Assembly (NCBI GenBank): GCA_022705575.1 | Contig: JAKJED010000005.1 | Coordinates: 1-40,095 of the forward strand | Source of the DNA: Patescibacteria group bacterium | GTDB taxonomy: Bacteria; Patescibacteriota; Minisyncoccia; RBG-13-40-8-A | DNA: 40,095 nucleotides | Direction of reading: 5' to 3' | Part shown: positions 1 to 40,095 of the stretch, in pieces | Position numbering within the stretch: position 1 is the first letter of the stretch | Layout of the letters: each line of letters begins with the position of its first letter | Translations under genes and position numbers: made by a program | Notes under the pieces: model-generated | What the model was told of the DNA's origin: nothing | Database searches by the model: none | The model's input: the letters and a program-made list of their open reading frames with translations, nothing else

Positions 1-1980
1 GGTTAATGAATTTAATCCGGTGAATATACCGTTGCTTAAAGTAGCTGTGCCGTCAGTAATTATCCCTGCTTTTACCGTGTCTGTGACAGTTAAAGAATCG
101 GACAATGAAGCTCTGACGCCGATTAAATTACCATATAAGGTTAATACTCCGTAAATATTTGTGGCTCCGGAAATGCTGGCAATCCCATCCACAAAACTAA
201 CATCATCGCCAATGGTTAAGTCATCAGAAACAGACGTATGCGTTGCAATCAAATTCGTTGTATCAAATATTGCGTTGTAAAGTGTGCCGATGGACGCTGA
301 AGCAATATTTGCTGATAGGATTTCGAGATCATCGGAAATAGATGCATGCGTGCCAAAAATATTAGTTGAAGTCAATGAATTAACAATGCTTACCGAATCG
401 CCAATTGTCAACCAATCAGAAATACTTGCTCCAACAAACGAAAAATTTTGACCATTAATAATGTTTCCGGAATTTATTAATAAAATATTATCAGTAATTG
501 TTATCGCCCGAAGATTATCAAATCCTGCCGAAGTAATTTCTGCATTTGAACCTGATGCTGTAGCGAAAATCAAACTATTAGTTAATAGATTTGTTGATGT
601 TAAATCTGTAATTTCAGCAATAGACGCGGTTAAATCATCAGACACTGAAGCGTGTGAGGCGTTCAACAAATTGTTAATAATCAAATCATTTATCGCCACG
701 CCCGTCATTAATACTCCTCCACTGAATGTTGTTGTGCCTAAAACAGTCAAATTACCGTCAACAGATAAATTTTTCTTCATCGCAACTTGTTCATTAAAAG
801 TAATATCATTATTTACAACATCGATTCTGCTTGATTCAACTGCTTCAGAATAATAATAATTATTTTGCGTCACCAATGTCTGACCGATTTTACTTTGCAC
901 GTTAGTTATATCTTCCGCAATTTGCGATAAAATTTCATTTTTGAACACTGCCAATTGCGCGCTAATATCAATCGGGGTTGTCCCGGACACAGGAACAATT
1001 GTTTCTGGCTTAACAACTGTAATCTGTTGTGTTATTTGATTAACCAAAATTGCTTTGCCTTCAATTAACTCTCTTAATTCTTTTATTTTTTTATATAAAT
1101 CACGAATAGAAATTAGTGTTTGATTGCCAGAACCATCTAATGTCAAGTAAAACGGAAAGAAGGACTTGAACGAAGCAATTAAATTATTTGCAACCTTAGC
1201 AATTGTGGTCGGAACTGAAACAACAAAATCCCCGATCGGGGACGGAATAATACTAAAAAATGGAATTTTTTTAGCAATTTTATCTGTTAATTCTTTTGTA
1301 TTCGTGAAAGTATGTATTGTCGAATTAATGGTATCACAGGTTGCATTAATTACAAATTTTCCGCAATTATCTAAAAACTTATCAATTCCCAAAAATATAT
1401 TTTTAAAAAAATTATTTATATCGCGAACGGTCTTTTTGTAACCAGAAACAATTCTTCTAACAATTGTTTCTGATGTTTTGTTGATTTTATTATTAGAATC
1501 AACGCCAAACACCGACGCAATAACTTTATTGGTTTCAATTATTGCTTGCGATGGAAATTCATTAATGTTGCGAGAATTCAAAGAAACAAATTTTTCGACT
1601 TTTCCGACAATCAAGTTTACTGCTGGCGCTACTCTTGGTTTTGCTGCCGAATAAAAAGACACCAACGACAAAAATGTAAGAGCGATAACAAAAGTAGTGG
1701 TTAAATATTTTTTAAAAATTTTTCCTTGTTTTGATTTAAATAAATTAATTTCTAATTTATAGCTTTTTGGTTTTTCCGGACGACCAACATCTTTCACCGA
1801 ATCAGCATAATCATCTAACCATTTTTTTGTAGTAACCCAATGATTTCCAATCTTCATTGCTTTTATTTTTCCGCGCCTTGCCATTAACGCCATATTCTTC
1901 TGCGTACAACCATAAATCTCAGCTGCTTGTTGCAGTGAGATATATTCTTCACGTATTCCTTTTGGGTTAATATTTTTCAT
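1..1980 (-). CDS. HTH-domain, membrane-anchored beta-helix repeat surface protein (3' part beyond window)
   Basis: The minus frame is open from the ATG at 1980 to the window edge (660 codons), so the C-terminus is missing. Residues about 11-60 form a MerR/excisionase-type helix-turn-helix (EEYISLQQAAEIYG, then a K/R-rich wing ending in WVTTKKWLDDY). A basic linker follows, then one membrane segment at about 93-112. The rest is an Asn/Asp/Ser/Thr/Ile-rich repeat region in which units such as SVSDDLTIGDDVSFV and ASISDWLTIGDSVSIV recur, as expected for a right-handed beta-helix. Residues 125-400 look more helical. I infer that the basic HTH end is cytoplasmic and the repeats are outside the cell. 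The function is unknown: it could be an adhesin, or a membrane-tethered regulator sensing through its ectodomain. The reading frame and repeat character are directly seen. Confidence 0.88.
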   Translation of the reverse strand, partial: MKNINPKGIREEYISLQQAAEIYGCTQKNMALMARRGKIKAMKIGNHWVTTKKWLDDYADSVKDVGRPEKPKSYKLEINLFKSKQGKIFKKYLTTTFVIALTFLSLVSFYSAAKPRVAPAVNLIVGKVEKFVSLNSRNINEFPSQAIIETNKVIASVFGVDSNNKINKTSETIVRRIVSGYKKTVRDINNFFKNIFLGIDKFLDNCGKFVINATCDTINSTIHTFTNTKELTDKIAKKIPFFSIIPSPIGDFVVSVPTTIAKVANNLIASFKSFFPFYLTLDGSGNQTLISIRDLYKKIKELRELIEGKAILVNQITQQITVVKPETIVPVSGTTPIDISAQLAVFKNEILSQIAEDITNVQSKIGQTLVTQNNYYYSEAVESSRIDVVNNDITFNEQVAMKKNLSVDGNLTVLGTTTFSGGVLMTGVAINDLIINNLLNASHASVSDDLTASIAEITDLTSTNLLTNSLIFATASGSNAEITSAGFDNLRAITITDNILLINSGNIINGQNFSFVGASISDWLTIGDSVSIVNSLTSTNIFGTHASISDDLEILSANIASASIGTLYNAIFDTTNLIATHTSVSDDLTIGDDVSFVDGIASISGATNIYGVLTLYGNLIGVRASLSDSLTVTDTVKAGIITDGTATLSNGIFTGLNSLT

Positions 1981-2114
1981 TCGCATTTTGTAAATATATT
2001 CCTTAGGGAATGTATTTTAAAATACAAAAAACTAAGTGTAGATTATTAATTAAGAATTCACGTGAAAACCCTTAATCTTTTTACACCTTATATTAAAAAT
2101 ATTAACTTAATATA

Positions 2115-2140
2115 AGTATAGCATAAATTAAGCGTGTCAA
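2115..2140 (-). promoter_or_regulatory. Possible promoter for the HTH/beta-helix gene
   Basis: On the minus strand there is a perfect TTGACA (2135-2140) and an extended -10, TGCTATACT (its TATACT at 2115-2120). The spacer is only 14 nt, which is short for sigma70, so the extended -10 may act alone. It lies about 135 bases upstream of the ATG at 1980. Confidence 0.35.
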
Positions 2141-2344
2141 TATGGTTGACGCTGTGGATAACTAAAAGCTCGAATTTTCAATAAATTCGAGCTAAATTTC
2201 TAATTATTCTAATTATTCTAAAATTCTTATAATTAAACATTAAATCATTGAGATTTGACCCACTTACCGATATAAAGGACAGGAATCAGAATAATTGGGC
2301 TAATTAAGTTCTAAAATGGTATTCTCTTCTTAAGAGAAGAGGTT

Positions 2345-2377
2345 AAAACAAAAAACTGGGAACTTTTATCCCCAGTT
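2345..2377 (-). terminator. Rho-independent terminator after the permease gene
   Basis: Read on minus, the 7-bp stem AACTGGG/CCCAGTT (arms 2371-2377 and 2354-2360) with a 10-base loop is followed by TTTTTTGTTTT. It lies about 65 bases past the permease stop. Confidence 0.75.
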
Positions 2378-2443
2378 AGGTGCTATTTATGCACAACTAT
2401 TACACACTTTTTAACTATGTAATTTATCAATGTTTATTAATGT

Positions 2444-3547
2444 TTAGATTGTATTTAATATGGTATATACAAAACCAACAATAAACATCAATACTATTAA
2501 CAATTTTATCCAGCTTTTTTTACCCGTTATTTTTTGATGTATTAAAATAATAGCCGAACATTCTATTAGTCCCATTACCGCGCCAATAACAGTAATTACG
2601 GCTACAAAACTGTGGATACCAGTCATAAATAATACTATTGGCACAACACAAGTCAACAACCACGCCGTACCCTTTTTAATTTTGAAGTCGTAAACATATG
2701 TTTGCTTTAAAGATAACCCAAGCGCAAAAAATGAAGTTATAGTAGCGAGAAAACCAAACAACGATCCAAACAAAACAGCTTTTTCCCCGATTATATTTGC
2801 CAATCCCTCAATTGCTTCTTCTGTTGTTTGACTCCCCGTCAATCCGATTACTATGCCTATAAAAATTATATACATTATACCAGGAATGGCCGTCCCGCAA
2901 ACAATTGCGCGTTTATATTGCTTTTGAGCGTTCCTTTTTTTAAACATTTCTTTAATTTCCGGAATAACCGACATTCCAGCTAAAGAATATAAAATCGCCC
3001 CATAAGGGACCAACATGTTTCGCCAATTAACCACTGTCAAATTCGTAAGTTTAATATTACCATATCCGAGAACAAAAAAAATAAAAATAATTGCGATTAA
3101 AAATACCCCCATTAATAAATCCAATCCGGATATCAACTTCAACCCAAAATAAATCGCAACAGAGCCTATTGCAAAAAAAATCAAATTAAAATAAATTAAC
3201 GGTAAATTTATAAACTGAGAAAGAATTATTCCAAGAAAATTTCCGCCTACAATTATATACACCAACAAAGAACCATAAAAACCAAGTATCACAAAAATTC
3301 CTATAATTGTTTTTGCTTTACTGCCCAAATATTCTTCTGCATATCCCGGCAATCTGCAATTTTTATTTGTCTTTAAAACTATATCTGCATAAAATAAATG
3401 TATTACCGTCATTGTTATTGTCAATAACAATAATAGTCCGCTCATAATTAAAAACCCGGAACTCACTCCAACATAGGGCAGACCAAACATCCCAACCCCG
3501 ACAATCGTGCTCATTAATACAAATATCGCTAACAAAAGTTTCTTCAT
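2444..3547 (-). CDS. Amino-acid permease, aromatic/hydroxy amino acid (APC superfamily) type
   Basis: The 367-residue protein is almost entirely hydrophobic, with about 10-11 membrane segments. It begins with the discontinuous first helix typical of the APC fold: IVGVGMFGLPYV at residues 16-27, the Gly-rich unwound substrate site. A second family-like motif, SLAGMSVIPEI, lies near residue 190. The pattern fits the Trp/Tyr-type (HAAAP) permeases, which move an amino acid inward with protons or sodium. The substrate cannot be read from sequence. In an organism that probably lacks most amino-acid synthesis, uptake would be essential (inference). The gene is monocistronic by appearance and followed by a good terminator. 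Confidence 0.8.
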   Translation of the reverse strand: MKKLLLAIFVLMSTIVGVGMFGLPYVGVSSGFLIMSGLLLLLTITMTVIHLFYADIVLKTNKNCRLPGYAEEYLGSKAKTIIGIFVILGFYGSLLVYIIVGGNFLGIILSQFINLPLIYFNLIFFAIGSVAIYFGLKLISGLDLLMGVFLIAIIFIFFVLGYGNIKLTNLTVVNWRNMLVPYGAILYSLAGMSVIPEIKEMFKKRNAQKQYKRAIVCGTAIPGIMYIIFIGIVIGLTGSQTTEEAIEGLANIIGEKAVLFGSLFGFLATITSFFALGLSLKQTYVYDFKIKKGTAWLLTCVVPIVLFMTGIHSFVAVITVIGAVMGLIECSAIILIHQKITGKKSWIKLLIVLMFIVGFVYTILNTI

Positions 3548-3628
3548 AATTTAGTCGTAATTTAAATCCGGGTTTTTATCAACTCGGATTAGTGTATCGT
3601 ATTAGTAATTGGTGATAATCAGTAATTA

Positions 3629-3865
3629 TTACAAATACCCGCCTCTTTTCATCCAATCAATTATATAGGCAAGCGCTATTGCCCATAAAAAACTAATAAC
3701 CAATATTATTTTCCCCTCTTTTCTAAATTTCGGTTCTGTCAAAAAGCCAAAAGAAACAACCAATCCGGAAAATATTGGATTTAATAAGGCTATAATTATT
3801 CCAACTATAAACCATTTCTTTTTTGAACTAATTTCAACAGCATCTTTTTTGAAAGATATAATCAT
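3629..3865 (-). CDS. Small two-helix membrane protein, unknown function
   Basis: The 78-residue protein has a charged N-terminus (residues 1-17) followed by two hydrophobic segments at about 19-42 and 53-69, and ends in a basic tail (WMKRGGYL). I do not recognise the family. No strong ribosome-binding site is visible. Its support is the membrane-protein composition and its place in a minus-strand run of genes, in a spacer otherwise without coding signal. Confidence 0.5.
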   Translation of the reverse strand: MIISFKKDAVEISSKKKWFIVGIIIALLNPIFSGLVVSFGFLTEPKFRKEGKIILVISFLWAIALAYIIDWMKRGGYL

Positions 3866-3925
3866 AAGATTGATAAACCTTAATAAATTATTTATTATAA
3901 ACCGCTTTAGATACGATAAACCGAG

Positions 3926-4399
3926 TCAGACTCGGTAAACCAAATCTCCCTCTCTAACCTTTTCTTTTGTTTTTAATCCTATAACCTCTCCTTTTCTTGC
4001 CTCACCAACCTGTTCGTGTTCAACCTGCATAGAATTTGCTTCTTGTTCAAAATCAGTCGTAGTTCCTTTTATGTGAATCTTTTGACCAGCTTTTAAGGAT
4101 TCCTTGGTAATTTCTACTATCCCCACTCCGATATGATCGTAGTAATGAATTATTTTACCAATCAATACCTCGTTGTCAATTTTTTGAATCCCTTTTTTAA
4201 CTGCCTTTTTCGTTGCTGTTCTGGCCGCTTTTTTGGCTATTTTCTTAGCTGTTTTTTTAACTGTCTTCCTTACTGTTCTTTTGGCTGTTTTGGCCGTTTT
4301 CTTAACTGCTTTTTTAGCTGTCTTCTTGACTGTTTTTTTCGCAGGTTTTTTTGCTTTCTTAACAGTTTTTTTGGTTTTTTTAATAGCTTTCTTTTTCAT
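3926..4399 (-). CDS. Lysine-rich histone-H1-like tail fused to an EF-Tu domain-2-like barrel
   Basis: The start is placed at the ATG at 4399 because an upstream ATG (4483) would add 28 residues of spacer-like sequence before MKKKAIKK. The 157-residue product has two parts. Residues 1 to about 78 are a run of K-K-x-x-K-K-T/A repeats (Lys/Ala/Thr/Val/Arg only), like histone H1 or HU C-terminal tails, which bind DNA or RNA by charge. Residues about 82-157 form a compact beta domain with the pattern of translation-factor domain 2 (IGKIIHYYDHIGVGIVEI, IKGTTTDFEQEANSMQVEH, KEKVREGDLVYRV), as in EF-Tu-like stand-alone proteins. No GTPase domain is present. A nucleic-acid or ribosome-associated role is inferred only. 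Confidence 0.75.
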   Translation of the reverse strand: MKKKAIKKTKKTVKKAKKPAKKTVKKTAKKAVKKTAKTAKRTVRKTVKKTAKKIAKKAARTATKKAVKKGIQKIDNEVLIGKIIHYYDHIGVGIVEITKESLKAGQKIHIKGTTTDFEQEANSMQVEHEQVGEARKGEVIGLKTKEKVREGDLVYRV

Positions 4400-4511
4400 A
4401 AAATAAATATGATGCGGATTACGAATTTTATGCAGATCTACAGATTGCAAATATACTTCAATAAATTCAGTATAAATCAGCAATCAGCCATATCGGCATA
4501 AAATCAGCACA

Positions 4512-5057
4512 TCAGCATGATTTGTTGTATTTATTAATTAATTTAATGACCTTTGATACTAATACTTTGGGATCTGTATCGTATACAACGACCCCTCTGC
4601 GATGACTTTTACCAACAATTTCTTTGACCATATCAGCCATTCCTCCCGTACCCAATAAAACCCCTATTGGTTTTTGATCTTCAAATGCGATTGTAAACTC
4701 GTTTAATGTCCCCATTCTACCACAAATAGTAATTATTGCATCGGAAGAACGAGTAAGCATTAAATTACGTCCAGAATATTCAAATCCAGTATAAATTATT
4801 ACATCATGATAATCAACTGGCAAGCGATAAGTTTTAGTATGAGATATTTTGGATGCCGCGGGCGATAAACCAAAAACAATGCCTCCTTCCTCTTTAGCGC
4901 CAATCGCTGACCAATAAGGAATACCCGTGGTTGCTCCTGTAACCAAAATCCCGTTTTGTCTAACTATTTCACGTCCCACTTCTTTGGCTTTTTCAAGCGC
5001 TCCTTTTTGACAAAGACCTGTTTCAGCAGCGCCAGATACGCATATTTTATACTTCAT
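4512..5057 (-). CDS. LOG/SLOG-fold protein (TIGR00725-type), putative nucleotide-binding
   Basis: The 181-residue protein has the Rossmann-like layout of the LOG/lysine-decarboxylase-like superfamily: an N-terminal strand (YKICVSGAAE), a Gly-rich turn (GILVTGATTGIPYWSAIGA) and the signature-like ICGRMGTLNEF near residue 110, which stands where LOG proteins have PGGxGTxxE. This looks like the TIGR00725 branch, whose biochemical role is poorly known. Cytokinin phosphoribohydrolase activity, known for true LOG proteins, should not be assumed because the motif is altered. The gene ends with TGA. Confidence 0.75.
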   Translation of the reverse strand: MKYKICVSGAAETGLCQKGALEKAKEVGREIVRQNGILVTGATTGIPYWSAIGAKEEGGIVFGLSPAASKISHTKTYRLPVDYHDVIIYTGFEYSGRNLMLTRSSDAIITICGRMGTLNEFTIAFEDQKPIGVLLGTGGMADMVKEIVGKSHRRGVVVYDTDPKVLVSKVIKLINKYNKSC

Positions 5058-5168
5058 AAATTTTCTAATTTTTAATTTTCAATTTTCATTAAATATTTCA
5101 TTGATTCATTGAAAATTGATTGCGAATTATAAATTGATAACCATAGATTAATTATAGCAAATCCTCAA

Positions 5169-6605
5169 CTATAAATCTACCACATCTCCTATTTTAGGTA
5201 CAGATGCCGGCACGCCCAAGTAATCTTTTATCAATATTGCTAATGCCTCTGCCGGTCCTGTTTCTCCTTGCACGGCCCAAATATGTTTTATTGGTTTTTT
5301 AAAATTTTTAAGCCACTGATAAAGAGTTGTTTGGTCTGCGTGCGCAGAATACCCCTGAATAGAAACCACTTTCGCATTCACATTTACATCTTCGTCAAAA
5401 ATTTTAATATGTTTTTCTCCGTCTAAAAGCGTTCTTCCCAATGTTCCTTTTACCTGATAATTAGAAATTAACAAACTATTTTTAATATCCGGCAAATACC
5501 TTTTTTCATGATATAAAATTCTGCCACCCGTGGACATTCCCGAACCAGCAATAATAATTTTCGGCGCAGCAATATTTTCTATGGTCTTCGATTCTTCGGC
5601 CCTCGGAGTATAAACCAATCCGGGAAATCGAAAAAAATCATCTCCATTTTTTATTTGTTCTTGCGCTTGTTTGTTAAAATATTCAGGATATCTGCGATAA
5701 ACTTCAGTCGATTTTACAGCTAACGGACTGTCGATGAATATTGGTATTCGAGGAATACGACAATTTTCAACCAATTCATTCAATTCTCCCAATAATTCCT
5801 GTGTTCTTTCTATGGCAAAAGCAGGAATTATCAATACTCCTTTTCGTGAATACGTTTCTTCGATAAGATTTTCAAAATGCTCTTTTCTCTCTTGGCGATT
5901 TTCATGGTTTCTATCCCCGTAAGCAGATTCCACTAAAATATAATCCGCTTGTTTTATAATTGCTGGAGCATTTAAAAGAGGCGTTGGAGCATTGCCTAAA
6001 TCTCCGGAAAAAACAATTTTCACAACCTGCCCTGAATTTGTTGAAGGAGCCCAAATTTCAATAATCGCTGAACCAAGCATATGCCCAGCATCATTAAATT
6101 TGTAATAAATGTTTTCTGTTAATTTGTGTTTTCGACCATATTTAATTGTTTTAATCAATCCCAGAAATCCTTCGACATCTTTTTCTGAATACATAGGATC
6201 CATTCCTTTTTTTTGTGCTTCTCTTTCATTTATTTTTTGGCTATCGCGTAGAGTCAAAGCAACCAAATCTTTTGTCGGAGAAGTCATGAAGACCTTTCCT
6301 CTAAATCCTTGCTTATACAGTTTAGGAGTTAATCCAACATGATCAATGTGGGCATGGGTAATAAATAAATAATCAACTTCTTTTGCATCAAAACCGAACG
6401 GCTCGTAGTTCCGATCATGCATTTCTTTGCTTCCCTGCAACATTCCACAATCAACTAAGATTTTAATCTTATCTCGATTTGTATCATTTACTCGCTTGGA
6501 TTTGTTAAGACGGGTCAATGCGGAACAAATATCTTTTTTATCGATTTCCAATAAATATTTTACCCCCGTAACTTCTCCTGCGCCACCATAAAAATATAAT
6601 CTCAT
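5169..6605 (-). CDS. Metallo-beta-lactamase/beta-CASP ribonuclease-like protein (CPSF-type)
   Basis: The 478-residue protein carries the zinc-site motif HAHIDHVG (His84, His86, Asp88, His89), a later GDLGN metal-ligand region, and the beta-CASP elements SGMSTGGRI and GYSAHADQ. It therefore belongs to the RNA-processing nucleases related to CPSF73/RNase J. The family cleaves RNA endonucleolytically and often also as a 5' exonuclease. Two stretches look inserted relative to family members: about residues 25-47 (SALTRLNKSKRVNDTNRDK) before KILVDCGMLQG, and a short PSTNSGQ near residue 190. Both resemble the in-frame mini-repeats reported under findings. It is followed after 26 bases of repeat sequence on the upstream side by the methyltransferase gene, so co-transcription is likely. 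Confidence 0.9.
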   Translation of the reverse strand: MRLYFYGGAGEVTGVKYLLEIDKKDICSALTRLNKSKRVNDTNRDKIKILVDCGMLQGSKEMHDRNYEPFGFDAKEVDYLFITHAHIDHVGLTPKLYKQGFRGKVFMTSPTKDLVALTLRDSQKINEREAQKKGMDPMYSEKDVEGFLGLIKTIKYGRKHKLTENIYYKFNDAGHMLGSAIIEIWAPSTNSGQVVKIVFSGDLGNAPTPLLNAPAIIKQADYILVESAYGDRNHENRQERKEHFENLIEETYSRKGVLIIPAFAIERTQELLGELNELVENCRIPRIPIFIDSPLAVKSTEVYRRYPEYFNKQAQEQIKNGDDFFRFPGLVYTPRAEESKTIENIAAPKIIIAGSGMSTGGRILYHEKRYLPDIKNSLLISNYQVKGTLGRTLLDGEKHIKIFDEDVNVNAKVVSIQGYSAHADQTTLYQWLKNFKKPIKHIWAVQGETGPAEALAILIKDYLGVPASVPKIGDVVDL

Positions 6606-6609
6606 AATT

Positions 6610-6640
6610 CTAATTACTCTAATTAACCTAATTATTCTAA
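6610..6640. repeat. 31-bp intergenic mini-repeat, copy at 6610
   Basis: This 31-bp stretch is identical, except for one base, to 14968-14998. The shared core is CTAATTAACCTAATTATTC. A shorter relative occurs from 2200. It fills most of the spacer between the beta-CASP and methyltransferase genes. Confidence 0.7.
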
Positions 6641-7279
6641 CCTACGCGCAACGACCAATATGTTTTTCTTTTTTCCGTCTCTTAATGTTTTTAATTCTTC
6701 AATCTTGAATCCTGCTTTTTCAAACATTTTTTTTATTTCTTTTTTCGAAAATATGTGGTAATATCTCTTCTTGCCTTGAAATGGAATAAAAATATCTTTG
6801 CGTAACAACGATTTTATTTTCCAACAAGTTATAATTACTCTGCCATTGGGCTTTAAAACCCGTTTAATTTCGTTTAAAACGCGTTTTCTAAGCTCAAATG
6901 AGGGAATATGGTGCAAAACAGCAATCGACCAAACAGAGTCGAAATTTTCATCAGAAAATGGTAAATTTAATATATCTCCCGTTTTAAAGTAATCACCATA
7001 TTTTCTTTCAGCAATTTTTACTAAATTTTCAGCAAAATCTATGCCCGTATAATTAATATTTACCCGATCCGAGATCAATTCGCTCCGGGTAAAAAATAAT
7101 GAACATAAACGTCCACTTCCGCAACCCAAATCCAATACTTTCTCGTTAATTTTAATATACTTTTTTAATTCATTTATCAAATAATCATATTTGTTTCTTG
7201 TTTGATTAAACTCCTCGGCAATTTCGTTGTATGTTTGCTTGTTTTCTTCTAAAATTTTATATGCTTTATCTAATTTCAT
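6632..7279 (-). CDS. Class I SAM methyltransferase resembling Trm9/ALKBH8 (wobble-uridine methyltransferase)
   Basis: The 215-residue protein has a complete Rossmann methyltransferase fold: VLDLGCGSGR (residues 48-57, SAM-binding motif I), an acidic GID after strand 2, GDILNLPF, SIAVLHHIPS and RVLKPNGRVIITCW. Several of these match eukaryotic Trm9/ALKBH8, notably the N-terminal YNEIAEEFNQTR, the SIAV-HH loop and the ITCW strand. Trm9 methylates 5-carboxymethyluridine at wobble position 34, the product of Elp3. The gene is head-to-head with an elp3 gene, and the two ATGs overlap in the tetramer CATG (7277-7280). This context makes a tRNA wobble role the leading hypothesis. A stretch near residue 67 (TRSELISDRVNINYTG) is encoded by an inverted repeat and may be an insertion. 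No Trm112-like partner is in the window. Confidence 0.72.
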   Translation of the reverse strand: MKLDKAYKILEENKQTYNEIAEEFNQTRNKYDYLINELKKYIKINEKVLDLGCGSGRLCSLFFTRSELISDRVNINYTGIDFAENLVKIAERKYGDYFKTGDILNLPFSDENFDSVWSIAVLHHIPSFELRKRVLNEIKRVLKPNGRVIITCWKIKSLLRKDIFIPFQGKKRYYHIFSKKEIKKMFEKAGFKIEELKTLRDGKKKNILVVARRLE

Positions 7280-8876
7280 GACTATGGAAAATTATATTAT
7301 CAATTTAATACTGAAACAGAAAATTATTTCCGAAAAAAAACTTGATGTCATCAAACGCCAAGCGTCTTGTAAATACAAATCGCCTATTCCTACAAACATT
7401 AAACTACTTACATCATATCACAAATTGATTAGTTCCAACAAATTAAAACCGTCGATTGTTTTAGAAAATATTTTAAAAACCAGAAAAATCCGAACATTGT
7501 CCGGAATCGCCGCAATAACTGTAATTACCAAACCCTACCCCTGCCCCGGAGAATGTCTATATTGTCCGCAAGAAAAAGATATGCCTAAAAGCTATCTTGC
7601 CAACGAGCCAGCTTGTATGCGCGCTGTTTTAACTAAGTTTGACCCATACAAACAAACCAAGGCAAGATTAGATTCTTTGACAATGACCGGGCATAAAACA
7701 GATAAAATTGAACTCATTGTTTTGGGCGGAACATGGTCTTATTATGATAAAAAATATCAAGAATGGTTTATCAAGCGTTGTTTTCAGGCATGCAACACAA
7801 AGTCCAAAATCCAAGGTCCAAAATCCAAACAAACATTAAAACAAGCACAGAAAATTAATGAAAAAGCAAAACACAGAATTATCGGATTAACATTAGAAAC
7901 ACGACCTGATTATATAAACGAAAAAGAAATAAAAAGAATGCGCTGGCTTGGGGCAACAAGAGTAGAGCTGGGGGTTCAATCGATTTATGACAATATTTTA
8001 AAATATAATAACCGTGGACATAATGTTCAAAAAATAATAAACGCAACCAAGCTTCTTAAAAACGCAGGAATCAAAATCACTTATCATATTATGCTGGGAT
8101 TGCCCGGTTCAAATTTTCGAAAAGACATAAAAATGTTCAAAGAACTATTTTCTAACTCTAACTTCCAACCCGATCAGCTTAAAATATATCCTTGCGTTGT
8201 CTTGAAAACTGCTCCTTTATATAAATTATGGAAAAATAAAAAATATAAACCATATACCGATGCTGAATTATTGAAACTTCTAACCGCGATTAAAAAAATT
8301 ATTCCATCATATGTAAGAATTGTAAGAATTATTCGCGACATTCCCTCGCAAAGCATTATCGCTGGAAATAAAATGTCTAATTTACGACAAATATTAAAAC
8401 AACAAAATGTAAAATGCAATTGCATACGTTGCAGGGAAATCAAAAATCAAAAGTCAAAAATCAAAAGTCAAAAATTATTACGACACGACTATAACGCATC
8501 GGATGGCAATGAAATATTTTTATCTTTTGAAGATACAAAAAACAACAAATTGTTGGCATTTTTAAGATTACGAATCACCAATGAATGGACTTTACCAATT
8601 TTGAAAAATTACGCTATTGTCCGCGAACTTCATGTTTATGGACAAATCGCTTCGTTGAATCAAAAGTTAAAAACCAAAAATCAAAAGTTAATTCAACATA
8701 CCGGGATAGGAAAACAATTAATGATGGAAACAGAAAAAATAGTTAAAAACGAATTTAAAAAAACTTGTTCCGAGCAATGTCGAGGAATCGCGGTCATTGC
8801 CGGTATCGGCGTCCGCGAATATTACCGCAAACTCGGTTACAAATTAAAAGATGAATATATGATTAAAAAATTATAA
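7278..8876 (+). CDS. elp3: Elp3-like tRNA uridine-34 acetyltransferase (radical SAM plus GNAT)
   Basis: The start is the ATG at 7278 or the next at 7284; a TTG at 7227 would lie inside the opposite gene. The radical-SAM half has an Fe-S motif CPGECLYC (Cys89, Cys93, Cys96), then the Elp3 signatures NEPACMRA and LGVQSIYDNIL...NRGH. The C-terminal half is a GNAT acetyltransferase with ELHVYGQ, QHTGIGKQLM and GVREYYRKLGY, as in eukaryotic, archaeal and rare bacterial Elp3. The family adds a carboxymethyl group to wobble U34 using acetyl-CoA and SAM. Total length (532) matches the family. Three Lys/Gln-rich stretches (nucleotides about 7795-7845, 8438-8480, 8658-8695) look like inserted mini-repeats. 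The head-to-head Trm9-like gene suggests a further methylation to mcm5U. Confidence 0.93.
   Translation: MTMENYIINLILKQKIISEKKLDVIKRQASCKYKSPIPTNIKLLTSYHKLISSNKLKPSIVLENILKTRKIRTLSGIAAITVITKPYPCPGECLYCPQEKDMPKSYLANEPACMRAVLTKFDPYKQTKARLDSLTMTGHKTDKIELIVLGGTWSYYDKKYQEWFIKRCFQACNTKSKIQGPKSKQTLKQAQKINEKAKHRIIGLTLETRPDYINEKEIKRMRWLGATRVELGVQSIYDNILKYNNRGHNVQKIINATKLLKNAGIKITYHIMLGLPGSNFRKDIKMFKELFSNSNFQPDQLKIYPCVVLKTAPLYKLWKNKKYKPYTDAELLKLLTAIKKIIPSYVRIVRIIRDIPSQSIIAGNKMSNLRQILKQQNVKCNCIRCREIKNQKSKIKSQKLLRHDYNASDGNEIFLSFEDTKNNKLLAFLRLRITNEWTLPILKNYAIVRELHVYGQIASLNQKLKTKNQKLIQHTGIGKQLMMETEKIVKNEFKKTCSEQCRGIAVIAGIGVREYYRKLGYKLKDEYMIKKL
7291..7296 (-). promoter_or_regulatory. Candidate -10 element for the Trm9-like gene, inside elp3
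   Basis: A consensus TATAAT lies on the minus strand at 7296-7291, placing the likely start point a few bases before the methyltransferase ATG at 7279. It sits within the first codons of elp3. No clear -35 was found. Confidence 0.35.
8438..8480. repeat. In-frame tandem mini-repeat inside elp3
   Basis: The 14-mer AAAAATCAAAAGTC is repeated in tandem within the coding frame, giving NQKSKIKSQK. It falls between the radical-SAM and GNAT domains. Related words occur at about 7798-7830 and 8658-8695 in the same gene and at about 28073-28100 in ruvC. Confidence 0.7.
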
Positions 8877-8903
8877 TATTGAATAATTCTCTGAACTAAA
8901 ATA

Positions 8904-8936
8904 AATACCCCTCATGTATACGAGAGGTATTTTTTA
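8904..8936 (+). terminator. Rho-independent terminator after elp3
   Basis: The stem AATACCCCTC/GAGAGGTATT (8904-8913 and 8922-8931, one mismatch) has an 8-base loop and is followed by TTTTTATT. A T-rich stretch on the other side could also let it serve the convergent nuclease gene. Confidence 0.75.
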
Positions 8937-8952
8937 TTAAAAAATAATTTGT

Positions 8953-9624
8953 TTAATCTCCATTATTCCTCCCCCAAATACAATACTCACATTCAGTATG
9001 TTGGGGTGGAATTGGTTCGGTTAAAAGTTTTATTGCGTCTCTTAATGTTTTCTTGGCTCGATTTGGGTCAATTTTTAATTTAATTGGTTTGACATTAAAA
9101 ACAACTGTTCCATTTTCTTCAACATATTCTGGATAATAATAAACCAAATAACCAAATTCCCCTACAGGATATCCGTTTTCTTGTAACAATAATGAATAAC
9201 AATCCAGTTGATTACCATAATATTTCTCTGAATCGCCGTCTTTCGGCGCTGATCCTCTAGTTTTATAGTCTAAAGGCGCAAATTTATCATTTATTTGCAA
9301 ACAATCATCAAGCGCGCCAAAAAGAGTTACACCCAAATTTTCATCAGTATATTCCAAACCAGTTCTCCAATTGCGCCATTTATCTAAAAGTTTATGGTCG
9401 TAAAATAAATTCCCTTCAATTTTTCCTTGAAGTTCCGGAGGCAACTCATTTTTTTCGCGATATTTATCAAAATAATCCTTAATCACCAAATCCATTCCGC
9501 CGGGCAAAGACGGAAATATCCCTCGTGGCCGATGAATATTTTCATTCATTTGCAACCAAAAACATCTTGAACATTCAAAAAACAAATTTAAACTTGAAGG
9601 CGATAAACGAATTATTTTTTTCAT
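8953..9624 (-). CDS. PD-(D/E)XK nuclease, Cas4/AddB-like with four cysteines
   Basis: The 223-residue protein carries the nuclease core: an acidic GALDD (Asp106/107), PLDYKT (Asp119, Lys121) and a downstream NQLDCYSLLL giving the QxxxY motif (Gln139, Tyr143). It starts with SPSSLNLFFECSRCFWL (Cys18, Cys21) and ends with CEYC (Cys212, Cys215). Cysteines at both ends, bracketing the nuclease core, are the hallmark of Fe-S-stapled Cas4/AddB-type exonucleases. No cas genes, CRISPR array or AddA helicase are in the window, so a repair role is more likely than CRISPR adaptation (inference). It lies one base after the preceding membrane-protein gene, so both are probably in one operon. Confidence 0.8.
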   Translation of the reverse strand: MKKIIRLSPSSLNLFFECSRCFWLQMNENIHRPRGIFPSLPGGMDLVIKDYFDKYREKNELPPELQGKIEGNLFYDHKLLDKWRNWRTGLEYTDENLGVTLFGALDDCLQINDKFAPLDYKTRGSAPKDGDSEKYYGNQLDCYSLLLQENGYPVGEFGYLVYYYPEYVEENGTVVFNVKPIKLKIDPNRAKKTLRDAIKLLTEPIPPQHTECEYCIWGRNNGD

Positions 9625-9625
9625 T

Positions 9626-9994
9626 TTATTTTGAGAAAAAATTTAAAGCATCAATAATTACATCTAAATAATTGTCTGTATTTTCTTTTTTATTTCCGCT
9701 AAAAACAACACTTTCCCATTCAGCCAATAATACGCCGTTTTCCAACAACCTAACATCGTCTTCCAACTCTTTTAAACTTTTTTCTTCTCTAATTGATTTT
9801 ATTGATTTGGCTAAAAGCGCCGAATAATAGTTTAATTTTTCTATTTTAGCTTGTTCTTTTGCGCAAATATCTTTATTGGCATTCGATTTAACCCCAAAAT
9901 AAACAGCTAATCCGGCGCTGATTACAATTAAAACGACCAAAATAATAATCAACGTTTTGATGTTTAAAAACATCTGTTTCATTTTCTCAAACAT
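9626..9994 (-). CDS. Single-pass membrane protein, unknown function
   Basis: The 122-residue protein has a short basic N-terminus, one strong membrane helix (about residues 13-34) and an outside domain of about 85 residues. That domain is predicted helical by its heptad-like Leu/Ile and Glu/Lys pattern. I do not recognise the family. It is tightly packed: 3 bases after the gene before it and 1 base before the nuclease gene, which supports it being a real operon member. Confidence 0.6.
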   Translation of the reverse strand: MFEKMKQMFLNIKTLIIILVVLIVISAGLAVYFGVKSNANKDICAKEQAKIEKLNYYSALLAKSIKSIREEKSLKELEDDVRLLENGVLLAEWESVVFSGNKKENTDNYLDVIIDALNFFSK

Positions 9995-9997
9995 ATT

Positions 9998-10348
9998 TTA
10001 TTTGATTTTACTTAATTCTTCCCAAATATCTTCCGGAACAGGAATCGGTCCGCGTATCGGACTTTTTCCCGGATATTTCCATGCAGTAATAATACGAATT
10101 TTTTTAGGATTTAGAGATTTGGGTTTAGGATTTATTGTTTGATACATTGCCCAAAACTCATAAGAATGTTTCGAACTATTCGGTTGCATTACGGCAATTG
10201 TTTTCGGAGCAACCCCGTGTTCAATTCTTTGGGGATTGTTAATTATTCTTTTTACCCTGCTTTCTGATAAATTGTATTGTTTCATCTTCGAAACAACATG
10301 CATTGTCCATTCAAAATGTTTTGTATTCCGAGGTTGCTGTGTCGTCAT
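9998..10348 (-). CDS. Small protein with a DUF4258-like pattern, function unknown
   Basis: The 116-residue protein has H-x-x-x-x-M---NLSESRVKRIINNPQRIE, followed by a strand-rich part ending in RIITAWKYPG. This resembles DUF4258 and RelE/ParE-type small folds, but the match is weak and no toxin partner is evident. A short stretch (NPKPKSLNPKK, residues about 77-87) looks like an inserted mini-repeat. The ATG overlaps the stop of the SIMPL gene (TAATG at 10346-10350), indicating translational coupling. Confidence 0.5.
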   Translation of the reverse strand: MTTQQPRNTKHFEWTMHVVSKMKQYNLSESRVKRIINNPQRIEHGVAPKTIAVMQPNSSKHSYEFWAMYQTINPKPKSLNPKKIRIITAWKYPGKSPIRGPIPVPEDIWEELSKIK

Positions 10349-11115
10349 TACTTAACTTCGTAACTCAATGTCACATTAACCACAATTTCGCTTTCTCCAA
10401 CTTGCACGTTGGGAGAACCAGACGATCCACCCATGCCGTATTTCTGGTAATATTCGTCGTACATCGGTACTCTTTCGCCGGGAACGTTTTCATAAAAATT
10501 GGTTAATTTCCCTAATTTTATACCCAATTCATCGGCTAATTTTTGCGCTTTTTGTTTGGCATTGTTAATGGCAATTTCTCTTGCTTGTTCTTTTAGTTGT
10601 TCGTCGTTTTCAACGCCAAAATAAAAGGAGTTAATCTGATTAATGCCAATATCAACAACTTTTTTCATTACTTCGCCAATTTTATCTAATTGTCGCACCT
10701 TTACAGTTAAAGTTTGCGTTATTTGATAACCCATAATTTGCGGAATTCTGTTGTTCTCGTATATATATTGAGGATAAAGATTATAGTTCGTTGTTTTGAT
10801 GTCTTTCTCTTCAACTCCAAATTCCTTTAAGTATTCCACCACCTTATTCATTTTCTCGCTATTTTTATTCTGCACATCAATTATTTGCGCCCCTTGAGTT
10901 ACAACCGCAAAATCGATAAATGCCACATCCGGCTTAACGGAAATTTTACCTTCGCCATTAAAAGACATTGCATTTGTCTCTGTGTTATTGTGTTTGTTTG
11001 CGCCAAAAAATGTTAATATTCCCGATATAACCATAATGATTAAAACTGCGCAAACCAGCCCTGCAAAAATCGAAAATACAATACGATGTTGTTTGATTTG
11101 AAAAAAGTCTAACAT
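10348..11115 (-). CDS. SIMPL-domain (DUF541/BP26-like) membrane-anchored protein
   Basis: The 255-residue protein has an N-terminal membrane anchor (about residues 14-35) followed by a SIMPL domain. Seen features are SFNGEGKISVKPDVAFIDFAV near the start, a middle YNLYPQYIYENNRIPQIMGYQ region, and INNAKQKAQKLADELG near residue 180. The family is periplasmic or extracellular and forms oligomers; its exact role is unclear, with oxidative-stress links in some species. It opens a four-gene minus-strand run ending in the nuclease gene. Confidence 0.85.
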   Translation of the reverse strand: MLDFFQIKQHRIVFSIFAGLVCAVLIIMVISGILTFFGANKHNNTETNAMSFNGEGKISVKPDVAFIDFAVVTQGAQIIDVQNKNSEKMNKVVEYLKEFGVEEKDIKTTNYNLYPQYIYENNRIPQIMGYQITQTLTVKVRQLDKIGEVMKKVVDIGINQINSFYFGVENDEQLKEQAREIAINNAKQKAQKLADELGIKLGKLTNFYENVPGERVPMYDEYYQKYGMGGSSGSPNVQVGESEIVVNVTLSYEVK

Positions 11116-11149
11116 AATATAATATTAATTACTAATTATTAATTATTAA

Positions 11150-11920
11150 TTACTGATTATTAATTATTACTTTATTAAGTATATCACCTTGTTCGATGTT
11201 TTGCACTATATCCATGCCACTTATAACTTGACCGAAAGCAGTGTGTCTTCCGTTCAAATGCGGCTGATTCGCGGTTGTAACAATAAAAAACTGACTTCCG
11301 TTTGTATTCGGCCCCGAATTGGCCATAGAAATCGTACCAATTTTATGTGGAATAGATTTTAACATAAAATTAAAAGTATAACCATAGTTTTGCAAAGCAG
11401 TAATCACTTCTTCGGACAAGTTCAGCGATCGAGGGTTAATTTCATCTTTAAAAGTATAACCGGGTCCGCCAGTTCCATCATTATCCGGATCATCGTCTTT
11501 AGAAAGCGGGTCTCCCGTTTGAATCATAAAACCGTCAATAACCCTATGAAATTTAACGCCATCATAAAATCCTTCGTTTGAAAGTTTTATAAAATTATCA
11601 ACAGTATTCGGAGCTACCTTTCGATTCAACTCTAATTCAATGTTGCCTTTATTTGTATCAATAATCACATTAATCATATTTTTGCTTTTAAATAAAAATT
11701 TATTTCCCAAAATTGCCACAATTATAACAATCACCACTGAAATAATAATCATTATTATTTTTTTCTTTTTTCTTTTGTTCGACACTTGATTAAACTGATC
11801 TTGAATTTTTTTATTTTCTTTGATTTTTTGTATTTTCCCCATATTTTTGATTCTGAAATCCAATTTATATTTGAATTGATTTGTCTCGGTTATTTTTTTT
11901 ATCTTTTTTGTCTTTGGCAA
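11150..11920 (-). CDS. Cyclophilin-type peptidyl-prolyl isomerase, membrane-anchored
   Basis: Residues 1-60 are very basic and lead into one membrane helix ([18 protein letters not shown]). The remaining domain is cyclophilin: [15 protein letters not shown], a Gly-rich [26 protein letters not shown] and [11 protein letters not shown], covering the catalytic Arg (FHR) and Gln/Phe (QFF) positions. It would catalyse proline isomerisation in exported proteins. The start is uncertain: the ATG at 11920 gives a long basic leader, and Met27 is an alternative. An insertion near residues 175-195 ([22 protein letters not shown]) enlarges one loop. Confidence 0.88.
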
Positions 11921-12006
11921 AATTTGTATTTTTAAATCCTGAATTTATGTTGTTTAATATTAAATTATATTTAACAGAACTCGGAGTTCGATATGTTGTT
12001 TTTCCT

Positions 12007-12174
12007 TTATTTGCTCTTTTCGACGCGTAATTTTTCATAAGAACTTATTCTTTCTAAGAATTTATCAAAGCTATTTACGCTTTTTAAAACCGTAATTAAC
12101 ATTATCGCTGCAAACATTATTACTATCGTCAAACTTATTTTTGTTTCAATCTTTAAACTAAAAACATTTCTCAT
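12007..12174 (-). CDS. 55-residue single-pass membrane protein directly after the MurE-like gene
   Basis: A 55-codon frame begins MRNVFSLKIETK, has one membrane helix (about residues 14-31) and ends in a charged tail (RISSYEKLRVEKSK). It starts 3 bases after the stop of the MurE-like gene, the spacing of a co-translated gene. Size and topology recall small division or envelope proteins such as FtsL-like peptides, but nothing in the sequence proves this. Confidence 0.5.
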   Translation of the reverse strand: MRNVFSLKIETKISLTIVIMFAAIMLITVLKSVNSFDKFLERISSYEKLRVEKSK

Positions 12175-12177
12175 AAT

Positions 12178-13386
12178 TTATAACATTATTTTTTTTAATT
12201 CCTCTCTAACCACCTCTCTGTCGTCCCAACAAAATTTATTTTTACCGATTACCATTGTTTGTTCTGTCCCCTTGCCCAATATTAACACAATATCGTCTTT
12301 CTGCGCCAATAAAAACGCTTTTTTTATCGCTTCTCTGCGGTCTTCAATTTCAAAAATTGTATCTTGTATCTTGTGTCTTGTATTTTGTATGCCAGATTTT
12401 ATTTCGGATATAATTTGACCAGGATTTTCGCTATATGAATCTTCGTTGCACAAAATGACAATATCAGAATTTTCTGAAGCAATCCTCCCCAATTCTGGCC
12501 TTTTCCATTTATCCCTCCCTCCGCCTGCGGCGCCAAAAACAGAAATGATTTTGTTGCGGGGAATTTGTTTAATTGCTTCAAATACTTTTTCAAAAGAATC
12601 CGGAGTATGCGCCAAATCAACAAATATTCTGAAATTTTGTCCCTCAACAATTTCTTCCATTCTTCCGGGGATAAATTTTACTTTTTTAAATGCTTGTTTT
12701 GCAATCTCTTCAGAAATTCCTTGCGATTTCGCAATTGTTAATGCCGCTAAAGCATTGGCATAATTAAAATCGCCAATTAAACTCATTTGTAAATCAATTT
12801 TATCATTTTTCGGACTAAATTCAAACTTATTTTTAATCGAGTATTTCAAAAACCATTCAACATTTTTATCATCAACATTATAAATCCCAAAATTATTCTT
12901 AATTTTTGCGGTTGTTTTAAATAATTTCAATTTTGCCGAACGATATTTTTCAAAACTGCCATGCGCCTCAATGTGTTCCGGCGCTAAATTTGTAAACACT
13001 GCGCCTGAAAATTTGATAAATTTGTGCCTAAATTGCTTGATTCCTTCAGAAGTTACTTCAATAATCGCATATTTACATCCATTTTTTACCATTTTTGCTA
13101 AAGCCGATTGAATAAAAAATCTTCCCGGCATAGTCATATGATACTTATTTATTATCTCTTCTTCACCGTAATTTATAGTCAAAGAAGAAACCCAACCAAC
13201 CTTGATTCCTGCTTCCTGAAATATTTTTCCGGACAAAACAACAGTTGTTGATTTTCCTTTTGTTCCGGTAATTCCAATCACAATCAGTTTTTTAGACGGA
13301 AAACCATAAATAATAGCACCCATTAGGGCTAAAAAGTAATGATATATTTTGAACGCGAATGAAGGAATGAGTTTTTTAATAGACAT
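12178..13386 (-). CDS. Mur ligase, MurE-like (UDP-MurNAc-tripeptide synthetase family), short form
   Basis: The ATP site is GITGTKGKST. Further MurE-type motifs are EVTSEGIKQFRHK, FTNLAPEHIEAHGSFEKYRSAKLKLF (with the Lys that is usually carbamylated), PGRMEE and, near the end, GKGTEQTMVIG...DDREVVREEL. The last is diagnostic for MurE rather than MurC/D/F. At 402 residues it is about 90 shorter than usual and starts with a membrane-like helix, so the standard N-terminal UDP-binding domain is missing or replaced. Where diaminopimelate-adding enzymes have DNPR, this one has ENPG, so the added amino acid is unclear. A stretch near residue 345 (QNTRHKIQDTI) looks like an inserted mini-repeat. It is next to a FemAB-like gene. 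Confidence 0.82.
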   Translation of the reverse strand: MSIKKLIPSFAFKIYHYFLALMGAIIYGFPSKKLIVIGITGTKGKSTTVVLSGKIFQEAGIKVGWVSSLTINYGEEEIINKYHMTMPGRFFIQSALAKMVKNGCKYAIIEVTSEGIKQFRHKFIKFSGAVFTNLAPEHIEAHGSFEKYRSAKLKLFKTTAKIKNNFGIYNVDDKNVEWFLKYSIKNKFEFSPKNDKIDLQMSLIGDFNYANALAALTIAKSQGISEEIAKQAFKKVKFIPGRMEEIVEGQNFRIFVDLAHTPDSFEKVFEAIKQIPRNKIISVFGAAGGGRDKWKRPELGRIASENSDIVILCNEDSYSENPGQIISEIKSGIQNTRHKIQDTIFEIEDRREAIKKAFLLAQKDDIVLILGKGTEQTMVIGKNKFCWDDREVVREELKKIML

Positions 13387-13436
13387 ATTAATTTAAAATT
13401 GATTTAAAATTCAAAATTTAAAATTCAAAATTGGGT

Positions 13437-14366
13437 TTATAAAATCTTTTTCAAGATTTTATAAACCCTGTACCAAAACGGCTTAAAAACTAAATCGTAT
13501 GCGCCGGGACAAGCAATTTCTTTGCCGCCAAAGCCACGTTTGAAGCGAGTTACGCCCGGCCACTTAGTTTCGTTAATCCCCCAAAAATCATATTCAACGC
13601 AATTTCGTCTTTTTGCCTCTTTGATTTGCTCCCACTGCAATAGATGTGGCGCCATTAAGTTTCTATATTCATAATCCGAAGCTCCATGCAAGTAAATCGC
13701 TTGATTTTCACAAAAAAACACAATATTCGCGGCAATAACCCTGCTTGTTCCAAGCTTGTCCGTCAAGGACTGGTGAATCAAGGGAAGTTCTGCAACAAAC
13801 AATTCTGTGCCAGGAATTTCTAACATTTTTTGATAATATTCTTTTGAATATGCCCTAAATCCGTCTCTTTTGCTTGTTTTTGTCATTAATTTCCAAAATT
13901 CTTCAAAGTTTTTGATTTCTGATTTTAAATTTCGAATTTTTACTCCTCGTTTTTGAGCGAGTTGTATATTGTATCTGGTTTTTTGATGCATTTGATTTAA
14001 TAATTCTTCTTCTGTTTTCGTAATGTCCAAAATTATTGTCTGTAATGGCTGAATATTATTTGATTTTCTAAATCCAAACTTTTTCAAACCGAATGAATTG
14101 TCCCGAGCTTGCCCGCCAAAGGTGAATAAATCAAAAGATCGCGGTTCTATCTTTAAAAAAATCGCATTTTCTTTTTTCGCGATTTCTTTCACTTTATTTA
14201 TAAAATTTTCGAAATTATCTATTACACTTACTCCGAACGAATACAAAAAAGATTTGTTCAGCGCAATTTTATGTTCAATTATTTTTATGCCCTGAACATC
14301 AAAAACATTTCTGCCAAGTTTTTTCTGAAATTCCGCCCATAGATTCGATTGTAAAAAACTTTTCAT
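13437..14366 (-). CDS. FemAB/FemX-like peptidyltransferase (peptidoglycan branch or aminoacyl transfer)
   Basis: The 309-residue protein starts with the family-like SNLWAEFQKKLG. It has the substrate region QMHQKTRYNIQLAQKRGVKI and the conserved C-terminal block YLHGASDYEYRNLMAPHLLQWEQ, DFWGIN and RFKRGFGG. FemX-type enzymes add amino acids from aminoacyl-tRNA to the peptidoglycan stem peptide. The neighbouring MurE-like ligase supports an envelope role. Two stretches, residues 82-91 (TFGGQARDNS) and 195-208 (LIHQSLTDKLGTSR), are encoded by related palindromic DNA words and look like inserts. Confidence 0.85.
   Translation of the reverse strand: MKSFLQSNLWAEFQKKLGRNVFDVQGIKIIEHKIALNKSFLYSFGVSVIDNFENFINKVKEIAKKENAIFLKIEPRSFDLFTFGGQARDNSFGLKKFGFRKSNNIQPLQTIILDITKTEEELLNQMHQKTRYNIQLAQKRGVKIRNLKSEIKNFEEFWKLMTKTSKRDGFRAYSKEYYQKMLEIPGTELFVAELPLIHQSLTDKLGTSRVIAANIVFFCENQAIYLHGASDYEYRNLMAPHLLQWEQIKEAKRRNCVEYDFWGINETKWPGVTRFKRGFGGKEIACPGAYDLVFKPFWYRVYKILKKIL
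13750..13782. repeat. Palindromic in-frame mini-repeat, copy 2, in the FemAB-like gene
   Basis: The word CCAAGCTTGTCCGTCAAGGA (13750-13769) contains the hairpin GTCC-gtcaa-GGAC. It matches the word at 14103-14122 at 15 of 20 positions, and both are followed by a TGAAT. It is translated as part of the protein. Confidence 0.6.
14103..14127. repeat. Palindromic in-frame mini-repeat, copy 1, in the FemAB-like gene
   Basis: The word CCGAGCTTGCCCGCCAAAGG (14103-14122) is followed by TGAAT and is related to the element at 13750. It is translated in frame as part of GGQARD. Confidence 0.55.
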
Positions 14367-14380
14367 ATTATTAAATCTGC

Positions 14381-14953
14381 TTAACGGGACTTACTTAATA
14401 ATTTTAGCGCATGCTTAATTTTATCAGCAACTTCTTCAACTTCGTGCGGAACTTTTTTCAATGCCTCTCGCGCTTCCTGTAATCTGTATCCTAAAGAAAT
14501 TAACGCATCAATTGCTTCACCATCAGAACCTCCTTTTTCATCAGAATATTCCCCGCTAACCTTAGATTTTAATTCTAAAATAATTTTCTCCGCTGTCTTC
14601 TGCCCGATTCCAGAAACCTTAGTCAGGATAGTGCTATCTTCTTTGCTTACGGCCTTTTTTAATGTTTCCACAGATGCTACACTTAATATATTCATTGCTC
14701 CTTTTGGTCCAATACCTGAAATGGAAATCAACATTTCAAAAAAATCCAAATCTTTTTTGTCTAAAAATCCGTATAAATCCATAATATCCTCACGAACATG
14801 CAAATGTGTAAACAGTTTTATTTTATTTCCAATCTCTGGTAAATTTTTGAATACATTGACCGAAATATAAATCTTGTAACCAATGCCATTAACATCGACT
14901 ACAACGCATTTATCTGTACCATATTCAATTTTCCCCTCAATAAAACTAATCAT
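14381..14953 (-). CDS. ruvA: Holliday junction branch migration protein RuvA
   Basis: The protein begins MISFIEGKIEY, matching the usual RuvA start; an ATG two codons upstream (14959) is less likely. Domain I is an OB-fold (to about residue 65), ending with HVREDIMDLYGF. Domain II has two helix-hairpin-helix motifs (LISISGIGPKGAMNIL and LTKVSGIGQKTAEKII). Domain III is the short C-terminal UBA-like part (DALISLGYRLQEAREAL) that contacts RuvB. It recognises Holliday junctions. It is not linked to ruvB here, which lies 8 kb away. Confidence 0.96.
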   Translation of the reverse strand: MISFIEGKIEYGTDKCVVVDVNGIGYKIYISVNVFKNLPEIGNKIKLFTHLHVREDIMDLYGFLDKKDLDFFEMLISISGIGPKGAMNILSVASVETLKKAVSKEDSTILTKVSGIGQKTAEKIILELKSKVSGEYSDEKGGSDGEAIDALISLGYRLQEAREALKKVPHEVEEVADKIKHALKLLSKSR

Positions 14954-14967
14954 ATACAATAAAATTT

Positions 14968-14998
14968 CTAATTATTCTAATTAACCTAATTATTCTAA
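14968..14998. repeat. 31-bp intergenic mini-repeat, copy at 14968
   Basis: It matches 6610-6640 at 30 of 31 positions. It lies in the ruvA leader, just before the 120-bp element. Confidence 0.7.
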
Positions 14999-15003
14999 AT
15001 TGT

Positions 15004-15123
15004 TTTAAAATTTATTTTATACTGAGACAATCTCGGAGTCCCGATCGCAATCAGGATGAAAGTTAGTGTGATTGCTACAATTTGAGCAATCAGCACGTGT
15101 CGACATATAAAATAAATTTTAAA
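15004..15123. repeat. 120-bp structured repeat element, copy 1
   Basis: The element is bounded by a perfect 18-bp inverted repeat (TTTAAAATTTATTTTATA at 15004-15021 and its complement at 15106-15123). The interior is richer in G+C than its surroundings and can form GAGA-caa-TCTC and a TGATTGCT/AGCAATCA stem. A second copy of identical length is at 18183-18302. It fills the divergent spacer between ruvA and truB and carries no ORF. It could be a MITE-like element or a structured RNA/regulatory module. Confidence 0.85.
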
Positions 15124-15161
15124 TCTCAATCTAATAATAACTCTTGGGACAATTTAAATCA

Positions 15162-15860
15162 ATGGACGGAATATTAATTATCAACAAACCTGCCGGTCCA
15201 ACCTCATACGACATCGTAGATCAAATCAAAAAAATCACTCGCACAAAAAAAGTTGGCCATGCCGGAACATTAGACCCCTTTGCTCAAGGTGTGCTTATAA
15301 TTTTAATAAATCAAGCAACTAAATTGCAAACAAAATTTATGGATATGCCGAAAACATATATCGGCACATTAAAATTAGGAGAAACGAGCAATACATACGA
15401 TCCTGAAGGAAAAATCATGCAATCATCAAGAAACAACGGCCAAACAAATCCTAATTATCAAATTCCCAGCATCCAAACAGTTAAAAATATCATAAATACT
15501 TTTATCGGGGAGATTGAACAAATCCCGCCAATTCATTCTGCAATTAAAGTTAACGGAGAAAGAGCTTACAAATTAGCATGGAAAGGCGAGAAACCAGAAC
15601 TAAAACCGCGAAAAATCAAAATTTACAATATTAAAATTTTAGACTACAAATGGCCATATCTTAAAATTGAAGTTAATTGCGGACGAGGAACATATATTCG
15701 AAGTTTAGCACATGACATTGGACAAAAACTTGATTGTGGCGCCTATTTACAAACACTGATTAGGACGAAAATCGGAAAATTTATCATTGAAAACTCAATC
15801 GCAGTCAATGATTTAAACTCGCAAAACTGGACAAAAAAAATAATTTCTGCTAATCTGTAA
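15162..15860 (+). CDS. truB: tRNA pseudouridine-55 synthase TruB
   Basis: The start is the ATG at 15162 (MDGILIINKPAG), the standard TruB beginning; an in-frame TTG at 15144 only adds six residues. The catalytic aspartate is in HAGTLDPFAQGVL (near residue 40). Further family blocks are KTYIGTLKLGETSNTYD, QIPPIHSAIKVNGERAYKLAW and VNCGRGTYIRSLAHDIG. The enzyme converts U55 of tRNA to pseudouridine in the T loop. The C-terminal PUA domain is absent, as is common for short TruB forms. rpsT follows after 2 bases, so the two are co-transcribed. Confidence 0.96.
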   Translation: MDGILIINKPAGPTSYDIVDQIKKITRTKKVGHAGTLDPFAQGVLIILINQATKLQTKFMDMPKTYIGTLKLGETSNTYDPEGKIMQSSRNNGQTNPNYQIPSIQTVKNIINTFIGEIEQIPPIHSAIKVNGERAYKLAWKGEKPELKPRKIKIYNIKILDYKWPYLKIEVNCGRGTYIRSLAHDIGQKLDCGAYLQTLIRTKIGKFIIENSIAVNDLNSQNWTKKIISANL

Positions 15861-15862
15861 AC

Positions 15863-16156
15863 ATGCCGATAAAAAAATCAGCGAAAAAAGCATTAAGACA
15901 AAATAAAACTCGGAGACAAAGAAATCTCCGCCGTCTTGATGTTTCACGCAACATAATTAAAAAAATCAAAAAAATAGTTGAAGAAGGAAAAAGAGCTGCC
16001 CAAAAAGGCGAATCCCGCCCATGGCAAGAAGAAGCAAACAAACTTCTTCCTTTAGCTTATAAAGCAATCGATAAAGCTGCGAAAACCGGAGTAATCAAAA
16101 AAAATACTTCTGCAAGAAAAAAATCAAGATTAACAAAATTTATCAACAAAAAATAG
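15863..16156 (+). CDS. rpsT: 30S ribosomal protein S20
   Basis: The 97-residue basic protein has the S20 pattern: MPIKKSAKKALRQNKTRRQRNL at the start, a long helical middle, and LPLAYKAIDKAAKTGVIKKNTSARKKSRL near the end. S20 binds 16S rRNA early in 30S assembly. It starts 2 bases after truB and is followed by a strong terminator. Confidence 0.96.
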   Translation: MPIKKSAKKALRQNKTRRQRNLRRLDVSRNIIKKIKKIVEEGKRAAQKGESRPWQEEANKLLPLAYKAIDKAAKTGVIKKNTSARKKSRLTKFINKK

Positions 16157-16161
16157 GTACC

Positions 16162-16188
16162 AATCCCGCCTTTGGCGGGATTTTGTTT
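16162..16188 (+). terminator. Rho-independent terminator of truB-rpsT
   Basis: The 9-bp stem AATCCCGCC/GGCGGGATT (16162-16170 and 16174-16182) with a TTT loop is followed by TTGTTT. It ends exactly where the convergent holA gene stops. Confidence 0.85.
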
Positions 16189-17125
16189 ACAACCCGAAAA
16201 TAACCAATTCCAGCGCAGTCTGAACATTGGTTTTTCCTAATTTTGATTCAAAATCTATTATCATTAACTGACGATAGATTTTTTTTAATTCTTCATAAGT
16301 AAAATTATGCGCCTGTTGTTCGCTCTTTCTTGCCACAAAAGGATTTAATCCCAACAATTCGATTGCTTTTGTTGTTTTAATTTTGATTAAATTCCTAAAC
16401 TGATAAGCGATCATAGACAATAAATAATACAAATCAGCCCCCTCATCAATATGTTGATTGAATAGTTTTAATGCCTTGGATTTATTTTTATATCCAATCG
16501 CATCAACTAAATCAAAAATCTTTAAATCGATTTCCGGACCAATAAATAATTCTACGCTTTCATGGCGTATGGTCGGATTATAGGCAACAAGTTTATTTAA
16601 TTCGTTAGACATGCGCCACAAATCATTTCCAACCCATTCTGCAAGTTTTTCCACGGCGGAATTATCTATTGATGCTTTTTGATTTGCTACAAATTCTTTT
16701 ATCCATTGCTTAACTTTCGCCGGCTCCAATAATTTAAATTCTTTATATTCGGCTCTGGACTTCAAATATTTTTGAAGTCCATCCGCCGACGAGACGGATT
16801 TTCCGTTCACTTCATCCGCCCAAAAAACAATGGTTATATTTTCGTTTTTATCAATTTTTGATTTTTTCAAAAATTCTAATATCTCTCCCTGCTTATCATT
16901 GTTTAGATCGAAAATATTATCAATAATCATCATTTTTGCGGTGCTAAACATTGGAATTGTGTTTATGGTTTTTTTTAATTCTTCAAAAATATCAATTTGC
17001 TTATCGCTTGCATCAATTCTAACAAAATCCAACCATTCAACGTTGGATTGTTTATTTTTTTCAATCATTTTTCTCAATTCTTCCTTAGATCTATATGTGT
17101 CTTGTCCGTATAAAAATATAATCAT
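16187..17125 (-). CDS. holA: DNA polymerase III delta subunit (clamp loader)
   Basis: The 312-residue protein starts MIIFLYGQDTYRSKEEL and continues in HolA style (PMFSTAKMMIIDN, ITIVFWADEVNGKS, LLEPAKVKQWIKEFV, VEKLAEWVGNDLWRMSNELNKLV, and YYLLSMIAYQFRNLIKI). The delta subunit opens the beta clamp (DnaN, also in this window). It is slightly shorter than typical (about 340). Residues about 110-123 (SVSSADGLQKYLKS) are encoded by two adjacent palindromes and look inserted into an otherwise conserved region. It follows the DUF3048 gene by one base. Confidence 0.9.
   Translation of the reverse strand: MIIFLYGQDTYRSKEELRKMIEKNKQSNVEWLDFVRIDASDKQIDIFEELKKTINTIPMFSTAKMMIIDNIFDLNNDKQGEILEFLKKSKIDKNENITIVFWADEVNGKSVSSADGLQKYLKSRAEYKEFKLLEPAKVKQWIKEFVANQKASIDNSAVEKLAEWVGNDLWRMSNELNKLVAYNPTIRHESVELFIGPEIDLKIFDLVDAIGYKNKSKALKLFNQHIDEGADLYYLLSMIAYQFRNLIKIKTTKAIELLGLNPFVARKSEQQAHNFTYEELKKIYRQLMIIDFESKLGKTNVQTALELVIFGL
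16757..16799. repeat. Double-palindrome in-frame insertion inside holA
   Basis: The arms GGACTTCAAA (16757-16766) and TTTGAAGTCC (16771-16780) form one hairpin. ATCCG (16781-16785) and CGGAT (16795-16799) form a second, immediately adjacent. The whole 43-bp block is translated within holA. Confidence 0.75.
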
Positions 17126-17126
17126 A

Positions 17127-18167
17127 TTAAAACACCTCCCACTTAACCTCTGTATTCGGCTCGACGATTTCTATCCAAATTTTGCCCGGCATAAATTCTA
17201 TTTCTTTACCATTTTCGTTATAAAATGTAAGTTTTGAGTCCGTATAATTTCCTTTCTTCCTCCATGTTCCTTTAATTTCTTCTCCGTTTTGATAAATTTT
17301 TGCCTCTCCTTCTCCCTGCGCACTAACTTCATTATAATTCGGTTCCTCAATCATATGCGATTCGGCACGCATTACTGCAACTACCGCAACTTCAACCTGA
17401 TTGCCGTTATTTTTATCCGTTTCCCGTAAATTTGTTCTGTATCTTTGATAAATATTTTCTTCTTTATTATAAGCATACGAAACCCTAAATTCTCCGCCAT
17501 AACCAATAGTTAACTTTCCGCCAATATTCGGGCTTTGTAATTTTGACTCTGATTTTTTAAGATGCGGATAGCCCAAAAAATTATTTTCTAAACTATATTT
17601 GAATTTTTCAGCGCCATTAATTAATCGCTCCAAAGATGTAAAACCATTATACGGCGGTTCTTTGTCTGAAGTACGGTAGTATATCTGATATTGATCAGTC
17701 ATGGCATCAATATTGTCAATAATTCCTTTGTTTAAGTAATCGTAAGCAAAATGCGAACCGCCCCAGTGAGCATAAATCGCATCAAATCCTAATGCCAAAG
17801 GAATATAATCATGACGCGCGCTGCGCACAGAGCCGATTTCTTCGGGCGTTTCACAACCAAATATTGCCATTAAACGCGTGATTCCTCCGGTAATTACCGG
17901 CATTTCAATAACCACGTCTGCTTGGCTAATTCCGGATAATGGTCGATTAATGGCGTCGTTCGCCATCATTACTGCAATCGGTCTGCGATTATAGTTTTCG
18001 CATTTTTGACCGGTAATGGGGCTGATTCCTGTGCCATTTTTTGGTTTTTCCTGCTGATTATTGTTTTCACCAACAATATCCACTTTTCTGCTTCCAAAAA
18101 ACCAAAAAATTGCTCCAATAATCGCCAATATAACTATAATTATTAGAATTATTTTAATTTTTTTCAT
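17127..18167 (-). CDS. DUF3048 (YerB-like) membrane-anchored protein
   Basis: The 346-residue protein has an N-terminal membrane helix (residues about 5-24). The rest is the DUF3048 pattern: RRPIAVMMANDAINRPLSG, ADVVIEMPVITGGITRLMAIF, IGSVRSARHDYIPLALGFDAIYAHWGGS, and in the second half FRVSYAYN and WRKKGNYTDSKLTFYNENGKEIEFMPGKIWIEIV. Members such as Bacillus YerB sit outside the membrane and have no settled function. There is no lipobox cysteine, so it is anchored by the helix. It is probably co-transcribed with holA (1-base spacing). Confidence 0.85.
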   Translation of the reverse strand: MKKIKIILIIIVILAIIGAIFWFFGSRKVDIVGENNNQQEKPKNGTGISPITGQKCENYNRRPIAVMMANDAINRPLSGISQADVVIEMPVITGGITRLMAIFGCETPEEIGSVRSARHDYIPLALGFDAIYAHWGGSHFAYDYLNKGIIDNIDAMTDQYQIYYRTSDKEPPYNGFTSLERLINGAEKFKYSLENNFLGYPHLKKSESKLQSPNIGGKLTIGYGGEFRVSYAYNKEENIYQRYRTNLRETDKNNGNQVEVAVVAVMRAESHMIEEPNYNEVSAQGEGEAKIYQNGEEIKGTWRKKGNYTDSKLTFYNENGKEIEFMPGKIWIEIVEPNTEVKWEVF

Positions 18168-18182
18168 ACAAAATTAGATTAT

Positions 18183-18302
18183 TTCAAAATTTATTTTATA
18201 CTGAGACAATCTCGGAGTCCCGATCGCAATCAGGATGAAAGTTAGTGTGATTGCTACAACTTGAGCAATCAACACGTGTCGACATATAAAATAAATTTTG
18301 AA
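18183..18302. repeat. 120-bp structured repeat element, copy 2
   Basis: It is the same length as copy 1 (15004-15123), with very few substitutions. The 18-bp terminal repeat is TTCAAAATTTATTTTATA plus its perfect complement: the third base pair changed on both sides relative to copy 1. The other two differences lie in a hairpin loop and in a bulge. It sits between mutM and the DUF3048 gene. Confidence 0.85.
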
Positions 18303-18336
18303 GGGATAACAAAGGGGCCCAAAGGGAATCAAAGAA

Positions 18337-19137
18337 CTATCGCTGACACTTTGGGCAAAAGTAAGTACCCCTGCCACCCAAAGAAATTCTTTTTATTGTT
18401 CCTTTGCATCGAAAACATTTTTCTCCTTTGCGATCATACACTTTAATAAATTTCATATAATCTCCCTTATTCCCTGACACCCGCACATAATCATCAACCG
18501 ATGAACCGCCGTATTTTATGGCTTTAGATAAAATATTTTTAATCTCTTTAAACAATAATTCTTTTTCTTTGTCTGATAATTTATTTACTTGCCTTCGCGG
18601 GTCAATTTTTGTTTTAAATAATACTTCGTTAGCGTATAAATTTCCAATTCCAGAAATAAATTTTTGATCCATAAGCAAAACCTTAATCTTGGTCTTGCGT
18701 TTTTTTAATAATTCTTTAAATTGTGTTGTGTTAATTTCAAATGGCTCTGGCCCGAGTTCTTGGATAAATTTTAATTTTCTCCAATCATCAACAATCCTTA
18801 ATTCGCCGAATAAACGTAAATCATTAAAATCCAAAATTTTGCCATCAAAAAATTTAAAACTCACCCTACTCTTTTGCGCATTTCCTGGCCATATCAATTG
18901 ACCGGTCATTTTTAAATGCACGGTCCAATATCTTCCAGAAGATAATTTAAAAATTAATAATTTTCCTTTTCTGATTATTTTTTTAATTTTAACATTCTTT
19001 AATTCTTTAATAAACTTTTCTTTTTTCGGCTCTTTAATAACTTTTGGATTATTAACAATAACATCAACAATTTTTTTGTTGATGATTGTTTTTTCCAATT
19101 CTCGTTTAATTGTTTCCACTTCCGGCAATTCCGGCAT
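18337..19137 (-). CDS. mutM: Formamidopyrimidine-DNA glycosylase (Fpg/MutM)
   Basis: The protein begins MPELPEVETIKREL with the catalytic N-terminal Pro2 and Glu3. A lysine in the beta2-3 region and the helix-two-turn-helix (DQKFISGIGNLYANEVLF) follow. The zinc finger closes the protein (CFRCKGTIKRISLGGRGTYFCPKCQ). It removes oxidised purines such as 8-oxoguanine. The 266-residue length is normal. It lies 6 bases after the Pol I-type exonuclease gene, echoing the polA-mutM order of many bacteria. Confidence 0.96.
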   Translation of the reverse strand: MPELPEVETIKRELEKTIINKKIVDVIVNNPKVIKEPKKEKFIKELKNVKIKKIIRKGKLLIFKLSSGRYWTVHLKMTGQLIWPGNAQKSRVSFKFFDGKILDFNDLRLFGELRIVDDWRKLKFIQELGPEPFEINTTQFKELLKKRKTKIKVLLMDQKFISGIGNLYANEVLFKTKIDPRRQVNKLSDKEKELLFKEIKNILSKAIKYGGSSVDDYVRVSGNKGDYMKFIKVYDRKGEKCFRCKGTIKRISLGGRGTYFCPKCQR

Positions 19138-19143
19138 ATGATT

Positions 19144-20058
19144 TTATAATAAATTTTGTTGTTTAGCTTTTATTTCTGGCCTTTTTGGGGGTTCGCCGCC
19201 AGGAAGACGACGCAATAATGAATGAAAGCCGAGCTCTTCAAATAAAGCTCTGATTTTTTCCATATCAAAATGATTTTGCCAATCAAGTTCTTTTAAACTA
19301 ATTTTAATCGGTACATTCAGACGAATCGTTCCTAATCTTTTACTAAAAAATGCCATTTGCTTATCTTTCTTTAATTTTTCCATGACATTTTTGCTTTTGA
19401 CTTTATCTACGTTTTTATACAAATTTTCTAAAGTTTCAAATTCCTTCAAAAGAGAGGTGGCGGTTATTTCTCCGATTCCTTTTACGCCCGGGATATTATC
19501 TGATGAGTCTCCGCGCAATGCCTTATAATCAATCATTTGGCTTACTTTTAGGCCATATCTTTCTTCAACTTCCTTCTCGCCATAAATAATTGTGTCATTT
19601 AGACCCTTTTTCATTGTATAAACCCGAATATTGTCGTCAATTAATTGTAATGTGTCCAAATCGCCAGTGATAATTAAAATATCAATTTCTTTGTTGGCGT
19701 ATTTTTTGGCAACAGTGCCAATAATATCATCTGCCTCAAATCCTTCTTTTTCTAAGATTGGAACGCCAAAGGCGGTCAAAACATCTTTTGTTTTTGGAAT
19801 TTGCGCATACAATTCGTCTGGCGCTTTCACTCTTTTGGCTTTATACTGGTCGTATTCTATGTGCCTGAATGTCGGCGCTGCCAGATCAAATGTGGCGACC
19901 ATATAATCCGGCTTCAATTCATTAATCACTTTTATCAAGACAGAAGAAAATCCATAAACCGCATTAGTCATTTCGCCTTTTCTATTCGTTAAAGGAGGCA
20001 GGGCATGAAAACTTCTGTGCACAATCGCATTTCCATCGATTAAAATTAGTTTTTTCAT
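19144..20058 (-). CDS. 5'-3' exonuclease, stand-alone Pol I N-terminal domain
   Basis: The start is the ATG at 20058 (MKKLILIDGNAIVHRSFHAL); a TTG two codons upstream would overlap tsaE. The 304-residue product covers the whole FEN/Pol I exonuclease domain: DGNAIVHRSF, VATFDLAAPTFRH, KEGFEADDIIGTVAKKY, IITGDLDTLQLI, DYKALRGDSSDNIPGVKGIG. It ends at the position where the 3'-5' exonuclease/Klenow part of Pol I would begin (LLRRLPGGE). The enzyme would remove RNA primers and flaps. The stop is followed at once by mutM, so the polymerase part is not simply displaced downstream. It may be encoded elsewhere or absent. Confidence 0.92.
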   Translation of the reverse strand: MKKLILIDGNAIVHRSFHALPPLTNRKGEMTNAVYGFSSVLIKVINELKPDYMVATFDLAAPTFRHIEYDQYKAKRVKAPDELYAQIPKTKDVLTAFGVPILEKEGFEADDIIGTVAKKYANKEIDILIITGDLDTLQLIDDNIRVYTMKKGLNDTIIYGEKEVEERYGLKVSQMIDYKALRGDSSDNIPGVKGIGEITATSLLKEFETLENLYKNVDKVKSKNVMEKLKKDKQMAFFSKRLGTIRLNVPIKISLKELDWQNHFDMEKIRALFEELGFHSLLRRLPGGEPPKRPEIKAKQQNLL

Positions 20059-20060
20059 AA

Positions 20061-20486
20061 TCAACTGATTTCTATTTTTCTTTTGTTGTTCGGCAGAATT
20101 TTAAATTTAATCCAAATCGTGTCTTTGGGAAGAACTTTTTTAATTTTTTCCGCCCATTCGATTGCAATAATATTCTTCGGTTCATTGATTATTTCTGCAA
20201 AATCCAGAGCCAAAACATCTTTATGGTCTTTTATTCGATAACAATCTAAATGATATAGATTGCCGTATTTTTTCATTAAAACAAAAGTTGGGCTGGTTAA
20301 ACGACCTCTAATCCCCAGTCCTTTTGTAAATGACTGAATAAAGGTTGTCTTTCCTGCGCCTAAATTGCCAACAAACCCAAAAACCAACGCCTGTTTCTTA
20401 TTATTTTTATATTTCAAAATTTCTTTCGCTAACATTTTCGCCAAATTCTCGGTTTGTTTTTTGTTTTGCACCAAAAATGTTTCCAT
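20061..20486 (-). CDS. tsaE: tRNA threonylcarbamoyladenosine biosynthesis ATPase TsaE
   Basis: The 141-residue protein has the P-loop GNLGAGKTTF (residues 41-50), SPTFVLMKKYGNLYHLDCYRI, and the IIAIEWAEKI block typical of TsaE. It supports the TsaB-TsaD complex in making t6A37 on ANN-decoding tRNAs. It heads a minus-strand run (tsaE, 5'-3' exonuclease, mutM) with 2- and 6-base spacings. It stops with TGA. Confidence 0.95.
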   Translation of the reverse strand: METFLVQNKKQTENLAKMLAKEILKYKNNKKQALVFGFVGNLGAGKTTFIQSFTKGLGIRGRLTSPTFVLMKKYGNLYHLDCYRIKDHKDVLALDFAEIINEPKNIIAIEWAEKIKKVLPKDTIWIKFKILPNNKRKIEIS

Positions 20487-20528
20487 ATACTTATATTAAC
20501 AAATTCCAACAGATAAAAAAAGGGCGAA

Positions 20529-20545
20529 CCCCGCCTTCGGCGGGG
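20529..20545. other. Strong hairpin in the tsaE/pilB divergent spacer
   Basis: CCCCGCC-ttc-GGCGGGG forms a 7-bp GC-only stem. A closely related hairpin (CCCCGC-catca-GCGGGG) stands at 22300-22316, past the other end of pilB, and both are followed by CAA on plus. This one is not directly followed by a T-run on either strand, so its role is open. Confidence 0.6.
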
Positions 20546-20550
20546 CAAAC

Positions 20551-20579
20551 TTGCAAAATTTTCTAATTTAAGATAAGAT
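20551..20579 (+). promoter_or_regulatory. Possible pilB promoter giving a leaderless message
   Basis: TTGCAA (20551-20556) and TAAGAT (20574-20579) are 17 bases apart. The expected start point falls at or next to the pilB ATG (20586). Both hexamers are imperfect. Confidence 0.35.
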
Positions 20580-20585
20580 TAGAAT

Positions 20586-22292
20586 ATGTCAATAAAAGAC
20601 GAAGGACAAAAACAAAAAGCAGAGGCCAAAATAAAATCACTCCATCGCGATGCTGAAGAACAAAAAGCTAAAAACCTAGCCGAAGAGCTGGGTTTTCCTT
20701 ATTTAGATTTACGAATTTCCACAATTGACGATGAAGCATTAACTATTTCCAACGAAAAAGACTCAAAAAACGCGGGAGCGGCAATTATTGAAGAAAAACA
20801 AAAAGAGCTTTTTGTTGTCGTTTTAGATCCACGCTTAAAAGAAACTTTAATTTTTGTTCAAAATCTCGAGAATAAAGGATATAAAGCAACAATAAATGTT
20901 GTTTCCTTAAGCAGCTTAAACAGAGTATGGAGCAGATTCCAACACGTTAAACCCGATAGAAAAGAAATTTCCAGAAAAGCCGAAATCAGCGCCGAAGAAT
21001 TAAAACAAATTGAAGGAGGAATAAATACCATTGAAGATTTGAAACAAAAATTGGAACAACCAAATTTATCGACAAGCGATCTGTTAAACATTGTTATGGC
21101 CGCAGGATTAAAATTAGAAGCATCAGATATACACCTTGAAAACGAATCAACAAACACAACCCGTTTAAGATATCGATTAGACGGAATTTTGCAAGACGCG
21201 GCAAACATTTCGTTATCAGCATACCAATTGTTACTTTCAAGAATAAAAATGCTTTCAGAATTAAAATTAAACGTGCACGATGTACCGCAAGACGGCAGAT
21301 TCAGTTTCAAATCTTCTGCCGAATCAGAAGAAAGCAAAGAAATCGAAATCAGAACCTCAATTATTCCCGCTAATTACGGAGAGAACATTGTTTTAAGAAT
21401 TTTAGACCCAAAAACAATTGGATTGGAAGTTGGGGATTTGGGCATTCAAGAATATGACTTTAAGATTATAACCGAAGAATTAAAAAAACCCAATGGCATG
21501 ATTATTACCACCGGCCCAACTGGTTCCGGTAAAACTACTTTATTGTATGCGTTTTTGAAAGCAGTAAACGATCCCGGCTCAAAAATTATTACACTTGAAG
21601 ACCCGATTGAATATCATCTCAAAGGAGTGGAACAAACGCAAGTTGATTCAGAAAAAGGATATACTTTTGCTTCTGGTTTGCGTTCTATTCTGCGCCAAGA
21701 CCCAGACACTATTCTTGTTGGAGAAATTCGTGACAATGAAACAGCAACAACCGCAATTAATGCTGCGCTTACGGGACATTTGGTGTTTTCTACCCTGCAT
21801 ACCAACGATGCGGCTGGAGCAATCCCGCGTCTAGTTGATATGAAAGTAAACCCAACCATGATTCCGCCAGCACTAAACCTGGTAATTGCACAAAGATTGT
21901 TAAGAAAGGTTTGTCCAAAATGTTCTCAAGAGATAAAACCAACCAAAGAAATCCTGCAAAAAATTCAAGACGAATTAAAAAATTTACCCGCCCGCGCCAG
22001 TGAAACGGTTAACATGGCAGGCAGACCAAAATTAGATGATATTAAAATTAAACAGGCATCGGGGCAAGGATGCGCTTATTGCAATTTTACGGGATACAAA
22101 GGAAGAGTCGGCGTTTTTGAACTATTTGTTGTTAACGATGCAATGGAAAAAGTTGTTTTGAAAACTCCGTCAATTGTTGAAATCAAAGAATCAGCAATAA
22201 AATCGGGGATGGTTTTAATGAAGCAAGATGGACTTTTAAAAGTATTGCAAGGAATTACTACGATGGAAGAAGTAGAAAGAATTTTAGGATAA
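20586..22292 (+). CDS. pilB: Type IV pilus assembly/secretion ATPase (PilB/GspE family)
   Basis: The 568-residue protein has a variable N-terminal domain (MshEN-like; LAEELGFPYLDL), then a hexameric ATPase core: the sheet region ASDIHLENE, the P-loop GPTGSGKTTLLY (about residues 313-324), an Asp box LEDPIEY, Walker B ILVGEIRDNETA and a His box THLVFSTLHTND-like segment. It also has the zinc tetracysteine pattern (CPKC ... CAYC). PilB powers pilus extension. No other pilus genes are in the window. CPR cells commonly use type IV pili for host contact (family knowledge). It ends beside the terminator of the opposite-strand RNA gene. Confidence 0.93.
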   Translation: MSIKDEGQKQKAEAKIKSLHRDAEEQKAKNLAEELGFPYLDLRISTIDDEALTISNEKDSKNAGAAIIEEKQKELFVVVLDPRLKETLIFVQNLENKGYKATINVVSLSSLNRVWSRFQHVKPDRKEISRKAEISAEELKQIEGGINTIEDLKQKLEQPNLSTSDLLNIVMAAGLKLEASDIHLENESTNTTRLRYRLDGILQDAANISLSAYQLLLSRIKMLSELKLNVHDVPQDGRFSFKSSAESEESKEIEIRTSIIPANYGENIVLRILDPKTIGLEVGDLGIQEYDFKIITEELKKPNGMIITTGPTGSGKTTLLYAFLKAVNDPGSKIITLEDPIEYHLKGVEQTQVDSEKGYTFASGLRSILRQDPDTILVGEIRDNETATTAINAALTGHLVFSTLHTNDAAGAIPRLVDMKVNPTMIPPALNLVIAQRLLRKVCPKCSQEIKPTKEILQKIQDELKNLPARASETVNMAGRPKLDDIKIKQASGQGCAYCNFTGYKGRVGVFELFVVNDAMEKVVLKTPSIVEIKESAIKSGMVLMKQDGLLKVLQGITTMEEVERILG

Positions 22293-22316
22293 TCAAAAAC
22301 CCCGCCATCAGCGGGG
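22293..22316 (-). terminator. Terminator of the minus-strand RNA gene
   Basis: Read on minus, CCCCGC (arm 22316-22311), a 5-base loop and GCGGGG (22305-22300) are followed by TTTTTG. On plus there is no T-run, so it terminates minus-strand transcription and not pilB. Confidence 0.8.
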
Positions 22317-22554
22317 CAAGCTCCTTCCCAATAATCTGTAGGCAAGTGACATCGGCTTAGGATCCGAAGTTTAGAAATTTTCCGAGGAATACTCCAGCTA
22401 AAACCTCAACAAGGAGGAAACCGGAATATCCTAAACTAAGAAAAGTTCCAAAGGGTAAATTTTAATAAAAAATTTTGGTTACCCTTATTGCCTACAGGTT
22501 ATTAGAAAGGAAGTATAAATAAAAATAGGTCATTTTTGCCTATTTCTATTCTCT
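22293..22554 (-). ncRNA. Structured non-coding RNA between ruvB and pilB (family unknown, 6S RNA possible)
   Basis: There is no ORF here, but there is a full RNA-gene architecture on the minus strand: a consensus promoter (22561-22589), a likely start near 22554 and a terminator at 22293-22316. The core is closed by a 16-bp helix (22330-22345 with 22488-22503, one G-U pair) extended by CTTCC/GGAAG (22324-22328 with 22509-22513), enclosing a core of about 190 nt. Inside are an AAGGGTAA/TTACCCTT hairpin (22451-22486), a 7-bp AGTTTAG/CTAAACT helix (22368-22374 with 22431-22437), TTCCG/CGGAA and a TCGG/CCGA hairpin. A 5' hairpin (AAATAGG/CCTATTT) precedes the core. Motifs of SRP RNA, RNase P RNA and tmRNA are not seen. 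Size, rod-like closing stem and strong promoter make 6S RNA the first family to test. Confidence 0.75.
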
Positions 22555-22560
22555 GTGCTT

Positions 22561-22589
22561 ATTATAGCAGAGAAAAATAACCTTGTCAA
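22561..22589 (-). promoter_or_regulatory. Consensus sigma70 promoter of the RNA gene
   Basis: On minus, a perfect -35 TTGACA (22589-22584), a 17-base spacer and a perfect -10 TATAAT (22566-22561). It points away from ruvB, toward the structured RNA. Confidence 0.88.
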
Positions 22590-22641
22590 TAGCAAGTCCG
22601 CATTTTTAATATTTGGTATTTAATTTTTAGATTTTGATACT

Positions 22642-23652
22642 ATGTTCACTGATCCCCGTCAACAATTAGAAGACAACACACTAGACAAAACTTTGAGGCC
22701 AAATGAGCTTACAGAGTATTTTGGTCAAGAAAAGGTCAAAAAAAATCTTAAAGTTCTGCTTGAAGCGGCAAAAAAACGCGAAGAAGCAGCAGAACACATA
22801 TTATTGTATGGCGGTTCAGGATTAGGGAAAACAACCCTGGCGCACATTATTGCCAAAGAACTCGGAAGAAATATTAAAATTACTTCCGGACCGGCAATTG
22901 AAAAGGTCGGCGACCTTGCTTCGATTCTCACCAATCTTGAAAAGGGCGATGTTTTGTTTATTGATGAAGCACATCGCTTAAATAAATTAATTGAAGAATA
23001 TTTGTATCCAGCAATGGAAGATTTTCATTTAGATATTATTATTGGCAAGGGCCCGTCAGCACGCAGTATCCAACTAGACATTCCGCCGTTCACAATGATT
23101 GCTGCAACCACTCGCATTAGTTTATTGTCATCACCTTTACGAAATCGTTTTGGCGCAACATACCATTTAGATTTTTATGAAGAAAAAGACATTGAAGATA
23201 TTTTAAACAGATCAGCAAAAATTTTAAATATTGAAGCTGATAGAGAAGGACTGAAAGAAATTGCCAAAAGAGCAAGAAAAACGCCAAGAGTGGCAAATCG
23301 TTTATTGAAAAGAGTCAGGGACTATGCTCAGGTCCACGGACAAGGTAAAATAAATAAAAAAATCACTGAAGAAGCATTAGGGATGATGGAAATTGACGAA
23401 TTGGGATTAGAACCAATCGACAGATTGATTGTAAAAACAATTATTGAAAAATTTAACGGCGGACCGGTTGGGATTGAAACTATTGCTGCCGCAACATCCG
23501 AAGAACGCGACACTATTTCCGATATTTACGAACCCTATTTAATGCAAATTGGTTTTCTCGCCCGCACCCCGCAAGGCCGTATCGTCACTCCCGCTGCTTA
23601 CAAACACCTCGACCTCAAACCACCCAAATCCGAACAAGAAAAGTTGATTTAA
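22642..23652 (+). CDS. ruvB: Holliday junction branch migration helicase RuvB
   Basis: The 336-residue protein is a typical Ruv[19 protein letters not shown] at the start, Walker [13 protein letters not shown], Walker [12 protein letters not shown], sensor [18 protein letters not shown], and the winged-helix end [25 protein letters not shown]...[16 protein letters not shown]. It is the hexameric motor that drives branch migration with RuvA. It lies apart from ruvA (14.4-15.0 kb) and ruvC (28.0 kb). Confidence 0.97.
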
Positions 23653-23698
23653 AAAACTTAACAAACGATTAAATTTTTTATACCATTAAATTAGAAGT

Positions 23699-23757
23699 AA
23701 ATCCTCCTGCGTTGGAATACCGTAAGGCGTTCCGTTAAAACAGGGGGTTTTCTATTT
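23699..23757 (+). terminator. Compound hairpin terminator after ruvB
   Basis: An outer stem, AAATCCTCCTG (23699-23709) with CAGGGGGTTTT (23741-23751), encloses an inner hairpin GGAATACC-GTAA-GGCGTTCC whose loop is a GNRA-type tetraloop. The 3' arm runs into TTTTCTATTT. It most simply ends ruvB transcription, but its two-level structure is more elaborate than usual. Confidence 0.65.
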
Positions 23758-23763
23758 AGGGGC

Positions 23764-23792
23764 TTGACAGAGTATTTTTTGAAATATACAAT
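23764..23792 (+). promoter_or_regulatory. Near-consensus promoter with no downstream gene
   Basis: TTGACA (23764-23769), a 17-base spacer and TACAAT (23787-23792). The start point would be near 23799, and a strong terminator stem begins at 23807. No plus-strand gene follows for almost 2 kb. Confidence 0.65.
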
Positions 23793-23806
23793 ATAAATAT
23801 CATTCG

Positions 23807-23832
23807 AAAACGCCACGCTTCGTGGCGTTTTT
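23807..23832. terminator. Bidirectional terminator
   Basis: An 11-bp stem, AAAACGCCACG-ctt-CGTGGCGTTTT, has T-runs on both strands. On minus it ends the NYN gene (stop at 23849). On plus it would stop any transcript from the promoter at 23764 after some 35 bases. Confidence 0.85.
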
Positions 23833-23848
23833 ATATTTACCCAAAACC

Positions 23849-24469
23849 TCATTTCTTAATGATTTCTTTCCACGAATTTATATCTATGAATTTGACATTT
23901 TGATGTTTAAATAATTCTCTAAGCTTATGAGAAAATCTTTTGCTGGTAATAGTGTTTTTGGACCGGTTAGAGACAATATAAACAAAAACATTTTTGTTTT
24001 CGGTTAAATCTTTGATTAAATATTCAAAATCACCATCGCCTGTAAAAATCATAAATTCCTTATTTGGACCAGCGTTGTTTACGGCGTCTACACCTAATTC
24101 GACATCGCAATTTGATTTTTTCTTATGTCCCATAGAAATTATTTCTAGGTTTTCAAAACCACATTGTTTACACTTGACACTAATTTTCTTGTCGGGATTT
24201 TTATATGGGATTGTTGTTTTGCTCTGAACAATATATCCTAATTTTTTTCAATCTTTCATATTCTTGTTCAGTATCTACGTCTCCTATATCTATCCCCGAG
24301 TAAAAAACACTGTTTCACATTTCCATCTATTTTTTAAATGGGCATACAATTTATCCCAATCGATTGAAAAATTTAATAATTTTTCTGTTGTATTAATAGT
24401 GTTGTATGCATCAATAAAGGCATATCTTTTTTTTGTTCTCCATTTTCCATAATTTTTATATTTAATCAT
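23849..24469 (-). pseudogene. NYN/PIN-like domain RNase gene broken by two homopolymer frameshifts
   Basis: From the ATG at 24469 (GGAG ribosome site 6-9 bases upstream) the frame reads RYAFIDAYNTINTTEKLL and then shifts at an A-run at 24302-24307 (one base short). A second shift occurs at a T-run at 24242-24248 (one base too long). Correcting both joins VFFYSGIDIGDVDTEQEYER, LKKLGYIVQSKT, a CKQC pair, KKSNCDVELGVDAV and IFTGDGDFEYLI into one protein of about 207 residues. It has the acidic residues of the NYN (LabA/MARF1-type) nuclease fold. The last part alone (23849-24133) forms a 94-residue frame. The two shifts cancel, so sequencing error or recent decay are both possible. Confidence 0.75.
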
Positions 24470-24514
24470 TACAACTCCATTATAACTCTGTTATTAACAA
24501 TATCAAGAAGAAAT

Positions 24515-24540
24515 AAAAAAGGCCACCAATGGGTTGGCCT
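24515..24540 (-). terminator. Terminator on minus, upstream of the NYN gene
   Basis: Read on minus, AGGCCA (24540-24535), a 9-base loop and TGGCCT (24525-24520) are followed by TTTTTATTT. It is the second of two tandem terminators after the small gene at 24615. Confidence 0.7.
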
Positions 24541-24555
24541 GAAAGATAAGTCAAT

Positions 24556-24583
24556 AAAAAAAGAGCCACGAGGCTCTTTTTTT
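24556..24583. terminator. Terminator with T-runs on both strands
   Basis: AAAAGAGCC-acga-GGCTCTTTT, flanked by A and T runs, can act in both directions. On minus it lies about 30 bases after the stop of the small gene at 24615. Confidence 0.8.
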
Positions 24584-24614
24584 ATTTTTTCTTGTTTTTA
24601 GATTTCTTTATTTT

Positions 24615-24800
24615 TTAAAACTCTTCTTCTTTTTTTAACGCTTCAGTCCATTCAACCACTGCATGGCCTAATTGATTCACGGAAACATTTTTTTCTGGAT
24701 GATATTTTCAGTCATCAGAAAGATTCATGGCTTTTATAAGGGGAGTTTGCTCTAATTGTTTTTCCTCTTCAGATGACGTTAATTTTGGTTCTTTTTCCAT
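24615..24800 (-). pseudogene. Small gene of 61 codons with an in-frame TGA
   Basis: The frame starts at the ATG at 24800, 5 bases after the arsM stop, and runs to TAA at 24615. It is interrupted at codon 31 by TGA (24710-24708): the reading is MEKEPKLTSSEEEKQLEQ ... NLSDD, stop, KYHPEKNVSVNQLGHAVVEW ... KKEEEF. The coding character continues past the stop, and a Trp codon (TGG) one base away would restore it. TGA is a real stop in neighbouring genes, so a mutation or sequencing error is likelier than recoding. No family is recognised; the product would be soluble and acidic. Confidence 0.55.
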
Positions 24801-24805
24801 ATATT

Positions 24806-25540
24806 TTATTTTACTAATTCAACCATTAAACTTTCTAAATTAATTCCATTATATTGCTCTTTGCTAATTTTTTTGTTTTCATACAAGATGTTAACCTTAA
24901 ATCCGGCATTTTTAATTTTATTTAAGTAATCTTCTTTTAACAATGCTCCTGCGACACAACCAGACAATAAATCCTTATCATTCTTTTGTTCCTCTGATAA
25001 TTCTTCTAATAAAACAATGTCCGAGACATAGATTTTCCCTCCTGGTTTAAGAACCCTGTATGCCTCGGCAAATGTTTTAGCTTTGTCGGGCGTTAAATTT
25101 ATAACACAATTAGTAATTATTATATCCACCGAATTATCTGGCAAGGGTAAGTTTTCTATCTCGCTTAAAATGAATTCTACATTTGATATGTTTTGATTTT
25201 TTGCGTTTGCTCTTGCCTTTTCTATCATTTCTTCGGTCATATCAATGCCAATAACATTGCCATTATCCCCAACTTTCTTGGCGGCTAAAATGGCGTCTAT
25301 ACCAGCACCAGATCCCAAATCAAGAACCGTATCTCCTTCTTTTATTCTACTAAAAGCAACTGGATTCCCGCAACCCAAGCCAAGATTTGCCTTGCCAACA
25401 ATTTTTAAATCTTCGTCAGTATAACCGATGTTTTTTGAAATATTTTCTGCACTACTGCATCCGCACACACAAGAAGATTTATTTGTCGCTATCTCTTTAT
25501 ATTTGTCTTTAACAATTTTTTTAATAATATCTTTTTGCAT
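24806..25540 (-). CDS. arsM: Arsenite methyltransferase ArsM
   Basis: The 244-residue protein shows the ArsM pattern: an N-terminal cysteine cluster (CVCGCSS, residues 24-30), [24 protein letters not shown] motif [17 protein letters not shown], and the two arsenic-binding cysteines in the NCVINL and [10 protein letters not shown] segments. It would methylate As(III) using SAM, giving volatile or less retained forms. No arsR or arsenite pump is in the window. Two damaged genes follow it on the same strand. Confidence 0.9.
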
Positions 25541-25627
25541 ATATTCTATATTATCAGAGATTTATATTAATGAAAAGGTAATTTTGTGATAAAATTTGTA
25601 TAGAGCGGAGTAAAATTATTTTGATTT

Positions 25628-27256
25628 ATGCAAAAAATATTTTTAGGAATAATAATTATTGTTGTTCTTTTTTTGTCTCCAAAAATTGTTTTTGGAAGCG
25701 TGGTGATAAATGAAGTGTTCTATAACCCAGGCGAAACAGATACGGGATTAGAATATATCGTTTTGTACAATAATGGATCTGAACCGTATTCTTTAAATAA
25801 TTATTGCTTGTATGCCGCAGGAAAACATTACATCATTAACTCTCTTACTATTAATCCTAATAACTCTACGATAATTCATTGGAACGCTGACGGCACAAAC
25901 ACCTCTACAGATATATACACCGGCAAATCATTAAAGAACATGAGTAATACATCGGGAGTGGTTTCTTTGTCGTCGTCGGATCAACATACTTCCTCAACTA
26001 TAAAAGATTATATTAGATACGGAACAACAGTAAAAACATGGGAGAATGATGCCGTAAGCGCAGGGATTTGGACAACGGGTAGCTTTATTCCAAATGTTCA
26101 AGAGGGCAAAGCAATTAAATTAATAATCAACGGAGTAGACAATAATTTGCCTAGTGACTGGATAGAGACTACGCCATCTGTAGTACAAACCGAAGAATCT
26201 TCATCCACATCCACAACCACAGAAGAAACCGAAACGCCGGAAATCCCGGAATCTACCACTAACAACTCTCCTCCAACTGCCAATGCTGGGGACAATATTA
26301 TTGGATTTATTGATCAAGAAATTCTTTTTGACGGCTCGTTGTCTTCTGATCCCGATAACAATGAACTTGCTTATTCTTGGAATACTGGAGATGGAAACTC
26401 TTTGGATAAAATTTCTTTAACCCATAAATATGCTTATCCCGGAACATATCTTGCGACTTTAACTGTTTTTGACGGCAGATATTATTCCACAGATACAATC
26501 ACAGTACAAATTCAACAAGCACAGATTATTATTAATGAATTTATGCCGAATCCCGAAGGCAAAGACGAGGAAGAAGAATGGGTTGAAATCTATAATGGAG
26601 CTGATTCAATTTCCGATATCTCCAACTGGCAATTAGATGACATGGCAAGCGGAAGTAAGGCATTTGTTTTTCCAAAAAATACTTTTATTGCGCCAAAAAG
26701 TTATCTGGTATTTTCAAGACAGACAACAAAAATCGCATTAAATAATAATATTGATTCTGTCAGGCTATTAATGCCAGACGGCACAGTATTTCAAGAAATA
26801 AATTATGAAAAACCTCCGCAAGGCAAATCGTCGGCCAGAACCGAAGAAGGCTTTGTGTGGTCAGAGCCTACGCCGGGAATGGCAAATATCTCGAGCATTA
26901 TAGGAATCAACCCTTCAACGGGCTCAAGGCAAGCTAAACAAACCGTCTCCCAAATGAATGTTGTTGCACCACAAACAACTAAAAACTCTACAAAAACTTA
27001 TTCTATAGATTTGCCGAAAAATGATATTGAAGGTGGTTATATTCAATTGTCTAATAATAGTCAAACGGATACCAATAGGATTACAATTCAAAGAGAAAAC
27101 AAAGGGAATAATAAGGGAGACAACGAGATGGCACTGATCCGACAAAATACTCAAAATCCACTTAATTTAACCCTTCTTATTATATGTATTGTGTTTGGGG
27201 CGAGCTTTATGGGGCTATTATTGGTTAAATTTAGGAAAAAAGGATTGCCAACTTAA
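25628..27256 (+). CDS. Secreted or cell-surface protein with lamin-tail and PKD domains, C-terminal anchor
   Basis: The 542-residue protein begins with a signal-like hydrophobic segment (residues 3-23). A first lamin-tail-type domain (VVINEVFYNPGETDTGLEYIVLYN) follows, then a Thr/Glu/Pro-rich linker, then a PKD domain (PPTANAGDNIIGFIDQEILFDGS ... YAYPGTYLATLTVFDG). A second lamin-tail domain comes next (IIINEFMPNPEGKDEEEEWVEIYN). A low-complexity stretch and a membrane helix (about 512-535) with basic end RKKG close it. Such LTD/PKD proteins are common on the CPR cell surface, with proposed roles in attachment. Function is not provable here. An extended -10 (TGATAAAAT) ends at 25595. Confidence 0.85.
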   Translation: MQKIFLGIIIIVVLFLSPKIVFGSVVINEVFYNPGETDTGLEYIVLYNNGSEPYSLNNYCLYAAGKHYIINSLTINPNNSTIIHWNADGTNTSTDIYTGKSLKNMSNTSGVVSLSSSDQHTSSTIKDYIRYGTTVKTWENDAVSAGIWTTGSFIPNVQEGKAIKLIINGVDNNLPSDWIETTPSVVQTEESSSTSTTTEETETPEIPESTTNNSPPTANAGDNIIGFIDQEILFDGSLSSDPDNNELAYSWNTGDGNSLDKISLTHKYAYPGTYLATLTVFDGRYYSTDTITVQIQQAQIIINEFMPNPEGKDEEEEWVEIYNGADSISDISNWQLDDMASGSKAFVFPKNTFIAPKSYLVFSRQTTKIALNNNIDSVRLLMPDGTVFQEINYEKPPQGKSSARTEEGFVWSEPTPGMANISSIIGINPSTGSRQAKQTVSQMNVVAPQTTKNSTKTYSIDLPKNDIEGGYIQLSNNSQTDTNRITIQRENKGNNKGDNEMALIRQNTQNPLNLTLLIICIVFGASFMGLLLVKFRKKGLPT

Positions 27257-27281
27257 TAATTTTCTGTCAAAATTGGGGCAT

Positions 27282-28007
27282 ATGAGTGGGCATAACAAAT
27301 GGGCAAATATCAAAGTTAGAAAAGGGGCCATGGATAAAAAACGTGGCAAGATTTTTAGTAAAATGGCTAAATTTATTGAAATTTCTGCCCGAAAAGGTGG
27401 CGACCCGGTTACCAACCCCTCTTTACGTATGGCAATTGATAAAGCGCGCTCTTATAATATGCCTAATGACAATATTCAGCGCGCAATTAAAAAGGGAACA
27501 GGCGAAAATAAAGACGGAGCACAATTAGAAGAAGTGATATACGAAGCTTACGGACCAGAAGGAAGTCAATTAATTCTTGAAATTATTACAGACAATAAAA
27601 ACCGCACTATTTCCGAGGTCAGACATATTCTGGACACCCACGACGGCAGATTAGCGGAAAACGGCAGCGTTAAATGGAATTTCAACCAAATGGGAGTAAT
27701 CAGAATTGATAAAAACAAAATTTTCAAGCCCATTGAAGAGCTTGAATTGTCTTTAATTGATGTGGGGGCGGAAGACATAAAAATAACCGAGGGTATTTTG
27801 GAAATAAAAACTTTGCCGGAAAATCTTGAAAAAACAAAAGAAACAATTAAAAAAGAAAATGTTGAAATTGAAGAATCGGGATTAGAATGGATTGCAAAAA
27901 ACGAAGTTAATGTTTCTGAAAAAGAAAAAGACAAAATTGAAAAACTTTTTGAAGCCCTCGATGAAAACGACGACGTCAACGAAATTTATTCAAATGTAAC
28001 CTTATAA
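27282..28007 (+). CDS. yebC: YebC/PmpR-family translation or transcription factor
   Basis: The start is the ATG at 27282 (MSGHNKWANIKVRKGAMDKKRGKIFSKM), the invariant YebC beginning, although the frame is open upstream into the end of the previous gene. The 241 residues contain DKARSYNMPNDNIQRAIKKGTGE, YEAYGPEGSQLILEIITDNKNRT, and GSVKWNFNQMGVIRI. YebC proteins were described as DNA-binding regulators and more recently as ribosome-associated factors helping difficult (proline-rich) translation. ruvC follows after 3 bases, matching the yebC-ruvC pairing of many bacteria. Confidence 0.96.
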   Translation: MSGHNKWANIKVRKGAMDKKRGKIFSKMAKFIEISARKGGDPVTNPSLRMAIDKARSYNMPNDNIQRAIKKGTGENKDGAQLEEVIYEAYGPEGSQLILEIITDNKNRTISEVRHILDTHDGRLAENGSVKWNFNQMGVIRIDKNKIFKPIEELELSLIDVGAEDIKITEGILEIKTLPENLEKTKETIKKENVEIEESGLEWIAKNEVNVSEKEKDKIEKLFEALDENDDVNEIYSNVTL

Positions 28008-28010
28008 TCT

Positions 28011-28505
28011 ATGATAATTTTAGGCATTGATCCAGGAACAGCAATAATTGGATACGGAATAATTGAAAAACTAAAAGCTAAAAGTCAAAAATTAAAAATT
28101 ATTGATTACGGTTGTATTATAACAACTCCTGATTTTTCTACGGCCGAAAGACTGGAAAAACTACATTTGAGCCTAGAAAAACTAATAAAAAAATACAAGC
28201 CGGATATTGTTGCAGTAGAAGATATTTTTTTCTTTAAAAACCTAAAAACCGCGATTAAAGTAAGTCAAGCGCGAGGAGTAATTCTTTTAACAATTGCCGA
28301 AGCAAAAATAGAGCTTGCAGAATATACGCCCTTACAAATAAAACAAGCTGTTGCCTGCTATGGACGAGCGGACAAAAACCAAGTTCAAAAAATGGTAAAA
28401 ACCATATTAGAACTAAAAGAAGTTCCTAGACCAGACGATGCCGCTGATGCTTTAGCGGTTGCCATCTGCTGTGCAAACTCCATAAAATCCACCAAACAGA
28501 CTTGA
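28011..28505 (+). CDS. ruvC: Holliday junction resolvase RuvC
   Basis: The RNase H-like fold has catalytic acids at Asp7 (MIILGIDPGTAIIGYG), Glu70 (DIVAVEDIFF), and Asp143/Asp146 (PDDAADALAVAI). It cuts Holliday junctions after RuvAB branch migration. Residues 20-29 (KLKAKSQKLK) resemble the mini-repeat insertions seen in elp3. It ends with TGA. It is co-transcribed with yebC. Confidence 0.96.
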   Translation: MIILGIDPGTAIIGYGIIEKLKAKSQKLKIIDYGCIITTPDFSTAERLEKLHLSLEKLIKKYKPDIVAVEDIFFFKNLKTAIKVSQARGVILLTIAEAKIELAEYTPLQIKQAVACYGRADKNQVQKMVKTILELKEVPRPDDAADALAVAICCANSIKSTKQT

Positions 28506-28580
28506 CACAACATTTTTTATAATTATAATAAAACGCATGGCCTTAAAATAAGGACAAATAATAATTAAAAACACTTCAAT

Positions 28581-28790
28581 ATGACTTTAACAACTATCGA
28601 CGAAATTTCCAAAATCGTTGATTTCAGCGGAGACGATGATGAAAATACAGACAAAGATACTTACGAAAATGATGGAATTGAAAATTTCGATGATGAAGAC
28701 GAAAAAGAAGAAGAGGAAGAGAGCGAGGACATGAGCGAAGAAAATGATGATGACGAAGAAGAAGACGAGGACGAATCCGAGGAAGAATAA
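28581..28790 (+). CDS. Small, extremely acidic protein
   Basis: The 69-residue frame begins MTLTTIDEISKIVDFSGDDD and then is almost pure Asp/Glu with a few Ser, Asn and Lys. There is no recognisable fold; it would be disordered. A standalone spacer on both sides and a strong hairpin right after the stop support a real transcription unit. Acidic proteins of this kind can mimic nucleic acid or bind basic proteins or metal ions, but this is speculation. A low-complexity non-coding repeat is the alternative. Confidence 0.55.
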   Translation: MTLTTIDEISKIVDFSGDDDENTDKDTYENDGIENFDDEDEKEEEEESEDMSEENDDDEEEDEDESEEE

Positions 28791-28796
28791 AAAAAC

Positions 28797-28839
28797 TTGA
28801 AACTAAAATCCCGGTCACAATCCGGGGTTTTAGTTTCAA
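28797..28839 (+). terminator. Long hairpin (terminator) after the acidic-protein gene
   Basis: Arms 28797-28814 and 28822-28839 form an 18-bp stem (CCCGG/CCGGG near the loop, with one G-T pair). On plus, TTTTAGTTT follows the GC part. On minus the full stem is followed by a T-run. Confidence 0.75.
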
Positions 28840-28868
28840 AAAAATAAATGCTATGATTATATTAGGTT

Positions 28869-31184
28869 ATGCCAAAAATTGAATCATATAATAAAACAAA
28901 CAAATGGCAAAAAAGGGGCTTAAATATTTTTATTGGGCTGCTTGTTTTATTTTTTGCAATTATAATTATTGTTTTTGTTTTTTGTTTCAAAGATCTTCCT
29001 AATCCCGAAAATTTAATCCACAGAGACATAACTGAATCAACAAAAATTTACGACAGAACCGGCGAAATTATTCTTTATGATGTTCATGGCGAAGAAAAAA
29101 GAACCGTAATTCCATTTGAAGAAATCCCTCAACATGTCAAAAATGCGACAATAGCGATTGAAGACACTAATTTTTACCACCATTTCGGCATCGACCTTAA
29201 GGGGGTACTAAGATCAATCGTCTATAATATTATTGGGAAAGAAGTTTTAGGGACAAAAACTAATGTTGGAGGCTCTACAATCACTCAACAATTTATTAAA
29301 AACGCCATCTTAACATCAGAAAAAACCTACATACGTAAAATCAAAGAAGCAATCCTTGCAATTGAAACAGAAATGAAATATTCTAAAAATGAAATTTTAA
29401 GTTTTTATCTTAACCAAGTTCCTTACGGGTCTAATGCCTATGGAATAGAGGCGGCGGCACAAACATTTTTTAATAAAAACGCAAAAAATTTAACCTTGGC
29501 TGAGTCAGCGCTTCTTGCGGCGCTAACCCAGGCCCCGAGCTATTATTCTCCATACGGATCGCACTTTGAAACCACTAAAGCAAGACAAGAACATATTTTA
29601 AAAAGAATGAATGAACTTGGTTTTATTTCTCCAGAACAGCACGAAAACGCTAAAAATGAAAAATTGAATTTTGCTCTTCCCAGCTCAGGAATAAAGGCTC
29701 CGCACTTTGTAATGTACATCAAAGAGTATTTGGAAAATAAATACGGAAAAGACTATATTGAAACTGCCGGGCTTAAGGTGTATACAACGCTGGACTGGGA
29801 CTTACAACAAATTGCTGACCGAGCAGTAAAAATTGGCGCGGAAACCAACGGTAAAAAATATAACGCCCAAAACGCGGCACTTGCGGCTATAGACCCCAAA
29901 ACAGGACAAATTTTAGCGATGGTAGGATCTAAAAATTACGATGCCGATTCTTATCCTGCAAATTGCACTCCGGGAAATAATTGTTTATTTGAACCATATG
30001 TCAACGTAACAACCAGTCCAAGACAACCGGGATCTTCGTTTAAACCATTTGCTTATGCGGTTGCCTTCCAAAAGGGATTTACTCCCGACACTGTGCTTTT
30101 CGACTTGAAAACAGAATTTAACCCGAACTGCTCATCAAGCGCAACACAAGAAACAGACCAATACGGAACAAAATGTTACCATCCCAAAAATTATGATGGA
30201 AAATTCAGGGGCCCAATTTCAATGAAAGAATCCCTGGCACAATCTTTAAATATTCCTTCTGTAAAAACTCTTTACTTAGCGGGAGTGGATGAAACCATTA
30301 ATCTGGCACAAGATATGGGAATTGAAACATTAAAAGATCGCTCAAGATTCGGATTGTCATTGGTATTGGGAGGGGGAGAGGTTAAACTATTAGAAGAAAC
30401 TGCTGCTTTTGGCGTTTTTGCCAACGAAGGAATAAAAAATCCCATTCAAGGCATTCTAAAAATAGAAGACAATAAAGGTAACACCATAGAACAATATAAA
30501 AATAACCCTAAAAAAATTTTAGAACCACAAATTACAAGAATTATTTCTGAAATTTTATCTTCAGAAGATTATCGAGCTCCAATTTTTGGCAGAAAATCAT
30601 ATTTATATATAGAAAACATTCCGGTTGCAGCAAAAACCGGCACAACCCAAGACTACAAAGACGGATGGACGGTTGGATATACGCCATCTATCGCTGTCGG
30701 AGTTTGGACAGGAAATAATAACAATGTGTCTATAAACAAAGAGCCGGGGGCGGTAATTGCTGCGCCGATTTGGAACGAGTTTATCAAAAAAGCATATGCG
30801 AAAAAACAAGAATTAAAAACATCCACAAAACCAGAAAATTATTTTGATTTACCTGTGCCAGCAGAAGAATTTCTTAAACCCGAACAAACTATAACCGATA
30901 AAGATATTTTAAACGGGAACCATATTACTGATTTAAAATTAAAAATAGACAAATCTTCCGGATTGCCGGCAACAAGCTCAACTTTGCCGGAATTAATAGA
31001 AGAAAAAACATACCCTCAAATACATTCTATTTTACATTTTATAGATAAAAACAACCCATTAGGAGAGACTAATGGGCAAAACGACTCACAATATATAAAT
31101 TGGGAGCAATCAATTTTGAACTGGGTAAGTAAACTAGAAAACGGTTATTTATATAATCAAAACCCCATTTCAACCGAACCTTAA
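28869..31184 (+). CDS. Penicillin-binding protein 1A (bifunctional transglycosylase/transpeptidase)
   Basis: The 771-residue protein has a short cytoplasmic start and one membrane helix (residues 20-42). A GT51 glycosyltransferase domain follows (IAIEDTNFYHHFGIDLKG with the catalytic Glu, GGSTITQQFIKNAIL, LNQVPYGSNAYGIEAAAQTFF). The transpeptidase domain has the active-site SSFK (about 389-392), SLN (about 458) and KTGTT (about 587). It polymerises and crosslinks peptidoglycan. A tail of about 120 residues after the transpeptidase core is less conserved. The spacer before it has TGCTATGAT, an extended -10-like sequence. Confidence 0.95.
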   Translation: MPKIESYNKTNKWQKRGLNIFIGLLVLFFAIIIIVFVFCFKDLPNPENLIHRDITESTKIYDRTGEIILYDVHGEEKRTVIPFEEIPQHVKNATIAIEDTNFYHHFGIDLKGVLRSIVYNIIGKEVLGTKTNVGGSTITQQFIKNAILTSEKTYIRKIKEAILAIETEMKYSKNEILSFYLNQVPYGSNAYGIEAAAQTFFNKNAKNLTLAESALLAALTQAPSYYSPYGSHFETTKARQEHILKRMNELGFISPEQHENAKNEKLNFALPSSGIKAPHFVMYIKEYLENKYGKDYIETAGLKVYTTLDWDLQQIADRAVKIGAETNGKKYNAQNAALAAIDPKTGQILAMVGSKNYDADSYPANCTPGNNCLFEPYVNVTTSPRQPGSSFKPFAYAVAFQKGFTPDTVLFDLKTEFNPNCSSSATQETDQYGTKCYHPKNYDGKFRGPISMKESLAQSLNIPSVKTLYLAGVDETINLAQDMGIETLKDRSRFGLSLVLGGGEVKLLEETAAFGVFANEGIKNPIQGILKIEDNKGNTIEQYKNNPKKILEPQITRIISEILSSEDYRAPIFGRKSYLYIENIPVAAKTGTTQDYKDGWTVGYTPSIAVGVWTGNNNNVSINKEPGAVIAAPIWNEFIKKAYAKKQELKTSTKPENYFDLPVPAEEFLKPEQTITDKDILNGNHITDLKLKIDKSSGLPATSSTLPELIEEKTYPQIHSILHFIDKNNPLGETNGQNDSQYINWEQSILNWVSKLENGYLYNQNPISTEP

Positions 31185-31211
31185 AATCGCTCAAAAAACT
31201 TTTTATTTTAT

Positions 31212-31246
31212 AAAAGCGCCTTAATTTTTCGGCGCTTTTTTATTTT
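31212..31246. terminator. Bidirectional terminator between PBP1A and dnaN
   Basis: AAAAGCGCC (31212-31220) and GGCGCTTTT (31231-31239) form a stem with T-rich runs on both strands, serving the two convergent genes. Confidence 0.85.
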
Positions 31247-32360
31247 ACAATTTTATAGGCATAATTATATATATGAAATCATCTTTCCCTTCAGGTCTGA
31301 TTATTCCGGGGCTTGTTTCACCATTAAACCCAATAATTACTTTTTCTGTATTAATATTATTTAAACCGTCTAATAAATATTTGTGATTAAAAATTATTTC
31401 CACGTCTTTGCCTTTTATTTCACTATTAATTTGAGACGCGTTTTCTCCTAATTCAATATCTTGAGAAAATACTTCAATTTGTGATTTTTTAGAATTAATT
31501 TTTAATCTTAGGTCATTTATTTTACTGCTAAAAAAACTTCCAATTTTAACCGCTTTTATTAACTCCTCTCTTGTGGTGATAATTGTTGTATCAAATTGTT
31601 TAGCGATAAGTTGTTGATAATTAGGATAATTGCCTTCAATCAGCCTAGAAATAATTTGATTCTCCTCTAAGTCAAATAAAATTTGATTATTTTCAATGCT
31701 TATTTTTAAGATATTATTTTTTGAATTAGAAATAATTCTAATTAATTCTTGTATTGTTTTATATGGAATAATAATTAATTTTCTTTCCCCTTTTTTAATT
31801 TTACTATTTTTAATATTTAATGTTTTTTCCCCTAATCTAAAACTATCTGTAGCGACAAATTTTGCTTTTTTTTCATCACTAAAATCAAACAACACTCCTG
31901 AAATTTCCGGCCTAATCTCTGAAATAGAGACAAAATTAATTACTTGTTCTAATGCATTTTTAAATTCAAAAGAATCTATTTCTATAATTGGATCGTTTTT
32001 AATTTTAGGAATTATTGGAAAGTCTTTCGCGTCTAATCCTTTAATAAAAGAATTATAATTTTCACATTTTAAAGAAATTATATTATTTTTAATATTTATA
32101 TTTATTTTATTATTAGGAAGGTTGTTTATAAAATTAACTAGTAATTTTGCTGGAACGGTAATATCTCCTTCTTTCTCTATTTTACATTGTATTTGACTAA
32201 TTATTGCCATTTCTAAATCAGTGGTTGATAATTTTAATTGTTTTTTATCTGTATTTAATAAAATATTATTTAAAATTGGTAGGGTTAAATTTTTACCCGT
32301 AATATTTGATACATTTAATAACCCCTTTTTAAAATTTTCTTGAAGACAAATTATTTTCAT
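31245..32360 (-). CDS. dnaN: DNA polymerase III beta subunit (sliding clamp)
   Basis: The 371-residue protein has the three-fold clamp pattern: MKIICLQENFKKGLLNVSNITGKNLTLPIL at the start, FVATDSFRLGEKTL in the middle domain, and the C-terminal GIIRPEGKDDFIYIIMPIKL. The clamp tethers polymerases to DNA and is loaded by the complex containing HolA. It is downstream of dnaA on the same strand, separated by a 219-base AT-rich spacer. Confidence 0.97.
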   Translation of the reverse strand: MKIICLQENFKKGLLNVSNITGKNLTLPILNNILLNTDKKQLKLSTTDLEMAIISQIQCKIEKEGDITVPAKLLVNFINNLPNNKININIKNNIISLKCENYNSFIKGLDAKDFPIIPKIKNDPIIEIDSFEFKNALEQVINFVSISEIRPEISGVLFDFSDEKKAKFVATDSFRLGEKTLNIKNSKIKKGERKLIIIPYKTIQELIRIISNSKNNILKISIENNQILFDLEENQIISRLIEGNYPNYQQLIAKQFDTTIITTREELIKAVKIGSFFSSKINDLRLKINSKKSQIEVFSQDIELGENASQINSEIKGKDVEIIFNHKYLLDGLNNINTEKVIIGFNGETSPGIIRPEGKDDFIYIIMPIKL

Positions 32361-32579
32361 ATATTTATTAATAATTATTTAATTATTAAATAATTATTAT
32401 TATTAAGAATTAAATTTTTGTGGATAAGTTATTTTTTTAAAGAGAAATAATTTAATAACCTTGTTAATTAAAGATATAATAATTATCTTAAAAAATGTTT
32501 TTAATTTGTTGATAAAAATTTAAAACAATTTTTAAAAGTAATTTTATTAAGAAGTTATTATAAAAAAATTAACAGTTTA
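32361..32579. other. AT-rich dnaA-dnaN spacer, candidate origin segment
   Basis: This gene-free spacer is very rich in A and T. It contains a perfect DnaA-box sequence TGTGGATAA (32419-32427) and a one-mismatch variant TGTTGATAA (32507-32515), with runs suited to unwinding. With the dnaA-rpmH spacer it brackets the probable origin. Confidence 0.5.
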
Positions 32580-33956
32580 TTATATGGGCCCACTATAAAG
32601 TCGTTCTTTAATAAGATTCAATTCTTGTTCTAATTCGTTATTATTTTTTAATTCTTCATCTATTTTATTACACGCATAAATAGCTGTGGTGTGATCTCTT
32701 CCGCCAAGTTTTTGACCAATAAAAGGATATGAGCTTTTTAATTCCTCGCGCATTAAATACATTGCTATTTGGCGAGGTTTAACAACCTCTTGTTTTCTAC
32801 TTCTATTTATTAAATCATTAATGTTAACATCGTAAAATTCGGCAACAATTTCGGCTATTTTTTTATAATTGGTTCTTTTTTTAGGGTTGGTGATTACTGT
32901 TTTTAATATTTGGATTAATTGTTTTTGAGTTGGGTTGGTGTTGTTAAGACGAATAAATGCTACAACTCTATTTAATGCTCCTTCCAGCTCTCTTATATTT
33001 TTTTGGATATTGGATGCAATATAACTAAATGCTTCTTCGGAAAGTTTTACGCCCAATTCTTCAGCTTTTTTCTTTAAAATAACGAGTCTTGTTTCGTATT
33101 CGGGCATACTAATATCAGCAATCATTCCCCCTTCAAATCTTGACCTTAATCTTTCTTCTAGTGTGGAAATCGCTTTTGGTGGTCTGTCGCTAGAAATAAT
33201 AATTTGTTTGTTTTTTTCGTATAAATTATTAAATGTATGAAAAAAGATTTCTTGTGTTTTTTCTTTACCCGCTAAAAATTGAATATCGTCGATAATTAAC
33301 ATATCAACCTTTCTGTATTTATTTTTAAATTCTTCAACCTTTCTTTCGGAAATAGATGTGATTAGGTCCGCGCTGAATTTTTCAGAAGAAACATAGATTA
33401 TGTTTTTTCCTTTATTTTTTACTTCGTTTCCTATGGCTTGTATTAGGTGGGTTTTTCCAACCCCGACCCCTCCATAAACAAAAAGTGGGTTGTAAACTCT
33501 CCCCAAGTCCTTAATTACGGACTGTGCTGCGGCGTGTGCTAATTCATTAAACGAAGCAACAACAAAAGAATCAAACGTATAACGCGGATTTAGGTTGGTA
33601 TTTTCGTCAATTTTATATTCTTGTATGTCTAATTGTTCTTTTGCGACAATAATTTTTCTTTCTTCGGTTCTTTTTTTGTTTTTTCCTTTTGTTTCGGGAG
33701 AAGGTTTTATAGAAGAACTAATTATATATTTAACGCTTTTGATTTTACCAATGGTGCTTCGAAGAGCAGAGATAATTATTTTATTATATTTATTTTCCAG
33801 CCATTCTTTTGTAAATCCGTTTGGTACGCCAATAACAACCTCGCCATTTTTTTGAGAAACAACGCTTGTGTTTTTAAACCAAGTAGTAAAATTGGGTTTA
33901 GAAATGGAAAGCTGTACTTCGTTTAATACTGATTGCCATAATTCATTGTTGGTCAT
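32580..33956 (-). CDS. dnaA: Chromosomal replication initiator DnaA
   Basis: The 458-residue protein has domain I (LWQSVLNEVQLSISKPNFTTWF), a charged linker, and the AAA+ core (RYTFDSFVVASFNELAHAAAQSV, P-loop YGGVGVGKTHL, Walker B DMLIIDDIQFLAGKEKTQEIFFHTFN). The C-terminal DNA-binding helix-turn-helix has the signature LGGRDHTTAIYACNKI. It binds DnaA boxes and opens the origin. The ATG lies 6 bases after a TATAAT, suggesting a leaderless message. Confidence 0.98.
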   Translation of the reverse strand: MTNNELWQSVLNEVQLSISKPNFTTWFKNTSVVSQKNGEVVIGVPNGFTKEWLENKYNKIIISALRSTIGKIKSVKYIISSSIKPSPETKGKNKKRTEERKIIVAKEQLDIQEYKIDENTNLNPRYTFDSFVVASFNELAHAAAQSVIKDLGRVYNPLFVYGGVGVGKTHLIQAIGNEVKNKGKNIIYVSSEKFSADLITSISERKVEEFKNKYRKVDMLIIDDIQFLAGKEKTQEIFFHTFNNLYEKNKQIIISSDRPPKAISTLEERLRSRFEGGMIADISMPEYETRLVILKKKAEELGVKLSEEAFSYIASNIQKNIRELEGALNRVVAFIRLNNTNPTQKQLIQILKTVITNPKKRTNYKKIAEIVAEFYDVNINDLINRSRKQEVVKPRQIAMYLMREELKSSYPFIGQKLGGRDHTTAIYACNKIDEELKNNNELEQELNLIKERLYSGPI

Positions 33957-34111
33957 ATAAAGATTATACCATGAAAATTTTTATAAAAAAATTAAGTCAA
34001 TGACTCATTTTGTTGACAATGTGTTAATGGTTTGTGGATATATTTGTTTGGCGTTGTTTTGGTTGTTTAATATGATTGACCGATGTTTTAATTGTTGTTA
34101 AGCTAAATTAT
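33957..34111. other. dnaA-rpmH divergent spacer, candidate origin segment
   Basis: The 155-base spacer separates the leftward dnaA-dnaN and rightward rpmH-jag units. It has a DnaA-box-like TGTGGATAT (34033-34041), a possible rpmH promoter (TTGACC at 34076-34081, TAAGCT at 34099-34104) and no ORF. Confidence 0.5.
33963..33968 (-). promoter_or_regulatory. Extended -10 of dnaA
   Basis: On minus TGGTATAAT (TATAAT at 33968-33963) ends 6 bases before the ATG at 33956, so the start point would be at or next to the start codon. No good -35 is present at 17 bases. Confidence 0.55.
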
Positions 34112-34255
34112 ATGGCACAACAAGGACTAACCTATAGGCCCAAAAAAAGAAAAAGAAGCAAAGTTCATGGATTTAGGGTGAAAATGAGAACGAAAGGAGG
34201 AAGAAAAACATTGAATCGACGCAGACAAAAAGGAAGAAAAAGATTAAGCGCATAA
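34112..34255 (+). CDS. rpmH: 50S ribosomal protein L34
   Basis: The 47-residue, very basic frame reads [20 protein letters not shown], then [20 protein letters not shown] and ends GRKRLSA. This is the canonical L34 sequence and length. It sits between dnaA and rnpA in the classic order and is followed by rnpA after 2 bases. Confidence 0.97.
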
Positions 34256-34257
34256 AA

Positions 34258-34602
34258 ATGCTTTCTTTAAAAAATCGTTTAAAAAAAAGAAACGATATAG
34301 ATAGGGTGTTTAAAAATGGCAAAACGATTGCAGGAAAGTTTATTGTTGTAAGGGCGGTCAAAAATCAATTAGAAAATAATCGATTTACTTTTGTGGTGAG
34401 TAAAAAAATCTCGCGCAAGGCAGTGGTAAGAAATAAAATAAAGCGACAAATGAGAGAAAGTATTAGAAAATTAAAATTCAAAAACGGGTTTGACTTTGTG
34501 GTTATTGCTCTGCCGGCAATTGTTGATAAAAAATTTTTAGAGATAAAACAAGACATAAATGAAATATTTAATTTTAAAATTAATAAAATTATACCAAAAT
34601 AG
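34258..34602 (+). CDS. rnpA: Ribonuclease P protein component
   Basis: The 114-residue basic protein has the RnpA pattern: [19 protein letters not shown] at the start and the RNR-type motif [19 protein letters not shown], then DFVVIALP. It assists RNase P RNA in tRNA 5'-end maturation. Its end overlaps yidD by 44 bases. Confidence 0.95.
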
Positions 34603-34783
34603 TTTTTCTAAAGCGATAACAATGGTTAGGCCGAATTGCGGGTGCAGATTTTATCCTTCATGTTCAATTTATTCTGTTCGGGCAATTGAAAAATATGGAT
34701 TGTTTAAGGGAGGGGTGAAAAGTTTAGGGCGAATCTTGCGCTGTAACCCGTTTAATCGCGGAGGAGAGGATGTTCTAAAATAA
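34559..34783 (+). CDS. yidD: Membrane protein insertion efficiency factor YidD
   Basis: The 74-residue protein has the YidD pattern: an N-terminal amphipathic helix ([16 protein letters not shown]), then [36 protein letters not shown], with three conserved Cys. It works with YidC in inserting membrane proteins. It begins inside rnpA and ends one base before yidC. Confidence 0.95.
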
Positions 34784-34784
34784 T

Positions 34785-35471
34785 ATGGGAGATTTTTTTA
34801 ACAAAATTTTTTACGAACCAATATTTAATTTTTTGATTTTTTTATATAACAATATCCCTGGACATGATTTGGGCGTGGTAATTATAATTCTGACTGTTTT
34901 AGTTAGAATTATTTTATTTCCTCTTGCGCAAAAATCAATTAAGTCTCAAATGGAATTATCTCGGCATAAAGATAAAATTAAAGAAATTCAGACAAAATTT
35001 AAAAACAAAGAAGAACAAAGTCGTGAGTTGATGAAATTTTATAAAGAAAATAAAATTAACCCTTTTTCAGGATGTTTGCCGATGATTGTTCAATTACCGA
35101 TTATTTTTGCCTTGTATCGGGCGTTTATGAATGTGTTGAGTTCGGGAAACGGATTAATCAATCCGATGTTTTTAGGGATTATGAACTTATCCCAAAAAAG
35201 TCCGGTATTAGCAGTTTTAGCGGGGATCGGACAATTTTTCGCGTCACAAATGGCAATGAAGCGCACAATTACCACGCCTCAATTAGGGACAACGGAAAAA
35301 GCAGCAGAAACCCAGAAAAATATGATGCGTTCAATGAATTATTTTTTTCCAATTATGACGGTTTTTATCGCTCTGAATCTTCCATCTGGGTTGGCGTTTT
35401 ATTGGACGATAAGCACGATTTTAGGATTAGCACAAGATTATTTTTTATATAAAAAATATGCCCCGAAATGA
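34785..35471 (+). CDS. yidC: Membrane protein insertase YidC (short form)
   Basis: The 228-residue protein has five likely membrane segments and the conserved hydrophilic-groove Arg (VLVRIILFPLAQKSIKSQMEL). SGCLPMIVQLPIIFALYRAF and the final TISTILGLAQDYFLYKKYAPK are also in place. The large periplasmic domain of proteobacterial YidC is absent, as in Gram-positive/CPR forms. It inserts and folds membrane proteins. Confidence 0.96.
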   Translation: MGDFFNKIFYEPIFNFLIFLYNNIPGHDLGVVIIILTVLVRIILFPLAQKSIKSQMELSRHKDKIKEIQTKFKNKEEQSRELMKFYKENKINPFSGCLPMIVQLPIIFALYRAFMNVLSSGNGLINPMFLGIMNLSQKSPVLAVLAGIGQFFASQMAMKRTITTPQLGTTEKAAETQKNMMRSMNYFFPIMTVFIALNLPSGLAFYWTISTILGLAQDYFLYKKYAPK

Positions 35472-35480
35472 ATTTTTAAT

Positions 35481-35500
35481 TGTCTCGCAGTTGCGGGACA
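35481..35500. other. Hairpin after yidC, not followed by a T-run
   Basis: TGTCTCGCA and TGCGGGACA form a nearly perfect stem around two bases, in the 128-base spacer before jag. The rest of the spacer shows no gene. Confidence 0.5.
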
Positions 35501-35599
35501 CAATCAGAACACAATTCAAACAAAGACCATTAAAATAAATTAAGTATATTAGATTTTTGATAAACCTGACGCGGGTATGTCAAAAATTTGCTGCGGAAC

Positions 35600-36061
35600 A
35601 TGGAAAAAATTAAAACAATAATCGAAACAATTTTAAATGTGATGGGGGTTAAGATTGAAAATGTCGCGCTTAAAAAAGACAATTTATCTAAAAATAAGGA
35701 GACAATAGAGGTGAACATTGAAATGGCTTCGCGAGACGCAGAAAGGTTTCTTCGGGAACGGGCAGACGGACTAAATGCTTTGCAGTATCTGATAAGATTG
35801 TTGTTGATTAGAGTCGGAGTGGAACAATTTATAGTTTTAGACATCAACAATCACAAAGAAACAAGAAAAAATGAATTAAATGAAATTGCAATAAAATCAG
35901 CAAAAAAAGTGAGAAGAACTAAAAAGCCGTTAACATTGGAGTCGATGTCGGCCTATGAAAGGAGAATTATTCATTTAAAATTGGCGGAATTGCCCGATAT
36001 TGTTACTGAAAGTATCGGAGAAGAGCCAGAAAGAAGATTGGTAATCAGGCTTTATCCGTAA
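35600..36061 (+). CDS. jag: RNA-binding protein Jag/KhpB (KH-R3H)
   Basis: The start is the ATG at 35600; an in-frame TTG at 35588 adds only four residues. The 153-residue product has a KH domain with RERADGLNALQYLIRLLL, followed by an R3H domain ending LESMSAYERRIIHLKLAELP and VTESIGEEPERRLVI. The Jag-N domain is missing. It is an RNA-binding partner linked to YidC-type operons and cell-wall control. It closes the rpmH-rnpA-yidD-yidC-jag unit. Confidence 0.93.
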   Translation: MEKIKTIIETILNVMGVKIENVALKKDNLSKNKETIEVNIEMASRDAERFLRERADGLNALQYLIRLLLIRVGVEQFIVLDINNHKETRKNELNEIAIKSAKKVRRTKKPLTLESMSAYERRIIHLKLAELPDIVTESIGEEPERRLVIRLYP

Positions 36062-36065
36062 ATTT

Positions 36066-37502
36066 ATGACATTGGTTAGAAAACTTGCCTATAACACCGT
36101 TATTTCAATCGGGGCGCGCCTAATGGGCGTTGCTCTTTCTTTGGTAACGTTGGGTTTTATTGCGAGATATTTAGGGAAAGATGGATTTGGAGGATATAGT
36201 TTAATAATGGCATTTTTGTATATTTTTGATAATTTGGCCGATTTAGGACTTTATTCTTTGATGATCAGAGAAATTTCTCGTTCAGAAATTAGTGAAAAAA
36301 AAGTGGTGAGTAATATTTTTACAATTAGAGTTGTTGTTGTCTTATTTTTGTTAACAATCGCATGTTTGGTTGTCTGGTTGTTTCCTTATTCTTATCAAGT
36401 TAAGAGCGGCACAATGTTAGCGGCAATTTCTTTTTTGTTTTTATCTATGGGTCAGGTTTTAATGGGAATCTTCCAAAAATATTTGAAAACAGATAAATCG
36501 GCAATAGCGGATATAGCGGGAAGAATCAGCCAGTTTTTGATGGTAGTTGCAGTAATGAAATTAGGATTCGGGTTTTATGGCATAATCGGGTCTTTGATTT
36601 TGGGGTGTTTGATTAATTTTTTGCTTTTATTTGTTTTTGCTCGGCGCTATGTAAAATTTTCTTTAGAATTCGATTTTGCGTATTGGAAAAAATTAATCAG
36701 AACAACGATTCCCATTGCGGCCTCGATTGTTTTAACTTTGATTTATTTTAAAATTGACAGCATTTTTTTGTCTATCCCGTTAATTAATAAAAACTCTTTG
36801 AGTCCGATTTCCGATGTCGGTATATATGGAATTGCGTATAAAATTTTAGAAGGATTGATTTTTTTCCCGTCAATGTTTATAGGGCTGATTATGCCCCTGT
36901 TGTCTTCTAGCGCGTTTAGAGACAGAGAAAGATTCAAAAGAATATACCAAAAAACCGTTGATATTCTTTTTATGCTTGTGATTCCGTTGGTTATTGGGAT
37001 AATAATGCTTTCTGGGCAAATAGTGGTTTTGATTGGAGGAAATGGTTTTTCTGCTTCAGCGGGACCGTTGAATATTTTAGCAATCGCAATCGGTTTAATT
37101 TTTTTTGGAACTCTTTTAGGGAACAGCATTATCGCTTTAGACAGGCAAAAGGTCGGGGCTTGGATATATTTTGCCGGAATGATTTTTAATATTGTTACAA
37201 ATTTGATTTTTATACCAAAATATCAATATATTGGCGCTGCTTGGACCACCGTTGTTACGGAATTATTGGTAACAATTTTAATGTTCATATTTGTTTGCAA
37301 AACAATTCGTTATTTTCCAAGATTTAATATTTGGAAGCCATTGATAGCAAGCGTGGCAATGGCAGGATTTGTGCATTTATTCAAATATTGGAATGTTTTT
37401 TTGTTGGTCGTGGGAGCATTGATTGTTTATATTGTTACGCTTTATTTGATCAAGGGAATAAAAAAAGAAGAAATTGAATTATTGGTTAAAAAAGAAATAT
37501 GA
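36066..37502 (+). CDS. Polysaccharide flippase (Wzx/RfbX-like, MOP superfamily)
   Basis: The 478-residue protein has about 12-14 membrane segments and starts with the family-like AYNTVISIGARLMGVALSLVTLGFIARYLG, then FGGYSLIMAFLYIFDNLADLGLYSLMIREISR. The MOP-type flippases move lipid-linked sugars across the membrane. It overlaps the O-antigen-ligase-like gene by 4 bases (ATGA), so the two are coupled. Together they suggest surface-glycan export. Confidence 0.88.
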   Translation: MTLVRKLAYNTVISIGARLMGVALSLVTLGFIARYLGKDGFGGYSLIMAFLYIFDNLADLGLYSLMIREISRSEISEKKVVSNIFTIRVVVVLFLLTIACLVVWLFPYSYQVKSGTMLAAISFLFLSMGQVLMGIFQKYLKTDKSAIADIAGRISQFLMVVAVMKLGFGFYGIIGSLILGCLINFLLLFVFARRYVKFSLEFDFAYWKKLIRTTIPIAASIVLTLIYFKIDSIFLSIPLINKNSLSPISDVGIYGIAYKILEGLIFFPSMFIGLIMPLLSSSAFRDRERFKRIYQKTVDILFMLVIPLVIGIIMLSGQIVVLIGGNGFSASAGPLNILAIAIGLIFFGTLLGNSIIALDRQKVGAWIYFAGMIFNIVTNLIFIPKYQYIGAAWTTVVTELLVTILMFIFVCKTIRYFPRFNIWKPLIASVAMAGFVHLFKYWNVFLLVVGALIVYIVTLYLIKGIKKEEIELLVKKEI

Positions 37503-38710
37503 AAATTTTAAAACAGGGGGCGTGTTTGGTTGTTTTTTGCTTGCCACTGTATTTAATTCGGTTTGAAATTTTAAAAATTCCAACAACGATGTTGGAATTA
37601 TTGATTTGCGCATTGTTTATATTGTGGGTGTTTCAAGGCGTTCATAGAAGCCTGTGGACCGTTATCAAATATGAAAGATTATTGATTTGGGGGGTGTTTT
37701 TATTGTTTTTGGGCGTGAGTTTAGCAACGATATTTTCTTGGGATGCAAAAACAAGTGCAGGAATTTGGAAAGCGTGGTTTGTTGACCCGATTCTATTTTT
37801 TATGATTTTTATTACGGTTATCAAAAAAGAAGATGTTGAAGACGTTTTTAAAAGTATGATATTGTCGGGATTTGTGGTGGCTTTAATTTCGTTGATTTAT
37901 TTAATTTGTGGGAATTTAAATTATCAGGGGAGGCTGCAAGGGGTTTTTAATTCCCCGAATTATTTGGCAATGTATTTGGCAATCCCGTTGTTGTTGTCTC
38001 TTGGTTTTTTTCTTAGATTTCCCCTTGAGCGTTTCTTGGGCAACTGTTTAAAGGGAGTCAATGGGACCGCAAAGGGAGCCGCATGGAAGACAAGGGGAAT
38101 TTATGGAGTTATTTTTATAACCATAGCCGTTGTTTTGTCGTTTACTCAATCATTTGGTGCGTTGTTGGGTATAATTGGCGCTGTTGGGCTGGGCGCGGTG
38201 TTTTATCTTTATCAAAAAAATAAAAAAGCGTTGGCATTGAGTCTTGTCGTAGTGGGGTCTGCTGCCATATTAATTATCGGATTAATAAAAATACAATCGT
38301 TAGAAGGGTTAAAATCTTTTGATGCGCGATTTGTCATTTGGAAGGGGGCGGTTAATGCTTTTTTTGAAAATCCCTTTACAGGAATTGGACCGGGGACGTT
38401 TGAATATTATTTTCCGCCATATCCTAAATGGGGAGTCCCGCAACCACACAATGTATTTTTAGCATTTTTAATTCAAACAGGGTTGCCGGGTTTTGTCGGA
38501 TTTATTTTAATATTGATTTGGTTCTATAAAAATAACGCCAAAAATTTGGCGTTATTGTGTTCGATGACATACATCTTAGCTCATGGATTAGTGGACACAA
38601 CCTATTGGAAGAATGATTTATCTGTGGTGTTTTGGATAATGATTGGGATAACGGCAGTATTACAATTCTATCGAATAAAGTCGGCCGTCCCGTTTATTCA
38701 CGAAAAATAA
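37499..38710 (+). CDS. O-antigen ligase-like/polymerase membrane protein
   Basis: The 403-residue protein has about 10-12 membrane segments. It has a loop motif NSPNYLAMYLAIPLLLSLGF, then TGIGPGTFEYYFPPYPKWGVPQPHNVFLAFLIQTGLPGFVGF. The latter is the diagnostic Wzy_C/WaaL pattern with a conserved PHN. The family joins glycan chains to a lipid carrier or anchor, or polymerises repeat units. It is translationally coupled to the flippase. Its last 51 bases overlap the opposite-strand propeller gene. Confidence 0.85.
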   Translation: MKILKQGACLVVFCLPLYLIRFEILKIPTTMLELLICALFILWVFQGVHRSLWTVIKYERLLIWGVFLLFLGVSLATIFSWDAKTSAGIWKAWFVDPILFFMIFITVIKKEDVEDVFKSMILSGFVVALISLIYLICGNLNYQGRLQGVFNSPNYLAMYLAIPLLLSLGFFLRFPLERFLGNCLKGVNGTAKGAAWKTRGIYGVIFITIAVVLSFTQSFGALLGIIGAVGLGAVFYLYQKNKKALALSLVVVGSAAILIIGLIKIQSLEGLKSFDARFVIWKGAVNAFFENPFTGIGPGTFEYYFPPYPKWGVPQPHNVFLAFLIQTGLPGFVGFILILIWFYKNNAKNLALLCSMTYILAHGLVDTTYWKNDLSVVFWIMIGITAVLQFYRIKSAVPFIHEK

Positions 38711-39853
38711 ATAATCTTCTTGTGGCGATAAAAATAGTTCCTTGGCATCATAGCTCACAATCAAGTTTTCGTCTCCCAAGATATTTATTTTTTCTCCTGT
38801 TCCTACATCAATTTTATAAAATTCATCATCGCCGATAAATTTTTCTTTATAGAAGTCATCGGGTAAAACTTTGGCCTCTGCTATGTTTTTGGGGATTGCG
38901 CAAAAAATATATCTGACATCTTGCGACCAAACACATTTTTCCGCCAAAGTAGAAACCCCGATGGCTTTTTTGTTTCCGCCATTGTTGTCGGCAATAAAAA
39001 TTCCGATATTTTCGCCCTTGGGACTGGTTGAAGAATAAAGCAATTTATCTCCTTTTTGCGACCACTTAACGCTGAATCCATAAACATTGGCAATTGTTTT
39101 GTTTAGGGCTTTGGACGTTGGACTTAAAGAGTAGAGATTGCTTTGCGCCAATCCCGACGGTCTTTCCCTTAAATAAATATTGATTGACGGCCATTCAACG
39201 ATTAAATTTTTCATTCTTGTGCTTAAAACAACGGAGAATTTTGAGCCATCCGGGCTTGCAATGCTTATATCATTAGCCCCGGTTGTTTCATTTTGATATT
39301 GATAGGCGATTTTATTGCTGTCCGCCGACCAAGAAATATAGTTTAAATACTTGCCAAGAGGCAAAGATTTTTCATCGGATAAATTGTAAAGATATTTGCT
39401 GACATTTTCCATATTATCTTGAAAAACCATAATCGCTTTGTTTTTATTCGGCGCCCAAATTATATTTTTAAGATTTTCAAGAACCGTTTTTGATATAGCT
39501 GTTGCGGTTGATCCTGTAAAATCCGATTCAAAAATATTTCCAGCAGAATTAAGAAAATATATAATGTTTGATTTATCAGAGCTTATCGTTGGAGATAATA
39601 CGGGTTCTGTGCTGATGGCTTTTATTCTGGATTTTTGCTGATATATTGTTTCGTTGTTGTTATTGTTTGTTTCTTCGACGCCAGCATTATTTCCAACAGT
39701 GCCTCCTCCGGGCAATTCTTTGTTTTGATTGGAATTATTGTTTGTGGAAATTGTTTTGGGCTTAAGCAGAAAATTATATACAAGCAGGCCAATTAAAGCA
39801 ACAATCAACACCACGATTATGATTATTAATGTTTTTTTTAATGTTGTATTCAT
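38660..39853 (-). CDS. Membrane-anchored WD40/TolB-like beta-propeller protein
   Basis: The 397-residue protein has an N-terminal membrane helix (residues 7-30) and a long Asn/Gly-rich linker. Repeated blades follow, such as LSPTISSDKSNIIYFLN, ISWSADSNKIAYQYQ, VKWSQKGDKLLYSSTS and LSPQEDYLFFVNKRDGRLYSI. It would bind ligands or partners on the outside of the cell (inference). The gene before it on minus (39873) ends 19 bases upstream, so they are likely co-transcribed. Its 3' end overlaps the convergent O-antigen-ligase-like gene. Confidence 0.8.
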   Translation of the reverse strand: MNTTLKKTLIIIIVVLIVALIGLLVYNFLLKPKTISTNNNSNQNKELPGGGTVGNNAGVEETNNNNNETIYQQKSRIKAISTEPVLSPTISSDKSNIIYFLNSAGNIFESDFTGSTATAISKTVLENLKNIIWAPNKNKAIMVFQDNMENVSKYLYNLSDEKSLPLGKYLNYISWSADSNKIAYQYQNETTGANDISIASPDGSKFSVVLSTRMKNLIVEWPSINIYLRERPSGLAQSNLYSLSPTSKALNKTIANVYGFSVKWSQKGDKLLYSSTSPKGENIGIFIADNNGGNKKAIGVSTLAEKCVWSQDVRYIFCAIPKNIAEAKVLPDDFYKEKFIGDDEFYKIDVGTGEKINILGDENLIVSYDAKELFLSPQEDYLFFVNKRDGRLYSIEL

Positions 39854-39872
39854 ATTTTTTGTAAAATTAATT

Positions 39873-40095
39873 TTAAGGGGAGCATGGCGTAGTTACACTG
39901 TAGGAACACCCGTATTTTCCACCCAAAGCAGGACAGGCACTTTGTACGGACGCACGACACATTGACCTAGCAACAATAGCATTTTTGGTATCAATTTTTC
40001 CCAAACAGAAGAATAAATCTGGATTTAAACCACAGTAAGGATTTGTTGACGTAATATTTTCTAGTATCGAACTGCAATAGCCATAACAGTAATAG
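39873..40095 (-). CDS. C-terminal part of a cysteine-rich protein (start beyond the window)
   Basis: The minus frame is open from the window end to the TAA at 39873-39875 and gives about 74 residues: YYCYGYCSSILENITS, NPYCGLNPDLFFCLGK, MCRASVQSACPALGG, CSYSVTTPCSP. Nine cysteines in so short a stretch suggest disulfide bonding outside the cell. I do not recognise the family. It precedes the propeller gene on the same strand by 19 bases. Confidence 0.7.
   Translation of the reverse strand, partial: YYCYGYCSSILENITSTNPYCGLNPDLFFCLGKIDTKNAIVARSMCRASVQSACPALGGKYGCSYSVTTPCSP

Follow-up and report, generated by a model that had tools for sequence, protein, structure and literature searches.

Dispersed folded intergenic elements, often placed behind stop codons, in Patescibacteria-type bacteria

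Two copies of a 120-bp element in the window

The window, by which we mean the whole analysed stretch of 40,095 nucleotides, is contig 23 of a Patescibacteria genome assembly of 656 kb in 52 contigs that is 99.6% complete. It holds two copies of a 120-bp element on the same strand. Copy 1 occupies the spacer between the divergent genes ruvA and truB. Copy 2 lies between mutM, whose stop codon is ~34 nt beyond the 3′ end of the element, and a gene on the opposite side that has no family match and that we take to be DUF3048-like. The features are listed below, with scores from the covariance model R2.

15004–15123, + strand: element copy 1, short form, between ruvA (− strand) and truB (+ strand); R2 score 74 bits, E = 4e-15
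15004–15021, + strand: 5′ arm of the outer stem of copy 1, partner of 15106–15123 (fold)
15023–15029, + strand: conserved TG-A-GACA strand, which closes the junction with TGTC-GA-CA at 15098–15105 (structure alignment)
15039–15056, + strand: junction arm 1, shortened (TCCCGAT..ATCAGGA; alignment of 10 family copies)
15066–15096, + strand: junction arm 2 (GTG-TGATTGCT..AGCAATCA-g-CAC; fold and alignment of 10 family copies)
15106–15123, + strand: 3′ arm of the outer stem of copy 1 (fold)
18183–18302, + strand: element copy 2, short form, between mutM (− strand) and the DUF3048-like gene (− strand); R2 score 78 bits, E = 5e-16
18183–18200, + strand: 5′ arm of the outer stem of copy 2, third pair C-G rather than T-A (fold and comparison)
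18285–18302, + strand: 3′ arm of the outer stem of copy 2 (fold and comparison)

The two copies match each other in a DNA search with 97% identity (E = 1e-52) and differ at four bases, at element positions 3 (T/C), 78 (T/C), 90 (G/A) and 118 (A/G). Positions 3 and 118 form the third pair of the 18-bp terminal repeat, which changes from T-A to C-G with pairing kept. Position 78 is located in the loop of the TGATTGCT/AGCAATCA hairpin, and position 90 is a bulged base of the same hairpin. The first-pass annotation, which had described two copies of equal length with few differences, a compensatory change at this third pair and two further differences in the loop and the bulge, is thus borne out. 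It was also correct that both sites are spacers and that the interior is richer in GC than its surroundings (46% versus 33% for the window); the arms contain no GC. The fold energy of the window element is below that of shuffled sequences on both strands (z −5.7 to −6.6).

The same annotation had proposed a search for further copies. A DNA search retrieves four close copies in the window genome and the covariance model R1 six, while R2, which was built from 55 hits, retrieves eight (four close and four distant); many more are present in relatives.

The family fold and its distribution

Relatives of the same family carry diverged, longer homologues of ~140–165 nt at full length, and the structure was derived from six of these. 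In the common fold, a long outer stem leads into a three-way junction, from which two arms with conserved loops extend. A GA/GA internal loop interrupts the foot of the outer stem, and the junction is closed by TG-A-GACA paired with TGTC-GA-CA. Arm 1 of the full-length form carries both an apical hairpin and a GCATGG bulge; arm 2 has a GCTG loop. The unpaired core letters (TCG[GC]AGGC, GCATGG, GCCGAGA and CGCTGG) are strongly conserved, and GA-rich internal loops are present in the family. An alignment of 10 family copies revealed that the close copies of the window genome lack the GCATGG bulge and the apical hairpin of their full-length relatives and therefore represent a short form.

The outer-stem sequence varies among the copies of one genome, with complementarity kept. 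Of 52 pairs in the six-sequence alignment, 22 are changed on both sides, and 98% of the cells are paired; this alignment was built by sequence alone, which leaves its columns free of model bias, yet the structure was drawn from the same sequences. An alignment of 106 copies has 92.3% of its cells paired, compared with 55.9% for shuffled cells and 35–48% when the partners are slid, and all 52 pairs show two-sided changes (covariation 0.875 versus 0.211); copies from named genomes give a like picture of pairing and covariation, and the counts of both alignments are inflated by their fitting to the covariance model.

The first-pass annotation had read its single compensatory pair as a sign of selection for structure. 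This reading is strongly supported by the covariation of the relatives, which goes far past that one pair, with the cautions that template switching can mimic such changes (PMC8794818) and that one copy in the genome breaks pairing. Further copies were inspected for stem changes of the latter kind, which the annotation had set against its own reading: compensation is found across the family, and the close copy C18:631 carries three arm changes that all break pairing. One junction pair is also broken in the close copy C41. Perfect constraint therefore does not act on every copy.

Among 383 genomes of the class, 70 have R1 matches, and R2 matches occur in 34 of the 379 genomes of a phylum sample; both searches used filters that drop weak matches. 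Whole-genome counts range from 1 to 32 copies per genome, with the maximum in a 0.7-Mb genome, and R2 finds from 0 to 13 copies inside one family. The copies are dispersed with unrelated flanks. A search for the core pattern returned 111 stretches in named genomes, many of them Parcubacteria-type MAGs; it also occurs in multi-copy MAGs that their depositors labelled as Deltaproteobacteria, actinobacterium and WOR-3. Core-pattern matches in isolates such as Leucobacter and Martelella do not pass the covariance model and were discarded as chance. No element match was found in the viral contigs, phages and plasmids searched, and no Rfam 15 family scored above its curated gathering threshold or appeared in weak searches. 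The open-access literature yielded no description of the element family. The family is large, widespread and apparently undescribed, and resides in many Patescibacteria-type bacteria with tiny genomes.

Position, polarity and retention at sites

Gene context was counted with the elements masked; of 182 distinct copies, 157 could be assigned to a spacer between two genes: 78 tandem-opposite, 30 tandem-same, 30 convergent and 19 divergent. The excess of tandem-opposite over tandem-same is significant (p = 4e-6). The stop codon of an opposing gene lies within 10 nt of the 3′ end of the element in 55 of 108 cases, compared with 6 of 60 for the 5′ end (p = 4e-8); where the spacer is convergent, the 3′ end is the nearer one in 26 of 30. 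TAG is over-represented among the element-adjacent stop codons (30/70 versus 85/358, p = 0.002). Close element pairs are arranged head to head in all five cases. The two window copies are untypical of this stop-adjacent class, copy 2 being ~34 nt away from the stop and copy 1 lying between divergent genes.

Within the outer stem, G.T wobbles outnumber A.C mismatches by 45 to 12 sequence clusters (p = 1.3e-5), in sequences that came from a model tolerant of G.U; this bias is less marked in the apical hairpin (16 versus 4) and is not seen in arm 2 (15 versus 12). The outer-stem excess therefore suggests that it is the strand antisense to the stop-adjoining gene that has to fold. Together with gene orientation, the wobble asymmetry favours the antisense strand, a result more in keeping with folded DNA than with a 3′-UTR RNA.

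Individual sites differ in occupancy. The ruvA-truB gap of two element-free relatives measures no more than a few tens of bases and contains no element; therefore, the site of copy 1 is empty elsewhere. Other sites are common to different genera. Relatives G000 and G004 both carry an element in two spacers that we presume to be those of infB and of leuS/purN, and the G004 copy is a longer variant. The 3′ end of one same gene is occupied in both G003 and G004. At the rpmE-prfA junction of one genus, an element lies a few nucleotides past the rpmE stop codon in three species (the third copy, in L317, was missed by the model and spotted by eye). The outer stems of these three are unrelated in sequence and each is self-complementary; other species have a terminator or no spacer at this junction. 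From the empty, shared and rewritten sites, it therefore follows that copies are gained or lost and are also long kept with their pairing. The shared sites could also represent independent insertions at the same place.

Interpretation and comparison with known systems

We consider it about an even chance that the family consists of dispersed, REP/BIME-like intergenic elements whose active form is folded single-stranded DNA, and which would have spread in trans and then been retained. An enzyme acting in trans would recognise the folded strand and insert it beside stop-codon-like targets in fixed orientation, on the model of REP and IS200-type transposases or integron integrases, which work on one folded strand. 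The placed element would then be kept, perhaps because translation termination or the ends of transcripts are influenced by a structure just past the stop codon. We infer that the element moves, that an enzyme moves it and that the adjacent gene may be affected. The long occupancy of orthologous sites is at least as compatible with a function for the host as with mobility.

Two candidates for the source of movement were rejected. Y1 transposases, the proteins of a RAYT/Y1_Tnp mobiliser, occur in 45 of 70 element-bearing genomes and 186 of 313 other genomes of the class; they are absent from 8 of 19 high-copy genomes, and the Y1 genes listed for the window genome reside on contigs without elements. 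Autonomous long versions were sought between neighbouring elements, and the genes at the three inspected loci are ordinary. We tentatively entertain a bolder proposal: these folded DNA (or RNA) elements of Patescibacteria and their neighbours may form a new and ancient class that is strand-specific, has its own recognition protein, is placed by targeting of the stop-codon side of genes and belongs neither to REP, MITE or attC elements nor to a catalogued RNA.

The main rival to folded DNA, which we regard as less likely, is a structured RNA: either the 3′-UTR of the stop-adjoining gene, encoded by the reverse complement, or a small RNA of the + strand, retained for transcript 3′-end stability, translation termination or protein binding. 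The place directly past stop codons argues for an RNA, as do the site and orientation kept with compensatory rewriting in related species (rpmE-prfA, G003/G004 and G000/G004), the conserved loop sequences and GA-rich internal loops, and the intrinsic terminator found in the same place in some relatives. However, the wobble asymmetry points away from the gene-sense version to the antisense strand, and no promoter-like enrichment (TATAAT-like hexamers) is seen upstream of the + strand. A U-run is seen at neither end, no Rfam family matches, and the range from 0 to 13 copies inside one family also argues against a structured RNA.

The first-pass annotation had offered a MITE as its other reading; that a DDE-type transposase moves the element as an ordinary MITE, by recognition of its terminal inverted repeat, is very unlikely. 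Small size, multiple copies, terminal inverted repeats and the near-identical, recent copies of the window genome are what a MITE would display, but the outer stems differ among the copies of one genome and stay complementary, and conservation sits in the interior core, where MITEs need no conserved fold. Orientation beside stop codons is fixed, and no consistent target-site duplication was found in the flanks of 177 elements (mean longest flanking repeat 4.19 versus 3.89 for permuted flanks; at least 8 nt in 1 of 177). No transposase with matching ends was seen near the copies, and no parent transposon with the same ends was found among the matches in the 52 contigs of the window genome or beside copies. 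Among 88 neighbour proteins, no transposase or mobile-element family recurs; the recurrent ones are housekeeping proteins, and the copies lie between housekeeping genes.

It is similarly improbable that these are inert inverted repeats, with arms kept complementary by replication template switching and covariation that is mutational and unselected. This process can create multi-base compensatory changes between arms and restore the arms of a hairpin (PMC8794818). It should also erase mismatches, whereas the junction strands, the GA/GA foot, the GCATGG bulge and the asymmetric internal loops stay unpaired and are conserved class-wide; stop adjacency, orientation and strand-specific wobbles are left unexplained. 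A transcription terminator of the adjoining gene has just as little probability: the place past stop codons and the terminators there in some relatives fit, but flanks inspected by eye contain no T-run past the stem in either direction, the window copies have a long outer stem made of AT pairs only, unlike the stem of a terminator, and a junction with conserved loops is not required.

About a fifth of the sampled genomes of the class, which are tiny and gene-dense, keep at least one copy of a complex folded element that is unlisted in Rfam. Its stop-side placement, strand polarity and compensatory rewriting make it a candidate for a new mobile-element strategy or for a new 3′-end regulatory structure. 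The covariance model and alignments provide a handle for a search for partner proteins by gene-content correlation.

Among known systems, the structured non-coding RNA families share a conserved secondary structure, strong covariation and conserved loops with the element, which differs from the Rfam families in its variable copy number, in a folded strand antisense to the flanking gene and in matching none of them. MITEs are likewise small and non-coding, with terminal inverted repeats and several copies; in the element, by contrast, the interior fold rather than the ends is conserved, the orientation beside stop codons is fixed and no consistent target duplication exists.

Like the attC site of integrons, the element is imperfectly palindromic and follows a gene in a fixed orientation, with a folded bottom strand that adjoins the stop codon; the folded attC strand that is recognised is the bottom (antisense) strand (PMC2727003). 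The R″/R′ core boxes (RYYYAAC...GTTRRRY) are present in only 1 of 181 elements, which rules out attC membership, and the housekeeping neighbours, the three-way junction and the lack of cassette arrays also differ.

REP/BIME elements and REPINs are similarly dispersed, intergenic, imperfectly palindromic and multi-copy, with a single folded strand and inverted neighbour pairs. REP/BIME stems carry conserved mismatches, as does the element (PMC8266576). The GTAG tag of REP/BIME is found at the 5′ side (gene sense) of 22 of 181 elements compared with 10.7 in shuffles, enriched and not universal. Unlike REP/BIME, the element is about 120–165 nt long rather than 20–40 nt, contains a three-way junction with conserved loops and is found across many genera of a phylum; unlike REP/BIME with TnpA-REP (RAYT), it shows no Y1/RAYT association in 383 genomes. 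With no consistent tag and no such association, it does not qualify as a member of the GTAG-tagged, RAYT-mobilised REP/BIME elements. Dispersed folded repeats are a known kind, and there is a fair chance that this family is a class of its own. By analogy, the one folded strand, fixed stop-side orientation, head-to-head pairs, variable copy number and lack of a consistent duplication make the element appear most like REP/BIME, with a polarity and position like those of attC.

Subfamilies and composite forms

Stretches L025-L050 from genomes G000, G001 and G004 include two subfamilies of the element: type A, with CTGAGACAAT..GTGTCGACAT, and type B, with AAAGACC..CACGTGTCTTT. Because the two types are found together in several genera, the split between them appears to predate the genera. 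Genome G004 additionally carries longer composite repeats, located at:
L018, 1250-1520, with a standard element nested within the composite repeat
L021, 750-960
L015, 1330-1530
The right end of these repeats (CGTGTCGACATGYAAGATAAAYC / GTAAAATAAAT) is the same as that of the element, but their interior is larger and unlike that of the element. The composite repeats may form a second subfamily, distinct in structure, or they may be chimeras assembled from modules.

Neighbouring sequences and the rpmE-prfA spacer

A purine-rich sequence, GGGAYAACAAAGG, follows three of the four close copies: it lies at 18303-18345 of the window, behind copy 2, and in the right flanks of L003 and L004; copy 1 of the window lacks it. 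This sequence may belong to the element as an extension that varies between copies, or it may mark a neighbourhood that the element prefers. Upstream of prfA in L322 (genome G374), an unlike inverted repeat (TTAGCCA..ATAGGGTATAG / CTATACCCTAAT..TGGCTAA) occupies the rpmE-prfA spacer, which holds the element or a terminator in relatives.

Wider occurrence and Y1_Tnp proteins

Multi-copy elements are also carried by MAGs of 1.6-3.9 Mb that are labelled as non-Patescibacteria (L112-L191; records JACPKQ, JACQJD, CAJVYJ and JAGLZA), which may mean that the element spread horizontally, that the MAGs are mislabelled or that its ancestry is deep. About 60% of the genomes of the class encode weak Y1_Tnp proteins of RAYT-like size (about 220-260 aa), often several in one genome. 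Across the class, no link was found between these proteins and the element; they may have REP-like partners of their own.

Follow-up and report, generated by a model that had tools for sequence, protein, structure and literature searches.

The described RNAs closest to the one reported here include 6S RNA and the RNA-polymerase-binding RNAs of Actinobacteria. 6S RNA (RF00013) resembles it in size (about 160–200 nt), long closing stem, own promoter, single locus and 3'-side hairpin, and in Firmicutes the 6S gene adjoins rarA (PMC8414754). Ms1 and CoRP are independent, lineage-specific RNAs that bind RNA polymerase (PMC9130861, PMC11077062); like the new RNA they are structured and confined to their lineage, and Ms1 shares with it the possession of conserved neighbours. 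By description, however, Ms1 resembles 6S and has a central bubble, whereas the new RNA forms a branched junction. Bacterial SRP RNA (RF00169) is, like the new RNA, of housekeeping type with paired ends, but its helix-8 motif is missing from the new RNA; RNase P RNA and tmRNA show a similar constancy as housekeeping RNAs and are encoded at different loci. Both ffh and ffs are reportedly absent from Parcubacteria (PMC4508563).

Here, we analysed a 40,095-nt stretch of DNA (the window) from a Patescibacteria group bacterium. The window and its relatives belong to a class that we take to be the one called Parcubacteria or Paceibacteria. Our preferred reading is that the window holds an independent gene for a non-coding RNA, that its family is absent from Rfam 15 and occurs once per genome across Paceibacteria, and that the RNA would act in trans, serving as a scaffold or decoy for protein; taken as a whole, function included, we hold this reading to be about evenly balanced.

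A predicted RNA gene on the minus strand between pilB and ruvB

The RNA gene is located on the minus strand, in the gap between pilB and ruvB, and the gene neighbours were identified via Pfam. The features of the locus are as follows.

20586–22292, plus strand: pilB (type II/IV secretion ATPase), convergent and just downstream of the RNA in 82 of 86 members
22642–23652, plus strand: ruvB, divergent and upstream of the RNA in 80 of 86 members
22584–22589, minus strand: −35 hexamer TTGACA, read in the sequence and kept in relatives
22561–22566, minus strand: −10 hexamer TATAAT, extended (TG before it), 17-nt spacer, read in the sequence and kept in relatives
22513–22554, minus strand: predicted 5' leader, with the start at about 22554 inferred from the −10 hexamer
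22321–22512, minus strand: conserved RNA core (blastn conservation at 22322–22512 within the family; model matches)
22488–22512, minus strand: closing helix P1, 5' strand (consensus fold, covariation)
22321–22345, minus strand: closing helix P1, 3' strand (consensus fold, covariation)
22451–22486, minus strand: hairpin P2, stem 22486–22480 with 22457–22451, absent in some members
22372–22450, minus strand: long arm P3 with the conserved asymmetric loop UUAG-N4-GGAUA / UAUUCCUCGG
22352–22367, minus strand: hairpin P4, UCGG-AUCCUAAG-CCGA
22295–22317, minus strand: separate intrinsic terminator hairpin, stem 22317–22299 followed by T5

A preliminary description of this DNA had proposed a full RNA-gene layout, and the perfect promoter, the strongly folding core and the intrinsic terminator were all confirmed on the minus strand. 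The TTGACA-17-TATAAT promoter (22589–22584 and 22566–22561) agrees with the sigma-70 consensus at 12 of 12 positions, with TG ahead of the −10 hexamer, and the GC stem followed by T5 was likewise found as described, at 22317–22299. The minus-strand segment 22560–22293 folds at −102.1 kcal/mol, compared with −62.0 ± 5.2 kcal/mol for 200 dinucleotide shuffles (z = −7.8), and 0 of the 200 shuffles reached an energy as low.

The RNA recurs as a single gene in most Paceibacteria

A blastn search over 55 genomes yielded five clear homologues from the same family and order, and a covariance model (R1) was built from these and the window. R1 matched 140 of 238 sampled Paceibacteria/Parcubacteria genomes at E ≤ 0.1, with E-values mostly between 1e-8 and 1e-27 outside the window's own order. 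A second model, R2, was run on a phylum sample and matched 15 of about 32 class genomes versus 2 of about 348 others. Thus, by blastn and by both models, the RNA is kept in relatives of the window. R2 also detected members missed by R1 (G012, G026, G017, G041 and others), so the prevalence in the class exceeds 59%; the class genomes with no match may reflect model sensitivity or true loss. As a rule, R1 found one gene per class genome, antisense-strand matches aside, and no second match at E ≤ 1e-6 was present in the 498 kb around 86 matches, except the RNA's own antisense strand.

Both R2 matches outside the class (L173 and L174), which come from other classes of Patescibacteria, retain P1 together with the motif UAUCCUCG/UACUCCUCGG of P3 and have neither P2 nor P4. 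L173 lies at most about 1.1 kb from ruvB, and the promoter of L174 scores 10/12. They are plausible, if unproven, ancestral or reduced members, and the occurrence of two such reduced P1 + P3 forms suggests that the RNA predates the class. A separate pattern scan of genome contigs returned eight loci, of which four were relatives already found and four, in other phyla, were taken as chance.

Because promoters were not used by the homology searches, they provided an independent check on the matches. All six founding members (the window and the five homologues) carry −35 and −10 hexamers upstream, scoring from 10/12 to 12/12. Among the 86 members, 83 score at least 9/12 and 73 at least 10/12, the latter against 10 of 430 shuffles. 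The leader between promoter and core ranges from 0 to 84 nt across the members.

In about half of the long-leader members, a hairpin lies between promoter and core, often followed by a U run. Examples are the window, at about 22551–22517, and the leaders of L003, L004, L005, L117, L105 and L140. This hairpin could be an early terminator, an attenuator or a bidirectional terminator.

At the other end, the 3' strand of P1 reaches a nearby U run in 72 of 82 members; therefore, P1 usually doubles as the terminator. The window, in contrast to most of its relatives, has a separate terminator hairpin. The predicted transcripts have a median length of 201 nt, and that of the window would be about 260 nt because of its extra leader hairpin and separate terminator.

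Fold and covariation of the RNA

The consensus fold of the six founding members consists of the closing helix P1 and the hairpins P2, P3 and P4. P1 is a single continuous helix of about 25 positions (22512–22488 with 22345–22321). The 16-bp helix of the preliminary description (22330–22345 with 22488–22503) contains one C–A mismatch and hence 15 pairs; since it belongs to this continuous helix, the outer 5-bp helix is the outer end of P1 and not a separate element. Minimum-energy folds contained P2, P3 and P4 in 60 of 86 members and were without P2 in about 18. P3 ends in a UNCG-type cap in most distant members and in an extended hairpin in the window. The bases that vary least are those of P1 at the junction, where the sequence is conserved (CUGUAGGCAAU / AUUGCCUACAG), the basal GG of P3, GG..A / UCCUC in the asymmetric loop of P3, and UGG/CUGG beneath the cap.

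Covariation, likewise a check on the matches that the homology searches had not used, was assessed in 37 members aligned with MAFFT from sequence alone. Paired cells amounted to 90.7%, versus 75.2% in the shuffled and 40–53% in the slid controls, and double-changed cells numbered 343, versus 112 and 83–119, respectively. Double changes occurred in 41 of 52 pairs. For P1 alone, 21 of 24 pairs carried compensatory changes, supporting the closing helix as first proposed. Moreover, single P1 pairs flip fully, for example from G–C (56) to C–G (29), among 86 model-aligned rows in which the alignment leans to the structure.

In the window's own family, the P4 loop is visibly complementary to the P3 5' strand (AUCCUAA/UUAGGAU). 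A pseudoknot or switch between the two was rejected, as own pairs were no better than swapped partners in 37 sequences (p = 0.25).

Gene order and relocated members

Wherever pilB and ruvB flank the RNA among the 86 members, their orientation relative to it is constant. Since synteny did not enter the homology searches, it is a further independent check. Conservation, covariation and synteny together exclude chance, and the locus is almost certainly a real RNA gene.

The preserved order pilB–RNA–ruvB across the class, and a 3' end of the RNA that abuts or slightly overlaps the end of pilB, would also suit a cis-acting element, namely a bidirectional terminator, an insulator or an antisense regulator of pilB/ruvB. 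We consider this unlikely, however: the RNA has its own near-consensus promoter throughout, and its conserved structure far exceeds the needs of a terminator. In addition, three relocated members of one family (f31; L093, L102 and L111) lie away from pilB and ruvB and keep both RNA and promoter, which makes a cis role on these genes unlikely. Retention of the promoter in the relocated members indicates that the function of the RNA is independent of its neighbours and argues for a trans-acting RNA.

By eye, the relocation site adjoins a yqgF/ruvX-like gene, again placing the RNA near a Holliday-junction gene.

Comparison with Rfam families and 6S RNA

A search of the window against Rfam 15 gave no family at or above its gathering threshold, 6S included, and permissive settings gave chance-level matches only. 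Among 20 distant relatives, likewise, no family was found, the single weak match (E 0.13) being under its threshold. We therefore regard the family as very probably distinct from those of Rfam 15. A description of the RNA was not found in the papers searched, and it may have been reported earlier as an unregistered motif.

The statement that motifs of SRP RNA, RNase P RNA and tmRNA are not visible agrees with the lack of any family match at the locus. Identity with RNase P RNA or tmRNA was ruled out, as both were matched at other loci of the same genome (RF00010 at G000:C26:3350-3722 and RF00023 at G000:C18:31476-31833). RF00169 was found in 0 of 55 class genomes and 0 of 145 phylum genomes. 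This blank leaves the slot of an SRP RNA open, and a closing helix with branches would fit a divergent form. Even so, such an identity is highly improbable: ffh and ffs are both reported missing from Parcubacteria, and the new RNA has no RF00169 match, no GNRA-capped helix 8 and no AGCAG motif, its caps being UNCG-type or extended.

The blank for RF00169 in the 145 Patescibacteria genomes is in keeping with the loss of SRP that has been reported for Parcubacteria.

The relation to 6S RNA required closer comparison. RF00013 had no match at the locus, in the window's own genome or in the 20 relatives. In the class it gave two sub-threshold matches with the canonical core GGGA..CACCCACCU, and in the phylum sample 17 matches in 192 genomes; a CPR-based 6S-like model (R3) was built from these class and phylum matches. 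With R3, 48 of the 238 class genomes yielded a 6S-like RNA, and 36 of these carry the new RNA at a separate locus. The 36 include G006, from the window's order, with a weak 6S-like match (E 0.004). Among the best 30 of the 6S-like matches, read by eye, nearly all contain GGGA..ACCCACCU, the 6S core, or a close variant of it; of the complete matches, most show a closing stem and a 3' hairpin. Furthermore, R3 found no core of the new RNA, and R2 found no 6S.

An identity with 6S had been floated on the basis of size and closing stem, and several features invite it: a length of about 200 nt, a long helix closing the ends, a small 3'-side hairpin, a strong promoter and an AAA+ recombination gene next door, as rarA is in Firmicutes. 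The RNA could then be the divergent 6S of the class, or a paralogue of 6S, blocking RNA polymerase as an open-promoter mimic. We find this improbable. The new RNA and a 6S-like RNA coexist at separate loci in 36 genomes, so the new RNA is not 6S, and neither model matches the other's RNA. The 6S core GGGA..ACCCACCU around a central bubble is missing from the new RNA, whereas the class's 6S-like RNAs at other loci have it. In place of the large, two-sided unpaired bubble of 6S, the new RNA has a multi-branch P1/P2/P3/P4 junction, and members with no P2 have so few unpaired bases on the 5' side that almost no 5' bubble strand is left. For the window's own genome, where 6S was detected by neither RF00013 nor R3, the exclusion rests on homology to the members that coexist with 6S. 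The suggestion that the RNA, if not 6S, belongs to a new CPR RNA class is therefore supported by the Rfam 15 blank and by the 6S-like RNAs at other loci.

6S-like RNAs proved widespread in Paceibacteria (L157, L158 and L190–L219), although under the RF00013 cut-off; 0 of 73 genomes had a match over that cut-off, compared with 48 of 238 with the CPR-based model.

Discussion

Comparison between genomes establishes, at the level of sequence, the promoter, fold, covariation, synteny and single copy of the RNA, and we infer the protein-binding role from the conserved paired and loop bases only. In the proposed mechanism, the RNA would be transcribed from its own strong sigma-70 promoter up to the U run after P1 (in the window, through a further hairpin) and would fold into a junction of P1, an optional P2, P3 and P4. 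An abundant RNA, which fits the class-wide promoter strength, the single copy and the strong structural constraint, may then serve in trans as a scaffold or decoy for protein, probably recognised through the P1 end at the junction and through the asymmetric P3 loop. The likeliest partner would be part of the general machinery, either the ribosome or RNA polymerase, a natural guess given the precedents of Ms1 and CoRP. For the trans-acting protein-binding role itself, the case may fall either way in roughly equal measure.

Protein binding is favoured over base pairing because the constant bases are those of helices and of an internal loop, not those of an exposed seed. A small RNA that base-pairs in trans would make use of the exposed loops of P4 and P2, but no loop sequence is kept class-wide as a seed, and conservation peaks in inner P1 and P3; we judge this alternative improbable as well. 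A special case of the scaffold or decoy reading is a second type of RNA-polymerase-binding RNA, parallel in function to Ms1 or CoRP and unrelated to 6S. Independent RNAs of this kind have precedent, and the constitutive promoter and the long, rod-like P1 and P3 would fit, but no conserved promoter-like open region was found and the junction is branched, so that we consider it fairly unlikely. Tentatively, and at somewhat less than even confidence, the RNA may be a further housekeeping RNA of Paceibacteria, possibly predating the class, which has no known counterpart and assembles into an RNP with one of the core machines, for example RNA polymerase or the ribosome.

Among uncultured bacteria with tiny genomes, Paceibacteria form one of the largest groups. 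A single copy in most of them, a near-perfect promoter and a fixed position point to an important cellular role, one that is invisible to annotation by known RNA families. In addition, 6S RNA is present but overlooked in Paceibacteria. The alignment and structure make the new RNA directly testable and would add a new family to Rfam.
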